From positions 1 through 62,568 of the forward strand of contig JAQGIC010000046.1 in the NCBI GenBank assembly GCA_028288725.1: a stretch of DNA of 62,568 nucleotides, read 5' to 3'. Shown piece by piece: positions 1 through 62,568 of the stretch; position 1 is the stretch's first letter, and every line of letters starts with the position of its first letter. This DNA is from Rhodospirillales bacterium. Its GTDB lineage: Bacteria > Pseudomonadota > Alphaproteobacteria > ATCC43930 > CGMCC-115725. The notes beneath the pieces were generated by a model that made no database searches, was not told where the DNA came from, and saw only the letters and a program-made list of their open reading frames with translations. Made by a program: the position numbers and the translations under genes.

Positions 1-185
1 TCGAACACGGTTCGCAGCAGCAGACCGGCCTCGTCCGAATTGATGACCGTGCAACTGCCATCGCGCCGCTCGACCAGCGGATAGCGCGGCCCGAGCGACG
101 CCCCGTCGTCATCGACGATCAACCCGATGGCGGCCGGCCCGCGATCGTAAAGCCTCCGTCCTTCACCCGCGAGATTCGCCAGCAC
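1..185 (-). CDS. Hypothetical protein, N-terminal part (cut by window edge)
   Basis: An open frame runs off the left edge on the minus strand. It begins with GTG at 185, preceded by a GGAGG ribosome binding site five bases upstream, and stays open for 61 codons to base 1. The visible protein includes LIVDDDGASLGPRYPL followed by VERRDGSC, with no signal peptide or membrane segment. I do not recognise the family. It lies 88 bases downstream of the methyltransferase gene on the same strand, so the two could be co-transcribed. The start is reasonably supported by the ribosome binding site; the function is unknown. Confidence 0.5.
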   Translation of the reverse strand, partial: MLANLAGEGRRLYDRGPAAIGLIVDDDGASLGPRYPLVERRDGSCTVINSDEAGLLLRTVF

Positions 186-273
186 GCCGCCCTCCGTACC
201 GATTTTGGGCGATACTGGAACAAAACAGGAACTTTGGCAAACTATCCGGCACAATTCTTCGGGTGCGCCCGTC

Positions 274-1116
274 TCACGCCCTTCGGAAATACAGGCCGCT
301 GTAGAATGGGGCGGAGAGCGCGGGATGGAGCGGGATTTCGAGCGCCATGTGATGGATCGACCATTGGTCGACCAGCGCGTAGCCCAGCGCCCGCATGCCG
401 TCGGTCAGGCCGTGCCGGTCGTGGATCACGCAGGCGGCGAGTCCGAAGCCCGCGTCCTGCACCGTGGCGACGCTGGGCCCGTCGTTGAGTGGCGTGCGGT
501 TGACCAGTACATGGGCCGGCCGGCGCTCCAGCGCCGCCAGCATCTCGGGCAGCGGCCGTTCGAAATAATGCAGCGCCCCGGAGGCGAGCCAGACCTCGGC
601 CCCGTCGGCCGCCCCTAGGCCGTCGGCGAATTCCAGCCGGTCCGCGACGCCCCGGCGCCGGGCGAGCCGACGCCCGAGCCGGACCGTCTGCGGCAGATCG
701 AACACCGTCCAGCGCATCCGCCCGGCATTGGGCAGATAGTCGCGAAAGCAATAGAACAGGGTGCCGGCATTGCCGCCCAGATCGAACACCCGGAAATCGC
801 CCTCGACCCGCGCCAGATGGAACAGCACCGGATAATCGCTGATGCGCGGGACCCTGGAAAAGCCGAGATGCTGGCGCCGGTTGGTCTTCGTCTGATGCAC
901 GCCGGGCAGATAGCGCGCCGCCGTCGCCGTCGCCATGGCGAGGCTCGGGAACGGGCGCCGGAACCCCAGCAGCCAGCCGGCCGCCATCCGTCCGGCCCGC
1001 GTGGCCGGCGGCCGGCCCAGGACCGGCCGCAGCCGCGGCACCCGCGCGAGCCGGAGCAGCAGGGCGGCACAGAACCTGACCCGGAACAGCGCTGCCCGTC
1101 GGATGGGATCGTACAT
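274..1116 (-). CDS. Class I SAM-dependent methyltransferase, TIGR04325-like
   Basis: A 280-residue soluble protein. The SAM-binding loop is visible as FRVFDLGGNAGTLFYCF near residues 108-124, followed by a TVFDLPQTV strand typical of Rossmann-type methyltransferases. The overall pattern (ARYLPGVHQT ahead of the fold, then SGALHYFE and NRTPL motifs) resembles the TIGR04325 family of putative methyltransferases, which often sit in polysaccharide or O-antigen loci. The substrate cannot be read from sequence. A longer open frame overlaps it but is a shadow. The neighbours do not give a pathway: a partial unknown gene lies downstream and a divergent CoA-transferase upstream. Confidence 0.72.
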   Translation of the reverse strand: MYDPIRRAALFRVRFCAALLLRLARVPRLRPVLGRPPATRAGRMAAGWLLGFRRPFPSLAMATATAARYLPGVHQTKTNRRQHLGFSRVPRISDYPVLFHLARVEGDFRVFDLGGNAGTLFYCFRDYLPNAGRMRWTVFDLPQTVRLGRRLARRRGVADRLEFADGLGAADGAEVWLASGALHYFERPLPEMLAALERRPAHVLVNRTPLNDGPSVATVQDAGFGLAACVIHDRHGLTDGMRALGYALVDQWSIHHMALEIPLHPALSAPFYSGLYFRRA

Positions 1117-1425
1117 CGTCGTGGCCTTCGGGAAACCACCGGTCAGAGTGGCGCAAACCCGCGCTTTTGATCCGTGTCAAATCAGCCGGCTCTAATATTG
1201 TCCCACGGGCCCGAGCGACCCCGCGTCGCCGCGACCATCGCCCGGCCGCGCTTGCGCAATCTTAGATTATTCCACAGACTTATAGAACAACCCTTCGTTT
1301 AGTCGCCTCGCGTTATCTGGAAAATCAAAGTTCCTAAGGTTGCCCCCCTCGCGCCCCTGCGCTACATCCTCTCCCCTCGGCCCCGGCCACCGTTCGGGCG
1401 GCGCCGCTGAACACGAGGAGCAGTC
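1117..1425. other. Divergent intergenic region, 309 bases
   Basis: No gene is seen between the methyltransferase (minus) and the CoA-transferase (plus). A weak sigma-70-like candidate on the plus strand is TTGATC at 1167-1172 and TCTAAT at 1191-1196 with an 18-base spacer. The segment 1255-1340 is A/T-richer than the surroundings and may hold a promoter. The CoA-transferase start is preceded by GAGGAG at 1413-1418. No repeat or RNA structure was recognised. Confidence 0.3.
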
Positions 1426-2577
1426 ATGTCGGTCACGGGCCCCCTTTCCGGCGTCGTCATCGCCGATCTCTCGCGCATTCTCGCGGGCCCCTATTGCACC
1501 CTGTTGCTGGCCGAGATGGGCGCTAGGGTCATCAAGGTCGAAACCCCGGGCACGGGCGACGACGCGCGGCATTACGGCCCGTTCGTCAATGGCAAGTCGG
1601 CCTATTTCGTCTCGATCAACCGCGGCAAGGAATCGATCGCGCTCGACCTGAAGAAGCCCGCGGACAAGGCGATCTTCGAGGCGCTGCTGTCCAAGGTCGA
1701 CGTACTGGTCGAGAATTTCCGGCCGGGCACCATGGAAAAGCTGGGTTTCGGCTGGGATCGGCTGAAGACCATGTATCCCAAGCTGATCTATGCCGCAGCC
1801 TCGGGCTTCGGCCATACCGGGCCTTATTCGCAGCATCCGGCCTACGACATGGTGGTCCAGGGCCTGGGCGGCATCATGTCGATCAACGGCCATCCGGGCC
1901 AGCCGCCGGCGCGCGTCGGCGTGTCGGTCGGCGATCTGGGCGCAGGCCTCTATACCGCCGTCGCGATCAATGCGGCGCTCTATCACCGCGCCATGACCGG
2001 CGAGACGCGCAAGGTCGATATCGGCATGCTGGATTGCCAGATGTCGCTCTTGGAAAATGCCATCGTCCGCTACAACACGACCGGCAAGGTGCCGGGCCCG
2101 CTGGGCGCGCGCCATCCGTCGATCACGCCGTTCGAGCCGTACCAGACCGAGGATGGCTTGCTGATCATCGCCGGCGGCAACGACACCCTGTTCGCCAAAC
2201 TGTCGGACGCGCTGGGCCTCGCGGCCCTGCCGGCCGATCCGCGCTTCCTGACCAACGATCTCAGGAGCCAGAATGCCGAGGCGCTGAAGGTGGCGCTGGA
2301 ATCGGTGCTGAGGACCCGCCCGATGGATCATTGGGTGGCCGTGCTGGAGCAGGCCGGCGTGCCGTGCGGGCCGATCAACACGATCGACCGCGCGCTCCAG
2401 CACCCGCAGGTCGCGGCGCGCAACATGCTGGTGACGGTCGACGATCCGGTCACCGGGCCGATCAAGGTCGCCGGCAACCCGCTGAAGATCGAGGGCTTCC
2501 CCGATCCCGCGACCCGGGCCGCGGCACCGGAGCTGGACGGCGACCGCGCGCGGATCCTGGCGGAGCTGGGGCTGTAG
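1426..2577 (+). CDS. CaiB/BaiF family (class III) CoA-transferase
   Basis: A 383-residue protein of the usual length for class III CoA-transferases, which move CoA between carboxylic acids. The N-terminus PLSGVVIADLSRILAGPYCT is the family signature, followed by LAEMGARVIKVE and VENFRPGTMEKLG. The catalytic aspartate should lie in the VDIGMLDCQM segment (near residue 203), by analogy with formyl-CoA transferase. The substrate is unknown; relatives act on succinyl-, formyl-, carnitinyl- or itaconyl-CoA. The ATG has a GAGGAG ribosome binding site seven bases upstream. It is transcribed alone, separated from the next gene by an inverted repeat. Confidence 0.9.
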   Translation: MSVTGPLSGVVIADLSRILAGPYCTLLLAEMGARVIKVETPGTGDDARHYGPFVNGKSAYFVSINRGKESIALDLKKPADKAIFEALLSKVDVLVENFRPGTMEKLGFGWDRLKTMYPKLIYAAASGFGHTGPYSQHPAYDMVVQGLGGIMSINGHPGQPPARVGVSVGDLGAGLYTAVAINAALYHRAMTGETRKVDIGMLDCQMSLLENAIVRYNTTGKVPGPLGARHPSITPFEPYQTEDGLLIIAGGNDTLFAKLSDALGLAALPADPRFLTNDLRSQNAEALKVALESVLRTRPMDHWVAVLEQAGVPCGPINTIDRALQHPQVAARNMLVTVDDPVTGPIKVAGNPLKIEGFPDPATRAAAPELDGDRARILAELGL

Positions 2578-2588
2578 TTTATAAAAAT

Positions 2589-2699
2589 CGTCATGGCCGG
2601 GCTTGACCCGGCCATCCACGCGTCCCCGCCTGAGCGACGTCGGTGAAAAGCCCGCGCGGCCCAAAGACGTGGATACCCGGGTCAAGCCCGGGCACGACG
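2589..2699. repeat. Intergenic inverted repeat with CCGGGCTTGACCCGG cores
   Basis: Two 32-base arms (2589-2620 and 2668-2699) are inverted copies of each other, matching at 28 of 32 positions. Each contains its own small stem, CCGGG CTTGA CCCGG. This type of palindrome is common between genes in alphaproteobacteria. It separates the CoA-transferase from the penicillin-acylase operon and may end transcription or be a dispersed repeat unit. Confidence 0.7.
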
Positions 2700-2734
2700 T
2701 TTAGAGAGATCGTAACCGCGACGGAGTCCTATGC

Positions 2735-5074
2735 ATGCGCTGGCTGAAACGCACGTCGCTGGTTCTGGTGTTGTTGGTCGTGGTGGCGCTGGGCGGCGGC
2801 TGGGCGTTCCTGGCGGCCTCGCTGCCGCAGATCAAGGGCGAACTGATGCTGCCGGGCCTGCGGCACCCGGTCAGCGTGGTGCGCGATGCGGCCGGCGTGC
2901 CGACCATCCGGGCCGACGACAGCCATGATCTCTATCTGGCGCTGGGCTTCGTCCATGCCCAGGACCGGCTGTGGCAGATGGATCTGCAGCGCCGGGTGAC
3001 CCAGGGCCGGCTGGCCCAGATCTTCGGCCGGGCGGCGATCGGCACCGACCGGTTCATGCGCACGCTCGGGCTCTATCGCCGCGCCGTCGCCAGCGCGCCG
3101 TTCATGTCGCCGGACTTCAAGGACGTGCTCGACGCCTATGCCCAGGGCGTCAACGATTTCATCGACAGCGGCAAGACGCTGCCGATCGAGTTCACTCTGC
3201 TGAACTATCGGCCCGATCCGTGGGTCCCGGGCGACAGCCTGGTGGTGGGCAAGCTGTTCGACCTGCAGCTGGCCGGCAATTTCCGGACCGAGCTGCTGCA
3301 CGCCAAGCTGGCCCAGACGCTCACGGCCGACCAGATCGCCCAGCTGTTCCCGGAATATCCCAAGGACGGGCCGGTGGCGCTCGCCAAGCTGGCGGAGCTC
3401 ACGCGCGGGCTGCCGATCGACCATCTGCTGGCGGCGCTGCCGGACGATGTCGGACCCCGGCGCGCGTCCAACAACTGGGTCGTCGACGGCGCCCATAGCG
3501 TGACCGGCAAGCCGCTGCTGGCGAACGACCCGCATCTGGATTATTCGGCGCCGCTGATCTGGTATCTGGCCCGGCTGGAGGCGCCGAACCTGACCTTGGC
3601 CGGCGCCACGGTCGCAGGATCTCCGGCCCTGATCCTCGGCCATAACGACCGGATCGCCTGGGGCTATACGACGACCGGCGCCGACGTCGAGGATGTGTTC
3701 GTGGAAAAGCTCGATCCGGCCGATCCGACCCATTACCTGACGCCCGACGGCTCCGCCCCGTTCGACAGCCATCAGGAGCAGATCCCGGTCAAGGGCGAGG
3801 CGCCGGAGACGCTGACCGTGCGCACCACGCGCCATGGCCCGGTCATCTCGGACCTGGCCGAGGTGCCGCTCGCCAAGCCCGGCACCGGGCTGGTCATGGC
3901 GCTCGAGACCAGCTACCTGATCGACGACGACCGGTCGAGCGAGGCGCAATGGCGCATGGGGCTGGCGCGCGGCTGGCCCAGCTGGGTCGAGGCGCTGCGG
4001 CTGTTCACCGCCCCCATGCAGAACATGGTCTATGCCGACCGCGACGGGAACATCGGCTTTTTCGCGCCGGGTCAGCTGCCGATCCGCAAGGCGGGCGACG
4101 GCGAAAGCCCCGTGCCCGGCTGGACCGGCGACTATGACTGGAACGGCTGGGTGCCGTTCGAGGAACTGCCCCAGGCGTTCAATCCGCCCTCGGGCCATTT
4201 CGCCACCGCCAACAACAAGATCGTGCCGGACAGCTATCCCTATCTGGTCAGCCACGATTGGGACGGGCCCTACCGGGTCGAGCGGATCGAGGCGGGCTTG
4301 GCCGAGACGCCGCGCCAGTCGATCGATAGTTTTGCCGCAATCCAGGCCGACGTGGTCTCGCTCAGCGCCAAGCATCTGTTGCCGTTGATGCTTGGCGGCG
4401 AGCCGGCCGACGCGCGCGCCAAAAGCGCCATGGATCTGCTGGCCCATTGGGACGCCAGGATGCTGGCCGACCGGCCGGAGCCGCTGATCTTCATCGCCTG
4501 GCTGAGGGCGCTCAACAAGCATCTCTATCAGCCGGCGCTGGGCGATGCGTTCGAGCGCTATTGGGCGATGCGGTCGCTCGCGACCGAGGGCGTGCTCGCC
4601 AGCCATCCGCAATGGTGCGGTGCCGGCGGCTGCCCCGCGGCGCTGCAGGCGTCGCTGAAGGACGCGCTCGACGAGCTTTCCGCCCGCTATGGCGCCGACA
4701 TGGGCGCCTGGCGCTGGGGCACGGCGCATCCGGCGCTGTTCACCCATCCGATCTTCCACCGGCTGCCGGTGCTGCGCCAATTGTTCGACCGCCAGGTGCC
4801 GGCCGACGGCAGCGCCGACACGGTCGAGGCCGGCGCGTTCCAGTTCGGCAATCCGGACGGGCCGTTCACCGACATCCACGGCCCGGCGCTGCGCGCGATC
4901 TATGATCTGAGCGACCTCGACAAGTCGGTGTTCTTGACGGCACTGGGCCAGTCGGCTCATGTGCTGTCGCCGCATTACGCCGATCTTCTGCCCCGCTGGC
5001 GCACGTTCGACTGGCTCCGGCTGCCGCACGATCCGCGGGGCGACACTCTCACGCTGGTGCCCCCCAAATCATGA
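2735..5074 (+). CDS. Penicillin acylase (penicillin G amidase) family protein
   Basis: A 779-residue Ntn-hydrolase precursor. Residues 7-27 form one hydrophobic segment that would direct the protein across or into the inner membrane. The FVHAQDRLWQMDLQRR motif lies in the alpha-subunit region. The nucleophile is Ser245 in RASNNWVVDG, where these enzymes cut themselves to expose a new N-terminal serine. The beta-subunit continues with LLANDPHLDYSAP, SPALILGHNDRIAWGYTTTG and FATANNKIVP. Family members hydrolyse penicillins, acyl-homoserine lactones or other N-acyl amides; the real substrate is not predictable. An in-phase alternative start is absent, and a second ATG at 2731 is out of frame. 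Its stop overlaps the next gene by four bases. Confidence 0.88.
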   Translation: MRWLKRTSLVLVLLVVVALGGGWAFLAASLPQIKGELMLPGLRHPVSVVRDAAGVPTIRADDSHDLYLALGFVHAQDRLWQMDLQRRVTQGRLAQIFGRAAIGTDRFMRTLGLYRRAVASAPFMSPDFKDVLDAYAQGVNDFIDSGKTLPIEFTLLNYRPDPWVPGDSLVVGKLFDLQLAGNFRTELLHAKLAQTLTADQIAQLFPEYPKDGPVALAKLAELTRGLPIDHLLAALPDDVGPRRASNNWVVDGAHSVTGKPLLANDPHLDYSAPLIWYLARLEAPNLTLAGATVAGSPALILGHNDRIAWGYTTTGADVEDVFVEKLDPADPTHYLTPDGSAPFDSHQEQIPVKGEAPETLTVRTTRHGPVISDLAEVPLAKPGTGLVMALETSYLIDDDRSSEAQWRMGLARGWPSWVEALRLFTAPMQNMVYADRDGNIGFFAPGQLPIRKAGDGESPVPGWTGDYDWNGWVPFEELPQAFNPPSGHFATANNKIVPDSYPYLVSHDWDGPYRVERIEAGLAETPRQSIDSFAAIQADVVSLSAKHLLPLMLGGEPADARAKSAMDLLAHWDARMLADRPEPLIFIAWLRALNKHLYQPALGDAFERYWAMRSLATEGVLASHPQWCGAGGCPAALQASLKDALDELSARYGADMGAWRWGTAHPALFTHPIFHRLPVLRQLFDRQVPADGSADTVEAGAFQFGNPDGPFTDIHGPALRAIYDLSDLDKSVFLTALGQSAHVLSPHYADLLPRWRTFDWLRLPHDPRGDTLTLVPPKS

Positions 5075-6321
5075 CGACGCCCCCGCTGCCCGCGCTGCCC
5101 ACTCTCGCCGATATCCAGGATGCCGCCCTGGTCATCCGCGACGCGGTCGCGCGCACGCCCAGCGTGGCGGCACTGGCGCTGGGCGCCGCATTGGGACTCG
5201 ACATCGTCCTGAAGCTGGAGACCCAGCAGCGCACCGGCTCGTTCAAGGAGCGCGGCGCGTTCTACAAGCTCTCGAGCCTGACCGCGGACGAGCGCCAGCG
5301 CGGCATCATCGCCATGTCGGCCGGCAATCATGCCCAGGGTGTGGCCTATCACGCCCAGCGCCTGGGCATCCCGGCGACCATCGTCATGCCCCAGGGCACG
5401 CCCTTCACCAAGATCGAGCGCACCGCCGGCTATGGCGCGCGCGTCGTGCTGCGCGGCGAGGGCTTGAGCGAGGCGCGTAAGGCGGCGTTCGAGATCGCGG
5501 CCACCGAAAAGCTGGTGTTCGTGCACCCCTACGACGATTTCCGCATCATCGCCGGCCAGGGCACCATCGCGCTGGAAATGCTGGCCGACCATCCGGACCT
5601 GGACGTGCTGGTGGTGCCGATCGGCGGTGGCGGCATGATCGGCGGCGTCGCGATCGCGGCCAAGGCGCTGAAGCCCTCGATCCGGATCGTCGGCGTGCAG
5701 ACCGACAGCTATCCCTCGATGCACCATGCCTTGAAGGGCCTCCCGGCACCCACGCCGGGCCAGACCGTGGCCGAGGGCATCGGCGTCAAGGACCCGGGCG
5801 TGCTGACCGAGGCGATCGTGCGCGCCCATGTCGACGAGATCGTGCTGGTCAACGAGGACAAGCTGGAACGCGCGATCGAGATGCTGCTCAGCCTGCAGAA
5901 GCTCGTCGCCGAGGGTGCGGGTGCCGCCGGCGTCGCGGCCTTGCTGCTCGATCCGGAGCGCTACAGGGGCAAGAAGATCGGTGTCGTGCTGTGCGGCGGC
6001 AATATCGACGCGCGCATCCTGGCCTCGATCCTGATGCGCGGCATGGTCCGCAGCGGCCGGCTGGTGCGGTTGCGCGCCGAGATCACGGATTCCCCCGGCG
6101 CGCTCGCCAAGGTCGCCCGCATCATCGGCGAGGCCGGCGGCAACATCGTCGAGATCTTCCACCAGCGCCTGTTTCACGACGTGCCGGTCAAGCTTGCCGA
6201 CCTCGACGTCGTGATCGAGACCCGCGACATCGTCCATGTGCGCGAGATCATGGCCAAGATGGACGAAGGCGGCTTCAAGACGCGGCTCTTGTCGAACTCG
6301 GCGCTGGAGAGCGGGCTTTAA
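5071..6321 (+). CDS. ilvA: Threonine ammonia-lyase with C-terminal ACT domain
   Basis: A 416-residue PLP enzyme that deaminates threonine (or serine) to 2-oxobutyrate. The PLP lysine is Lys59 in TGSFKERGA, followed by SAGNHAQGVAYHA. The glycine-rich cofactor loop is VVPIGGGGMIGG. Residues from about 330 on (EITDSPGALAKVARIIGEAG) form one ACT domain, matching the single-ACT type of catabolic or regulated threonine dehydratase rather than the double-ACT biosynthetic form. The start ATG overlaps the upstream stop as ATGA, implying translational coupling. It is followed two bases later by an aminotransferase, so this may be an amino-acid degradation or isoleucine-supply operon. Confidence 0.92.
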   Translation: MTTPPLPALPTLADIQDAALVIRDAVARTPSVAALALGAALGLDIVLKLETQQRTGSFKERGAFYKLSSLTADERQRGIIAMSAGNHAQGVAYHAQRLGIPATIVMPQGTPFTKIERTAGYGARVVLRGEGLSEARKAAFEIAATEKLVFVHPYDDFRIIAGQGTIALEMLADHPDLDVLVVPIGGGGMIGGVAIAAKALKPSIRIVGVQTDSYPSMHHALKGLPAPTPGQTVAEGIGVKDPGVLTEAIVRAHVDEIVLVNEDKLERAIEMLLSLQKLVAEGAGAAGVAALLLDPERYRGKKIGVVLCGGNIDARILASILMRGMVRSGRLVRLRAEITDSPGALAKVARIIGEAGGNIVEIFHQRLFHDVPVKLADLDVVIETRDIVHVREIMAKMDEGGFKTRLLSNSALESGL

Positions 6322-6323
6322 CG

Positions 6324-7436
6324 ATGGCGAAGTTTCCGAAGAACGAGATCATGTCCCTGGTCGGCGCCGCCGCGCGCTACGACCTGGCCGAAAGCTATGG
6401 GCCGGATCTGCGCCTGGGCGATCTGTTGGATGCGCAGACGCTCGGCGAGATGTCGCTCGGCTATGGCACGCCGGCCGGCGATCCGCGCCTGCGCCAGGCC
6501 ATCGCCGAGATGGTCGGCGTCGGCCCGGACGAGGTCGTGGTCACCGTCGGCGGCATGCAGGCCCTGTTCCTGGCGGCCTTCGTGCTGCTGGGTCCCGGCG
6601 ACGAAGCGGTGACGACCGCGCCGCTGTTCCCGCAGGCGCGCGCCGTGCTGGAGAGTGTCGGCGCCAACGTCCTGGCCGTGCCGGTCCCGTTCGCGCAAGG
6701 CTACCGGCCCGATCTGGCCGACTTCCGCCGGCTGCTGTCACCGAAGACAAAGCTGGTCAGCCTCGCCTCGCCGCAGAACCCGTCCGGCGTGGCGCTGTCG
6801 ACCGCCTTCCTCCAGGACCTGCTGGGCCTGATGGCCGCGATCTGCCCCGCGGCCCACCTGCTGATCGACGAAACCTATCGCGAGGCCGCCTATGGCCGGG
6901 ACCCGGTCGCCCCCAGCGCGGTGCGCTTGAGCCCCAAGGTGATCTCGACCGCGTCGCTATCCAAGGCCCATGGCGCGCCGGGCCTGCGCCTCGGCTGGGC
7001 CGCGACGCGCGATCCGGATCTGCGCGAACAGCTCGTGCTGGCGAAGTTCAATACGGTGATCTGCTGCTCGGCCGTAGACGAGGCGCTGGCGCTGGCATTG
7101 CTCGACCGGCGCGGACCGATCCTGGAGGAGCGGCGCCGGCGCATGGCGGACGGCTTGGCGCGGACAGCCGCCTGGGTCGAACGTCACGGGAACCTAGTCG
7201 ACTGGGTCCGGCCCGACGCCGGTGCCATCTGCTGCCTGCGGCTGAAGTCGACCCGGTTCGACGATGCCGCCGTCGCCCGCTTCCCGGCCGAACTGGCCCG
7301 CGACGGCGTCCGCCTCGCCGCCGGCTCCTGGTTCGGCGACGAGGCGCGCGTGTTCCGCCTGGGCTTCGGCCTGCTGTCGATGCCGGATCTGGACGCGGCG
7401 CTCCAGGGGCTGTCGGCGGCGCTCGCCCGGCTTTAG
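6324..7436 (+). CDS. Class I/II PLP-dependent aminotransferase
   Basis: A 370-residue fold-type I aminotransferase. The start ATG at 6324 is two bases after the upstream stop; a longer reading frame from 5991 is only an overlap with that gene. Visible elements are the substrate-side MSLGYGTPAGDPRLRQAIA, the cofactor ring-stacking region TVGGMQALFLA, the ASPQNPSG motif, LLIDETYREA with the PLP-binding Asp, and SLSKAHGAPGLRLGW with the PLP lysine at residue 214. The specific amino acid is unknown. It ends the operon of acylase, threonine lyase and aminotransferase, and a strong hairpin overlaps its stop codon. Confidence 0.88.
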   Translation: MAKFPKNEIMSLVGAAARYDLAESYGPDLRLGDLLDAQTLGEMSLGYGTPAGDPRLRQAIAEMVGVGPDEVVVTVGGMQALFLAAFVLLGPGDEAVTTAPLFPQARAVLESVGANVLAVPVPFAQGYRPDLADFRRLLSPKTKLVSLASPQNPSGVALSTAFLQDLLGLMAAICPAAHLLIDETYREAAYGRDPVAPSAVRLSPKVISTASLSKAHGAPGLRLGWAATRDPDLREQLVLAKFNTVICCSAVDEALALALLDRRGPILEERRRRMADGLARTAAWVERHGNLVDWVRPDAGAICCLRLKSTRFDDAAVARFPAELARDGVRLAAGSWFGDEARVFRLGFGLLSMPDLDAALQGLSAALARL

Positions 7437-7484
7437 AGCCTGATCCGATCAAGCCTGCTCGGCTTGATCGGATCAGGCTCTAAA
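7432..7484. terminator. Very long perfect hairpin between convergent genes
   Basis: A perfect 24-base-pair stem (7432-7455 with 7461-7484) closes on the five-base loop TGCTC. The stem includes the TAG stop of the aminotransferase. It is followed by TAAATATTTGATTTAG rather than a clean T-run. Lying between convergent genes, it probably ends transcription from both sides or blocks 3' exonucleases. Confidence 0.6.
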
Positions 7485-7507
7485 TATTTGATTTAGAGGG
7501 CGATTCA

Positions 7508-7534
7508 GATATGAGGCCGAGCAGGCCTCATATC
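7508..7534. repeat. Second perfect hairpin, loop GAGCA
   Basis: GATATGAGGCC (7508-7518) and GGCCTCATATC (7524-7534) are perfect complements around the loop GAGCA. This loop is the reverse complement of the TGCTC loop of the neighbouring 24-base-pair hairpin. It lies just past the stop of the cyclase gene on the minus strand and may be its terminator. Confidence 0.55.
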
Positions 7535-7540
7535 ATCGCG

Positions 7541-8713
7541 CTAAGGCAGCCGGGCGATCTCGACCGGATCCGGCACGCCTTTCAGCGCGTGCCAGCCGGC
7601 GCTGAGCCAGGGGCGCCCCGTGGTGCGGGCGAAGTCGGCCGACATCAGCATGGGCGTGCCCAGCGCCTTGGTCAGGGTCTCGATCCGGGCGGCGCGATTG
7701 ACCGCGGGGCCGACCACGTTGAACGACAGGCGCCGGAGCGAGCCGACATTGCCGTGAGTCACCTGGCCGATATCGAGGCCGACGCCGCATTTGATTTCGG
7801 CCACGCCGCGCGCCCGTCGTCCCTCGTTGGCCGCATCGAGCCCGACCAGCGTCTCGGCAACCGCATCCAGCACGCCCGCGGTCACCTGACCGTCGGTCGA
7901 GCCGTCGGGAATGGTGAAATAGATCATGATCGCGTCGCCGATATGCTGCACGACCTCGCCGCCGCGCTTTGTCGCGGCACTGCCGACCAGATCGAAATAT
8001 TCGTTCAGCAGATCGAGCAGCTCGCCCGTCTCCATGGTCTCGGTCAGGCGGGTGAAATTGCGCAGGTCCGAATACCAGATGACCGCGCGCATGCGGCCGC
8101 CGTCGCCCCGCTTGATCGAGCCGTCGAGAATGCTGGCACCGGCCTGCGGGCCCACATAGGTCTCCAGCAGGTTGATCGCGATATGGCGCAGCAGGCGCAC
8201 CTCCAGCGTGGCGCTGATCAGAGTAGCGATGATCTCCAGCTCGTTCACGTCCTCTTCGGTGAAGCCCCCCGGCGTATCGGTCGTGAAGCTCAAGCCGGCG
8301 CTGCGGCGCCGATCGATGAAGGCGAGCGGCACGATCATATAGTCGGTGCCGCCCTCCGCCCTGAGCTCCTCGAACAGCGGCAGGGACAGGACGGAGCCGT
8401 CGAGCCGGGCGCGCAGCGTGTGGCCGGTCTCGTCGACGATCTTGAGCGGGCTGCGGGCATATTGCGCGCTCATGTCCAGCGTATGCGGATTGAGCGTCAG
8501 CGCGAGCTCCTCGATGCCGTCGCGCGACCAGATGGTCCGGCCGCCGCTGAATTCCGGATCGAGCGTTTCCAGCAGCAGGCCCGATTTCCACAGTCCGTAG
8601 CCGAGATTGTTCAGGAGCCGGCACAGCGCCTGATGCAGCTCACCGATATCGGCGGCAGACCCCTGGCGTTCGGCCAGCCATTTGACGAAGGGCTTCAGAC
8701 GCTCCTGGCGCAT
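7541..8713 (-). CDS. Class III adenylate/guanylate cyclase with N-terminal sensory region
   Basis: A 390-residue soluble protein. The C-terminal cyclase catalytic domain (about residues 185-390) has the metal-binding AVIWYSDLRNFT segment, LNEYFDLVGSAATKRGGEVV, the second metal site in HIGDAIMIYF, and the VVGPAVNRAARIETLTKALG motif near the end. The upstream part (residues 1-180) contains a GAF-like region ending in VNELEIIATLISATLEVRLL. It probably makes cAMP in response to a bound signal. It starts four bases after the MarR gene, so the two form an operon. I cannot decide adenylate versus guanylate from the visible residues. Confidence 0.85.
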   Translation of the reverse strand: MRQERLKPFVKWLAERQGSAADIGELHQALCRLLNNLGYGLWKSGLLLETLDPEFSGGRTIWSRDGIEELALTLNPHTLDMSAQYARSPLKIVDETGHTLRARLDGSVLSLPLFEELRAEGGTDYMIVPLAFIDRRRSAGLSFTTDTPGGFTEEDVNELEIIATLISATLEVRLLRHIAINLLETYVGPQAGASILDGSIKRGDGGRMRAVIWYSDLRNFTRLTETMETGELLDLLNEYFDLVGSAATKRGGEVVQHIGDAIMIYFTIPDGSTDGQVTAGVLDAVAETLVGLDAANEGRRARGVAEIKCGVGLDIGQVTHGNVGSLRRLSFNVVGPAVNRAARIETLTKALGTPMLMSADFARTTGRPWLSAGWHALKGVPDPVEIARLP

Positions 8714-8717
8714 CGGC

Positions 8718-9191
8718 TCAGGTCCCGGCGGACGCGTCGGGCGGCGGCAGATCGGACAGATTGCCGTAGAGCCGGGTCAAGAGCCGCCGCAACGCATCGC
8801 CATCCGCGGCCGACATGTCGGCCAGCGCCATCGATTCATAGTGGAGAGCCATGGGGACGATCCGCTCCGCGATCGCCCGGCCCTCCGCCGTCAGATCGAC
8901 TTCGACCGCGCGGGCATCGTCGGTGCAGCGCGTGCGGCTGACCAGCATCCGGGCTTGCATGGTGGTGATCAGCCGCGACAGGGTCGATACCTCGATGCTG
9001 GTCGCCTCGGCCAAGGCACCCAGCCGCATCGCGCCGTCGTGCCACAGCACAGCCAGAACGCGCCACATGACGACCGACAGGTCGTCCTTGCGCAGCTCGC
9101 GCTGAAAGGCCTCGGTGATGCGAATCGCCGCGCGATTCAGAAGGTAGGGCAGATAGCGCTGAAGATCGAAGGACGACAAGGGACGCCTCAC
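8718..9191 (-). CDS. MarR family transcriptional regulator
   Basis: A 157-residue winged-helix regulator. The DNA-binding part is LAEATSIEVSTLSRLITTMQ, followed by the wing with RCTDDARAVEVDLTAEGRA, a standard MarR pattern. The ligand is unknown. It is the first gene of a two-gene operon with the cyclase and faces a 250-base intergenic region that also serves the chemoreceptor gene. Autoregulation through that region is likely by analogy with the family. It lacks the conserved N-terminal cysteine seen in the two OhrR-type members elsewhere in this window. Confidence 0.88.
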   Translation of the reverse strand: MRRPLSSFDLQRYLPYLLNRAAIRITEAFQRELRKDDLSVVMWRVLAVLWHDGAMRLGALAEATSIEVSTLSRLITTMQARMLVSRTRCTDDARAVEVDLTAEGRAIAERIVPMALHYESMALADMSAADGDALRRLLTRLYGNLSDLPPPDASAGT

Positions 9192-9444
9192 ATTAGATTT
9201 ATTCCGTTATACTCGGGGGCACGCCCGAGTGAAGCGCCAAATTCCGCATCGGGCTAAGTCACCGCACACGACGCCCCCGGCATGAACTTGGGCCTCGGAA
9301 CATATCATCAGACCTGACGGGTCGCCTTTGCACGGGCGAGACCCGCGGGACGGCCGCTGAAGACGACCCAATTTGAACGGTCGATTAGGCTCTGCGGCGG
9401 ATGCTGCTTAAGCGAACCCGGCAAAAAGAACAGGGAGAATGGGC
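9192..9444. other. Divergent intergenic region with two small hairpins
   Basis: This region separates the MarR operon from the chemoreceptor. ACTCGGG (9211-9217) and CCCGAGT (9224-9230) form a perfect seven-base inverted repeat close to the MarR start, a candidate MarR operator or a leader hairpin. A second imperfect stem, CGGGTC to GACCCG, lies around 9337-9360. No other gene is seen. Confidence 0.3.
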
Positions 9445-10833
9445 ATGGCTCAAGCGGAAGATGCCGGAGCGATGGTCGCCAGCGTCGCGTCCGAGGTCGG
9501 TCGCCTGAGCGTCGATATCGCCGACGTGGTGAGCGATGTCGAACTGGTCAGCGGCCTGATCGACGGCCAGGCACAGCGCTGCGGGCAGATCGGCCGCACG
9601 ACCAGGGACATCATCGACAGCAACCAGCGCATCGCCGATATGGCGGCGGAAACCCGGAACGTCGCCGCCAAGGCGCGTCAGGACATGGTCAATTCCAACG
9701 CGGAAATCCGCAATTCCTTAAACGCCATCCAGGATCTCGTCGCCTCGGTCAGCACGATCGGCAGCCAGCTCGCCGCGCTTGAAATCGCGATGCAGCGCGT
9801 CGGAAAAGTGACGGACGGGATCGACCGGATCGCCCGGCAGACCAACCTGCTGGCCTTGAACGCGACGATCGAGGCGGCCCGCGCCGGCGAGGCCGGCAGG
9901 GGCTTCGCTGTCGTGGCGACCGAGGTCAAGGCGCTGGCCCGCGAGACGAGTTCGGCAACCGCCGAGATCGGCGCCACGCTGGCCGGCCTGACCGAGCAGG
10001 TCCGCCGCCTGGTCCAGCAGAGCGCCGAGGGCTCGCGCCGCGCCGAGACCGTCAGCGCCAGCACCGTGACGATCGGCTCGGTCATGGCGACCGTCGGCGA
10101 CGCCGTCGTGCGGGTCGACGAGAATGCCGGCCGGATCGCCGAGGCGACCGAGGAAATCGCCCGCCGCTGCGACGGGTTCGCCAGCACGGTCGACGAAATG
10201 AACGGCGGCGTCGTCCAATCCAACACCAGCCTCAGATTGGCGGCGGAGCGGAGCCAGCGCGTGCTGGGCGCCAGCGAGGCGATCATGGCGCTGACCGCAT
10301 CCTCCGGCTTCGAGACGGTCGACACGAAATTCATCGAGGCGGCCGTCACGGTCGCGAAACGGATCGAGGACCGGTTCGCCGCCGCGCTCGGTGCCGGCGA
10401 GGTCACGCTCGACGATTTGTTCGACAAGCAGCTCGTGCCGATCGCGGGCTCCGATCCGCCGCAATTCATGACACGCTACATTCCGTTCCTGGATCGGACG
10501 CTGCCGCCCCTGCACGATCCGGTGATGCAGCTCGACGAGCGCATGGTCTTTTGCGCGCCGCTCGACCACAACCAGTTGATCCCGACCCATAATCCGCAGT
10601 TCCGCAAACCGCAGGGGCGGGATCCGGTCTGGAACGCCGCGAACAGCCGGAACCGGCGGCGCTATCTCGACAAGACCGCGGCGGCGGTGATGGCCAATAC
10701 CAAGCCGTTCCTGCTGCAGACCTATCGCCGCGACATGGGCGGCGGGGTCTTCGCCTTGATGAAGGACGTCTCGGCCCCGATCCGGGTCGCCGGCCGGCTC
10801 TGGGGCGGATTGCGGGTCTGCTATCGGGTGTGA
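9445..10833 (+). CDS. Soluble methyl-accepting chemotaxis protein with C-terminal sensor region
   Basis: A 462-residue protein without any membrane segment. Residues about 20-290 form a coiled-coil signalling domain with the kinase-binding hairpin tip [20 protein letters not shown] and [17 protein letters not shown]. The last 170 residues (from about [19 protein letters not shown]) form a separate alpha/beta region ending in [12 protein letters not shown], which resembles the end of Cache-type sensor domains. The sensor is thus downstream of the signalling part. ATG at 9445 is chosen because AGGGAG lies seven bases upstream; the ATG at 9439 is too close to it. It is probably a cytosolic chemoreceptor working with CheA elsewhere. 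Confidence 0.85.
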
Positions 10834-10907
10834 ACGGCCGAGAGCGGGTGACGGATCGGGGGCTCTTGCTTTAGGCTGGCGCGACTTTTCCCCGCTCGCT
10901 CCGAGGC

Positions 10908-11279
10908 ATGACCCTTGACCGCATCCGCCTATTCGACGCGCCCGCACCGCGCGGCGCTCCGCCCATGACCGGCCGCTGGGTCAAGATCGCGACGACCGAC
11001 GCGATCGCAGACGACGACATGATCGCCGTCGAAATCGAAGGCAGGCAGATCGCGATCTACCATGTCGGCGACGCGTTCCACGCGACTGCCAACATCTGCA
11101 CCCATGCCTACGCGCTGCTGACCGACGGCTTCCTGGATGAATGCGTCATCGAATGCCCGCTCCACGCCGGCCGCTTCGACATCAAGACCGGCAAGGCCCT
11201 GGGCCCGCCGGTCAACCGCGACCTGAAGGTCTACAGGCTCAAGGTCGAGGGCGACGACATCCTGGTCGAGCTGGATTAA
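10908..11279 (+). CDS. Rieske [2Fe-2S] ferredoxin-like protein
   Basis: A 123-residue small electron carrier. The two halves of the Rieske cluster-binding site are NICTHAYALL (Cys-x-His) and CPLHAGRFDIKTG (Cys-x2-His), with the usual spacing and the KVYRLKVEGDDILVEL ending typical of dioxygenase-type ferredoxins. It probably passes electrons to a Rieske non-haem oxygenase encoded elsewhere; none is present here. The start at 10908 has only a weak GAGG just upstream, and the ATG at 10965 (MTGRWVKIA) would also give a complete domain. Its stop is three bases from the convergent alcohol dehydrogenase stop. Confidence 0.87.
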   Translation: MTLDRIRLFDAPAPRGAPPMTGRWVKIATTDAIADDDMIAVEIEGRQIAIYHVGDAFHATANICTHAYALLTDGFLDECVIECPLHAGRFDIKTGKALGPPVNRDLKVYRLKVEGDDILVELD

Positions 11280-11282
11280 CGC

Positions 11283-12443
11283 TTAGGCGTAGCAGCGTTC
11301 GTACAGCTCGACCATTTCCTCGATGGTCGGCACGCGCGGATTATTGCCGGGCGAGCCCGACGCCAGCGCCTGCTGCGCCATGGTCGGCGCCAACTCGTGA
11401 TAGCGCTTGCGATCGATGCCGTAGCGCTCGGGCGTCGGCACCGACAGGTCGCGGTTGATCCGGCGCAGCGCGTCGATCAGCCGGGCGACCGCGGCCTGGT
11501 CGCCCTCGGCCGGGTCGGACAGTCCCATGGCATGGGCGCATTGGGCATAGCGCGGCATGGCCGCCGGTGCCGAGAAAGCCGTGATCTCGGGCAGCAGCAT
11601 GGCGTTCGACAGGCCGTGCGGCACGTGGAAGAAGGCACCGATCGGGCGACTCATGCCATGGACCAATGCCACCGACGCGTTCGAGAAGGCGATGCCTGCC
11701 TGGGTGGCGCCCAGCATCATCGCCTCGCGCGCCGGCCGGTTGTCGGGCTCGGCGCAGACCACCGGCAAATGGGTCCAGATCAGCTTCATGGCCGAGAGGG
11801 CCATGCTGTCGCTGAACAGGTTGGCGCGCTTGCTGACATAGGCCTCGATCGCATGGGTCAGCGCATCGATGCCGGTATCGGCCGTGAGCCTGAGCGGCAT
11901 GGTCAGCGTCAGCTCGTAGTCGACGATCGTCGCGATCGCCGACGCGGGCAGCCCGGCGATCAGCATCTTCTCGTCGGTTTCGGTATCGGTGATGACGGTG
12001 AAGCGCGTCACCTCCGACCCGGTGCCGGCCGTGGTCGGAATCGCGACCAGCGGCAGACCCATGGCCGGAATCGGCGCGGGCACCTTGTAGTCGCGCATCT
12101 TGCCGCCGTTGGCCGCCAGGATCGCCATCCCCTTGGCCGTGTCGATCGGGCTGCCGCCGCCCAGCGCCAATAGGCCGTCGAAGTCCCCGGCCGCGATCGC
12201 CTTGGCGCCGGCCTCGATCACGTCCGTGGTCGGATCGGGCACCGTATCGGCGAACACGCCCCAGGCGATCCCGGCGGCGTCGAGCAGGTCGGTCACGGCG
12301 GCCAACCGTCCGGAGTCGCGCATGAACGGGTCGGTCACGATGAGCGGTTTCACGATACCGACTCGTCCCAGCAATCCCGGCAGCTCTTTCAAGGCGCCAC
12401 CGCCGATGACCATCTGACGCGGCAGGGTGATATTGGCGATCAT
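11283..12443 (-). CDS. Iron-containing alcohol dehydrogenase
   Basis: A 386-residue group III alcohol dehydrogenase. The nucleotide-binding part has ALGGGSPIDTAKGMAIL and IPTTAGTGSEVTRFTVI. The metal ligands are expected in DTGIDALTHAIEAYVS (Asp and His) and in ALVHGMSRPIGAFFHVPHG (two His), all present. It oxidises an alcohol or reduces an aldehyde with NAD(P); the exact substrate is unknown. It is monocistronic, convergent with the Rieske ferredoxin and divergent from the TAXI binding protein. The ATG is at 12443, after a GGGAGAACC stretch. Confidence 0.92.
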   Translation of the reverse strand: MIANITLPRQMVIGGGALKELPGLLGRVGIVKPLIVTDPFMRDSGRLAAVTDLLDAAGIAWGVFADTVPDPTTDVIEAGAKAIAAGDFDGLLALGGGSPIDTAKGMAILAANGGKMRDYKVPAPIPAMGLPLVAIPTTAGTGSEVTRFTVITDTETDEKMLIAGLPASAIATIVDYELTLTMPLRLTADTGIDALTHAIEAYVSKRANLFSDSMALSAMKLIWTHLPVVCAEPDNRPAREAMMLGATQAGIAFSNASVALVHGMSRPIGAFFHVPHGLSNAMLLPEITAFSAPAAMPRYAQCAHAMGLSDPAEGDQAAVARLIDALRRINRDLSVPTPERYGIDRKRYHELAPTMAQQALASGSPGNNPRVPTIEEMVELYERCYA

Positions 12444-12646
12444 CGGACGGGTTCTCCCATTTCCTAGTTCGTTTCAGCCGGTTATAGCGACTGCATCGGG
12501 CGTGCGACAGAGATTGGTCGGCAATGGACCGTCGCCAAGGGCCGAAAATTCGTTGGGTCGAGGAATAGAATGGTTCGATCGATCGTTCGTTCATCAATGA
12601 GGTCTTAGGTTTTTCGGCCGACTCTCTTTAGGCTGCTCAGTGCAGT

Positions 12647-12671
12647 GGCCGAAGGACACTGGTCCTTGGCC
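12647..12671. promoter_or_regulatory. Hairpin in the leader of the TAXI protein gene
   Basis: GGCC-G-AAGGAC (12647-12657) pairs with GTCCTT-GGCC (12662-12671) around a short loop, with one unpaired base. It sits 36 bases before the ATG of the TAXI gene, inside the likely 5' leader. A leader role is possible but not shown. Confidence 0.3.
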
Positions 12672-12706
12672 GACAGGGCATCTCCCTCGCGCTCCTGGAG
12701 CCGGCG

Positions 12707-13834
12707 ATGAAGCGTTCGCAACCCGATCCGATTTCCCGCCCCGCAGCGGCGGGCGATCGATTGGCGGCGACAACTAGTCGCCGATCGACGGCGACAATTA
12801 GTCGCCGCGGATTGCTCCGGATCCTGGCCGGCGGCACCGCGGTTCTGGCCTTTGGCCTCGGCCGGCGCGTATGGGCCGCCAGCACCGACATCCGTTTCTT
12901 CCGCATCGGCACCGGCGCCCCGAGCGGGACCTATTTCCCGTTGGGCGGCGAGATGGCGAATGCGTTGTCGAACCCGCCCGGCTCGCGCGATTGCGCCAAG
13001 GGCGGCGCCTGCGGCGTGCCCGGCGTCATCGCGGTCGCGCAGGCGAGCCAAGGCTCGGTCGAGAATGTCGAGGCGGTCGAGAAAGGGCAATTCGATTCGG
13101 CCCTGTGCCAGGCCGATGTCGCCAGCTGGGCCTATGCCGGCAGCAACGCCTTCGCCAAGGCCGGCCCCCAGCCGCAGTTGCGCGCGCTGGCCAATCTCTA
13201 TTCCGAAAGCCTTCACATCGTCGTGCGCGCCGACGGACCGATCCATAGCCTGAAGGATCTGAAGGGCAAGCGCATCTCGCTGGGCGAGCCGGAGTCCGGC
13301 ACGCTGGTCGATGCCCGCCTGGTCCTCGCCGGCGTGGGTCTCGCCGAAAAGGATCTGAAGGCGAGCTATATGAAGCTGGCCCCGGCGGCGGCCGGCCTGG
13401 CCGACGGTTCGATGGACGGGTTCTTCCAGATCGCTGGCTGGCCCGTCCCGGCGATCGCCGAACTGGCCCAGAACACCAAGCTGCGTCTGCTGCCGATCGC
13501 GGCCGACACGGCCGAGAAGCTGCGCAGGAAATGGAGCTATTTGGCCGCGGACCGGATCCCGGCCGGCAGCTATGATGGCATCGACGAAGATGTCGAGACG
13601 ATCGGCATCGGTGCCGAATGGATCACGACCGACAAGATCGAGACGGATTTCGCCTACCGCCTGGTCAAGGCGCTCTGGCACGAGAGCAGCCAGAAGATGA
13701 TCGAGAACGGCCATCCGATCGGCAAGCGGATCAAGCTTGCCCATGCCATCGACGGGCTGGCCCTGCCGCTGCATCCGGGCGCCGAGCAATTCTACCGCGA
13801 GGCCGGCCTGCTGGTGCAAGCCTCACAGAACTAA
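12707..13834 (+). CDS. TAXI family TRAP-type solute-binding protein with Tat signal
   Basis: A 375-residue exported binding protein. The N-terminus carries a twin-arginine signal, SRRGLLRILAGGTAVLAFG (about residues 32-50), with cleavage likely after the following alanine-rich stretch. The mature part begins with the TAXI family hallmark IRFFRIGTGAPSGTYFPLGG, followed by SQGSVENVEAVEKGQFD and LKDLKGKRISLGEPESGT. TAXI proteins bind small carboxylates or glutamate for a fused TRAP permease, but no permease gene lies nearby, so it is an orphan here. Eight residues upstream of SRRG is a second SRR, produced by a 24-base repeat. Confidence 0.87.
   Translation: MKRSQPDPISRPAAAGDRLAATTSRRSTATISRRGLLRILAGGTAVLAFGLGRRVWAASTDIRFFRIGTGAPSGTYFPLGGEMANALSNPPGSRDCAKGGACGVPGVIAVAQASQGSVENVEAVEKGQFDSALCQADVASWAYAGSNAFAKAGPQPQLRALANLYSESLHIVVRADGPIHSLKDLKGKRISLGEPESGTLVDARLVLAGVGLAEKDLKASYMKLAPAAAGLADGSMDGFFQIAGWPVPAIAELAQNTKLRLLPIAADTAEKLRRKWSYLAADRIPAGSYDGIDEDVETIGIGAEWITTDKIETDFAYRLVKALWHESSQKMIENGHPIGKRIKLAHAIDGLALPLHPGAEQFYREAGLLVQASQN
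12765..12807. repeat. Two tandem palindromes inside the Tat signal coding region
   Basis: CGGCGAC-AACTA-GTCGCCG (12765-12783) and CGGCGAC-AATTA-GTCGCCG (12789-12807) are near-identical hairpins with a 24-base period. They encode the repeated pattern TxSRR in the n-region of the signal peptide. The period is eight codons, so the frame is kept. Confidence 0.7.
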
Positions 13835-14101
13835 TACAACTAAAAGTCCATTTAATTCGTGATATTGGCGAATACCTGCCAGTAGAACAATCTTCATCTG
13901 ACAGATTTTCGACACAGACGCAGTTGAAATTCACCGGGCTTTGTCCCGAGTAAGTACTATTTTCGCCCAAAAATGGTCCTGGATGAATTAATCCGGGAAC
14001 AAATCTTTGGTGCGATGCGTATCACCTTCGGCACAAATGCGGAGAGCTATTGTAGCGCCCGAGCACCTTCACCACCGCGACTTTACGTTGGGGAAGGCAG
14101 A
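13835..14101. other. A/T-rich upstream region of the PA14 protein gene
   Basis: This 267-base gap is clearly lower in G+C than its surroundings, especially 13835-13930 and 13960-14010. It has no recognised gene; an in-frame upstream ATG at 13973 would add a non-signal-like extension and is rejected. It probably holds the promoter of the secreted protein gene. GGGGAAGG at 14090-14097 is the likely ribosome binding site. Confidence 0.4.
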
Positions 14102-16597
14102 ATGCGCATGCGATCGATCCTACACACGCTGACAATCCTGATTGTCGGCGCCGGCTTCGGCCTGCCGGCGTCGGCACAAGGCGTGCTCAACGGCGGCTTT
14201 CTCGGCACCTACTATGCCAACGCCAATCTCTCCGGCGCGCCGTCGTTTCAGCGCCGCGACGTCCGCCTCGATTTCACCTGGGGATCCGCCGGCGCCGGCG
14301 GATCGAGCTCGCCGGAATATGCGGCGGTCGGCTCCAAGGGCCTGTCGGTCTCCTGGAGCGGCAGCGTGGTTCCCACGACCAGCGAGACTTACAGCTTTGC
14401 CGTAAAGGTCAGCGGCGGCAGCCTGAACCTGTCGATCCGGCCGACCGGCGGCTCCAGTTGGACGAGCCTGATCGCCGACAGCGGCGGCACGAGCCAACGG
14501 ACCGATCGGGCCTCCTTCGCCATGGCCGCCGGTCATTCCTACGATCTGCAGATCCGGTATGCCCAGCCGGCGGCACTCGGCGGCATCCACCTGAGCTGGA
14601 GCAGCCCGACCGTCGCGACCCACGTGATCGAGCCGGCGACGCCGCTGGGGCTTAACATCGGCTATGCCGGCCCGAACGACCCGAACCTGATCTTCGCCGA
14701 CGCGATCAAGCAATCCTACGGCTTCCAGATCTACAACGACCATACCGACGCGAGCCATCCGGCCAAGGTCGATGCCAACGGCTGGCCGATGCAGGATGCG
14801 ACCCTGCCGATCTGGACCAGCCATAGCGAGCCCGGCGGCACCTATAACCTGCGCTTCAACGGCCAGGCCCAGGTGGTCGACTGGCTGGGCGCCGGCAACT
14901 TTTCCAGCGGCGGTAAGAGTTACGGCGCCATTCTGCCCTCGGGCGTGGGCTTCGATCCGACCACCAACACCACGTCGGTCAGCTGGACCATCGCGGCCAA
15001 CGCGCCGCCGAAGGCGATCTGGTTCGGCTTCGGCGCCACCCGGCGCGTGCCGGGCAGCGCCGGCGGCACCGGCATCACCAAAGTGGCCCTGCTGCGCCCG
15101 CTCGCGCTGAACGGCACGACGAGCCATGCGCCCGGCGAGCTGTTCACCTCGGAATTCAAGACCCTGCTGGGCCGCTTCTCCGCGATCCGCTTCATGGACT
15201 ACCTGGCGACGCTCAACAATGAACAGGTCACCTGGGCCGACCGGATCAAACCCACCGACTGGAGCCAGTATCAGCCGACCAACGGCTATGGCTATCAAGG
15301 CAAGGGCGGTGCCTGGGAATATCTGGTCGAACTGGCCAACGAGACCGGCAAGGACGTCTGGATCAACATCCCGCTGAACGCGAACGACGATTACGTGACC
15401 AAGGTCGCGCAACTGCTGGCCTATGGCAGCGACGGGACCAATCCCTACACCGCCCCGCAGGCGGCACCCGTCTACCCGCCGCTGAATTCGAACCTGCGGG
15501 TCTATATCGAATATTCCAACGAGATCTGGAACGCATATTTCCTGCAGCATCAGCAGTTGCGCAACAGCGCGAACGCCGAGGTAAAGGCCGGCAACTCGCC
15601 GCTGAACTATGACGGCACGACCGACGCCAGCATCTGGTTCAAGCGCCGGATCGCCGAGCGTATCAAGCAGATCAGCGACCTGTTCCGCGGCGTCTGGGGC
15701 AGTCCTGCCATGTTGACGACGATCCGCCCGGTCGACGAATTCGAATATGGCGATGCGGGTGCCTATGGCCAGGTCGGGCTGAACTTTCTCGACGCGTATT
15801 ATAACAACGGCGACGGCATCGCCCACGTCCCCAATCCGGTCCCGGTCAACAGCTACATCTGGGGGGCCGGCGGCGGCTGGTACACCACGATCAACAATGA
15901 CGGCGCCACCAGCGTCTCCGCCATGTATGGCTCGGGCCTGAGCATGTCGGTGATCTCGAGCACGATCACGGACGCCAATCTGGCACGGGCCTTCGGGCTG
16001 CATGTCGTCGGCTACGAAGGCGGCTTCTCCATCGGCAACACATCGGGCAGCACGTCGGCGACCCAGCAGGCGCTGCAACTATCGGCGAACTATGCCTCCG
16101 CCGCGGCCGGGATGGAAAGCCAGACCATCAACCTGTTCTATCATGACGGCGGCGAGCTGCCGTTCGCCTTCAATTCGGTCGGCGGCACCTACGGCGTCGC
16201 CGGCCCGACCCTGCACGAGCAGAACACGCCGAAGCTCGCCGGCATCGCGGCGGCGATCGCCCAGGGGCCGGCGGCCCCGCTGATCGGACAGGCGGCACCC
16301 GCGACCCTGCCGGTCTCGACCGCGGCGCTCGCCTCCGGTTCGACCGCCAAGGGCGGCACGCTGGCGCAGCCGGCACAATATATCGATTGGACGATAAACC
16401 TGGCCGCCCGCGGCAATTTCACCGTCGCGACCGACACGGCGACGCCGGCCGCCCAGGTGATCTATGTCGACGGCGTGCCGGTCGGTTCTGGCCCCTGGAC
16501 CGGACCTTTGACCAAGGGATTGCACGGCATCCGCATCCAGGACGTCGCGTCCGGCGGCATGACTCTGCGGAATCTGAAGGTGACCGCCGCTCCTTGA
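14102..16597 (+). CDS. Secreted PA14-domain protein with glycosidase-like (clan GH-A) motifs
   Basis: An 831-residue exported protein. MRMRSILHTLTILIVGAGFG and the following PASAQ make a signal peptide, cleaved near residue 24. A PA14-like beta domain follows (about residues 28-180: GGFLGTYYANANLSG, YSFAVKVSGG, GIHLSWSSP). The central 450 residues look like a TIM-barrel: YIEYSNEIWN places an Asn-Glu pair at 473-474, as in the acid/base of clan GH-A, and HVVGYEGGFS places Glu639 as a possible nucleophile. The C-terminal 100 residues look like a beta-sandwich (ARGNFTVATDTATPAAQVIY). It may degrade or bind a polysaccharide, perhaps the cell's own. The substrate is unknown. ATG at 14102 is chosen for signal peptide and ribosome binding site. 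Confidence 0.75.
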   Translation: MRMRSILHTLTILIVGAGFGLPASAQGVLNGGFLGTYYANANLSGAPSFQRRDVRLDFTWGSAGAGGSSSPEYAAVGSKGLSVSWSGSVVPTTSETYSFAVKVSGGSLNLSIRPTGGSSWTSLIADSGGTSQRTDRASFAMAAGHSYDLQIRYAQPAALGGIHLSWSSPTVATHVIEPATPLGLNIGYAGPNDPNLIFADAIKQSYGFQIYNDHTDASHPAKVDANGWPMQDATLPIWTSHSEPGGTYNLRFNGQAQVVDWLGAGNFSSGGKSYGAILPSGVGFDPTTNTTSVSWTIAANAPPKAIWFGFGATRRVPGSAGGTGITKVALLRPLALNGTTSHAPGELFTSEFKTLLGRFSAIRFMDYLATLNNEQVTWADRIKPTDWSQYQPTNGYGYQGKGGAWEYLVELANETGKDVWINIPLNANDDYVTKVAQLLAYGSDGTNPYTAPQAAPVYPPLNSNLRVYIEYSNEIWNAYFLQHQQLRNSANAEVKAGNSPLNYDGTTDASIWFKRRIAERIKQISDLFRGVWGSPAMLTTIRPVDEFEYGDAGAYGQVGLNFLDAYYNNGDGIAHVPNPVPVNSYIWGAGGGWYTTINNDGATSVSAMYGSGLSMSVISSTITDANLARAFGLHVVGYEGGFSIGNTSGSTSATQQALQLSANYASAAAGMESQTINLFYHDGGELPFAFNSVGGTYGVAGPTLHEQNTPKLAGIAAAIAQGPAAPLIGQAAPATLPVSTAALASGSTAKGGTLAQPAQYIDWTINLAARGNFTVATDTATPAAQVIYVDGVPVGSGPWTGPLTKGLHGIRIQDVASGGMTLRNLKVTAAP

Positions 16598-16608
16598 GCC
16601 AAGCCTGG

Positions 16609-16830
16609 TTAAACCAAGCGGCGGATCTCGATGCGGGCGTGATCCGCCAATTGCTCGACGCCGACCAGCTCGCTGCCGGTCGTGGCGCAGAAATGCTCGA
16701 AATCCTTGGGCGCGCCCGGGTCGGTCGCCAAGACGGCCAGGATCTCGCCGACCGCGACATTCTTCAGCGCCTTGCGCGCCTTCAGGACGGGAAGCGGGCA
16801 GATCAGCCCGCGGGCATCGAGTTCGGTCAT
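16609..16830 (-). CDS. TusA-like sulfurtransferase (SirA/YedF family)
   Basis: A 73-residue protein, the normal size for this family. It begins MTELDARGLICPLPVLKARK, with the family's CPxP motif and the sulfur-carrying cysteine at residue 11, followed by VAVGEILAVLATDPGAPKD. TusA-like proteins hand persulfide sulfur between partners in tRNA thiolation, molybdenum cofactor sulfuration or dissimilatory sulfur oxidation. It lies 250 bases from, and divergent to, the probable sulfite dehydrogenase genes, which fits a sulfur-oxidation role. General tRNA or cofactor roles are also possible. It converges on the PA14 protein gene with only 11 bases between them. Confidence 0.85.
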   Translation of the reverse strand: MTELDARGLICPLPVLKARKALKNVAVGEILAVLATDPGAPKDFEHFCATTGSELVGVEQLADHARIEIRRLV

Positions 16831-16878
16831 GCGGGGAACATGGCGCGCGCGGCCGACCGGCGCAAGTCGTCGACCGGC

Positions 16879-17031
16879 TTAGCCCAGGTGCCCGGTCCGC
16901 ATTTCCAGCGCCGCCAGGACGGCGGCCATGTCGGCGTGGCCGAGCGCCAGCGTTTCGCCATAGAGGATCGACGCCGGGGTGCGACCTCTCGACCGCAGCA
17001 GCCCGTTTGACCCCGCGCATCCGGCAGTCCA
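16879..17031 (-). pseudogene. Possible gene fragment without a start codon
   Basis: On the minus strand an open frame of about 50 codons ends at TAA (16879-16881) and encodes TPASILYGETLALGHADMAA followed by VLAALEMRTGHLG. Its residue composition looks like real protein. An in-frame TGA at 17032-17034 lies upstream, and there is no ATG, GTG or TTG before the internal ATG of HADM. It may be the tail of a decayed gene or chance. I do not recognise it. Confidence 0.25.
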
Positions 17032-17082
17032 TCATCGGGTCGGACGAATTCTCGACCGCCTCGGGGGAAGCGCCAGCACTTC

Positions 17083-19926
17083 ATGACAGCCGAAACCGAG
17101 CCAACGGAAGAAGCGCGGACCGTCACCACCACCTGCTACATGTGCGCCTGCCGCTGCGGCATCCGGGTGCATTTGCAGGGCGGGCAGATCCGCTATATCG
17201 ACGGCAACCCCGACCATCCGGTCAACAAGGGCGTGCTGTGCGCCAAGGGTTCGGCCGGCGTGATGCAGCACCTGTCGCCGGCGCGCCTGACGGCGCCCCT
17301 GAAACGGGTCGGCCCACGCGGGTCGGGCGAGTTCGTCACCATCTCGTGGGACGAGGCGCTGGAGACCGTCACCGAGCGGCTGCGCCATATCCGCGCGACC
17401 GACCCCAGGCGCCTGGCGCTCTATACCGGCCGCGACCAGTCCCAGGCATTGACCGGCTGGTGGGCAAGCCAGTTCGGCACGCCGAATTATGCCGCCCATG
17501 GCGGCTTCTGCTCGGTCAATATGGCGGCGGCCGGGCTCTATACCTTCGGCGGCTCGTTCTGGGAATTCGGCGAGCCGGACTGGGAACATTCCAACTATTT
17601 CCTGCTGTTCGGCGTGGCCGAGGATCACGGCTCCAACCCGCTCAAGATCGGCCTGTCGCGGCTGAAGGCACGCGGCGCCAAGATCGTGTCGATCAATCCG
17701 ATCCGCACCGGCTATTCGGCGATCGCCGACGAATGGCTGGGCATCCGGCCCGGCACCGACGGGCTGCTGGTCGCCAGCCTGATCCGCGAGCTGCTGCGGG
17801 CCCAGGCGATCGACAAGGACGCGCTGACCCAGACCTCGAACGCCGCCTGGCTGGTGATCGACGCGCCCGGTGCCGCGGATGACGGACTGATCGCGCGCGA
17901 CGAGGCCGGTCATCCCCTGACGCTCGACGCCGCCGGCAAGGTGGGGCGGGCGTTCGATCCGGACCGCACGCCGGTGCTGGGCGGCACGGCGACCCTCGCC
18001 GACGGCCGCCGCGCCGTACCGTCGTTCCAACTGATGGCGGCCCGCTTTCTCGACGATCGATACGATCCCGAAACGGTCTCGGCCGAGACGGGGATCGAGG
18101 CCGCGACCATCCGGCGGATCGCGGCGGAGTTGGCCGCGGCGGCGTTCTCGTCGCAGCTCGAGCTGCCGATCCCCTGGACCGATTGGCGGGGCGTGCGCCA
18201 CGAAACCATGATCGGCCGGCCGGTCAGCATGCATGCGATGCGCGGCGTGTCGGCCCATTCCAACGGCTTCCACACCTGCCGCCTCATCCATTTGCTGCAG
18301 ATGTTGCTGGGCACGATCGATGCGCCGGGCGGTTTCCGCTACAAGCCGCCCTATCCGAAGCCGGCGCCGCCGATGGTAAAGCCGGCCGGCAAGCCCGCCG
18401 GCGTGGTGCCGAACTGGCCTTTGACCGGACCGCCGCTGGGCTTTCCGACCGGTCCGGAGGATCTGCTGGTCGAGAAGGACGGCACGCCGTGCCGGCTCGA
18501 CAAGGCCTATAGCTGGGAGGCGCCGCTCGCTGCCCATGGCCTGATGCATCTGGTGATCCGCAACGCCTGGGCCGGCGATCCCTATCCGATCGACACGCTG
18601 TTCATGTTCATGGCGAACATGAGCTGGAACTCGTCCATGGCGCTGGGCGAGACCATGCGCATGCTGACCGACAAGGACGACGCGACCGGCGAGCATCGCA
18701 TCCCGTTCATCGTCTATTCCGACGCCTATGCCTCGGAAATGGTCGCCTATGCCGATCTGGTGCTGCCGGACACGACCTATCTGGAGAGGCACGACTGCAT
18801 CTCGCTGTTGGACCGGCCGATCTCGGATGCCGACGGCGCCGCCGATTCGATCCGCCGCCCCGTGGTGCCGGTCGAGCGCGACGTACGGCCGTTCCAGGAC
18901 GTGCTGATCGAGATCGGCGCGCGCATCGGTCTGCCGGGCCTGGTCCGGGAGGACGGCAGCCCGCGCTATCCCGGCCTCTACCCGGATTACATCGTCAATC
19001 ACGAGCGGGCACCGGGCCAGGGCCTGCTGGCCGGCTGGCGCGGCCGGGATGCCGAATGCGAGGCGCTGGGCCCGCCCAACCCGAACCAGCTGGAAGCCTA
19101 TATGGCGAACGGCTGCTTCTGGCGGACCGAGATTCCATCGGAAGCCCGATATTTCAAGCACGTCAACCAGGCCTATCTCGATTGGGCGACCGGCATGGGT
19201 TTCATCGCCCGGCCGGAGCCGGTGATCCATCAGCTCTATACCGAGAGCCTGCAGCGCTTTCGCCTGGCAGCATCCGGCCATGGTCCGATCCAGCCACCGG
19301 ACGCGCATCGCCAGCGCATAGAGACCTATTTCGACCCCCTGCCCTTCTGGTATCCGCCGTTCGAGGCGGCGGCACTGGGATCCCTCGAATTTCCGCTGCA
19401 TGCGCTGACCCAGCGGCCGATGGCGATGTACCATTCCTGGGGCTCGCAGAATGCCTGGCTGCGCCAGATCCATGGCGAGAACCGGCTCTATGTTTCGCGC
19501 GCCCGCGCCGAGGCGCAAGGCATCGCCGACGATGATTGGGTGCGGCTGACCAGCCATCACGGCACGATTACCGCCCAAGTACGGCTGATGGAGGGGGTCA
19601 ATCCCGACACGGTCTGGACCTGGAACGCGATCGGCAAGCGCTCGGGCGCCTGGAACCTGGCACCGGACGCGGCCGAGGCCACGCGGGGCTTCCTCATGAA
19701 CCATCTGATCAGCGACCTGCTGCCGCCCAAGGCCGGCGGCTATCGCTATGCCAATGCCGATCCGGTCACCGGCCAGGCCGCCTGGTACGACCTGAAGGTC
19801 CGGATGGAAAAGGTCGCGGCGCCCGACGCGATGCTGCCCGCGCTGGGCCTGCCGCCCGGCTTGGCCCAGCGGCCCGGAAAGCTCGGCTATGGCGGCTGGT
19901 TCGCCAAGAAGAAGGTGCCCGCATGA
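17083..19926 (+). CDS. soeA: Molybdopterin oxidoreductase, probable sulfite dehydrogenase subunit SoeA
   Basis: A 947-residue complex iron-sulfur molybdoenzyme catalytic subunit. The [4Fe-4S] site is Cys18-x2-Cys21-x3-Cys25 in TTCYMCACRCG with Cys53 in KGVLCAKGSAG. Later motifs include YTGRDQSQALTGWW, MRGVSAHSNGFHTCR and VLPDTTYLERHD of the molybdopterin guanine dinucleotide domains. There is no Tat signal, so the enzyme is cytoplasmic, as known for SoeABC of sulfur-oxidising bacteria, and unlike periplasmic DmsA or PsrA. Length, the three-gene order A-B-C and the adjacent TusA gene support sulfite oxidation to sulfate. A polysulfide or other S/N-oxide enzyme remains possible. Its stop overlaps soeB by four bases. 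Confidence 0.8.
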   Translation: MTAETEPTEEARTVTTTCYMCACRCGIRVHLQGGQIRYIDGNPDHPVNKGVLCAKGSAGVMQHLSPARLTAPLKRVGPRGSGEFVTISWDEALETVTERLRHIRATDPRRLALYTGRDQSQALTGWWASQFGTPNYAAHGGFCSVNMAAAGLYTFGGSFWEFGEPDWEHSNYFLLFGVAEDHGSNPLKIGLSRLKARGAKIVSINPIRTGYSAIADEWLGIRPGTDGLLVASLIRELLRAQAIDKDALTQTSNAAWLVIDAPGAADDGLIARDEAGHPLTLDAAGKVGRAFDPDRTPVLGGTATLADGRRAVPSFQLMAARFLDDRYDPETVSAETGIEAATIRRIAAELAAAAFSSQLELPIPWTDWRGVRHETMIGRPVSMHAMRGVSAHSNGFHTCRLIHLLQMLLGTIDAPGGFRYKPPYPKPAPPMVKPAGKPAGVVPNWPLTGPPLGFPTGPEDLLVEKDGTPCRLDKAYSWEAPLAAHGLMHLVIRNAWAGDPYPIDTLFMFMANMSWNSSMALGETMRMLTDKDDATGEHRIPFIVYSDAYASEMVAYADLVLPDTTYLERHDCISLLDRPISDADGAADSIRRPVVPVERDVRPFQDVLIEIGARIGLPGLVREDGSPRYPGLYPDYIVNHERAPGQGLLAGWRGRDAECEALGPPNPNQLEAYMANGCFWRTEIPSEARYFKHVNQAYLDWATGMGFIARPEPVIHQLYTESLQRFRLAASGHGPIQPPDAHRQRIETYFDPLPFWYPPFEAAALGSLEFPLHALTQRPMAMYHSWGSQNAWLRQIHGENRLYVSRARAEAQGIADDDWVRLTSHHGTITAQVRLMEGVNPDTVWTWNAIGKRSGAWNLAPDAAEATRGFLMNHLISDLLPPKAGGYRYANADPVTGQAAWYDLKVRMEKVAAPDAMLPALGLPPGLAQRPGKLGYGGWFAKKKVPA

Positions 19927-20663
19927 CCACGCTGCCCACCCCCGGCGCCGTCCGCCTCGGCCTGGTCATCGACCTCGACATCTGCGTCGGCTGTCACGCC
20001 TGCGCGGTCAATTGCAAGGAATGGAACACCGGCGGCAATGCCGGCCCGCTCTCCGACTACCAGCCCTACGAGGCGCAGCCGGACGGGGTCTGGTTCAACC
20101 GCGTCCACAGCTACGAGGTCGGCGACGGCCCGGCCGGCCAGACCGTGCATTTCCCGCGCTCGTGCCTGCATTGCGACAATGCCGAATGCGTCACGGTCTG
20201 CCCGACCGGCGCCTCGCTGAAGCGGGCCGAGGACGGCATCGTGCTGATCAACGAGGATGTCTGCATCGGCTGCAAGCTGTGCAGTTGGGCCTGCCCCTAC
20301 GGCGCGCGCGAGTTCGACGAGGACGTCGGCGTCATGCGCAAATGCACGCTGTGCGTCGATCGAATCTATGACGAGGCCCGACCCGAGGCGGAACGGGTGC
20401 CGGCCTGCGTCTCGACCTGCCCGGCCTCGGCGCGGCATTTCGGCGATCTGGGCGATCCCGCCTCCGACGTCTCGCGCATGGTGGCGGACCGCGAAGGCAT
20501 GGCCCTGATGCCGGAGCTGGGCTATCGCCCGACCAACCGCTACCTGCCGCCGCGCGCCAAGGGCAGCGGCTGCTCCGCCCACGCCAAGAGCCCCGCCCTT
20601 GAGCCGGTCATGCCCGAGGGCACCGGCTTCCTCGGCTGGCTCGATCGGCTGCTGTCCGCCTGA
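19923..20663 (+). CDS. soeB: Four-cluster ferredoxin subunit, probable SoeB
   Basis: A 246-residue electron-transfer subunit starting inside the stop of soeA (ATGA overlap). Four cysteine groups are visible: [11 protein letters not shown] (residues 21-31), [30 protein letters not shown], and CTLC with CVSTCP. This is the DmsB/PsrB/SoeB pattern that holds four [4Fe-4S] clusters linking the molybdenum site to the membrane subunit. No signal peptide is present. A longer open frame to 19536 overlaps soeA and is rejected, because the cysteine domain begins directly after the 19923 start. Confidence 0.88.
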
Positions 20664-21604
20664 TGCATCCCGCGCTTTCGGTCATTCTCTTCACCGTCGC
20701 CTCCGGCATCGGTTATGGCATGCTGATGCTGCTGGCGCTGTTCCTGCCCCTGGCCGCCGGTCCGGCCGACCGGCTGTTCGGCGCGGTCTCGCTGGGATTG
20801 GCGCTTGCGTGCATCGGCGGCGGGCTCCTGTCCTCGACCGCGCATCTGGGCCGGCCGGAACGGGCCTGGCGCGCCTTCACGCAATGGCGCAGTTCGTGGT
20901 TGAGTCGCGAAGGCGTGCTGGCGGTCCTGAGCCTGGTTGCGATCGCGCTCCTGACCCTGGCCTGGCCGATCCTGGCGGCACCGGTGGAATGCATCGAAAT
21001 GACGGCGGCGATCGCCGGCCTGCTGTCGGCTGCGACCGTGGCGGCGACGGCGATGATCTACCGCTCGCTGAAGCCGATCGCGCGCTGGCATAATCGATGG
21101 ACCGTGCCGTGCTATCTGACCATCGCGCTGGCGTCCGGCGGCCTGTGGCTCGATTGGGCCGGCGCCGCGACCGGCGTCGACTTCCTGCCGCGGGCGGTCG
21201 CGCCGATCCTGGTGCTGCTCGCCGCGGTCGTGAAGGCGCTCTATTGGCGCCATACCGACGGCCTGAAATCCGCGACCACGATCGGCACCGCGACCGGTCT
21301 CGGCGCGCTGGGTCAGGTGCGCCCGCTCGATCCGCCCCATACGGCGGCGAATTACATCATGAAGGAAATGGGTTTCCGCATCGCGCGCAAGCATGCGGCC
21401 AAGCTGCGCCGGATCGCGGGCGGCCTGGGCGTGCTGGCCCCTCTGCTGCTGGTGATCGCGGGCGGCATGGTGCCGGCGCTCGACCGGTCTGCCGTCCTGC
21501 TGGCGGCCCCGGTCGCGACCATCGGCGTACTGGTCGAACGCTGGTTGTTCTTCGCCGAGGCCCAGCATGTCGCCATGCTGTATTACAAGGCGGACGCGGT
21601 TTAG
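20663..21604 (+). CDS. soeC: DmsC/NrfD-type membrane anchor, probable SoeC
   Basis: A 313-residue integral membrane protein with about eight hydrophobic segments, including [59 protein letters not shown] and LIVIAGG-like stretches near 265. [15 protein letters not shown] is the conserved DmsC motif. It would anchor SoeAB and reduce quinone. Its ATG shares one base with the stop of soeB (TGATG), so the three genes form one translationally coupled operon. A hairpin terminator follows at 21635. The SoeC assignment depends on the SoeA call. Confidence 0.85.
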
Positions 21605-21634
21605 ACGGTAGCGCGGGATCGGCGGGCAGGAGAT

Positions 21635-21670
21635 CCGGCACCCCTTCCTTTCTGCGAAAAGGAGTGCCGG
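21635..21670. terminator. Bidirectional hairpin between soeC and an alpha/beta hydrolase
   Basis: CCGGCAC at 21635-21641 pairs with GTGCCGG at 21664-21670, extended by CCTT/AAGG pairs with minor mismatches, around a TCTGCG loop. It lies between convergent genes and so can end both transcripts. Confidence 0.6.
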
Positions 21671-21682
21671 TAATCGTTAGGC

Positions 21683-22447
21683 TCAGTTCTGCGCGTGCTG
21701 GGCCGCCTGCTCGATCAGGGCCGCAACCTCTTTGGGATGCGATTCATAGACCGAATGACTGGCCCCGGCGATTTCGACCGTGTGGCTGTGGGCGCGCGCG
21801 GCGTACATCCGTTCAAGGTCCGGATTGATGATCTTGTCGGCCTTGGCGACCAGATACCAGCTCGGCTTCACCTTCCAGGCCGGATCGGCGATCTCGGCAG
21901 CGAAGACCTGGGCCGAGGTCGGCATCTGCGCGTGGGCCTCGAATTCCGCCTGGGCCCGCGGCAGGTCGGCGGCGAAGTCGGCCGGGTAGTCCGCGGGATT
22001 GAGGAACAGGAACCCGTCAGGCGTCTTCACGACCGCCTTGGTCGAGTTCGGAAATTTCTTGCCGTTGCCGACCTCGGTTTCGCCGGCATCGAGCGCATGG
22101 GCCGCGATATAAACCAGGCCGGCCACATGGGGATCGTTCCCGGCCTCGGTGATGATGGCGCCGCCATAGCTGTGGCCGACCAGGATGGTCGGACCGTCCT
22201 GGCGGTCGAGGATCCGTTTGGTCGCGGTGACGTCTTCGGCAAAGGAGGTCAACGGCTCCTGGACCAGGCTGACCGTGTAGCCGTCCTTGACCAGGATGTC
22301 GTAGACCGGCCGCCAGCCGCCGCCATCGACGAAGGCGCCATGGACCAGGACGATGTTCTTGACCGGTGCGGCCAGGGCCGGCACGGCGGCACCCATCAAC
22401 AGAACGGCGCTGGCGGCCGAGGCGAGGCGGCGGATTTTCGATATCAT
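21683..22447 (-). CDS. Secreted alpha/beta hydrolase
   Basis: A 254-residue alpha/beta-fold hydrolase with a signal peptide (MISKIRRLASAASAVLLMGA, ending in AVPALA). The mature part starts with NIVLVHGAFVDGGGWRPV, the oxyanion region, then ILVGHSYGG with the nucleophile serine, AKADKII with the likely acid, and AGASHSVYESHP with the catalytic histidine. It resembles the EstA/salicylate-esterase-like hydrolases often annotated near peroxide or stress regulators. It is exported to the periplasm. The gene is divergent from an OhrR-type regulator, and two copies of a 15-base palindromic motif lie between them, so it is probably controlled by that regulator. Confidence 0.85.
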   Translation of the reverse strand: MISKIRRLASAASAVLLMGAAVPALAAPVKNIVLVHGAFVDGGGWRPVYDILVKDGYTVSLVQEPLTSFAEDVTATKRILDRQDGPTILVGHSYGGAIITEAGNDPHVAGLVYIAAHALDAGETEVGNGKKFPNSTKAVVKTPDGFLFLNPADYPADFAADLPRAQAEFEAHAQMPTSAQVFAAEIADPAWKVKPSWYLVAKADKIINPDLERMYAARAHSHTVEIAGASHSVYESHPKEVAALIEQAAQHAQN

Positions 22448-22523
22448 GATGGCTTCCTTGAATTGCGAGATGAGGGTCGACCCTCGTTCGGGAATGTCCG
22501 TGAAAAATATCGTCCACGCTCAC

Positions 22524-22580
22524 ATCGTGCACGATATAAACGAAATCAAATGGGGATTGAATTTAATCGCGCACGATATA
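22524..22580. promoter_or_regulatory. Two OhrR-like operator candidates
   Basis: ATCGTGCACGATATA at 22524-22538 and ATCGCGCACGATATA at 22566-22580 differ at one base and are 42 bases apart, four helical turns. The first holds the perfect palindrome ATCGTGCACGAT. They lie between the divergent hydrolase and OhrR-type genes. The same motif recurs before ohr at 42231. Confidence 0.6.
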
Positions 22581-22610
22581 TCTTCACGTAAACGTTACCG
22601 GTGGAGCGCC

Positions 22611-23084
22611 ATGCCCAATTCCGTCCCCGAGGTCGCCGAAGAGCGGAAGCTGAACGATTTCTTCTGCTTCACGGTCTATCGGACCACGCACGCGATCAAT
22701 CGCGTCTACAAGCCATTGCTGGACGCATTGGGCCTGACCTACCCGCAATATCTGGTCATGGTCGCGCTGTGGGAACGCGACGACCAGACCGTGGGCGGCC
22801 TGGGTCAGAAGCTGTCGCTCGAATCCAACACGCTGACGCCGTTGCTCAAGCGGCTGGAAGCCTTGGGACATCTCAAGCGGACGCGCAATCCGCACGACGA
22901 ACGACAGGTTAAGGTCAGCCTGACCGAGCAGGGCAAAGCCTTGAAGACCCGGACGAAGGCGGCCCGGGGCTGCGTCCTCGAAGCCTCGGGAATGGAAGTT
23001 AAGGATTTCCGTCGGTTGCAGGGCGAACTGGCGCTGCTGCGCAGAGCGCTCGAAGCCCATAGCGCGCTCCGGGCCGAAGCATAG
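22611..23084 (+). CDS. OhrR-type MarR family regulator
   Basis: A 157-residue regulator closely patterned on OhrR, the organic peroxide sensor. The N-terminal segment KLNDFFCFTVYRTTHAINRV and the following YKPLL has the sensing cysteine at the position conserved in OhrR. It is followed by [14 protein letters not shown] and the winged helix [19 protein letters not shown]. The true start is ATG at 22611; an upstream extension to 22353 crosses into the divergent hydrolase and is rejected. It faces a secreted hydrolase instead of ohr, which is unusual. It is a paralogue of ohrR at 41729. The cysteine suggests redox control. Confidence 0.85.
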   Translation: MPNSVPEVAEERKLNDFFCFTVYRTTHAINRVYKPLLDALGLTYPQYLVMVALWERDDQTVGGLGQKLSLESNTLTPLLKRLEALGHLKRTRNPHDERQVKVSLTEQGKALKTRTKAARGCVLEASGMEVKDFRRLQGELALLRRALEAHSALRAEA

Positions 23085-23228
23085 GGTGAGGATACCGTGC
23101 ATGTGCGGCCTTGGGCCTGAAGCGGAAGATCGGCGATCAACGCCCCCGCTTCCGCGCTGCGCCCATCCCGGACATCCCCGTCCGCCCGACCTCGCTCCGC
23201 CCCGGCGCGCCTGCCGCCCGAAAATGAA

Positions 23229-23262
23229 AAAGCCGCATCCGATCATGATCGGATACGGCTTT
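23229..23262. terminator. Terminator hairpin between OhrR-type gene and cheZ
   Basis: AAAGCCG/CGGCTTT and ATCCGATC/GATCGGAT pair around one mismatch, giving a long stem at 23229-23262 with A-runs and T-runs outside. It can act in both directions between the convergent genes. Confidence 0.65.
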
Positions 23263-23285
23263 CGATATCGGTGCTGAAACCCGCT

Positions 23286-24269
23286 TTACGGGAACAGGCT
23301 GTCGATCGAGGATTGATCGAGCGCCGGGCCGGCGTCGGCCGGTTCGGCCTTTTTCTCGACTTTCTTTTCGACCTTCTTCTCGATTGGCTTTTCGACCGGT
23401 TTCGGCTTTTCGACCGGAGCCGCCACGACTGGCGGCGGGGGCGGAGGCGGTGGTGGGGGCGGCGGTGGCGGCGGTGACGGCGCTTCGGCTTCGGCAGCCG
23501 CAGCGGCCCAGTCGTCTTCGTTCGCGGGCGTGTTGAAGCCGCCCGCCAGCAGGTTGTCGACCTCGCTCTGATCGACACCGCCCGACAACGACGGACCATG
23601 CATCAGATGGGCGTCCGGCCGGTCGTCGCGCTCGGCGGTCGTCACCTCGTCGCCCTTGACGCCCTCGAGGCCCCAGATGCGGATCATCGCATCGACGCGT
23701 TCCTCGAGATAGCGGAGCGTCGAGACGACCTTGGAAATGCGCTGGCCGGTGATGTCCTGGAAACCGCAGGCCATCAGAATATTGGTCGCTTCCATGTCGA
23801 TCTGGTCGGCCTCGTCGGTCAGGCCCTCGGCCTTCTTGACCCGCTGGGCCAGTTCCATGATGCGCTCGGCACCATTCAGAATGTCCGACGTCGCCCGCTC
23901 GGTCGCATGGACGATCGCGTCCAGTTCCTCGGTCGCGAGATTGATGCGGCGCGTGCTGCCGGGACCGTTTTCGTCCGGGGGCTTCATCGCCGAGATTTCG
24001 GTCTTGGCGCGGCGGATGGACGAGGCCATCTCGATCAGTTCGCGCCGCAGCACGTCCAAATGGACGTCGCCGGCCGATTTGACCTGGGACTGTTCGATCC
24101 ATTGCCGGATCGACCGCAGGCCGGCGTGATATTCATCGACCGCCAGGACGGCCCCGCGCTTGTCCCGCATGCGCAGGAACGCGCGCCCGGCCTCCGTAGA
24201 CAAGAGGGCGTCCTCGATCGCAATATACTGCTCGCCGGCCAGGTCCTTCGGGACCTTCAGACCTGCCAT
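23286..24269 (-). CDS. cheZ: Chemotaxis protein CheZ (CheY-P phosphatase)
   Basis: A 327-residue CheZ, longer than the E. coli protein (about 214). The phosphatase helix is ATNILMACGFQDITGQRISK, with Asp172 and Gln176 matching the catalytic pair of E. coli CheZ (Asp143, Gln147). After the core comes VDQSEVDNLLA (232-242), then 15 prolines (266-280), a lysine/glutamate-rich stretch (KKVEKKVEKK) and the C-terminal LDQSSIDSLFP (317-327), the position where CheZ binds CheY. It lies 23 bases after cheY. The ATG at 24269 is preceded by GGGGGTAGG. A longer frame reaching 24497 overlaps cheY and is rejected. Confidence 0.9.
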   Translation of the reverse strand: MAGLKVPKDLAGEQYIAIEDALLSTEAGRAFLRMRDKRGAVLAVDEYHAGLRSIRQWIEQSQVKSAGDVHLDVLRRELIEMASSIRRAKTEISAMKPPDENGPGSTRRINLATEELDAIVHATERATSDILNGAERIMELAQRVKKAEGLTDEADQIDMEATNILMACGFQDITGQRISKVVSTLRYLEERVDAMIRIWGLEGVKGDEVTTAERDDRPDAHLMHGPSLSGGVDQSEVDNLLAGGFNTPANEDDWAAAAAEAEAPSPPPPPPPPPPPPPPPVVAAPVEKPKPVEKPIEKKVEKKVEKKAEPADAGPALDQSSIDSLFP

Positions 24270-24292
24270 ATTGCCTACCCCCGGGACTGAGA

Positions 24293-24664
24293 TCACAGCA
24301 CCGACGCGATCTTGGTCTTCAACGTTTCGGCGTTGAAGGGCTTTACAATGTAATTGCTGACGCCGGCCGCCTTGGCGGCAATGACGTTCTCGGTCTTGGA
24401 CTCGGCGGTGACCATGATGAAGGGCGTCGCCTTCAGTGCCGCGTCGGCGCGCACGAGCTTCAACAGCTCGAGCCCCGACATCGGCTCCATGTTCCAATCC
24501 GAGATGACCAAACCGAACTTGTGGCCCCGCATCTTGTCATAGGCCGAAGCGCCGTTGTCGGCCTCTTCGATATTGGTAAACCCGATCTGATTGAGCAGGT
24601 TTTTGATGATGCGGCGCATGGTGTTGTAGTCGTCGACGACCAACACCGGCACACTCGTATCCAT
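24293..24664 (-). CDS. cheY: Chemotaxis response regulator CheY
   Basis: A 123-residue single receiver domain. The acidic pair is Asp11-Asp12 (LVVDDYNTMRR), the phosphorylated residue Asp56 (VISDWNMEPMSG), the threonine in FIMVTAES and the lysine in YIVKPF. It is the diffusible signal from CheA to the flagellar motor. ATG at 24664 is chosen because AGAGGAC lies seven bases upstream; the longer frame to 24718 has no such site. The pair cheY-cheZ is an operon. Confidence 0.93.
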   Translation of the reverse strand: MDTSVPVLVVDDYNTMRRIIKNLLNQIGFTNIEEADNGASAYDKMRGHKFGLVISDWNMEPMSGLELLKLVRADAALKATPFIMVTAESKTENVIAAKAAGVSNYIVKPFNAETLKTKIASVL

Positions 24665-24748
24665 CCGAACGTCCTCTTTATGGGAAAAACCGCATGCGGC
24701 GAAAGGCATGGGTACCATAAGAAAGACGCGGTTAAGAAGGTGTTAGTT

Positions 24749-26245
24749 TTACAGCAATCGGGCGAGTCTCTCGACCGCGCCGCGGATTTCGGCCGGGCGC
24801 GCCGCCGCGAAGCCCAGGATGAAACCCGGCCGCGACGGACCCAGATAAAGCCGCGACAAGGGCCTGAGCTCGATCCCGATCCGGCGCGCGGCGAACGCGA
24901 TCGCGACATCGTCCCCGCCCGGCGGGAGGTAGGCGCAGGCATGCATGCCGCCGTCGATCGGTCCGAGCGTCAACCGTCCGTCCAGACCCGCGACCGCGTC
25001 GACCAGCGCCTGACGCCGCTCCTCGTAGACCGTGCGCATGTGACGCAGATGGGTCCCCAGATGACCCTCGCGGATGAAATCCGCCAGCGCCGCCTGCGGC
25101 AGGGTCGAGGTATGGCCATCGACCAGAACGCGCGCCGACACGAACCGTTCGGCCAGATCCGGCGGTGCCACCAGATAGGCCAGCCGGAGGGCCGGAAACA
25201 TCAGCTTGTTGAAGGTGCCGACATAGACGACCCGGCCGGCCTCGTCCAAGCCCTGCAAGGCGGCGAGCGGCCGGCCGCGGAAGCGGAATTCGCTGTCGTA
25301 ATCATCCTCGATGATGACGGCGCCGGCCCGCGCCGCCCAGGCCAGCAGCTGCAGCCGGCGGGCCAGGCTCATCGCGACGCCGGTCGGATATTGGTGCGAC
25401 GGCGTGACATAGGCGAGCCGCGCGTCCGGCGCCAGGCGCAGGCCGGCGGCGACGTCGATGCCTTCATCGTCCACCGGCACCGGCACGACCCGGGCACCGG
25501 CCGCGAGGAAGGCCGCCGAGGCCGCGCGATAGCCCGGCTCCTCGTGCCAGACCGCATCGCCCGGATCGGTCAGCAGTCGGCAAGCGAGGTCGATCGCCTG
25601 CTGGGTCGAGGTCAAGACCACGACCTGATCCGGCGAACAGGCGACCGCCCGGGTCGAGCCGACATAGGCAGCAATCGCCTCGCGCAGGGGTCGAAAGCCG
25701 GCCCGGCTGCCGGCCATCAGATGATCGGGCCCGGGGGCGCGGGTCGCGCGGGCCAGCAATCGGGCCCAGAGCTGACGCGGAAACAGGTCGAGCGCCGGCA
25801 CCGACGGCAGGAACGCCCGGCCGGCCGGCGCCTCTTCGCGCCAATAGGGCTGCGCCATCAGCCGGCCGCGCTGCGACAGGCCGGTCGGCGCCGCCGGGCC
25901 CTGGCGTTCGCGTGCGGCCTGGACCGGGGCCAGTTCGCGCTCCGGCAGATCGGTGCTGACGAAGCTACCGCTGCCGTGGCGCCGCTCGATGAAGCCCTCG
26001 GCCTCGAGCTGGTCGTAGACCGCCTCGACCGTGTTGCGCGACAGGCCCGCATCCTCGGCCAGCCGCCGGCTGGCGGGCAGGGCGGCACCGGGCGCCAGCG
26101 CGCCGTCGAGGATCGCCTTGCGCAGTCGGGCATGCAGCCGCGCCAGCAACGAACCGCCATCGCCGGTGCGGTCCAGCCCCTCCAGCAGAGGCACGGGCAG
26201 GCCGCGCGATCGTCGCGCCATGACACCTCGGAAGTGGTTGGCCAC
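24749..26245 (-). CDS. MocR/PdxR-like GntR-aminotransferase fusion regulator
   Basis: A 498-residue regulator. The N-terminal GntR winged helix (about residues 30-100) has LRKAILDGALAPGAALPASR and LSRNTVEAVYDQLEAEGFI. The C-terminal 370 residues are an aminotransferase-like domain with IIEDDYDSEFRFRGRPL and YVGTFNKLMFPALR, where the lysine would bind PLP. Such MocR proteins sense PLP and control pyridoxine, GABA or taurine genes. The regulated gene is not evident; the divergent gene is a small membrane-anchored protein. A second in-frame start at 26221 (MARRSRGLPV) is possible and would drop eight residues. Confidence 0.87.
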   Translation of the reverse strand: MANHFRGVMARRSRGLPVPLLEGLDRTGDGGSLLARLHARLRKAILDGALAPGAALPASRRLAEDAGLSRNTVEAVYDQLEAEGFIERRHGSGSFVSTDLPERELAPVQAARERQGPAAPTGLSQRGRLMAQPYWREEAPAGRAFLPSVPALDLFPRQLWARLLARATRAPGPDHLMAGSRAGFRPLREAIAAYVGSTRAVACSPDQVVVLTSTQQAIDLACRLLTDPGDAVWHEEPGYRAASAAFLAAGARVVPVPVDDEGIDVAAGLRLAPDARLAYVTPSHQYPTGVAMSLARRLQLLAWAARAGAVIIEDDYDSEFRFRGRPLAALQGLDEAGRVVYVGTFNKLMFPALRLAYLVAPPDLAERFVSARVLVDGHTSTLPQAALADFIREGHLGTHLRHMRTVYEERRQALVDAVAGLDGRLTLGPIDGGMHACAYLPPGGDDVAIAFAARRIGIELRPLSRLYLGPSRPGFILGFAAARPAEIRGAVERLARLL

Positions 26246-26394
26246 GGCGACAGGATGCGACCGCGGGAACAGCCACTATGGCGGTGCCGAGGGCGCTGGG
26301 AAAGCGCCAGATCCGCCTGGGACGATGCGCCCGATGCATATGCCGGCGAAATCGCTTAAGCTCGGCCGGTTGTTATCAGACGGGGCGATCGGCT

Positions 26395-26901
26395 TTGAAC
26401 GAACGGGTACATTCCATCGATGGCGGCGGCCACCGCCTCGTCCTGCTTCTGGCCGGCCTGTCGGTGGCGCTCAACCTGTTGGCCGGCGGCGCCTATATCG
26501 GCTCGACCTATTTCGCCACCCAGCAGGGCCGGCCCAACATGTTCGACCGGCGCTTCGCCGATCTCGGCACCAAGCTGGGCGCCGATCCCGCCGGCGATGC
26601 CGGCCTGACGGCACTGCGCCGATCGATCAGGCTGGCCCTCGACGTCCGGCACCTGCGCAGCCAGCCGCTGATGGAAGACATCACAGCGGAATTCGCCAAG
26701 CCGGCACCGGATGAGGCCCGTATCCGGGCGCTGCAGGACCAGGCGCTCGCCGTCCGCCGCGCGTCCGGCGACGAAACGCTGGCCGCCCTCATCGCCTTCC
26801 TGGTCCAGGCGACGCCCGACCAGCGGACCAAGCTGCTCGCCCTCCTCGGCGAAATGAAAGACGAGAGTACGATGCCGCTGCGGTTCGGGTTGATGCCTTA
26901 G
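26395..26901 (+). CDS. Membrane-anchored periplasmic protein, Metal_resist-like
   Basis: A roughly 168-residue protein. A single hydrophobic segment, RLVLLLAGLSVALNLLAGGA, anchors the N-terminus, followed by a helical periplasmic domain with LRRSIRLALDVRHLRSQ, EARIRALQDQALAVRRASGD and TLAALIAFLVQATPDQRTKL. This matches the CpxP/Spy-like heavy-metal-resistance helical family (e.g. CnrR-type). The start is uncertain: TTG at 26395 (LNERVHS) is the in-frame choice closest to the hydrophobic segment. An ATG at 26278 adds an arginine/cysteine-rich stretch that overlaps the divergent promoter. No metal-transport genes lie nearby. Confidence 0.55.
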   Translation: MNERVHSIDGGGHRLVLLLAGLSVALNLLAGGAYIGSTYFATQQGRPNMFDRRFADLGTKLGADPAGDAGLTALRRSIRLALDVRHLRSQPLMEDITAEFAKPAPDEARIRALQDQALAVRRASGDETLAALIAFLVQATPDQRTKLLALLGEMKDESTMPLRFGLMP

Positions 26902-26955
26902 GACCGACATCTCTAAGGATGTGATTTAGTGAGCGGGCATCGAGCCCGAACGTCG

Positions 26956-27935
26956 TTACTCGGACGGGCTCCCGCCGATCCGCGCCACCAGCCGTTCCAG
27001 CGCCGCGCACACCGCCTCCGGCTGGGTATGGTGCAGCATATGCCCGACCCCCGGTAGCACCTGAAACCCCGCGTTCGGGACGGCGCGCGCCAGGCGGAAG
27101 GCGTGGGCGGCCGGGTCGACGATCTTGTCGGCGCCACCGGTCAGGATCTCGACCGGCACGGCGATCTGCTTGTAGCGGGTGCGCAGGCGCGCAACGTCGG
27201 CGTTGAGCGCCGCCAGATCCTCGGCATTGGCGCGGAGCTGCGAGGGCCGGAGTGCCAGTTCGATCGGGAAATCCGCGAAGCTGTCGGGCACCGGTTCGGG
27301 GGCGAACAGCTGCGCGACGATGTCGCCGGCCCAGCCGGCGGCAAGGGCAGGCACCAGGGCCTGGCTGATCAGCCCGCCGATGAGGGGTGCTGCCGGCAGG
27401 CCCGCGACCCAGAGCGTCGCCGCATGGGTCGGATGGCTCCAGCCGGCCAGCACCAGCACCCCGGCCGTATCGGCCGGAAACTCCTGGGCATAGGCCAGCA
27501 CCAGCGCCCCGCCCCAGGAATGGCCGATCAGGATCGGCCGCTCGATGCCGAGTTGCGCCAGCGCCTGATGCAGCAGCCGCGCCTGCGCCTCCGGCCCGGC
27601 CAGTTCGGCGCGCGGGCGGTCGCTATGGCCATAGCCCGGACGATCGATCGCGATCAGCCGGTGACGGGCGCCGACCAGCGGCGCGAAACGGCTGGTCAAC
27701 AGATCCTCGACCATGCCGCCGGCGCCATGGACGAACACAACCGGTTGCCCCGCGCCGGACTCGATCCAGTGCAGCCGCACGCCATCGACCTCCATGACCC
27801 GACCGCAGGGCGGGTGCGCCGCCTCGATCCGACGCGCCTCGGCCTCCTCATCGGGCCAGAAGGTGCGGGCGAATTCCGTCATCTTGCGGGCGCCCTCCCC
27901 GGCCGCGGCCTTCCAGGCGTCGAACGGATGGTCGG

Positions 27936-27939
<4 letters not shown>
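26956..27939 (-). CDS. Alpha/beta hydrolase
   Basis: A 327-residue alpha/beta-fold hydrolase without signal peptide. VVFVHGAGGMVEDL carries the oxyanion region, LIGHSWGGALVLAYA the nucleophile serine, GGADKIVDP the acid and VGHMLHHTQPE the catalytic histidine. The GTG start at 27939 overlaps the stop of hutF (GTGA), so it is translationally coupled to a histidine-degradation gene. Whether it takes part in that pathway is unknown; alpha/beta hydrolases are not normal members of it. The substrate is not predictable. Confidence 0.85.
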
Positions 27940-29297
<1,358 letters not shown>

Positions 29298-29350
29298 CGA
29301 GCCGATTTCTCCGATATGATGGACGCGTGCAGCCTATTCCGGAGACGAGG

Positions 29351-30583
29351 GTGACGGCAATCTGGGACAGTTTATGGGTCGATATCGATCTGGCGACGAT
29401 GCAAACACACGCACCGTACGGAGCGATCCACGATGGCGCCCTCGGCATCAAGGATGGCCGCATCGCCTGGGTCGGGCCACGGGCCCAGCTGCCCGGTGCG
29501 CCGGACCGCCTGGCCGATGCGGTGATCGAGGGCGGCGGGCGCTGGATGACGCCCGGCCTGATCGATTGCCATACCCATATCCTGTTCGGCGGCGAGCGGT
29601 CACGCGAGTTCGAACTGCGGCTGGAGGGCGCCAGCTATGAAGAGATCGCGCGCGCCGGCGGCGGCATCGTCTCGACCGTCGCCGCGACCAGGGCCGCGAG
29701 CGAGGCGGAACTGGTCGCCGGCGCCACGCGCCGGCTGAAGCCATTCCTGGCCGAGGGCGTCACCACGATCGAGGTGAAATCGGGCTATGGGCTCGATCTG
29801 GAGAGCGAGCTCAAGATGCTGCGCGCCGCGCGGCGGCTGGGCGAGATGCTGCCCGTCTCGGTTCGGACCAGCTTCCTGGGCGCCCACGCGGTCCCGCAGG
29901 AATTCCAGGGACGCCAGCCCGAGTATGTCGCGCTGATCTGTCGGGAAATGCTGCCGGCGGTCGCCCGATCCGGGCTCGCCGACGCGGTCGACGGCTTCTG
30001 CGAGGGCATCGCCTTCACGCTGGACGAGACCGCGCGGATCTTCGAGACGGCGACGGCGCTGGGCCTGCGCGTCAAGCTGCATGCCGAACAATTGTCCGAT
30101 CTGGGCGGGGCGGCACTGGCGGCCCGGTTCGGCGCCTTGTCGGCCGACCATCTGGAATGCCTGGGCGAGGACGGCGTCGCCGCCATGGCGGCGGCCGGCA
30201 CGGTCGCGGTGCTGCTGCCGGGCGCCAACTACTTCCTGGCCGAAACCCGCCGCCCGCCGGTCGCGGCGCTGCGCCGGGCCGGCGTCCCGATCGCGCTCGC
30301 CTCCAATTGCAATCCGGGCTCGGCCCCGGTTTTGTCGCTGCTGCTGATGCTGTCGATGGGCTGCACGCTATTCCGGTTGACGCCGGAGGAAGCGCTCGCC
30401 GGCGTCACCCGGCAGGCGGCGCGGGCACTGGGTCTCGCCGATCGGGGCCTGCTGGCGCCCGGCCTGCGCGCCGACTTGGCGGTATGGGATATCGAGGGGC
30501 CGGCGGCGCTCGCCTATTGGATCGGCGGCAACCCCTGCGCCGCGGTCGTGCGGAACGGCACGGTCGTGAAATCGTTTTCATAA
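29351..30583 (+). CDS. hutI: Imidazolonepropionase HutI
   Basis: A 410-residue amidohydrolase that hydrolyses imidazolonepropionate to N-formimidoylglutamate, the substrate of HutF. Metal and substrate motifs are [40 protein letters not shown] and ALSADHLE. The beta-8 motif reads [10 protein letters not shown], where characterised HutI enzymes usually have TDxNPG; residue 319 is therefore Asn instead of the expected Asp. GTG at 29351 is favoured by GGAG six bases upstream; GTG at 29327 would add eight residues. It is transcribed divergently from hutF. Confidence 0.9.
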
Positions 30584-30668
30584 GGCCGGCGGCGCGCAGA
30601 GGTGGCATAAAACGTCGGTTATGCTCGAATTTTCCTCAGGTCCTTGCAAACTGTGACAGTTGCATGAA

Positions 30669-32300
30669 ATGCCGCCAGCCGCGATGATCGACGCACCCGC
30701 AGATCAATTGGTCGAGACCGAGGCGCCGCGCGGGATTCCCGTGCCGGCGACCCTGCCCCCGCCGGCCTTGCGCCTGCTGCTCGATCTCGACCCGGCCCAG
30801 GCAGCGGGTCTCGCGAAAAACGAACTGATCCTGGCTCATGCGGCAAGGCGGCCGGTCGTGCGCCGTCTGCGCCAGGTGTTCTGGGACACGCCGGGCCTGA
30901 CCATCGGCCGTCAGGGCATCGGCTTTGCGATCGAGACAATCGGCCGGCGCAAGCAACAGCTGCTGCGCCCGATCGGCGCCGCACCGACCGGCGGCCGGAT
31001 CCTCACGCCCATCGCCGCCGCGCTCGACGGCGATCGGCTCGATCCGGCTCGGCTGGCCTTTCTGCCCGGCGTCGACGTCGGCCAGGTCGCGCGCCTGCTG
31101 CCGGGCGATCTGGTCCCGGTCTTTGCGCTCGATCTGCACCGCACGGTCTGGCAGCTGCAATGGGGCGAGACGCATCTCAGCCTGACGCTCGAGCAGACCG
31201 CGACCGAGGCGACGGCCGGCACGCTCGCCCTGGGTCAGATCGAACTGATGCTTCAGTCCGGCCCGATCCAGGGCCTGTACGAGATCGCGGCCAAGCTCCA
31301 TCGATCGCTACCGTTCGAGCTTGCGACCCATGATCCGGTGCAACTGGCCTACCAACTGATCGCCGGCGAGGATTGGTGGCAGGTCGAACCCGGCGCCGCC
31401 CCGCCGCTCGACGCCCAGATGAGCGTCGAGCAGGGCATCCTGGCGATCGGCCGTGCCGCGGTCGCGGGTTTGCGCGTCGAGGTCGGCCGATTGGACCAAG
31501 CCATGTCGGCGGACCAGATCCATCGCGCCCGCGTGGCCATGCGGCGTCTGCGCTCGGTCCTGTCGGTATTCGGCAAGGCGCTGCCCGATCAGCCGCGGCG
31601 CGCGCTGTCGAAGGACCTGTCGGCCCTCGCCTCGGCCCTGGGCCAGGCGCGCGAGTGGGACGTGTTCGTCAGCGAGACGCTGGCGCCGTTGGCGGCGGCG
31701 ATGGGCGAGGAGCGCGGCCTGAAAGGCCTGGGCTTCACCGCCGCCGTGTTGCGCGAGCGGGCCGCGGCCGACGCGCTCGCCGCGGTCGGCGCCAGCGATT
31801 TCATGGGCCTGTCCCTGCGGCTCGCGGCCTGGTTCGACGCCGGACTGTGGCCCGAGTCGCCCGGCATCGAGGCCGCAAGCCTGCTCGCCGAACCGCTCGG
31901 TCGCTATGCGCTGGTCCTGTTGAAGAAGAGCCACAAGCGTTTCCTCGCCGCCGGCAATCACCTGTCCGGTGCCAACGCCGGCGAGTTGCACACGCTACGG
32001 ATCGATGCGAAGCGCCTGCGCTATATCACCGAATTCTGCCGTCCGCTGTTTCCGGGCAAGGCCACCCGCCGTTATGTCGGGGCGTTGCGCGACATTCAGG
32101 ACATCCTGGGCACGCTCAACGATGCCGTCGTCGCCCGCGGTCTGGCCGCGAAGCTGGCGGCCCACGACGACAAGCACGGCGCCCGTACCGCCGGTTTGGT
32201 CGCCGGCTGGAGTGCTGCCGAAACCGAGACCGCCCGCCGCCGCTTCGCCGAGGTCTGGGGCACGTTCGTCAAGGTGCCGCGGTTCTGGAAGGACCGCTGA
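30669..32300 (+). CDS. CYTH-like and CHAD domain polyphosphate-associated protein
   Basis: About 543 residues. The C-terminal half is a CHAD domain of helices with IHRARVAMRRLRSVLSVFG, VLLKKSHKRFLAAG, LHTLRIDAKRLRYITEFC and a closing RRRFAEVWGTF. CHAD domains bind polyphosphate through conserved basic residues, and these are kept. The N-terminal half looks like a CYTH (triphosphate tunnel) fold, with VFWDTPGLTIGRQGIGFAIE and FALDLHRTVWQ, but lacks a clear ExExK start and the usual charged pairs, so it may not be catalytic. The start is ATG at 30669; a TTG nine bases earlier is possible. It is transcribed singly. Confidence 0.82.
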   Translation: MPPAAMIDAPADQLVETEAPRGIPVPATLPPPALRLLLDLDPAQAAGLAKNELILAHAARRPVVRRLRQVFWDTPGLTIGRQGIGFAIETIGRRKQQLLRPIGAAPTGGRILTPIAAALDGDRLDPARLAFLPGVDVGQVARLLPGDLVPVFALDLHRTVWQLQWGETHLSLTLEQTATEATAGTLALGQIELMLQSGPIQGLYEIAAKLHRSLPFELATHDPVQLAYQLIAGEDWWQVEPGAAPPLDAQMSVEQGILAIGRAAVAGLRVEVGRLDQAMSADQIHRARVAMRRLRSVLSVFGKALPDQPRRALSKDLSALASALGQAREWDVFVSETLAPLAAAMGEERGLKGLGFTAAVLRERAAADALAAVGASDFMGLSLRLAAWFDAGLWPESPGIEAASLLAEPLGRYALVLLKKSHKRFLAAGNHLSGANAGELHTLRIDAKRLRYITEFCRPLFPGKATRRYVGALRDIQDILGTLNDAVVARGLAAKLAAHDDKHGARTAGLVAGWSAAETETARRRFAEVWGTFVKVPRFWKDR

Positions 32301-32363
32301 AGCGCAAATAAATCATCCGGCATTTTCCGTTGGCCGCAAGATGGTCTAGGCTAGCTTCCGTGA

Positions 32364-33050
32364 ATGAACGTGGCATCGGCGACCGACATGCTCATTGAGA
32401 TCGTCTCCGATATCATCTGTCCCTGGTGCTACATCGGCCAACGCCGGTTGGAGCGGGCGCTCAGGCTTGTCGGCGCGCCGACGCCGCGGCTGCTGTGGCG
32501 CGCCTTCCAGCTCAATCCCGACATGCCGCCCGACGGCGTGCCGCGCCAGGCCTATCTGGCCGCCAAGTTCGGGGGCACCTTCCATGCCGGCCGGATCTAC
32601 CAGGCGATCGGCGAGGCCGGCGAGGCCGAGGGTATCCGGTTCGCGTTCGACCGGATCGAGCGCACGCCGAACAGCCTGAACGCCCATCGCCTGAAACGCC
32701 TCGCCCGCCGGCACCGCCTCGAGCCGGACATGACCGAACGGCTGTTCGAGGCCTATTTCGAGCAAGGGCGCGACATCGGCGCTGCCGGTGTGCTGGCCGA
32801 TATTGCCGTGGAGGCCGGCCTCGAGCGCGCGGAGGCCGTCCGCTATCTGTCATCCGACGAGGACCGCACCACCGTGCTCGCCGAGGATATCGGGGCCCGG
32901 CGCCAAGGCATCAACGGCGTGCCCTGCGTCATAATCGACGGCAAATACGCGCTGTCGGGGGCCCAGGAACCGGAGTTCTTTCTGCCGCTGTTCGATCTGG
33001 CGCGCCAGGACGACGGCGTCCAAGGCGACACCCACGCCATGACGACTTGA
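32364..33050 (+). CDS. DsbA family oxidoreductase (FrnE-like)
   Basis: A 228-residue thioredoxin-fold protein of the FrnE/DsbA subgroup. The redox site is CPWC in DIICPWCYIGQRRLERAL, followed by LLWRAFQLNPDMP and the family ending RRQGINGVPCVIIDGKYALS. There is no signal peptide, so it acts in the cytoplasm, as typical of the FrnE group, rather than in disulfide formation of exported proteins. The stop overlaps the start of the hybrid kinase by one base (TGATG), so the two are co-expressed. A link between redox state and the kinase is possible but not shown. Confidence 0.87.
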   Translation: MNVASATDMLIEIVSDIICPWCYIGQRRLERALRLVGAPTPRLLWRAFQLNPDMPPDGVPRQAYLAAKFGGTFHAGRIYQAIGEAGEAEGIRFAFDRIERTPNSLNAHRLKRLARRHRLEPDMTERLFEAYFEQGRDIGAAGVLADIAVEAGLERAEAVRYLSSDEDRTTVLAEDIGARRQGINGVPCVIIDGKYALSGAQEPEFFLPLFDLARQDDGVQGDTHAMTT

Positions 33051-35152
33051 TGCGGCACGTCCGCTGGCTGCACAGACCGGCATACGCCTGGGTGCTGGCA
33101 CTGCTTCTGCTCGCCGGCGTCTGGATCGCCTATCTTGTCCAGGTCGAGGCGATCCGTGACCGCTCGCTCCGCGATGCCGCCGCCAAGGCCGAGGCGGTCA
33201 GTGCCGCCTATGCCCGCTTCGTCGCGGGCAATCTCAGCCTGATCGACAATGTCCTGCGCTTCATCGCCGTCTACGACCGCGAGAACGGGCTGGAAAAGAC
33301 GGCAACGCTGGTCAGCCAGCAGCGCCTGTTTGAGGCGTTCCACGGCAATATCGTGGTCCTGGATCCCACCGGAAACGGCGTCCTGATCAACAAGAACGAG
33401 ACGCGCCCGATGGCGCTCGCCGATCGGCCCTATTTTCAGCAGACCGTGGCCCAGCAAAACGGCGACAGGCTCGTCATCGGCCTTCCGGTCGCCGCGCGCA
33501 GCAGTGGCGTCCTGGTTCTGCCGTTCGCCCGCCCGGTCCGCGACCTCGACGGCAAGCTGCTCGGTGCGGTCGCCGCCTCGATCGAAGTGGCGTTGCTGCA
33601 GCAGCCTTACGACCAGGCGGCGCTGGGTCCCGGCGGCGCGGTGGCCATGACCGGCACGAATGATCATATCATCCGAGCGCGCATTCCGCAGGGGTCCAAC
33701 TTCATCGAGCAGGGGACGAGCGCTTCGCAGCTCTGGACGGAATGGGCCAAGACACCGGACGCCGGCAGCTATTGGCAGATCAGCACGGTGGATGGCACGC
33801 AGCGGCTTTATGCCTACCGGACCTTGGCGGACTTCGCGATCGTGATCACGGCCGGCGTGGCACTCGACGACATCATCGCCGAGAGCGCGCAGATCCGCGG
33901 CAACCTGCGCTATGCCGCCGGTGGCGCCAGCGTCGTCATCCTGCTGCTGCTGTTTGGCTGGCTGCAGGAATTGGCGGGCCGCCGCGCGCTCAGCGCCGAG
34001 ACCAAACGGGCCGATGCCGCCAGCCGGGCGAAGTCGGATTTCCTCGCCAGCATGAGTCACGAGCTGCGCACGCCGCTCAACGGGCTGTTGGGCTTCGCCC
34101 GGCTGCTGCGCACCGCACCTCTGGAAGAGCCGCACAAGCGCTATGTCGAATTGCTGAACGATTCCGGCAAGCATCTCTATGCGCTGATCAACGACATCCT
34201 GGATTTCTCCAAGATCGAAGCCGGCAAGATGGCGTTCGAGGATACCGCGATCGAGTTGCGCAGCCTGGTCGACGGCGCCGTCGCCATCGCGGCCCCGGCG
34301 GCGGCGGACAAGCGCCTGACGCTCGATTGTCGATTCGACGACCGGCTCGCCACCTTCGTGCGCGGCGATCCGAACCGGGTGCGCCAGGTGCTGCTGAACC
34401 TGATCACGAACGCGATCAAATTTACCGCAGCCGGTGGTATCGAGCTCCGGGTGACGCCCGCGGAGGGTGGGCGCGTCCGGTTCGAGATTCAGGATACCGG
34501 CATCGGCATCGCACCCGACGATCAGGCCAAGCTGTTCCGCCGGTTCGAGCAGCTCGACCCCGGCACCAGCCGCAGCCATGGCGGCACCGGCCTGGGACTG
34601 GCGATCTCGGCAAGCCTCGTCCACCTGATGGCGGGCGAGATCGGCGTTGCGAGCCGGGTCGGGGCGGGTGCCACTTTCTGGTTCGAACTGCCGCTGCCCG
34701 CGATCCCCCTTGCCGAACTCGATCTCGGCGTTCCGGCCGAGCGCGGCCAGACGGGCGAGCGGTCGCGCAGCCTGTCCATCCTGGTCGCCGAGGATGTGCC
34801 GATGAACCAGATGCTGATCCAGTCGCTGCTGGACAGCCTCGGCCATCGCTGCGAACTGGTCGGCGACGGCCAGCAGGCGGTCAAGGCGGCGGCCGCGGCG
34901 CGCTATGACATCATACTGATGGACCTGCAGATGCCGGTCATGAACGGGCTCGATGCCGCCCGCGCGATCCGCGCCTTCACCGCGCCCGCCAGCCTGGTGC
35001 CGATCATCGCGCTGACCGCCAATGCCTTCGCCGAGGATATCACCGCCTGCAAGGAGGCCGGCATGAACGACTTCGTGCCGAAGCCATTGGATTTCGATCG
35101 GCTGGCCCTCGCCATCGACCGCTGGGCGGAGATGGCGCCGGCGGAGTTTTGA
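33050..35152 (+). CDS. Hybrid sensor histidine kinase/response regulator
   Basis: A 700-residue membrane sensor. Two membrane segments (about residues 13-31 and 286-304) enclose a periplasmic Cache-type domain with DPTGNGVLINKNETRP and GLPVAARSSGVLVLPFARP. Then comes the HisKA domain with the phosphorylated His337 in SMSHELRTPLNG, the ATPase domain with NLITNAIKFT, DTGIGIAPDD and GGTGLGLAIS, and a C-terminal receiver with Asp625 in IILMDLQMPVMNG. It receives and passes on a phosphate, perhaps to a phosphotransfer protein elsewhere. The frame is open further upstream, but ATG at 33050 gives the first membrane segment directly. Confidence 0.9.
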   Translation: MRHVRWLHRPAYAWVLALLLLAGVWIAYLVQVEAIRDRSLRDAAAKAEAVSAAYARFVAGNLSLIDNVLRFIAVYDRENGLEKTATLVSQQRLFEAFHGNIVVLDPTGNGVLINKNETRPMALADRPYFQQTVAQQNGDRLVIGLPVAARSSGVLVLPFARPVRDLDGKLLGAVAASIEVALLQQPYDQAALGPGGAVAMTGTNDHIIRARIPQGSNFIEQGTSASQLWTEWAKTPDAGSYWQISTVDGTQRLYAYRTLADFAIVITAGVALDDIIAESAQIRGNLRYAAGGASVVILLLLFGWLQELAGRRALSAETKRADAASRAKSDFLASMSHELRTPLNGLLGFARLLRTAPLEEPHKRYVELLNDSGKHLYALINDILDFSKIEAGKMAFEDTAIELRSLVDGAVAIAAPAAADKRLTLDCRFDDRLATFVRGDPNRVRQVLLNLITNAIKFTAAGGIELRVTPAEGGRVRFEIQDTGIGIAPDDQAKLFRRFEQLDPGTSRSHGGTGLGLAISASLVHLMAGEIGVASRVGAGATFWFELPLPAIPLAELDLGVPAERGQTGERSRSLSILVAEDVPMNQMLIQSLLDSLGHRCELVGDGQQAVKAAAAARYDIILMDLQMPVMNGLDAARAIRAFTAPASLVPIIALTANAFAEDITACKEAGMNDFVPKPLDFDRLALAIDRWAEMAPAEF

Positions 35153-35169
35153 GATAGAGCAATATCAAT

Positions 35170-35305
35170 CCTCTACCGCCGTTTGCGGGCGAGGGCGTTA
35201 CAGACGAGCTTGGTGTCGATCTCCTACAACACCGGGACGCGGCGCGCGCCTCACCCTTCCCGCCGTTGGCGGGCCCCTTCCCTCTTCCGCAAATGGCGGT
35301 AGAGG
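35170..35305. repeat. Inverted repeat bracketing a small intergenic element
   Basis: CCTCTACCGCCGTTTGCGG (35170-35188) and CCGCAAATGGCGGTAGAGG (35287-35305) are inverted copies with one mismatch, 98 bases apart. The space between holds further stems such as CCCGCC/GGCGGG near 35258-35274. It may be a miniature mobile or dispersed repeat between the kinase and mfd, or a terminator array. Confidence 0.6.
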
Positions 35306-35312
35306 GAGCGCT

Positions 35313-38873
<3,561 letters not shown>

Positions 38874-38891
38874 GGGCGCGGTGACCTCGTA

Positions 38892-39164
38892 TCAGGCGGA
38901 GCGGGCGGTGTAGCGGAACGCGCGCAGCGACCGCATGACGGGCGTATCGAACTCGGCCGGCGGCTCGGCCTGGCCGGTCATCCAATCCCACAGGTCGGCG
39001 TCGTTCTGTTCCAGCAGTTCCTCATAACAGGCAAGATCGGCCGGCGAGAAGCTGCTGAGGCTCGCCTCGGCGAAGGAGCCCAGCAGCAGATCCGCTTCCT
39101 TGGTGCCGCGATGCCAGCTGCGGAACAGCAGCCGCTTGCGGCGCTCGTCATCGGTCAGGGACAT
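38892..39164 (-). CDS. sdhE: Succinate dehydrogenase assembly factor SdhE
   Basis: A 90-residue protein that inserts FAD into succinate dehydrogenase. KRLLFRSWHRGTKEADLLLG is the family signature with the conserved RG pair, followed by the FSPADLACYEELLEQNDADL helix. ATG at 39164 is chosen since GGAGAG lies six bases upstream; a longer frame to 39254 has no such site. It precedes mfd in the same operon and is divergent from the antitoxin remnant and recG. Confidence 0.92.
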   Translation of the reverse strand: MSLTDDERRKRLLFRSWHRGTKEADLLLGSFAEASLSSFSPADLACYEELLEQNDADLWDWMTGQAEPPAEFDTPVMRSLRAFRYTARSA

Positions 39165-39353
39165 GATTCTCTCCGCGTCACGGGAATTGGCTGCGCCAGA
39201 TAGCAAGGACCGACGGCACGCGTGTCCGCAGCGACTGCGTATCAGATAGTCCATCCGAAAGAGCCGGGAAACCGAGATATGGTTTCAGGTCATGGAAATT
39301 GCCATGCCTGGTAAGCGCATTTGACTCCCAACGGCCCCGCCATGCCCTATCAT

Positions 39354-39370
39354 GTACGAAAATTTCGTAC
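39354..39370. promoter_or_regulatory. Palindrome GTACGAAA-A-TTTCGTAC before the antitoxin remnant
   Basis: A perfect eight-base inverted repeat with a single central base. It lies eleven bases before the ATG of the broken antitoxin-like gene, the normal place for the operator of a self-regulating toxin-antitoxin unit. Confidence 0.5.
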
Positions 39371-39381
39371 GAAGGCCGATC

Positions 39382-39536
39382 ATGCCGGACAATCAGTCGG
39401 ATACGCAGGAAGACCTCCCGGAGCCCCGTCGACCAGTTGGCCTGATTCGCGCCAAATCTGGATCGCCGAAGATTTCGACGAGACGCCGGACGACCTGATC
39501 GCCCTGATGGAACGCGGCGAAACGCCATCGCAATAA
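39382..39536 (+). pseudogene. Frameshifted Phd/YefM-like antitoxin remnant
   Basis: From ATG at 39382 the frame reads LPEPRRPVGLIRAK, like the middle of a prevent-host-death antitoxin, then runs into a stop after KISTRRRTT. One frame over, the reading continues as IWIAEDFDETPDDLIALMER, the typical toxin-binding tail of these antitoxins, ending at TAA 39534-39536. Adding one A in GCCAAATCTGG (39451-39461) would join the two. The joined protein would have about 51 residues. No toxin gene follows; recG starts 64 bases later. It is probably a decayed antitoxin, unless the break is a sequencing error in the A-run. Confidence 0.55.
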
Positions 39537-39600
39537 CGCGTCTCGCGGCGTTCCGTTCTGAACTCGCCCCATGTCTTGACCCGATCGGTAAAACGCTCCC

Positions 39601-41676
39601 TTGCGCCCGGAAATCCTGTTCCCGCTCTTCGCCCCGGTCACTTCGTTGAAGGGGATCGGCCAGCGCTTCGCCACCCTGGTCGAGCGCGCGGCGGGGCCGC
39701 GTCTGGTCGATCTCCTGTGGGCGAAGCCGGTCGGCGTGATCGATCGGCGCTTTTCGCCCAAGCTCAAGGATGCCCTGCCCGGCCAGATCGCGACGCTGAC
39801 CGTGCGGGTCGACCAGCATTTCGTGCCGACCAGCTCCCGCCAGCCGTATCGCGTACGCTGCTCCGACGAGACCGGCCACATCACCCTTACCTTCTTCCGG
39901 GCGAGGGGCGACTATATCGAGAAGATCCTGCCGCTGGGCGAGGTCCGCGTCATCAGCGGCAAGGTCGAGTCCTACGGCGACCAGCTGCAGATGAGCCATC
40001 CCGACCATATCGCCGCCGAGGGCGAGGTCGAACTGACGGTCGAGCCGATCTATCCGCTGACCGCCGGCCTGTCGCTGAAGATCATGCGCCGGGCCGTGCA
40101 GGCCGCGGTCGCCCGCGCGCCCGTCCTGCCGGAATGGCAGGATCCGGCCTTCGTCGCGCGCCGGCAATGGCCGCCGTGGCTGGATGCGCTCGAGACGCTG
40201 CACAACCCGACCACGCCCGAGGATCTGGAACCCGACCGGCCGGCACGGCAGCGGCTGGCCTATGACGAATTGCTGGCCGACCAATTGGCGCTGGCCCTGG
40301 TGCGGGCCCACAACAAGCGCCAGCCGGGCCGGGTCGTCGCCGGCAACGGCGAGCTTCGCCGCAAGATCATTGCCGGGCTGCCGTTCGAGCTGACCGGCTC
40401 GCAGCGCCGGGCACTCGACGAGATCGACGCCGACATGGCGGCGCCGGAGCGCATGCTGCGCCTGTTGCAAGGCGATGTCGGCAGCGGCAAGACCGTGGTG
40501 GCGCTGCTGGCGCTGGCGAACGCGATCGAGACCGGAGCGCAAGGCGCGCTGATGGCGCCGACCGAGATCCTGGCGCGCCAGCATTTCGCCACGCTGGAGC
40601 GCCTCGCCGCCCCAGCCGGCATCCGTATCGCCTTGCTGACCGGACGCGACAAGGGCAAGCCGCGCGAGCGCATCCTCGCCGGCCTGGCCGACGGCACGAT
40701 CCAGCTGGCGATCGGCACCCACGCCCTGTTCCAGGACGAGGTACGCTTCGCCGACCTGGCGGTCGCGGTGATCGACGAGCAGCATAAGTTCGGTGTCGAG
40801 CAGCGGGTCCAGCTCGCGTCCAAGGGCCGTGGCGTCGACGTGCTGGTCATGACCGCGACGCCGATCCCGCGCTCGCTGCAATTGACCAGCTATGGCGATC
40901 TCGATGCCTCGCGCCTGACCGAGAAGCCGGCGGGCCGTCAGCCGATCAAGACCAGCGTGCTGCCGATCGAGCGGTTGGACGGGGTTGCGGACGCGGTCGG
41001 CCGCGCACTCGACCGCGGCTCCAAGGTCTATTGGGTCTGTCCGCTGATCGAGGAGAACGAGACGATCGATCTGGCCGCGGCCGAGGAGCGCCATGCCCAC
41101 CTGTCCGAGCGGTTCGGCGCCCGCGCCGGCCTGCTGCACGGCCGGATGAAGCCGACCGAGCGCGACCGGGTCATGGAGGAATTCGCCAAGGGGTCGGTCG
41201 ATCTGCTGATCGCGACCACGGTGATCGAGGTCGGTGTCGACGTGCCGAGCGCCACGGTGATGGTGATCGAGCATGCCGAGCGCTTCGGCCTGGCCCAGCT
41301 GCATCAGCTGCGCGGCCGCATCGGGCGCGGCACGGGCGCCTCGACCTGCCTGCTGCTCTATGCGCCGCCGCTGGGTGAGACCGGGACGGAGCGGCTGAAG
41401 ATCATGCGCGAGACCGAGGACGGCTTCGTCATCGCCGAGGCCGACCTCCGCCTGCGCGGCGCCGGCGAGGTGCTGGGCACGCGCCAGAGCGGCATGCCGG
41501 AATTCCGCCTGGCCGATCTGGCGTTCGATCAGGAATTGCTGGCGATCGCCCATGACGAGGCGCGGCTGGTGCTGGCGCGCGACCCGGATCTGGCGACCCC
41601 GCGCGGGCAGTCGCTGCGCACGCTGCTGTATCTGTTCGAACGCGATGCGGCGGTGAAATACCTGCGTTCCGGTTAA
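39601..41676 (+). CDS. recG: ATP-dependent DNA helicase RecG
   Basis: A 691-residue branch-migrating helicase for stalled replication forks and recombination. The N-terminal wedge domain begins at LFAPVTSLKGIGQRFATLV, then the OB fold. The helicase motifs are Walker A LQGDVGSGKTVVALLALA, VIDEQHKFGVEQR, TATPIPRSLQL, TTVIEVGVDVPSATVMVI and QLRGRIGRG. The start is TTG: an in-frame TAA lies at 39592-39594, nine bases upstream, and no ATG or GTG precedes the wedge domain. Its partner genes sdhE and mfd are divergent. Confidence 0.95.
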   Translation: MRPEILFPLFAPVTSLKGIGQRFATLVERAAGPRLVDLLWAKPVGVIDRRFSPKLKDALPGQIATLTVRVDQHFVPTSSRQPYRVRCSDETGHITLTFFRARGDYIEKILPLGEVRVISGKVESYGDQLQMSHPDHIAAEGEVELTVEPIYPLTAGLSLKIMRRAVQAAVARAPVLPEWQDPAFVARRQWPPWLDALETLHNPTTPEDLEPDRPARQRLAYDELLADQLALALVRAHNKRQPGRVVAGNGELRRKIIAGLPFELTGSQRRALDEIDADMAAPERMLRLLQGDVGSGKTVVALLALANAIETGAQGALMAPTEILARQHFATLERLAAPAGIRIALLTGRDKGKPRERILAGLADGTIQLAIGTHALFQDEVRFADLAVAVIDEQHKFGVEQRVQLASKGRGVDVLVMTATPIPRSLQLTSYGDLDASRLTEKPAGRQPIKTSVLPIERLDGVADAVGRALDRGSKVYWVCPLIEENETIDLAAAEERHAHLSERFGARAGLLHGRMKPTERDRVMEEFAKGSVDLLIATTVIEVGVDVPSATVMVIEHAERFGLAQLHQLRGRIGRGTGASTCLLLYAPPLGETGTERLKIMRETEDGFVIAEADLRLRGAGEVLGTRQSGMPEFRLADLAFDQELLAIAHDEARLVLARDPDLATPRGQSLRTLLYLFERDAAVKYLRSG

Positions 41677-41691
41677 ATCGCGCGCAATCGT
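41677..41691. promoter_or_regulatory. OhrR-like operator candidate before ohrR
   Basis: ATCGCGCGCAATCGT lies 38 bases before the ohrR start, overlapping the end of the recG gene region. It shares the ATYGYGC core with the motif found in front of ohr and in front of the other OhrR-type gene. Confidence 0.4.
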
Positions 41692-41728
41692 CTTGCGGGC
41701 GAAGCGGTCTCGGCCCACATTTCACGTC

Positions 41729-42187
41729 ATGCCGACCGAACCCCGCTCCGCGACCGAGAGCCTGAAGCTCAGCAACCAGCTGTGCTTCGCCGTCTATGCG
41801 GCGGCCCATGCGCTGAACAAGACCTATAAGCCGCTGCTCGAACCGCTCGACCTGACCTATCCGCAATATCTGGTCATGCTGGTGCTGTGGGAGGGCGACG
41901 GCCTGACCGTCAAGGAAATCGGCGAGCGGCTGTTCCTGGATTCGGGCACGCTCACCCCGCTGCTGAAGCGGCTGGAGGCCGCCGGGCGGGTGCGCCGGAC
42001 GCGCGACAGCGCGGACGAGCGCCAAGTGCGCATCACCTTGACCGAGGCTGGACGGACGCTCCGCGACACGGCGGCCGCGGTACCCCCGATGCTGCTGTGT
42101 GCGACCGGGCTCGATATTCCGGGCGCGATCGGCCTCAAGGACGATCTGGCGAAGCTGCGGTCGACCCTCGACATCACGGCCCCCTGA
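41729..42187 (+). CDS. ohrR: Organic hydroperoxide resistance regulator OhrR
   Basis: A 152-residue MarR-family peroxide sensor. [20 protein letters not shown] has the reactive cysteine of OhrR, followed by [20 protein letters not shown] and the winged helix [19 protein letters not shown], essentially the OhrR consensus. Oxidation by organic hydroperoxides releases it from DNA. It is followed by ohr, its normal target. ATG at 41729 is chosen; an extension to 41693 lacks family similarity. A second OhrR-type paralogue lies at 22611. Confidence 0.93.
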
Positions 42188-42230
42188 GGCGGTGCGAAAA
42201 ATTCCCGGGACGCCTCTTGCGGCGATATAG

Positions 42231-42245
42231 ATTGCGCACTATTTA
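42231..42245. promoter_or_regulatory. OhrR-like operator candidate before ohr
   Basis: ATTGCGCACTATTTA lies 57 bases before the ohr ATG. It matches ATCGTGCACGATATA and ATCGCGCACGATATA of the 22.5 kb locus with the consensus ATYGYGCACKATWTA. Confidence 0.55.
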
Positions 42246-42302
42246 ATTGTTCGTAAGTTTTATCGCGGCGGTGTGACCGCCGCTCAACTCCGGGAGAGCA
42301 AC

Positions 42303-42728
42303 ATGTCTGTCAACGTCCTCTACACGACCAAGGCGACCGCAACCGGCGGCCGTGACGGCGAAGCCAAGACCGCCGACGGCGCGCTGGCCGTCAAGCTGGC
42401 CACGCCCAAGGAGCTCGGCGGCGGCGGCGGCCCGGGCAACAATCCCGAGCAGCTGTTCGCGGCCGGCTATTCCGCCTGCTTCCTGGGTGCGATGAAATTC
42501 GTCGCCTCGCAGGGCGGCCCGAAGGTGCCGGCCGACACGACGGTCACCGCGACGATCGGCATCGGCCCGCGCTCGGAAGGCGGTTTCGGCATCACGGCGG
42601 CGCTCGAGATTTCCTTGCCCGGTCTGGCCAAGGCCGACGCCGAAGCGCTGGTCGAGAAGGCCCATCAGGTGTGCCCGTACTCGAACGCGACGCGCAATAA
42701 CGTGGATGTGAAGCTGACCGTCGCCTAA
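42303..42728 (+). CDS. ohr: Organic hydroperoxide reductase Ohr
   Basis: A 141-residue thiol peroxidase that detoxifies organic and lipid hydroperoxides. The N-terminus [19 protein letters not shown] is the family pattern. The two reactive cysteines are in [14 protein letters not shown] and [17 protein letters not shown] at 42303 follows GGGAGAGC; the frame upstream to 42273 is non-family. It is downstream of ohrR, and a strong intrinsic terminator follows. Confidence 0.96.
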
Positions 42729-42750
42729 CCCGCCGGTCCAAAGACGGAAA

Positions 42751-42786
42751 AGCCCTCTTCCGCTCGGTGCGGAAGAGGGCTTTTTT
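42751..42786 (+). terminator. Intrinsic terminator of ohr
   Basis: AGCCCTCTTCCGC (42751-42763) pairs perfectly with GCGGAAGAGGGCT (42769-42781) around TCGGT, followed by a run of T to 42786. The A-run before the stem lets it also serve the convergent lipoprotein gene. Confidence 0.9.
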
Positions 42787-42801
42787 GTTCGTATCCCGTG
42801 T

Positions 42802-44154
42802 CTATTGCTTGTAGATGCGGATCTCTTCGACCGGGGCGGCGACGCTGGCCTCGGACGAGATCGCGATCCGGGTCGGCGTCAGGCCGAAGGCGAGCAGCGA
42901 GCGCTGGACATCTTCGACATGGCGGCGAACCGCATTCAGCCGCTCGGCCGTGCCGGCCGGCAGCGACGCCTCGGGCGTAACGCCCCGGATCTCGAAGCTG
43001 GCGTTCGGCTGCGCATCGAGCGTCTGGCTGACGGCGCGATAGAGCGCCTCTTCATAGCGCTCGGTAAAGCGATCGAAACGGATGACCATCAGCGGCGCAC
43101 GCTTGTCCACCGCGGACGCCTTGGTCACCGGATGCACCGGCCGGGCGAGCGGCTTCACACGCTGCGCCGACGGGCTCAACGCCACCGGGGCGTTGGATGC
43201 CGGCGACGGCGCCGTGGAGGTTTGAGCCGGCACGGCCTGCGCCGGCGGCTGGGCATTCGGACCGCTCGGCACCGGAGCGGCGTGCGCGGTCATCCGGCCC
43301 TTACCCTTGTGACGACGCGACGCATATTGGTGACGCGGTCCGGCAGCTTTGCCGTGAAGATGGACCACCGGCGCCGTCCGGGCAGCCGGTGCCGCGGTCG
43401 CCGGCACACCGATCGGAACGGCCGCGCCCGGGGCCTGCATCGAAACATAGCGCGGCTGACTGTTCGCCAGGCTGTGGCCCAGCAATTCGCCGACGCGCAC
43501 ACCCTCGGCCAGGGTTGCGATATTGTTGCGCTCGATCCCGAGCGCCGCGTTCTGGCGATTGATCTCGTTCGTGACGTCGGTCAACTCGTCGCCGATCTCG
43601 GCCTGGGAGCCGGCGACTTCGGCCTGCAGCGAACGGAGCTGGTAATGGTCTTCGTCGAGCGCGCCCGGCATCAGGAACGCGGCGCGGGTCGAATCATCGA
43701 GATAAACGCCGGTCTGGCCGTCGACCGCCATGTCGTTCGACAGGGCCGTGACGCGCGACAGATTGCCCTCGAGCTTATCAAGCGAGGTGCGCGCCTGGGT
43801 CCATTTCTGAGTCAGGATCGGATTGGACGGCGTCGTGCCCGACTGCAGCTTGGCGCTGATCTCGCCGACCTGGGCATAGTACCGCTCCGCCGCCGTCTGC
43901 CGCTCCTGGCGAATCTGGCGCAGCGTGGCCAGATGCTGATCGATGCTGGATCTGAGGTGCTGCACCTGACCGCGCAGTTCCTGCATACGGGACCCAACGG
44001 CGGTACCGCTCGGCGCCGGCGCGCCCGGAGCGACGCTCCCAGGGGCCGAGTCGACGTCAGCGCTCTGCGTCGGCACATTTGCGACGGGCGCCTGTTGGCA
44101 CCCGCCGAGTATGGCCGCGAGAAGGAACGTCGAACAGAGGCGAAGGTTCGGCAT
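42802..44154 (-). CDS. Lipoprotein with coiled coil and OmpA-like C-terminal region
   Basis: A 450-residue exported protein of unknown function. The lipobox is AAILGGCQQ (Cys at residue 19), so it is lipid-anchored. Residues about 55-215 are a long helical coiled coil (RMQELRGQVQHLRSSIDQHL, LRSLQAEVAGSQAEIGDELT). A proline/alanine-rich linker with basic patches (about 230-340) follows. The last 100 residues (IRFDRFTERYEEALYRAVSQ, FEIRGVTPEASLPAGTAERL) resemble an OmpA/MotB-like fold that touches peptidoglycan. It may connect the outer membrane with the wall. I do not recognise a named family. The gene is alone. Confidence 0.65.
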   Translation of the reverse strand: MPNLRLCSTFLLAAILGGCQQAPVANVPTQSADVDSAPGSVAPGAPAPSGTAVGSRMQELRGQVQHLRSSIDQHLATLRQIRQERQTAAERYYAQVGEISAKLQSGTTPSNPILTQKWTQARTSLDKLEGNLSRVTALSNDMAVDGQTGVYLDDSTRAAFLMPGALDEDHYQLRSLQAEVAGSQAEIGDELTDVTNEINRQNAALGIERNNIATLAEGVRVGELLGHSLANSQPRYVSMQAPGAAVPIGVPATAAPAARTAPVVHLHGKAAGPRHQYASRRHKGKGRMTAHAAPVPSGPNAQPPAQAVPAQTSTAPSPASNAPVALSPSAQRVKPLARPVHPVTKASAVDKRAPLMVIRFDRFTERYEEALYRAVSQTLDAQPNASFEIRGVTPEASLPAGTAERLNAVRRHVEDVQRSLLAFGLTPTRIAISSEASVAAPVEEIRIYKQ

Positions 44155-44294
44155 CGTTTATTGGGGTCTCCGACCCTGCGGTGAACTCTGGCCTAACCGA
44201 CATGCCCGGCGGCGGGGGCGCCTGTCAAACCAAATTGTGTCAAGTTCTAGGGACCAAAGGAGGAATGGTCCTTCGTAGCCAATAAAAAACCGGT

Positions 44295-44813
44295 TTATGC
44301 GGCGCCACGCAAGGGGACGATTTCATTTGGCGCGTAATCAATCAGACCGAGTAGCGTGGAGACCACACTTCCGTGTTCGCTCAAGGGCACCAAAAGGCGA
44401 GCCAGCGTCCCCGAGCGCGCGGTCGAGTCGCACCAGCGCCCGCTATGGCAGGTCGGCCGGCGTTCCCGGATGGTGATCTCGGCGAAATGCTGCATGATAT
44501 CCGCCTGGTCCGGCACCAGCGTGTCCGCGACCCAGCGCCCTGTCGGATCGCCGCCCTCGCGACACGCGATGGCGCTGCCGGCCAGACGCCAGCGCAAGCG
44601 GGCCGACGGGCCGACCACATCCAGCAGGAAAACGTTGGGCGACAGCTTGCCGAATGCTGCAGGATCGACATCGTGACGGCGGGGTATCGCCCCGTGGCCG
44701 CCGCCATGACAGCGCGCGCGCCAGTAATCCTCGACCTGCAAGGCGAGACCGGTCGGGATGATTTCCAGACCCGTCCTGCACCGCAGCCGCATCGCTGCCA
44801 GTTGATCGATCAT
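44295..44813 (-). CDS. PAS domain-containing protein
   Basis: A 172-residue protein with the alphaproteobacterial PAS_5-type pattern: IPRRHDVDPAAFGKLSPNVF, LLDVVGPSARLRWRLAGSAI, GRWVADTLVPDQADIM, and LLVPLSEHGSVVSTLLGLID. Such proteins are often sole PAS units of unknown ligand and partner. No output domain is attached. An internal Met eight residues in could be the start. It is followed by no gene on the same strand for 140 bases. Confidence 0.72.
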   Translation of the reverse strand: MIDQLAAMRLRCRTGLEIIPTGLALQVEDYWRARCHGGGHGAIPRRHDVDPAAFGKLSPNVFLLDVVGPSARLRWRLAGSAIACREGGDPTGRWVADTLVPDQADIMQHFAEITIRERRPTCHSGRWCDSTARSGTLARLLVPLSEHGSVVSTLLGLIDYAPNEIVPLRGAA

Positions 44814-45154
44814 ACGGTTCCGCCCCTGCCTTCAGAACCCCCCGCCATGGCCCTCGATTCCCCCGCCGCGCGACGCTGTCCCGGTTTTGGGCCGGAGCGG
44901 CGACACGACTAGCGATCGCGGCCATTTTCGAAGTGGCACACCATATACACGATCAACGGACATTCGTGTAATGGTTTTGTCGCGGTTTTTGAAACGAGGC
45001 GGCAAAAAGCCGCCCCTCGCGGGATCGATTCGGCAAGCGGCCCCGCAGCGCTCGTCCAACTTGATCCGGCCGGCCGATGCTATAGCCTGGACAGAGGCCC
45101 GGACGGCATGCGCCGGGTGGTTTGCTCCCGACCCCTCAACCCAAAGTGATTTCA
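44814..45154. other. Divergent intergenic region, 341 bases
   Basis: No gene is seen. The part 44930-45000 is A/T-rich and the likely promoter zone for one or both neighbours. A hairpin with GCGGC (44998-45002), an A5 loop and GCCGC (45008-45012), flanked by CGAG/CTCG, lies at 44995-45019. No clear operator was recognised. Confidence 0.4.
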
Positions 45155-46150
45155 ATGATCTCTCGCACCTTCGGCATCCTTCTTCTCGCCGGACTGCTGG
45201 CATTGCCGGTCCGGGCGGCGTCGGCCGACGACAAGGTCGTGATCGGCACGGACTGGCGTGCCGAGGCCGAGCATGGCGGCATCTATCAGGCGGCCGCGTC
45301 CGGCATCTACAAGAAATACCATCTGGATGTGGAGATCCGGCAGGGCGGCCCGAACCTGAACCAGGCCCAGCTGCTGGCGGCCGGCCGCTATGATTTCGCG
45401 GTCCAGTCGAACAGCTTCGAACCGCTGAATTTCGTCAAGAATGGCGTGCCGATCGTCGCCGTCGCGGCGGCATTCCAGAAGGACCCGCAGGTGCTGATCG
45501 CCCATGCCGGCTCCGGGCTGGATACGCTCGAGAAGATGAAGGGCAAGCCGATCCTGATCTCGGCCGCCAGCCGCGAGAATTTCTGGCAGTTCCTGCGCAT
45601 GCGCTATGGCTTCACCGACGATCAGATCCGGCCCTATACCTTCAATCTGGAGCCGTTCCTTCATGGCAAGGACGCGATCATGCAGGGCTATCTGACCAGC
45701 GAGCCCTATGCGATCGAGCAGGCCACGGGGGAAAAGCCGCTGACCATCCTGCTGGCCGATCAGGGCTATCGCAGCTATGGCGCGATGATCGCCACGACGC
45801 AGGGCACCATCGACAGGAAGCCGGACCTGGTCCAGCGCATGGTCGACGCGACCATGCTGGGCTGGATCGATTATCTGAACGGCGATCCCTCGGCGGCGAA
45901 CGCGCTGATCAAGCGCGACAATCCGGAAATGACCGACGCCATCATCGCCCATGCCATCGCCGGCATGAAGCAATATGGCATCGTACAGTCGGGCGATGCC
46001 CTGAGCCTGGGCGCGGGCGCCATGACCGACGCCCGCTGGCGCGACTTTTTCGCCTTCACCACCGAGGCCGGGATCTATGCGAAGGACCTGCCCTATCAGA
46101 AGGGCTACAGCCTGAAATTCGTGAACCACAAGCTGGGACTGCCGCAATAA
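45155..46150 (+). CDS. ABC transporter substrate-binding protein, NMT1/THI5-like
   Basis: A 331-residue exported binding protein. MISRTFGILLLAGLLALPVR is a signal peptide with cleavage near AASA. The mature part shows IGTDWRAEAEHGGIYQAAAS, YHLDVEIRQGGPNLNQAQLL and DFAVQSNSFEPL, then LDTLEKMKGKPILISAASR, the pattern of nitrate/sulfonate/taurine/pyrimidine-precursor binding proteins. The ligand is unknown. ATG at 45155 starts the signal peptide; a TTG at 45122 would extend it without support. It is the first gene of a three-gene ABC operon with overlapping reading frames. Confidence 0.88.
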   Translation: MISRTFGILLLAGLLALPVRAASADDKVVIGTDWRAEAEHGGIYQAAASGIYKKYHLDVEIRQGGPNLNQAQLLAAGRYDFAVQSNSFEPLNFVKNGVPIVAVAAAFQKDPQVLIAHAGSGLDTLEKMKGKPILISAASRENFWQFLRMRYGFTDDQIRPYTFNLEPFLHGKDAIMQGYLTSEPYAIEQATGEKPLTILLADQGYRSYGAMIATTQGTIDRKPDLVQRMVDATMLGWIDYLNGDPSAANALIKRDNPEMTDAIIAHAIAGMKQYGIVQSGDALSLGAGAMTDARWRDFFAFTTEAGIYAKDLPYQKGYSLKFVNHKLGLPQ

Positions 46151-46905
46151 CCGCGCTCGTCACGCTGGAGGGCGTCGGCAAACGCTTCGCCAATGGCACG
46201 GCGGCGCTCGCCGGGCTCGATCTTTCGGTCGGATCGGGCGAATTCCTCAGCCTCGTCGGTCCCTCGGGCTGCGGCAAGAGCACGGCGCTGCGGCTGATCG
46301 CCGGCCTGACGCCGCCCAGCGAAGGGACGGTCCGCTGGAACGCACGCGACGCCAAGCCCCCGGCCGGCGACATCGGCTTCGTGTTCCAGGAAGCGACCCT
46401 GATGCCCTGGGCGCGGGTCCTGGCGAACGTGACCCTGCCGCTGAAACTCGGCCGTATGGCGCGCGACGCGGCCGAGGACCGCGCCCGCGAGGCGCTGGCG
46501 CTGGTGGGCTTGGCCGGGTTCGAGCGCGCCTTCCCGCGCGAACTGTCGGGCGGCATGCGCATGCGCGTGTCGATCGCCCGCGCGCTGGTCATGCGCCCCC
46601 GGCTGCTGCTGATGGACGAGCCGTTCGCGGCACTGGACGAGATCACGCGTCTGAAACTCAACGACGATCTGCTGGCGCTCTGGGCCGAACGCGGCCTCGC
46701 CGTCATCTTCGTCACCCACAGCGTCTATGAATCGGTCTATCTGTCGAATCGGGTCGCGATCATGGCGGCGCGGCCGGGCCGCATCGTCGAGGACCGGGCC
46801 CTGCCGGCGGCCTATCCGCGCGATGCCGCCTTCCGGCACGGCCCGGAATACGGCGCCACCTGCGCCGAGATCTCGGCGGCGCTCGGCCGGGCGATGGCGG
46901 CATGA
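46147..46905 (+). CDS. ABC transporter ATP-binding protein with ATA at the start position
   Basis: A 252-residue ATPase of the nitrate/sulfonate/taurine type. Walker A is LVGPSGCGKSTALRLIAGL, the Q-loop FVFQEATLMPW, the signature ELSGGMRMRVSIARAL, Walker B LLLMDEPFAALD and the H-loop VTHS. The expected N-terminus (ITALVTLEGVGKRFANGTAA) begins with ATA at 46147, overlapping the upstream stop TAA. There is no ATG, GTG or TTG in frame before 46381, which lies after Walker A. ATG replaced by ATA would be one base change, and the other overlap in this operon is a normal ATGA. A CTG at 46165 is another possible start. Confidence 0.8.
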   Translation: MTALVTLEGVGKRFANGTAALAGLDLSVGSGEFLSLVGPSGCGKSTALRLIAGLTPPSEGTVRWNARDAKPPAGDIGFVFQEATLMPWARVLANVTLPLKLGRMARDAAEDRAREALALVGLAGFERAFPRELSGGMRMRVSIARALVMRPRLLLMDEPFAALDEITRLKLNDDLLALWAERGLAVIFVTHSVYESVYLSNRVAIMAARPGRIVEDRALPAAYPRDAAFRHGPEYGATCAEISAALGRAMAA

Positions 46906-47684
46906 GCCGGCTGGCCGGCTGGCTGTTGCCGGCGCTGGTCGGTGTCGGGGCGCTCGGCGCCTGGGAAGCGGCGATCCGCCTGCTCGAGGTGCCGCCCTAT
47001 ATCGTGCCGGCGCCGAGCCGGATCGCGCTGGCTCTGGTCCAGGACTGGGCGGTCCTCGGGCCGGCGCTGGTCTACACCCTGAAGATCGCGGCGCTGTCGC
47101 TTCTGGCCGCCGTGCTGGGTGGCGGCGCGCTGGCGCTGCTGTTCGCCCGCTCGCGGCTGATCGCGCGCAGCCTGTTGCCTTATGCCATCATCCTGCAGGT
47201 GACGCCGATCGTGGCGATCGCCCCGCTGATCATCATCTGGGTCGACAATACGACGGCCGCCCTGCTGATCTGCGCCTGGATCGTCGCGTTCTTTCCGATC
47301 CTGTCCAACACCACGCTGGGGCTGAACAGCGCCGACCGGAACCTGGGCGAGCTGTTCCGGCTCTATGGCGCCACCGGCTGGCAGACGCTGCTCTTTCTGC
47401 GCCTGCCCTCGGCGCTCCCGTATTTCCTGGCCGGCGTGCGCATCTCCGGAGGCCTGGCGCTCATCGGCGCGGTCGTGGCCGAGTTCGTCGCCGGCGCCGG
47501 CGGACGGGAGTCGGGCCTGGCCTATCGCATTCTCGAATCCGGCTATCGGCTCGACATCCCGCGCATGTTCGCGGCCCTCGCCCTCATCTCGATCGCCGGC
47601 ATCGCGATCTATGCCCTGCTCGCCGGCCTGTCCCATTTGGCCCTGCGCCGCTGGCACGAGAGCGCGCTCGCGCGCGAGGAATGA
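46902..47684 (+). CDS. ABC transporter permease, nitrate/sulfonate/taurine type
   Basis: A 260-residue membrane protein with about six transmembrane segments (for example WLLPALVGVGALGAWEAAIR, IILQVTPIVAIAPLIIIWVD, LLICAWIVAFFPILSNTTLG, MFAALALISIAGIAIYALLA). The EAA-like coupling loop is LFRLYGATGWQTLLFLRLPS. The ATG overlaps the ATPase stop (ATGA). Together with the preceding two genes it makes a complete importer of a small organic anion or thiamine-precursor-like compound. Its stop directly abuts the stop of the convergent DUF3833 gene with no space. Confidence 0.9.
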   Translation: MSRLAGWLLPALVGVGALGAWEAAIRLLEVPPYIVPAPSRIALALVQDWAVLGPALVYTLKIAALSLLAAVLGGGALALLFARSRLIARSLLPYAIILQVTPIVAIAPLIIIWVDNTTAALLICAWIVAFFPILSNTTLGLNSADRNLGELFRLYGATGWQTLLFLRLPSALPYFLAGVRISGGLALIGAVVAEFVAGAGGRESGLAYRILESGYRLDIPRMFAALALISIAGIAIYALLAGLSHLALRRWHESALAREE

Positions 47685-48218
47685 TCAGGCCTTGCGGAAC
47701 GCAAAGGTGATCGAGCCGACATCGAGCCCGAGCTTGCTCATGTAGGAACGGTTCAGCACCACGCCGTCCGGCGCCAGGAACATCCAATCGTCGAGATGCA
47801 CCGCGATCGTGCTGTCGCCGGTCTTGAGGTCCAGGTCGTAGTTCCAGTGAAAGGCGTTGCCGGCGCTCTCGCCGGTGGCCACGCCGATCACGTCGCCGGC
47901 GGTCCCCTCGTAGCGGTCGGGGCCGAGCTTGTGGATATGCCAGACGCGCTGCTGCTTCTCGCCGTCGGAGAAGGTGAACTGCTCGTCGAGCGTCAGCATC
48001 TGCGCCGGCTCGTCCCAGCGACCCTGGATATCGACGACCATCTGGCGCTTGACCGTGCCGAACCGGTCTTCGAACAGGCCGGTGCCCCTGGTCGTGCCCG
48101 CGAAGAACCGCTCGATCACCATCGGCGGCTGGCCTGCGGCGAAATCGCCCGGATGCATGCCGCCACAGGCCGTAAGCCCGAATGCGAGCGCCGGGAAGAG
48201 CAGGTTTGCGAGCCGCAT
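47685..48218 (-). CDS. DUF3833 family lipoprotein
   Basis: A 177-residue protein with the lipobox-bearing signal LLFPALAFGLTACGG (Cys at residue 18). The body has the DUF3833 pattern: PMVIERFFAGTTRGTGLFED and RFGTVKRQMVVDIQGRW, then QFTFSDGEKQQRVWHIHKLG and LAPDGVVLNRSYMSKLGLDV. The function is unknown; members are found in proteobacterial envelopes. It converges on the ABC permease gene and is followed upstream by a palindrome-rich gap. Confidence 0.85.
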   Translation of the reverse strand: MRLANLLFPALAFGLTACGGMHPGDFAAGQPPMVIERFFAGTTRGTGLFEDRFGTVKRQMVVDIQGRWDEPAQMLTLDEQFTFSDGEKQQRVWHIHKLGPDRYEGTAGDVIGVATGESAGNAFHWNYDLDLKTGDSTIAVHLDDWMFLAPDGVVLNRSYMSKLGLDVGSITFAFRKA

Positions 48219-48236
48219 GTCCGTTCCTTGTTCCTA

Positions 48237-48260
48237 GAGCCCGGTTCGCGAACCGGGCTC
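48237..48260. repeat. Perfect 24-base palindrome
   Basis: The segment 48237-48260 is a perfect palindrome with the half site GAGCCCGGTTCG. It lies 18 bases before (upstream of) the DUF3833 start. It could be a strong operator or a cruciform-forming dispersed repeat. Confidence 0.7.
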
Positions 48261-48274
48261 AGACGTTATTGATC

Positions 48275-48325
48275 TGGCGCGAATTCTTGTCGTTCGGATC
48301 AAGTGATCCAAACCGGAACGCGCCA
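48275..48325. repeat. Nested inverted repeat, likely dispersed intergenic element
   Basis: TGGCGCG (48275-48281) pairs with CGCGCCA (48319-48325), CGTTC (48291-48295) with GAACG (48316-48320), and GGATCA (48296-48301) with TGATCC (48304-48309). The result is a nested stem. Elements with a GGATCA-TGATCC core are familiar between alphaproteobacterial genes, but copy number cannot be tested here. Confidence 0.5.
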
Positions 48326-48475
48326 GCCCGACCGGAGCGATCGGGTGCGATCGGGAGCGAAAGACGCCAATTGGAGCGAATGCGGCAAAGGTCAAGCGCA
48401 GCGCCCGCTTGCGCGCGGTCGCCTGGCCCCCTACTTTCCGACCGACCCGCTGCCTGGATTTAAGGATTTCGAATC

Positions 48476-49213
48476 ATGGACATGACCGGCGAATACCGCA
48501 TCGCGGCGCCCCGCGCGAAGGTCTGGGCCGCGCTCAACGACGCCGAAATCCTGCGGCAGGCGATCCCTGGCTGCGACGAGATCGAGAAGACGTCGGACAC
48601 GTCCTTCACCGCCAAGGTCACGGCCAAGGTCGGGCCGGTCAAGGCGAGCTTCGGCGGCAAGGTCACGCTGAGCGACATGGACCCGCCCAACGGCTACACG
48701 ATCACCGGCGAGGGCTCGGGCGGCGTCGCGGGCTTCGCCAAGGGCGGCGCCAAGGTGGCCCTGGTCGATGACGGCGCCGGCACGCTCCTGACCTACGCGG
48801 TCGATGCCCAGGTCGGCGGCAAGCTCGCCCAGATCGGCTCGCGCCTGATCGACGGCACCGCCCGCAAGATGGCCGAGGATTTCTTCAGCCGCTTCGCGGC
48901 CTTGGTCGCCGAGGGCGAGGTTGCCGCGGCGCCCGCCGCCCCGGTCGTGACCGCTGAGCCGGCCGCGACGATCGCGGCGGAGCCCGCGGTCGAGGCGGCG
49001 CTGGCGTCGGCGGCCGATCCCCATGCCGCCGGCATGCCGATCGAACCCGAACCAGTCGCGGCGGCCGAACCGCCCCGCAGCGCCACGCTCTCATCCCCCG
49101 GCGGCGCCACCCCGGTCTCGACCGGAAACAAGCCCAGCGGCGGCCTGAACCCGTGGATCTGGATTCCGGTCCTGGTCGTCGTGCTGGGCATCGTCGTCGC
49201 GATCTTCCGCTAA
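48476..49213 (+). CDS. coxG: CoxG-like SRPBCC family protein with C-terminal membrane anchor
   Basis: A 245-residue protein. The N-terminal 150 residues are the CoxG/SRPBCC domain: MTGEYRIAAPRAKVWAALND, AIPGCDEIEKTSDTSFTAKV, VGPVKASFGGKVTL and YTITGEGSGGVAGFAKGGAK. A proline/alanine/glutamate-rich linker follows, then a hydrophobic C-terminal anchor, IWIPVLVVVLGIVVAIF. In known systems CoxG recruits CO dehydrogenase to the membrane. The matching structural genes begin 4.6 kb downstream at 53141, separated by unrelated genes. AAGGAT lies eight bases before the ATG. Confidence 0.87.
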   Translation: MDMTGEYRIAAPRAKVWAALNDAEILRQAIPGCDEIEKTSDTSFTAKVTAKVGPVKASFGGKVTLSDMDPPNGYTITGEGSGGVAGFAKGGAKVALVDDGAGTLLTYAVDAQVGGKLAQIGSRLIDGTARKMAEDFFSRFAALVAEGEVAAAPAAPVVTAEPAATIAAEPAVEAALASAADPHAAGMPIEPEPVAAAEPPRSATLSSPGGATPVSTGNKPSGGLNPWIWIPVLVVVLGIVVAIFR

Positions 49214-49219
49214 CACGCC

Positions 49220-50896
49220 TTACGCCGCCCGGATCGTGTCCAGGAACGCGCCGACCTTGTGCTTCAGGGTCGAGCCGCGTTCGGCCAGTTGGGTCGCGGC
49301 GTCCAGCACCTGGCCGGCTTCGGTGCGGGTGCTGCCCATGGCGCCGGCTACGATGCCCATGTTGACCGAAACCGCTTCGGTCCCGGTCGCGACCTGCTGA
49401 ACCCGGCGCGAGATTTCCTGGGTCGCGGCGGTCTGTTGCTCGGTCGCCGCCGCGACGGCGGTGACCAGTTCGCTGATATCGGTCACGGTCCGCGTCACGC
49501 CCGAAATCGACTTCAAGGCGGCGGTCGCTTCCTGCTGAATGGCACCGACCTGGGCGCGGATCTCGTCGGTCGCATCGGCGGTCTGCCGGGCCAGCGCCTT
49601 GACTTCGGTCGCGACCACGGCGAAACCCTTGCCGGCTTCGCCGGCGCGGGCCGCCTCGATGGTCGCGTTCAAGGCCAGCAGATTGGTCTGGCTCGCGATC
49701 GAATTGATCAGGCCGATGACCTCGCCGATTTTACCGGTCGCCCGCTCCAGATTCTCCATCAGCCCGGCTGCCGTCTGAGCCTCGGCATTCGCATCGCCGA
49801 TCGTGCGCACCGCCTGGGCCAGGCGGTGGCTGATCTCGCTGATCGAGGCGAACAATTCTTCCGATGCGCCGGCCACGGCGCTGACATTCTGCGAGGCCTC
49901 GTCCGAGAGCGCGACGATCTCGCCCGACTTGTCGCTGGTGTTCTGCGCGCTGGTCGTCAGGATCTGCGCCGATTGCCGCATCTCGGCCGACGAGGCGGAG
50001 ACGGCCTCGACCACGCCGCCGACCGCGCTCTCGAATTCCGCTGCCATGCGCAGCAAGGCGGCCCGGCGTTCCGCCGCCGTCGCCTGTTTCAAGCCTTCCT
50101 GCTCCAGGCGCAGCGCCTCGGCCTCGCTCATGCTGGCGCGAAACACCTCGACCGCGCGCGCCATGGTGCCGATCTCGTTGCGTTCGGCGACATAGGGCAC
50201 GGTGACATTCATCGTGCCGGAGGCCAGTGTTTCCATCGTGCCGGCGAGCGTGCCGATCGGGCGGCTGATACTGCGGCCGACATAGGCGGCGAGGCCGCCG
50301 GCCAGGATCAGGCCGACCAGCGCCAGGCTGCCGACGCGCATCAGGTTGGCCCACACGCTGGCGTCGATATCGTCGACATAGACACCGGACTGGATCACCC
50401 ACTGCCAAGGCACGAATGCCGCGGCGTAGCTGAGTTTTTCGACCGCTTCCGTCTGACCGGGGCGGGGCACCAGGGTCAAGATGAAGCCGCCGCCCTGCTG
50501 GCCGGCGCGGATCAGTGCGGCGACAGAGCGAATGCCCTGCGGATCGACCGCATCCATGCGGTTCACGCCCTCGTATTTGGGATTGCTGTGAACCAGGGTC
50601 ACGCCGTCGTACTGATAGACGCCGTAGTAGTTGCCGTCCTTCCAGCGCATCGCCCGCACCGCGGCCTTGGCCGCCTGCTGCGCGTCCGGCAGCGCCATTT
50701 CCCCCGCCGCGACCTGGCCATCGTAATATTTGATCATGCCCAGGACGCTGGTCACCATCTCCGTCACCTTGTCCTGGCGCTCCTGGACCATGGATTGCCG
50801 GAACGAGATCGTCTGCATGGCGACGACGCCGACGATCGAGAGAACGAGCAACCCAACGATGAGCGCGACGCGCTGGGTAATGCTGAGACGTTGCAT
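49220..50896 (-). CDS. Methyl-accepting chemotaxis protein with Cache sensor
   Basis: A 558-residue membrane chemoreceptor. It has TM1 ([20 protein letters not shown]), a periplasmic sCache-type domain ([36 protein letters not shown]), TM2 ([19 protein letters not shown]) and HAMP ([20 protein letters not shown]). The signalling region has the tip [20 protein letters not shown] and [20 protein letters not shown]. No C-terminal CheR-binding pentapeptide is seen. The ligand is likely a small molecule bound in the Cache domain. It converges on the CoxG gene with only six bases between them. Confidence 0.93.
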
Positions 50897-50995
50897 GGGA
50901 TGGGACCTGGCCGGACGGTGAAAGCACGCAGGCCTAGGCGGATTTGTTTAACATTCAACTAAGTATCGATAGAAATTGGAATATCTTAGAAAAGA

Positions 50996-51481
50996 TTAAC
51001 CGCCCGGCAGATGCTCCAAGGACAGCGGCCCCGGCGCCTTGACCATGCGGATCGCGAAATTGCTGCGCACGTCGCTCACGCCCGGCAACTTCAACAGCGT
51101 GCCGAGCAGGAATTCCTCATAGGCCTCCAGGCTGGCGACGACGACCTCCAGCAGGAAATCATGTTCGCCCGAGATCAGATGGCACGCCACCACCTGCGGC
51201 ACCGCACGCATCGCCTGCTGGAATGCCGTCGCCTCCTCGTCGCGATGGCGCTCGACCTTGACGCCGACGAACACGGTCAAGGCCAAGCCGATCTTTCGCC
51301 GGTCTAGCGTCGCGCGATAGCCCTGGATCACGCCCTCGCGCTCCAGGATCTTGACGCGGCGCAGGCAGGGCGAGGCCGACAGGCCGACGCGCTCGGCCAA
51401 GTCGACGTTGCTCAGCCGCGCCTCGCCCTGCAGGGCGTCCAGCAGACGGCGATCGATCGCGTCCAAGTCAAGTTTTGGCAT
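50996..51481 (-). CDS. Lrp/AsnC family regulator, likely controlling methionine gamma-lyase
   Basis: A 161-residue regulator. The helix-turn-helix is LSNVDLAERVGLSASPCLRR, the linker VKILEREGVIQGYRATLDRR, and the C-terminal RAM ligand domain includes VVACHLISGEHDFLLEVVVA. It is divergent from the methionine gamma-lyase gene over 129 bases, and Lrp-type proteins usually control their amino-acid-degrading neighbour. A short palindrome lies between the two. The amino acid that it senses is probably methionine or a product, by context only. Confidence 0.9.
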   Translation of the reverse strand: MPKLDLDAIDRRLLDALQGEARLSNVDLAERVGLSASPCLRRVKILEREGVIQGYRATLDRRKIGLALTVFVGVKVERHRDEEATAFQQAMRAVPQVVACHLISGEHDFLLEVVVASLEAYEEFLLGTLLKLPGVSDVRSNFAIRMVKAPGPLSLEHLPGG

Positions 51482-51506
51482 AATCGTCCAATATGTGAAT
51501 CTCTCT

Positions 51507-51521
51507 TGGCATATCCTGCCA
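51507..51521. promoter_or_regulatory. Candidate Lrp operator
   Basis: TGGCA-TATCC-TGCCA is a perfect five-base inverted repeat near the Lrp start side of the divergent region. Lrp-type sites are usually loose palindromes of about 15 bases, so the size fits. No second copy was noticed. Confidence 0.35.
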
Positions 51522-51610
51522 GGATGATCGCATTCCGAGGTCGGGTTCGCAAGGACACGCCCTGCCCGTCGGCCCTACACTTGCGCGCAATCGAAAAGGG
51601 AGTGCCCGAG

Positions 51611-52846
51611 ATGGCCGACAACAGCCTGACGAACCAGAAGCCCGCCGGCTTCGCCACGCGCGCGATCCATCACGGCTATGACCCGCTCGACCATCAGGGG
51701 GCGCTGTCGGCGCCGCTCTATCTCACCTCGACCTTCGCCTTTCCGAGCGCCGCCGAGGGTGGCCGCCGCTTTGCCGGTGAATCCCAGGGCTATATCTACG
51801 GGCGGCTCGGCAACCCGACCGTGGCGCTGCTCGAAGGGCGGCTGGCCAGCCTCGAGGGCGGCGAGGCCGCGCTCGCGACCGCGTCCGGCATGGGGGCCAT
51901 CACCACCGCGATGTGGACGCTGCTGAAGCCGGGCGACGAGATCCTGACCGACATGACGCTCTATGGCTGCACCTTCGCCTTCTTCCGGCACGGGCTGGCG
52001 CAGTTCGGCATCCATGTCCGCCATGCCGACCTGACCGATCTCGACGCGGTCGAAGCGGGATTTGGCCCCACGACCAAGCTGGTCTATTTCGAGACGCCGG
52101 CGAACCCGAACATGCGGCTGGTCGATATCCGGGCGGTGGCGGATCTGGCCCATGCCCGCGGCGCGCTGGTCATGGTCGACAACACCTATTGCACGCCGTT
52201 CCTGCAGCGGCCGCTCGGCCTGGGCGCAGATCTGGTCGTGCATTCGGCGACCAAGTATCTGGGCGGCCATGGCGATCTCCTGGCCGGCGCCGTGGTCGGG
52301 ACCCGGGCGCTGGTCGACCGCATGCGCTATTTCGGCCTTAAGGACATGACCGGCGCGGTGCTGTCGCCGTTCGACGCGTTCCTGGTGCTGCGCGGGCTGA
52401 AGACGCTGGAGGTGCGCATGGAGCGTCACGGCCGAAGCGCGCTCGCGGTCGCCCGGCAGCTGGAGGCGCATCCGTCGGTCGCGCGGGTCCATTATCCGGG
52501 CCTGGAAACTGCGCCCCAGCATGACCTCGCCCGCCGGCAGATGCCGGGCGGCTTCGGCGGCATGATTGCGTTCGAACTCGAGGGCGGCTTCGACGCCGGC
52601 ATCCGCTTCATGGACGCGCTCAAGCTGGTCACCATCGCGGTCAGCCTGGGCGATGCCGAGACCCTGGTGCAGCATCCGGCCTCGATGACCCATTCGCCCT
52701 ATACGCCAGAAGAGCGCGCCGCCCACGGCATCGCCGACGGCCTGGTCCGCCTGTCGATCGGGCTGGAAAGCGTCGAGGATATCGCGGCGGATATCGCCGA
52801 GGCGCTCGATACGGCACAGCACGCGCCGCTGCGCCGCACGGGATAA
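51611..52846 (+). CDS. megL: Methionine gamma-lyase
   Basis: A 411-residue PLP enzyme of the Cys/Met metabolism family that splits methionine into methanethiol, ammonia and 2-oxobutyrate. [20 protein letters not shown], the ring-stacking [16 protein letters not shown], which has the cysteine typical of methionine gamma-lyases, [11 protein letters not shown], and the PLP lysine in [14 protein letters not shown] are all present. The ending [19 protein letters not shown] matches. ATG at 51611 has GGGAG eight bases upstream. It is divergent from an Lrp-type regulator. A cystathionine gamma-lyase activity cannot be excluded. Confidence 0.92.
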
Positions 52847-53140
52847 AACACGCGAACCCATCAACCAGGGCCATTGAGGCCCCCGCGAAGCGGCCAAGCC
52901 GGCGGATCGTCGGATGAACGCTGAAAAGCGTTCGTCGATTGGCGCCCGGCGCCCAAGGGCGCCCGAAAAGAGGCTAATTTACCGCACCGCACTCTTTAGA
53001 ATTGTCATCGGAGCGCCCTTGACCAAGGCGCGCGCCGCGCCGACACTCCCGGCTGAAGCATTTGGCGGAGCAGTCATTCCGCCGGTTCGCGAAAGCGCGC
53101 GGCAATGACTGCGCCGCCAGCCATAAGGGGAGAATCGTCG
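52847..53140. other. Intergenic region before the molybdenum hydroxylase genes, 294 bases
   Basis: A hairpin GAACGCT-GAAA-AGCGTTC at 52916-52933 may terminate the methionine gamma-lyase transcript. The segment 52970-53005 is A/T-richer and may hold the promoter of the downstream cluster. The small subunit has GGGGAGA about nine bases before its ATG. No gene is seen. Confidence 0.4.
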
Positions 53141-53609
53141 ATGTCCGCACCGGTTTCCATGACGGTGAACGGCAGGAAGGTTACGGCCAATGTCGAGCCG
53201 CGCACCCTGCTCGTCCAATATCTGCGTGATCAGCTCGGCCTGACCGGGACTCATGTCGGCTGCGACACCAGCCAGTGCGGCGCGTGCCTGGTCCATGTCG
53301 ACGGCAAGTCGGTCAAGAGTTGTACCATGCTGGTAGCCCAGGCCGAAGGCGCCGAGATCTTGACGATCGAGGGCCTGTCGAGCGGCGAGCTGCACCCGAT
53401 GCAGGCGGCGTTCAAGGAGCATCACGGCCTGCAATGCGGCTTCTGCACGCCCGGCATGGTCATGAGCGCGGTCGATCTGGTGAAGCAGAACCCGGCCCCG
53501 ACCGAGCACGACATTCGCGACTGGCTGGAAGGCAACATCTGTCGCTGTACCGGCTACCACAACATCGTCAAGGCGGTGGAGGCGGGCGCGAAGGCGATGG
53601 GAGGCTCCC

Positions 53610-53620
<11 letters not shown>
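53141..53620 (+). CDS. [2Fe-2S] small subunit of a Cox-like molybdenum hydroxylase
   Basis: A 159-residue electron-transfer subunit. The plant-type cluster motif is [20 protein letters not shown] with a final SC, and the second cluster is [12 protein letters not shown] with [12 protein letters not shown], as in CoxS. It links the molybdenum large subunit and the FAD medium subunit. Its stop overlaps the large-subunit start by 11 bases. The ATG is supported by its ribosome binding site; a start at 53105 is unlikely. No signal peptide is present, so it acts in the cytoplasm. Confidence 0.92.
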
Positions 53621-56030
<2,410 letters not shown>

Positions 56031-56039
56031 GGACGGACC

Positions 56040-56834
56040 ATGTATGAATTCAACTATCAGGCTCCCGCGAGCCTCGCCGACGCGACCAAGGCCATTGCGG
56101 CTGCCGAGGACGGCAAGCTGCTGGCCGGCGGCATGACCCTGGTGCCGACCCTGAAACAGCGCCTCGCCCGGCCTTCCGATCTGATCGATCTGGGCAGGAT
56201 CGCCGAGCTGAAGGCCATCAAGGTCGATGGCGGCACCGTGACGATCGGCGCCATGGCGACCCATGCCGAGGTCGGAGCATCGGCGGCGGTGCAACAGGCG
56301 ATCCCGGGCCTCTCCTGGCTCGCCAGCAACATCGGCGATCCGGCCGTGCGCCATCGCGGCACGCTGGGCGGCTCGATCAGCAACAACGACCCGGCGGCCG
56401 ACTATCCGGCGGCGCTGCTGGCGCTGGGGGCCACGATCTACACGACCAAGCGGCAGCTTTCGGCCGCCGACTTCTTCGTCGGCATGTTCGAGACGGCACT
56501 GGAACTCGATGAGATCGTGACGGCGGTCAGCTTCCCCATCCCGGAGAAGGCGGCCTATCAGAAGTTCCGCAATCCGGCGTCGCGCTATGCCGTGGTCGGC
56601 GTGTTCGTCGCTAAGACGGGCGGCGGCGCCCGGGTCGCGGTGACCGGCGCCGGTCCGTCGGTGTTCCGCGTGCCCGCGTTCGAAGCGGCGCTCGACCGGA
56701 GCTTCGCCGCCGCGTCCCTGGACGGGCTGACCATCGACGCCGGCGAGCTCAATTCCGACATCCATGCCAGTGCCGATTATCGCGCGCATCTGGTCGCGGT
56801 GTTCGCGAAGCGCGCGGTCGCCGAGATCAGCTGA
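56040..56834 (+). CDS. FAD-binding medium subunit of the Cox-like enzyme
   Basis: A 264-residue FAD subunit. The flavin-binding motif is LLAGGMTLVPTLKQRLARPS, followed by TIGAMATHAEVGAS and the second motif RHRGTLGGSISNNDPAADYP. The C-terminal part, FRNPASRYAVVGVFVAK, fits CoxM. It begins nine bases after the large subunit. The gene order small-large-medium (S-L-M) differs from the medium-small-large order of characterised form I cox operons. A hairpin follows at 56841. Confidence 0.93.
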   Translation: MYEFNYQAPASLADATKAIAAAEDGKLLAGGMTLVPTLKQRLARPSDLIDLGRIAELKAIKVDGGTVTIGAMATHAEVGASAAVQQAIPGLSWLASNIGDPAVRHRGTLGGSISNNDPAADYPAALLALGATIYTTKRQLSAADFFVGMFETALELDEIVTAVSFPIPEKAAYQKFRNPASRYAVVGVFVAKTGGGARVAVTGAGPSVFRVPAFEAALDRSFAAASLDGLTIDAGELNSDIHASADYRAHLVAVFAKRAVAEIS

Positions 56835-56840
56835 AGAAAC

Positions 56841-56870
56841 ACCCCGCGCGGGCAAAGACCCGCGCGGGGT
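56841..56870. terminator. Hairpin between the medium subunit and a glycine-zipper protein
   Basis: ACCCCGCGCGGG (56841-56852) pairs perfectly with CCCGCGCGGGGT (56859-56870) around CAAAGA. Being between convergent genes it may end both. It lacks a long T-run. Confidence 0.65.
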
Positions 56871-56875
56871 GGGTT

Positions 56876-57466
56876 CTACCAGTGGCGATAGTGACCGCCG
56901 CCGAAGCCGAAGCCCACCGAGACCGACGGACCGTAATAGCCCGGCCCGTAATAGGGGTACGGGTAGGCATAGGCCGGATAGGCGTAGGCCGGGTAGGCAT
57001 AGGCGGGGTAGGCCGAGGCCTGCTGGACCGGCGGCACGTTCTCGCCATTGGCCGCCATGCACTGCATGTAGCCGGTGTCATACTGGTGCTGCAGCTGGGC
57101 GCTGGACGCCTGGGCGCCGTTGGCGCCGGCGGACGAACCGACCAGCAGACCGGCACCGGCGCCGGCCGCGGCGCCAATTCCGGGGTTGCCGGCCGCGGCA
57201 CCCAGCAGCGCGCCGGCCGCGGCGCCGACGCCGGTTCCGACCACGGCGCTGTTGACCGCCGCATTGTTCGCCGCCTGCTGCGCCTGACCGCCGCCGATCG
57301 ACTGTTGGGCATAGTTCCGGCAGGTATAGTCGTCCTGCTGGAACTGGGTGAGGGTCTTGCCGGCGCCCGGCATGACCGTGACCGCCGGACCGGTCGGCGG
57401 GGACGCAACGCAAGCACCCAAGGCGAGCGAGCCTAGGAGCGCTGCTGAAACCGATAGGCGAGACAT
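56876..57466 (-). CDS. Glycine-zipper lipoprotein with PAYAY repeats
   Basis: A 196-residue exported protein. LLGSLALGACVASPP is a signal with lipobox. A soluble part with FQQDDYTCRNYAQQSIGG follows, then a glycine-zipper membrane segment (GTGVGAAAGALLGAAAGNPG and following AGAGAGLLVG), as in YMGG-like proteins, and a tail of PAYAY repeats rich in Tyr and Pro (YPAYAYPAYAYPAYAY). The function is unknown; relatives sit in the outer membrane. ATG at 57466 is chosen because GGAGAT lies seven bases upstream. It splits the Cox-like cluster, lying on the opposite strand. Confidence 0.78.
   Translation of the reverse strand: MSRLSVSAALLGSLALGACVASPPTGPAVTVMPGAGKTLTQFQQDDYTCRNYAQQSIGGGQAQQAANNAAVNSAVVGTGVGAAAGALLGAAAGNPGIGAAAGAGAGLLVGSSAGANGAQASSAQLQHQYDTGYMQCMAANGENVPPVQQASAYPAYAYPAYAYPAYAYPYPYYGPGYYGPSVSVGFGFGGGHYRHW
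56961..57015. repeat. 15-base tandem repeat coding for PAYAY
   Basis: About 3.7 copies of GGGTAGGCATAGGCC (plus strand) at 56961-56975, 56976-56990, 56991-57005 and 57006 onward, with a few changes. Read on the minus strand they encode the PAYAY units of the glycine-zipper protein. Such repeats change copy number easily. Confidence 0.75.
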
Positions 57467-57727
57467 TGCGACATCTCCACGGGTCAACGAAAAATCTCTA
57501 CAGCTTAATCTACGATACCGGCTTTGGCTCCATCCCCTTAGGACGGATTGGAACGAAGCTAAATTCCGTCTTCATTGCGACAAATATAGGGCGGCGGCGT
57601 TTCGGACCGATATCCCGGCGCCGGAAATTTGGTTTCAAACTGTTTCCGAGCCGGGGCTCTCGAAATTCCGCGTCCGCCGGCCCATACTTATGCCAGTCCT
57701 TGTCCCCTCCCGGAAAAGCCAGCCCTG

Positions 57728-58651
57728 ATGCCCTCATCTCCCCTGCCCGTCTCCGTCGACGCGACCGCAGCATTGCTCGCCGGCCAGCGCTATGTCGCCG
57801 ACCGCAGCCTCGCGACCGCGGTGTTCCTGGCCCTGAAGCTCGGCCGTCCCCTGTTCCTCGAAGGCGAGGCCGGCGTCGGCAAGACCGAAATCGCCAAGGT
57901 GCTGGCGAGCGGTCTCGGCCGCCGGCTCATTCGCCTGCAATGCTATGAAGGGCTCGACGTCGCCTCGGCGGTCTATGAATGGAACTACGCGCGCCAGATG
58001 CTGGAGATCCGCCTGGCGGAGGCCGGGTCGGCCAGCCGGGAAGAGATCCAGCGCGACATTTTCGACGCGCGCTTCCTGATCAAGCGGCCGCTGCTGCAGG
58101 CGCTCGAAGCCGATGCGGGCGGCGCGCCGGTGCTGCTGATCGACGAGCTCGACCGGACCGACGAGCCGTTCGAGGCCTATCTCCTGGAAGTGCTGTCCGA
58201 TTTCCAGGTCACCATTCCCGAGATCGGCACGGTCAAGGCGGCCGAGCCGCCGATCGTCATCGTCACCTCGAACCGCACGCGCGAGATCCATGACGCGTTG
58301 AAGCGCCGCTGCTTCTATCATTGGGTCGACTACCCGACGGCGGCGCGCGAGCTGGAGATCCTGGCGGTCAAGGCTCCGAACGCCGGCGAGGCGCTGTCGC
58401 GCGAGGTCGTGGGCTTCGTCCAGGGGCTGCGCAAGATGGACCTGTTCAAGCAGCCGGGGGTCGCCGAGACGATCGATTGGGCCGAAGCCCTGATGCAATT
58501 GGATGCGCTGACCCTGACGCCGGAAGCGATCAACGACACGCTGGGCGTCATCCTGAAATACCAGGACGACATCCAGCGCCTGCAAGGCAGCGAGGCGCAG
58601 CGCCTGCTGGAGCAGGTCAAGGCCGAACTGGGCGGCCAGAGCGTCGTTTGA
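57728..58651 (+). CDS. coxD: MoxR-type AAA ATPase, CoxD-like
   Basis: A 307-residue AAA+ ATPase. Walker A is FLEGEAGVGKTEIAKVLASG, Walker B LLIDELDRTDEPFEAYLLEV, then sensor-1 VIVTSNRTREIHDALKRRC, in the pattern of CoxD. Such proteins mature the active site of CO dehydrogenase-type enzymes, together with CoxE. ATG at 57728 is chosen; the 57629 extension lacks similarity. It lies 13 bases before coxE in one operon with the remaining accessory genes. About 260 bases of promoter region separate it from the divergent glycine-zipper gene. Confidence 0.92.
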   Translation: MPSSPLPVSVDATAALLAGQRYVADRSLATAVFLALKLGRPLFLEGEAGVGKTEIAKVLASGLGRRLIRLQCYEGLDVASAVYEWNYARQMLEIRLAEAGSASREEIQRDIFDARFLIKRPLLQALEADAGGAPVLLIDELDRTDEPFEAYLLEVLSDFQVTIPEIGTVKAAEPPIVIVTSNRTREIHDALKRRCFYHWVDYPTAARELEILAVKAPNAGEALSREVVGFVQGLRKMDLFKQPGVAETIDWAEALMQLDALTLTPEAINDTLGVILKYQDDIQRLQGSEAQRLLEQVKAELGGQSVV

Positions 58652-58664
58652 TGGCAAGCGCCCG

Positions 58665-59897
58665 ATGACGCGCCCGGAAGGCCTTCCCGTGGTCGAAGGC
58701 GGGCGGCTGCTCGCCAACCTCATGTATTTCGCGCGCACGCTGCGCGCCGCCGGCATGCCGGTCGGGCCCGGCCGCCTGCTGGCGGCGGTCGAGGCGGTGC
58801 GCGCGGTGGGCCTGGGCGACCGGCGCGATTTCTATTGGACGCTGCACGCCGTGTTCGTGAACCGGCGCGACCAGCGGGAATTGTTCGACCAGGCGTTCCA
58901 CATCTTCTGGCGCAACCCGCGCATCCTGGAAAAAGCCCTGGCCATGGTGCTGCCGCAGACCCGGATGGACACGGGCGAGCCCCAGGTCGAGATGATCAAG
59001 CGCCTGGCCGAGGCGCTGCACGGCGATCGCGGCCAAGGGCGCGAAGAGCCGCAGGAGGAGCAGCTCGAACTCGATGCGGCGCTGACTTTTTCCGAGCGCG
59101 AGCTGCTGCAGAAGGCCGATTTCGAGCAGATGTCGACCGAGGAACTGAGCCTTGCCAAGCAGGCCCTGGCGCGGATGCGCCTGCCGCTGATGGACGTCGC
59201 CACACGGCGCTTCACGCCCGATCCGGCCGGCCCGCGCGTCGACATGCGGGCGACGCTGCGCGCCGCCTTGCGCAACGGCGCCGGGGCCATTCCGCTGAAG
59301 CGCCGGCGGGTCAAGACCAATCATCCGCCGCTGGTCATCCTGTGCGACATCTCCGGCTCCATGAGCCGCTACAGCCGGCTGTTCCTGCATTTCATGCATG
59401 CGGTCACGAACGACCGCGACCGGGTCCACACCTTCCTGTTCGGCACGCGCCTGACCAACGTCACCCGGTACCTGCGCGCCAAGGATATCGATGTCGCGGT
59501 CGATCGAGTGACCGGTGCCGTCGATGACTGGTCGGGCGGCACGCGCATCGGCGAATGCCTGGCCGAGTTCAATCGCCGCTGGTCGCGCCGGGTGCTGGGC
59601 CAGGGTGCCGTCGTGCTGTTCATCTCCGATGGGCTGGATCGCGCCGCCGGCGAAGGGCTGGGCCCGGTCATGGAGCGGCTGCATAAATCCTGTCGCCGGC
59701 TGATCTGGCTCAATCCGCTGTTGCGCTATGAGGCGTTCGAGCCCAAATCGTTAGGCATGAAAGCGATCCTGCCCCATGTCGACGAATTCCGGCCGGTGCA
59801 TAATCTGGCGAGCCTTTCGAGCCTGATCGAGGCGCTGAGCCGCCCGGCCGGCCGCCGGCTCGAGGCGGCCGCCGAATGGCGTCCCACCGCTGCCTGA
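58665..59897 (+). CDS. coxE: VWA domain protein, CoxE-like
   Basis: A 410-residue protein with an N-terminal helical part (LLANLMYFARTLRAAGMPVG) and a C-terminal von Willebrand A domain. The metal-binding MIDAS motif is visible as LVILCDISGSMSRYSRLFL, with later GGTRIGECLAEFNRR and VVLFISDGLDR. CoxE-type proteins work with the MoxR-type ATPase to mature the metal centre. It is downstream of coxD and 12 bases before the XdhC-type gene. Confidence 0.92.
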   Translation: MTRPEGLPVVEGGRLLANLMYFARTLRAAGMPVGPGRLLAAVEAVRAVGLGDRRDFYWTLHAVFVNRRDQRELFDQAFHIFWRNPRILEKALAMVLPQTRMDTGEPQVEMIKRLAEALHGDRGQGREEPQEEQLELDAALTFSERELLQKADFEQMSTEELSLAKQALARMRLPLMDVATRRFTPDPAGPRVDMRATLRAALRNGAGAIPLKRRRVKTNHPPLVILCDISGSMSRYSRLFLHFMHAVTNDRDRVHTFLFGTRLTNVTRYLRAKDIDVAVDRVTGAVDDWSGGTRIGECLAEFNRRWSRRVLGQGAVVLFISDGLDRAAGEGLGPVMERLHKSCRRLIWLNPLLRYEAFEPKSLGMKAILPHVDEFRPVHNLASLSSLIEALSRPAGRRLEAAAEWRPTAA

Positions 59898-59909
59898 AGG
59901 AGCCCTTCC

Positions 59910-60226
<317 letters not shown>

Positions 60227-60230
<4 letters not shown>

Positions 60231-60949
60231 AGATCGACCTCTTGGAACGCCGCCTGGCCGCGCAACGGGCCGGGCAGACGACCGTGCTGGTGACCGCCCT
60301 CAAGACCGGCGGCCAGCTGCTGCTGGGCGAGGGCATCGCGCTCGGCGACCTCACGCTGGGCAACGAGGAGCGCGCCGCCATCAACCGGGCGGTAATCGAC
60401 GACCGCAGCCAGACGATCGACAGCCCCCAAGGCACGCTGTTCGTCGAGGTCTGGAGCCCTCCCTTGCGCCTGATCGTGGTCGGTGCGGTCCATATCGCCC
60501 AGACGCTCGCCCGGATGGCGGTCATCGCCGGCTATGACGTCACCATCATCGACCCGCGCAGCGCCTTCGCCTCCGAGGAGCGTTTTCCCGGCGTGACGCT
60601 CGCGACCGACTGGCCCGACGAGGTTCTGCCGGCGCTGAAGCCGGACAAGCGCACGGCGATCGTGACGCTGACCCATGACCCCAAGATCGACGATCCGGCC
60701 CTGCAGGCGGCGCTCAAATCCGACGCGTTCTATATCGGCGCGCTGGGGTCCCGCCGGACCCATGCCAAGCGCGGCGAGCGCCTGGCCGGCGCCGGGTTCG
60801 ACGCCGCGACCTTCGCCCGCATCCACGGGCCGGTCGGGCTCGACATCGGCGCGCTGACGCCGGGCGAGATCGCCGTCTCGATCCTCGCCGAGATCACCGC
60901 GATCCTGCGGCGCGACCGGATCAAAGCCAGAGAGGACAAGGCCGCGTGA
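60227..60949 (+). CDS. XdhC Rossmann domain protein
   Basis: A 240-residue protein equal to the second half of XdhC/CoxI. The Rossmann motif is LIVVGAVHIAQTLARMAVIA, then GYDVTIIDPRSAFA, DEVLPALKPDKRTAIVTLTH and YIGALGSRRTHAKRGERLAG. The GTG start overlaps the stop of the N-terminal half gene (GTGA). A longer frame from 59876 is a shadow of the preceding gene. It is needed for cofactor insertion by analogy with XdhC. Confidence 0.87.
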
Positions 60950-62565
60950 TCTTCGGGCGTTTACCGATCTCCCAGGCGCTGGGCGCCGTGCTGGCCCATG
61001 CGGTCGGCGCCGGCGAGCGCCGCCTGAAGAAAGGCCGGGTGCTCGATACCGAAGATCTGGCCCAGCTCGAAGCGGCCGGGATCGACCATGTCGTCGTCGC
61101 CGTGCTGGAGCCGGACGATGTCGCCGAGGATATCGCCGCGCGCCGGGCCGCGGCATTGCTGGTCGGGCCCGGCCTGTCGGCCGGTGCCGCCTTCACCGGC
61201 CGGGTCAATCTGTTCGCCGAGGCGCATGGGCTTTTGACCCTGGACCGCGACCAGATCGATCGGCTGAACCGGGTCGACGAGGCGTTGACCGTGGCGACCC
61301 TGCCGCCCTTGACGCCGGTCGCCCCGGGCCAGATGGTCGCGACCATCAAGATTATCCCCTTTGCCGCGTCCGAGCGCCATGTCGCGGCCTGGGAGACGAT
61401 CGCGGGCGCACGGCCGCCGCTGAGCCTGGCGCCGTTCCGGCCCCGCCAGGTCGCCCTGATCCAGACCCTGCTGCCCGGCCTGAAGGCGAGCGTGCTCGAC
61501 AAGACGGTCGAGGTGACCCGGCGACGGCTTGCGGCACTCGGCAGTCCGCTCGCACGCGAGCGCCGCGTCGCCCACACGGTCCTGGCCGTCGCCGACGGGC
61601 TGGCCGCCGTTCTGGCCGAAGGCGCGGAACTGGTCCTCGTCGCCGGCGCGTCAGCGATCATCGACCGGCGCGACGTCATCCCCGCCGGCCTGATCGCCGC
61701 CGGCGGCCGGATCGAGCATTTCGGCATGCCGGTCGATCCCGGCAATCTGCTGCTGCTGGGCGCCCACGGCGCCGTCCCGGTCCTGGGCCTGCCCGGCTGC
61801 GCCCGCTCGCCCAAGCTGAACGGCGTCGATTGGGTGCTGCAGCGGCTGCTGGCCGACCTGCCGGTCGATCGGGCCGAGATCACCGGGCTGGGCGCGGGCG
61901 GCCTGTTAAGCGAGATCCCGAGCCGCCCGCTGCCCCGCGCCGAGATCGGCACCCAAGCCATGCCGCATCGCCCACGGATCGCGGCCTTGATCCTGGCGGC
62001 CGGCCAATCGCGCCGCATGGGGGCGGAGAACAAGCTGCTGCTGGAGATCGACGGCAAGCCCATGGTCCGCCATGTCGCCGAGCGGGTGCTGGCGTCGGCC
62101 GCGCGGCCGGTGACGGTCGTGCTGGGCCATCAGCCCGACGCGGTCAAGGCCGCGCTCGCCGGGCTCGACGTCGGCTTCGTCGAAAATCCGGATTTTGCCG
62201 ACGGGCTGTCGAGCTCGCTCAAGACCGGTCTGGCATCGGTGCCGGAGGCGGCCGACGGCGCCATCGTCTGCCTGGGCGACATGCCCGGCGTCTCGGCCGA
62301 GCTGGTCGATCGGCTGATCGCCGGCTTCAACCCGATCGAGGGCCGCGCGATCCTGGCCCCGACGCGCGGCGGACGGCGCGGCAATCCGGTGCTGTGGGCG
62401 CGCCGCTTCTTCGATGAGCTGATGAGCTTGAGCGGCGATACCGGCGCCAAGCATCTGATCGGAACCTACGGGGAATTCCTGACCGAAATCGAAGCGCCGG
62501 ACGACGGCGTGCTGATCGATCTGGATACGCCTGCGGCGCTTGCCGCCTACCGGGAGACGCGCTGA
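60946..62565 (+). CDS. Molybdopterin-binding and MocA-like nucleotidyltransferase fusion
   Basis: A 539-residue two-domain protein. Residues 1 to about 340 resemble MoeA/MogA-type molybdopterin binding (LLVGPGLSAGAAFTGRVNLF, VLVAGASAIIDRRDVIPAGL, GMPVDPGNLLLLGAHGAVPV). The C-terminal 200 residues resemble MocA: AALILAAGQSRRMGAENKLL, VTVVLGHQPDAVKAALAG, IVCLGDMPGVSAELVDRLI. MocA makes the cytosine dinucleotide form of molybdenum cofactor, used by Cox-type hydroxylases, so the fusion could make the cofactor for the enzyme encoded upstream. The GTG at 60946 overlaps the preceding stop by four bases (GTGA). The gene ends near the window edge. Confidence 0.88.
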   Translation: MIFGRLPISQALGAVLAHAVGAGERRLKKGRVLDTEDLAQLEAAGIDHVVVAVLEPDDVAEDIAARRAAALLVGPGLSAGAAFTGRVNLFAEAHGLLTLDRDQIDRLNRVDEALTVATLPPLTPVAPGQMVATIKIIPFAASERHVAAWETIAGARPPLSLAPFRPRQVALIQTLLPGLKASVLDKTVEVTRRRLAALGSPLARERRVAHTVLAVADGLAAVLAEGAELVLVAGASAIIDRRDVIPAGLIAAGGRIEHFGMPVDPGNLLLLGAHGAVPVLGLPGCARSPKLNGVDWVLQRLLADLPVDRAEITGLGAGGLLSEIPSRPLPRAEIGTQAMPHRPRIAALILAAGQSRRMGAENKLLLEIDGKPMVRHVAERVLASAARPVTVVLGHQPDAVKAALAGLDVGFVENPDFADGLSSSLKTGLASVPEAADGAIVCLGDMPGVSAELVDRLIAGFNPIEGRAILAPTRGGRRGNPVLWARRFFDELMSLSGDTGAKHLIGTYGEFLTEIEAPDDGVLIDLDTPAALAAYRETR

Positions 62566-62568
62566 CTA

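Follow-up and report, generated by a model that had tools for sequence, protein, structure and literature searches.

A CheZ-family protein with an additional CheY-binding-like peptide at its C-terminus and its counterparts among the Alphaproteobacteria

Introduction

CheZ is the textbook terminator of chemotaxis signals in Escherichia coli, and its mechanism is based on one docking peptide per subunit. With regard to this peptide, the cheZ gene on a stretch of 62,568 nucleotides from a Rhodospirillales bacterium (contig JAQGIC010000046.1; the whole stretch is termed the window in the following) raises a question: the encoded protein carries two peptides that resemble the CheY-binding peptide, and it has to be asked which of them is the canonical one and what role the other might play. 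According to the reading that we prefer and to which we assign a probability of roughly 0.6, both peptides would dock CheY-P and raise its capture, so that this CheZ would act as a tethered phosphatase in which every subunit carries two docking peptides. In titles and the beginnings of abstracts of the open-access literature no report of a CheZ with two CheY-binding peptides was found, which is weak evidence of absence, and the accessible portion of PMC2829493 counts CheZ genes without tail architecture.

The cheZ gene, its product and the neighboring cheY gene

The following elements were recognized, all on the minus strand of the window:

23286..24269, minus: cheZ, 327 amino acids plus stop codon; open reading frame with a Pfam PF04344 match and a profile match to 1kmi_Z
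24293..24664, minus: cheY, directly upstream of cheZ; Response_reg match
24156..24242, minus: N-terminal extension with GRxFLR signature, residues 10-38; predicted helical; alignment A1
23742..23762, minus: catalytic motif FQDITGQ, residues 170-176; aligns with FQDLTGQ of E. coli CheZ
23592..23606, minus: LMHGP, an element of the LLNGP type preceding the inner peptide, residues 222-226
23544..23576, minus: inner peptide VDQSEVDNLLA, residues 232-242; by homology the canonical docking peptide of CheZ
23430..23474, minus: run of 15 prolines, residues 266-280
23322..23429, minus: linker rich in Pro, Lys and Glu, predicted disordered, residues 281-316
23289..23321, minus: terminal peptide LDQSSIDSLFP, additional docking-like peptide, residues 317-327; one residue after LF

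The product is a CheZ-family protein and presumably a CheY-P phosphatase of the multi-peptide kind. A CheZ is called multi-peptide here when its core is followed by at least two copies of the motif Q..[IVLM][DN].[LIMV][LFIM], with a single residue between the final copy and the stop; the window protein fits this definition. A first-pass annotation of this DNA had given the two peptides, the position of the inner one at residues 232-242 and the 15 intervening prolines correctly, and its notion of one CheY-binding-like peptide near the core and one far from it is borne out by their location.

With 49.1 bits at a cut-off of 30.7 the protein passes the Pfam CheZ model (PF04344), the match comprising profile positions 108-199 of 203 and reaching as far as the inner peptide, to residue 242 of the full-length protein. 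For the NCBIfam equivalog NF008368 (protein phosphatase CheZ, PRK11166), which matches residues 151-242, a score of 34.1 bits was obtained vs. a cut-off of 257; the window protein is a relative and does not belong to this narrow model. The residues F, Q, D, T, G and Q of the catalytic motif are invariant across the alignments A1, containing 20 CheZ from the family of the window's source organism (22 loci were detected, of which L021 and L022 are not included), and A3, containing 44 sequences. In the excerpt available from PMC7750401, the phosphatase motif is given as DXXXQ. Because of the CheZ profile match and the catalytic motif, we regard the window protein as a variant of CheZ and not as a new kind of protein.

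The product of the upstream cheY gene is identical to the CheY chain 2fka_A in 67 of 120 aligned residues and is likely the partner of the window CheZ. Adjacency of cheY as a mark of two-peptide CheZ was rejected, as there was no separation: among loci L001-L131, a CheY relative is located in the upstream 1 kb of 28 out of 62 two-copy loci (two of them without room to tell) vs. 24 out of 66 one-copy loci.

The inner peptide and the canonical CheZ tail

When a profile of the 20 family sequences in A1 was compared with PDB sequences, the CheZ in 1kmi was the single match at E ≤ 0.001. In the resulting alignment, which covered the core and the tail, not the N-terminal part, the inner peptide follows the LLNGP element and coincides with SQDQVDDLLDSL, the C-terminal stretch of CheZ from E. 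coli (chain Z of 1kmi). The two proteins have in common the FQD.TGQ motif, the LLNGP element and a Q..VD.LL peptide at the place of the inner peptide; however, E. coli CheZ ends after this docking peptide, while the window CheZ adds 85 residues with the proline run and the second peptide. The short C-terminal helix of CheZ is named as the main CheYp binding site in the available part of PMC1447658, and by sequence and position it is the inner peptide that corresponds to such a helix, as it falls on the E. coli helix and is itself predicted to be helical (residues 234-242). The second CheZ of the same genome (L001), encoded on contig C37 about 2 kb from FliM, has one peptide and ends at the inner-peptide position with SQADIDAILAGLF.

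Based on the profile alignment with E. coli CheZ, the end of the Pfam match and the alignment with L001, the inner peptide is assigned to the canonical CheZ tail position and the terminal peptide is taken as the addition. The same three observations led us to reject the inner peptide as the addition and reverse the original assignment, in which the terminal peptide had stood for the canonical tail of CheZ and the inner one had counted as an extra copy.

Occurrence of multi-peptide CheZ

CheZ was found in 13 of the 39 genomes of the window's family. Among the 20 proteins in alignment A1, 13 contain the second peptide and seven end with one peptide. In L015 from the same genus both peptides are letter for letter those of the window although 4 of 26 codons differ, and a proline run is absent; L014 and L019 have both peptides in common with 10 of 23 codons being different. 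Since peptides were chosen as identical in both proteins, the lack of non-synonymous changes is given by construction, and the comparison is no selection test; the only thing it demonstrates is codon drift with unchanged peptides. In the inner peptide, the window and L014 differ (VDQSEVDNLLA vs. IDQSAVDSLFD).

A neutral Pfam search detected CheZ in 151 of 387 alphaproteobacterial genomes. The class sample studied further comprised 142 frames, i.e., L103-L131, 113 further places among the matches listed, which stop short of the weakest ones, and four other CheZ; rows constituting N-terminal halves of included proteins were left out, and L112, L115, L183 and L192 had no frame with the core pattern. 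Past the core, one motif copy is present in 107, two in 29, three in one and four in three of these 142 proteins while two have none, such that at least two copies occur in 33 of 142 alphaproteobacterial CheZ among the matches listed. Among the tails that continue beyond the first copy for nine or more residues, 33 of 36 contain a further copy vs. 0.03 of 36 expected upon shuffling each tail, a contrast that does not translate into an exact probability as the sequences are related. In all 33 the last copy lies exactly one residue before the stop, a position not imposed by the search. The long tails without a second strict motif are those of L212, of L235 with its degenerate terminal motif, and of L252. 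Looking for both peptides in the CheZ proteins of relatives, the check proposed along with the first-pass annotation, returned both, as in L015, and the occurrence of two CheY-binding-like peptides in one CheZ lies well beyond the shuffled expectation. The best-scoring 30 CheZ from other genomes of the same phylum, presumably outside the Alphaproteobacteria and taken as E. coli-like, all have one copy and end with DDLL..LGF.

A further 80 named loci were collected with a two-peptide alignment as query and are biased toward two-peptide tails; under the strict rule they comprise 45 with at least two copies (including Azospirillum, Nitrospirillum, Niveispirillum, Skermanella, Roseospira, Rhodobiaceae and Kordiimonadaceae), five with one copy, 28 with other tails and two cut by contig ends. 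In L035 and L044, which belong to the other tails, a second copy is followed by four residues, and several related tails outside the class sample finish in degenerate or different motifs. At least 13 of 36 sampled genomes with multi-peptide CheZ also carry a longer-ended one-peptide CheZ. By conservation both peptides look real, and the extra copy probably matters because many relatives keep two or more copies despite ever-changing linkers.

With regard to tail ends of another kind, CheZ from L079, L088, L089, L093, L094 and L102, several of them from Hyphomicrobiales, terminates with DKMALFT, KRAALFG, EKVALTS, EKSALFS and the like, not with Q..ID.LF.

The linker and the proline run

The distance between the first and the last copy ranges from 1 to 154 residues with a median of 62. 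Proline runs of at least six residues are present in 25 of the 77 distinct multi-peptide linkers and runs of at least ten in 12, while 38 do not contain a run of even three prolines; in 13 linkers Asp and Glu together account for at least one quarter of the residues. The polyproline rod that had been described between the peptides does exist in the window protein. Its status as a defining part was rejected on these counts, and it is not conserved. Since runs of six or more prolines are present in only 25 of 77 linkers, the rod appears to be optional and one of several ways of filling the space.

Features of the terminal peptide

Although the motif allows L, F, I and M at its last position, the terminal copy ends with Phe in 77 of 77 distinct multi-peptide tails, while Phe, Leu and Met occur at this position in the inner copy. 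In this set, which was limited to tails with no more than three residues behind the final copy, exactly one residue follows the terminal copy in 76 tails. For 600 random pairs of the 77, pairwise identity amounted to 0.52 for the inner 9-mer, 0.71 for the terminal 9-mer and at most 0.30 for the linker, and between the inner and terminal 9-mers of one protein to 0.58; these values are partly built in, since five positions out of nine are set or restricted by the motif rule, and they carry no weight in our interpretation.

Properties of this kind can also be accommodated if the terminal peptide is a localization or partner-binding tail, directed to a cell pole, a receptor or a motor protein, with no more than a resemblance to the CheY-binding motif. 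That the chain ends a single residue past the motif (33 of 33 long tails with a further copy in the class sample and 76 of 77 distinct tails) suggests recognition of the chain end, and the invariant Phe opposite a mixed inner position indicates that the terminal peptide may have another job. In addition, the N-terminal GRxFL extension, for which helices 12-23 and 26-63 are predicted in the window CheZ and which is possibly linked to polar localization, co-occurs with multi-peptide tails (8 of 33 vs. 0 of 104 single-peptide CheZ in the class sample). The CheZ of Azorhizobium caulinodans is also alphaproteobacterial and has a long N-terminal helical region, and its C-terminus matters for polar localization (PMC8563088, accessible part); however, according to the portions available of PMC7750401 and PMC8563088, this protein of 236 residues has one C-terminal helix (225-236) vs. 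two peptides in the window CheZ. The result from A. caulinodans does not speak for the second peptide because there is one C-terminal helix only. The positions that recur in the terminal peptides (Q, I/V, D, L, F/L) are precisely those common to FliM and the known CheZ docking peptide. We consider a localization tail unlikely and favor docking of CheY-P by both peptides.

Phylogeny of the core domain

A tree of 137 core domains, calculated with the tails left out, placed all 34 multi-peptide CheZ in one clade of 59 rows together with the window gene, while L001 with its one copy is located outside. The support of this clade is 88 (SH-aLRT) and not starred, and the tree stems from a short search on 141 columns. 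Only L001-L020 and the rows from L103 onward entered it; 13 rows with long branches or many gaps were left out, as were tails neither clearly one- nor multi-peptide (36 other and two cut tails of 231), and duplicate removal also eliminated class-sample rows with a core equal to that of a named locus (e.g., L188, L229, L234). Six changes of state are needed on this tree, at least four of which are forced by starred branches. A FastTree of all 231 rows, with many long branches, requires at least ten changes between one and many peptides.

Within the clade, 25 members have a single peptide, and two peptides are therefore not essential. A single residue follows the motif in all 59 clade members (25 single, 34 multi) vs. 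none of the 78 outside, whose single tails extend two to six residues past the motif. This clean split holds for the placed rows only, because six one-peptide proteins among the 13 dropped rows (L123, L179, L219, L241, L254, L265) also end one residue past the motif and would blur it.

Given one-peptide members in the clade and linkers that are of low complexity and widely variable, the second peptide could have arisen neutrally when tails duplicated and linkers slipped, with no function under selection. On the other hand, of 36 long tails 33 retain a second motif whose distance from the stop does not change, even with linkers of greatly different length and composition, and the terminal motif ends with Phe in every one of the 77 tails, so that such an origin appears very improbable to us. 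The evidence is better accounted for when both peptides serve in CheY-P docking.

Predicted structure and proposed mechanism

The AlphaFold single-chain model of the window CheZ was built on the 44 sequences of A3 and has a pTM of 0.35. CheZ dimers are characterized by a four-helix bundle built from helical hairpins; for the window CheZ, long core helices are predicted at residues 105-146 and 151-199, with block pLDDT values mostly above 80, while from residue 201 onward confidence is mostly low. Both peptides are predicted to form short helices, the terminal one at residues 319-323; block means of pLDDT are 40-59 over residues 281-320 and 80 for residues 321-327. A Foldseek comparison of the model with the PDB yielded no match at E ≤ 0.001 and mostly generic helical proteins.

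The peptide of FliM binds CheY. FliM of this genome exhibits the same Q..[IV]D.L[LF] core as the CheZ peptides, VLNQNEIDSLLG, and Q[DN]EID[SN]LLGF is present in 25 of 25 FliM frames readable by pattern, out of 30 FliM places. FliM and CheZ peptides thus have the Q..[IV]D.LL core in common; however, FliM is a motor switch protein, not a phosphatase, and its peptide ends with LL in all 25 frames read. The common motif suggests that the peptides compete for the same face of CheY-P. With regard to its position, the FliM peptide (L132, 1201-2307; L296-L319) lies inside a Gly/Asp-rich N-terminal region, around residue 50 here, and not at the very start.

In the mechanism that we propose, the inner peptide, 33 residues past the helical core, would act as the classical docking helix, and the terminal peptide, 118 residues past the core on a linker predicted to be disordered, would offer the same face of CheY-P another place to dock. 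Because the motif is common to both, they should compete with each other for a single site per CheY-P molecule, and the gain would lie in valency: with two docking peptides per subunit, a presumed dimer with two active sites would have four, more CheY-P would be held near the active sites and recapture would be quicker. CheY-P binding by each peptide, stoichiometry and kinetic effect are what we infer here. Docking peptides of this kind have affinities of tens of micromolar. Treating the tail as a Gaussian chain with an assumed persistence length, we estimated the effective concentration at 30 Å from the end of the core; it comes to 4.5 mM for the inner peptide and, for the terminal one, to 1.1 mM, so that even the distant peptide could still supply the active site.

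Assemblies of CheZ bridged by CheY-P would also be possible. In the CheZ2-CheYp oligomer model of Lipkow (PMC1447658, as far as accessible), CheYp likewise bridges several CheZ dimers via flexible tethers; that model has one C-terminal peptide and the catalytic site, while two peptides per chain would allow more bridges. Multi-peptide CheZ may help to explain short-lived CheY-P in alphaproteobacteria with several CheY proteins.

Alternatively, the two peptides could divide labor between different response regulators, the inner one binding, for example, the neighboring CheY and the terminal one a CheY-like protein from another chemotaxis cluster. A candidate for the latter exists in the genome, as an open reading frame of 123 amino acids on contig C8 (in L134), followed directly by a CheB gene, encodes a CheY-like receiver 32% identical to the window CheY, and the inner and terminal peptides differ in consensus. 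This receiver is distant, though (E 2.2e-13 vs. 6e-78 for the window CheY itself), and the core motif is common to both peptides; we regard division of labor as improbable and retain docking of the same CheY-P by both peptides. As contigs C8, C49 and C51 of the genome (G000) contain three matches of the CheB type of methylesterase, several chemosensory clusters are probably encoded.

CheZ proteins with three and four peptides

Three copies are present in L247 and four in L173, L211 and L257. Within each four-copy protein, copies 2 and 3 represent a tandem duplication, with 48, 47 and 53 of 54 nucleotides being identical in L173, L211 and L257, respectively, as expected if each copy were a usable unit. 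Taken further, the subfamily could constitute a multivalent CheY-P sponge with two to four interchangeable peptides on fast-evolving disordered linkers that forms polar assemblies through cross-linking by CheY-P and in which the number and spacing of peptides, altered by tandem duplication, tune the steepness of switch-off; this is a tentative proposal that we hold to be possible yet doubtful. A natural series from one up to four peptides, joined by linkers of 1-154 residues, would allow direct tests of tethering, valency and oligomerization of CheZ.

Finally, L022, one of the two family loci omitted from A1, encodes a distant CheZ-like protein in genome G016, which carries QKEVDALM near its end and is located on a very long branch.
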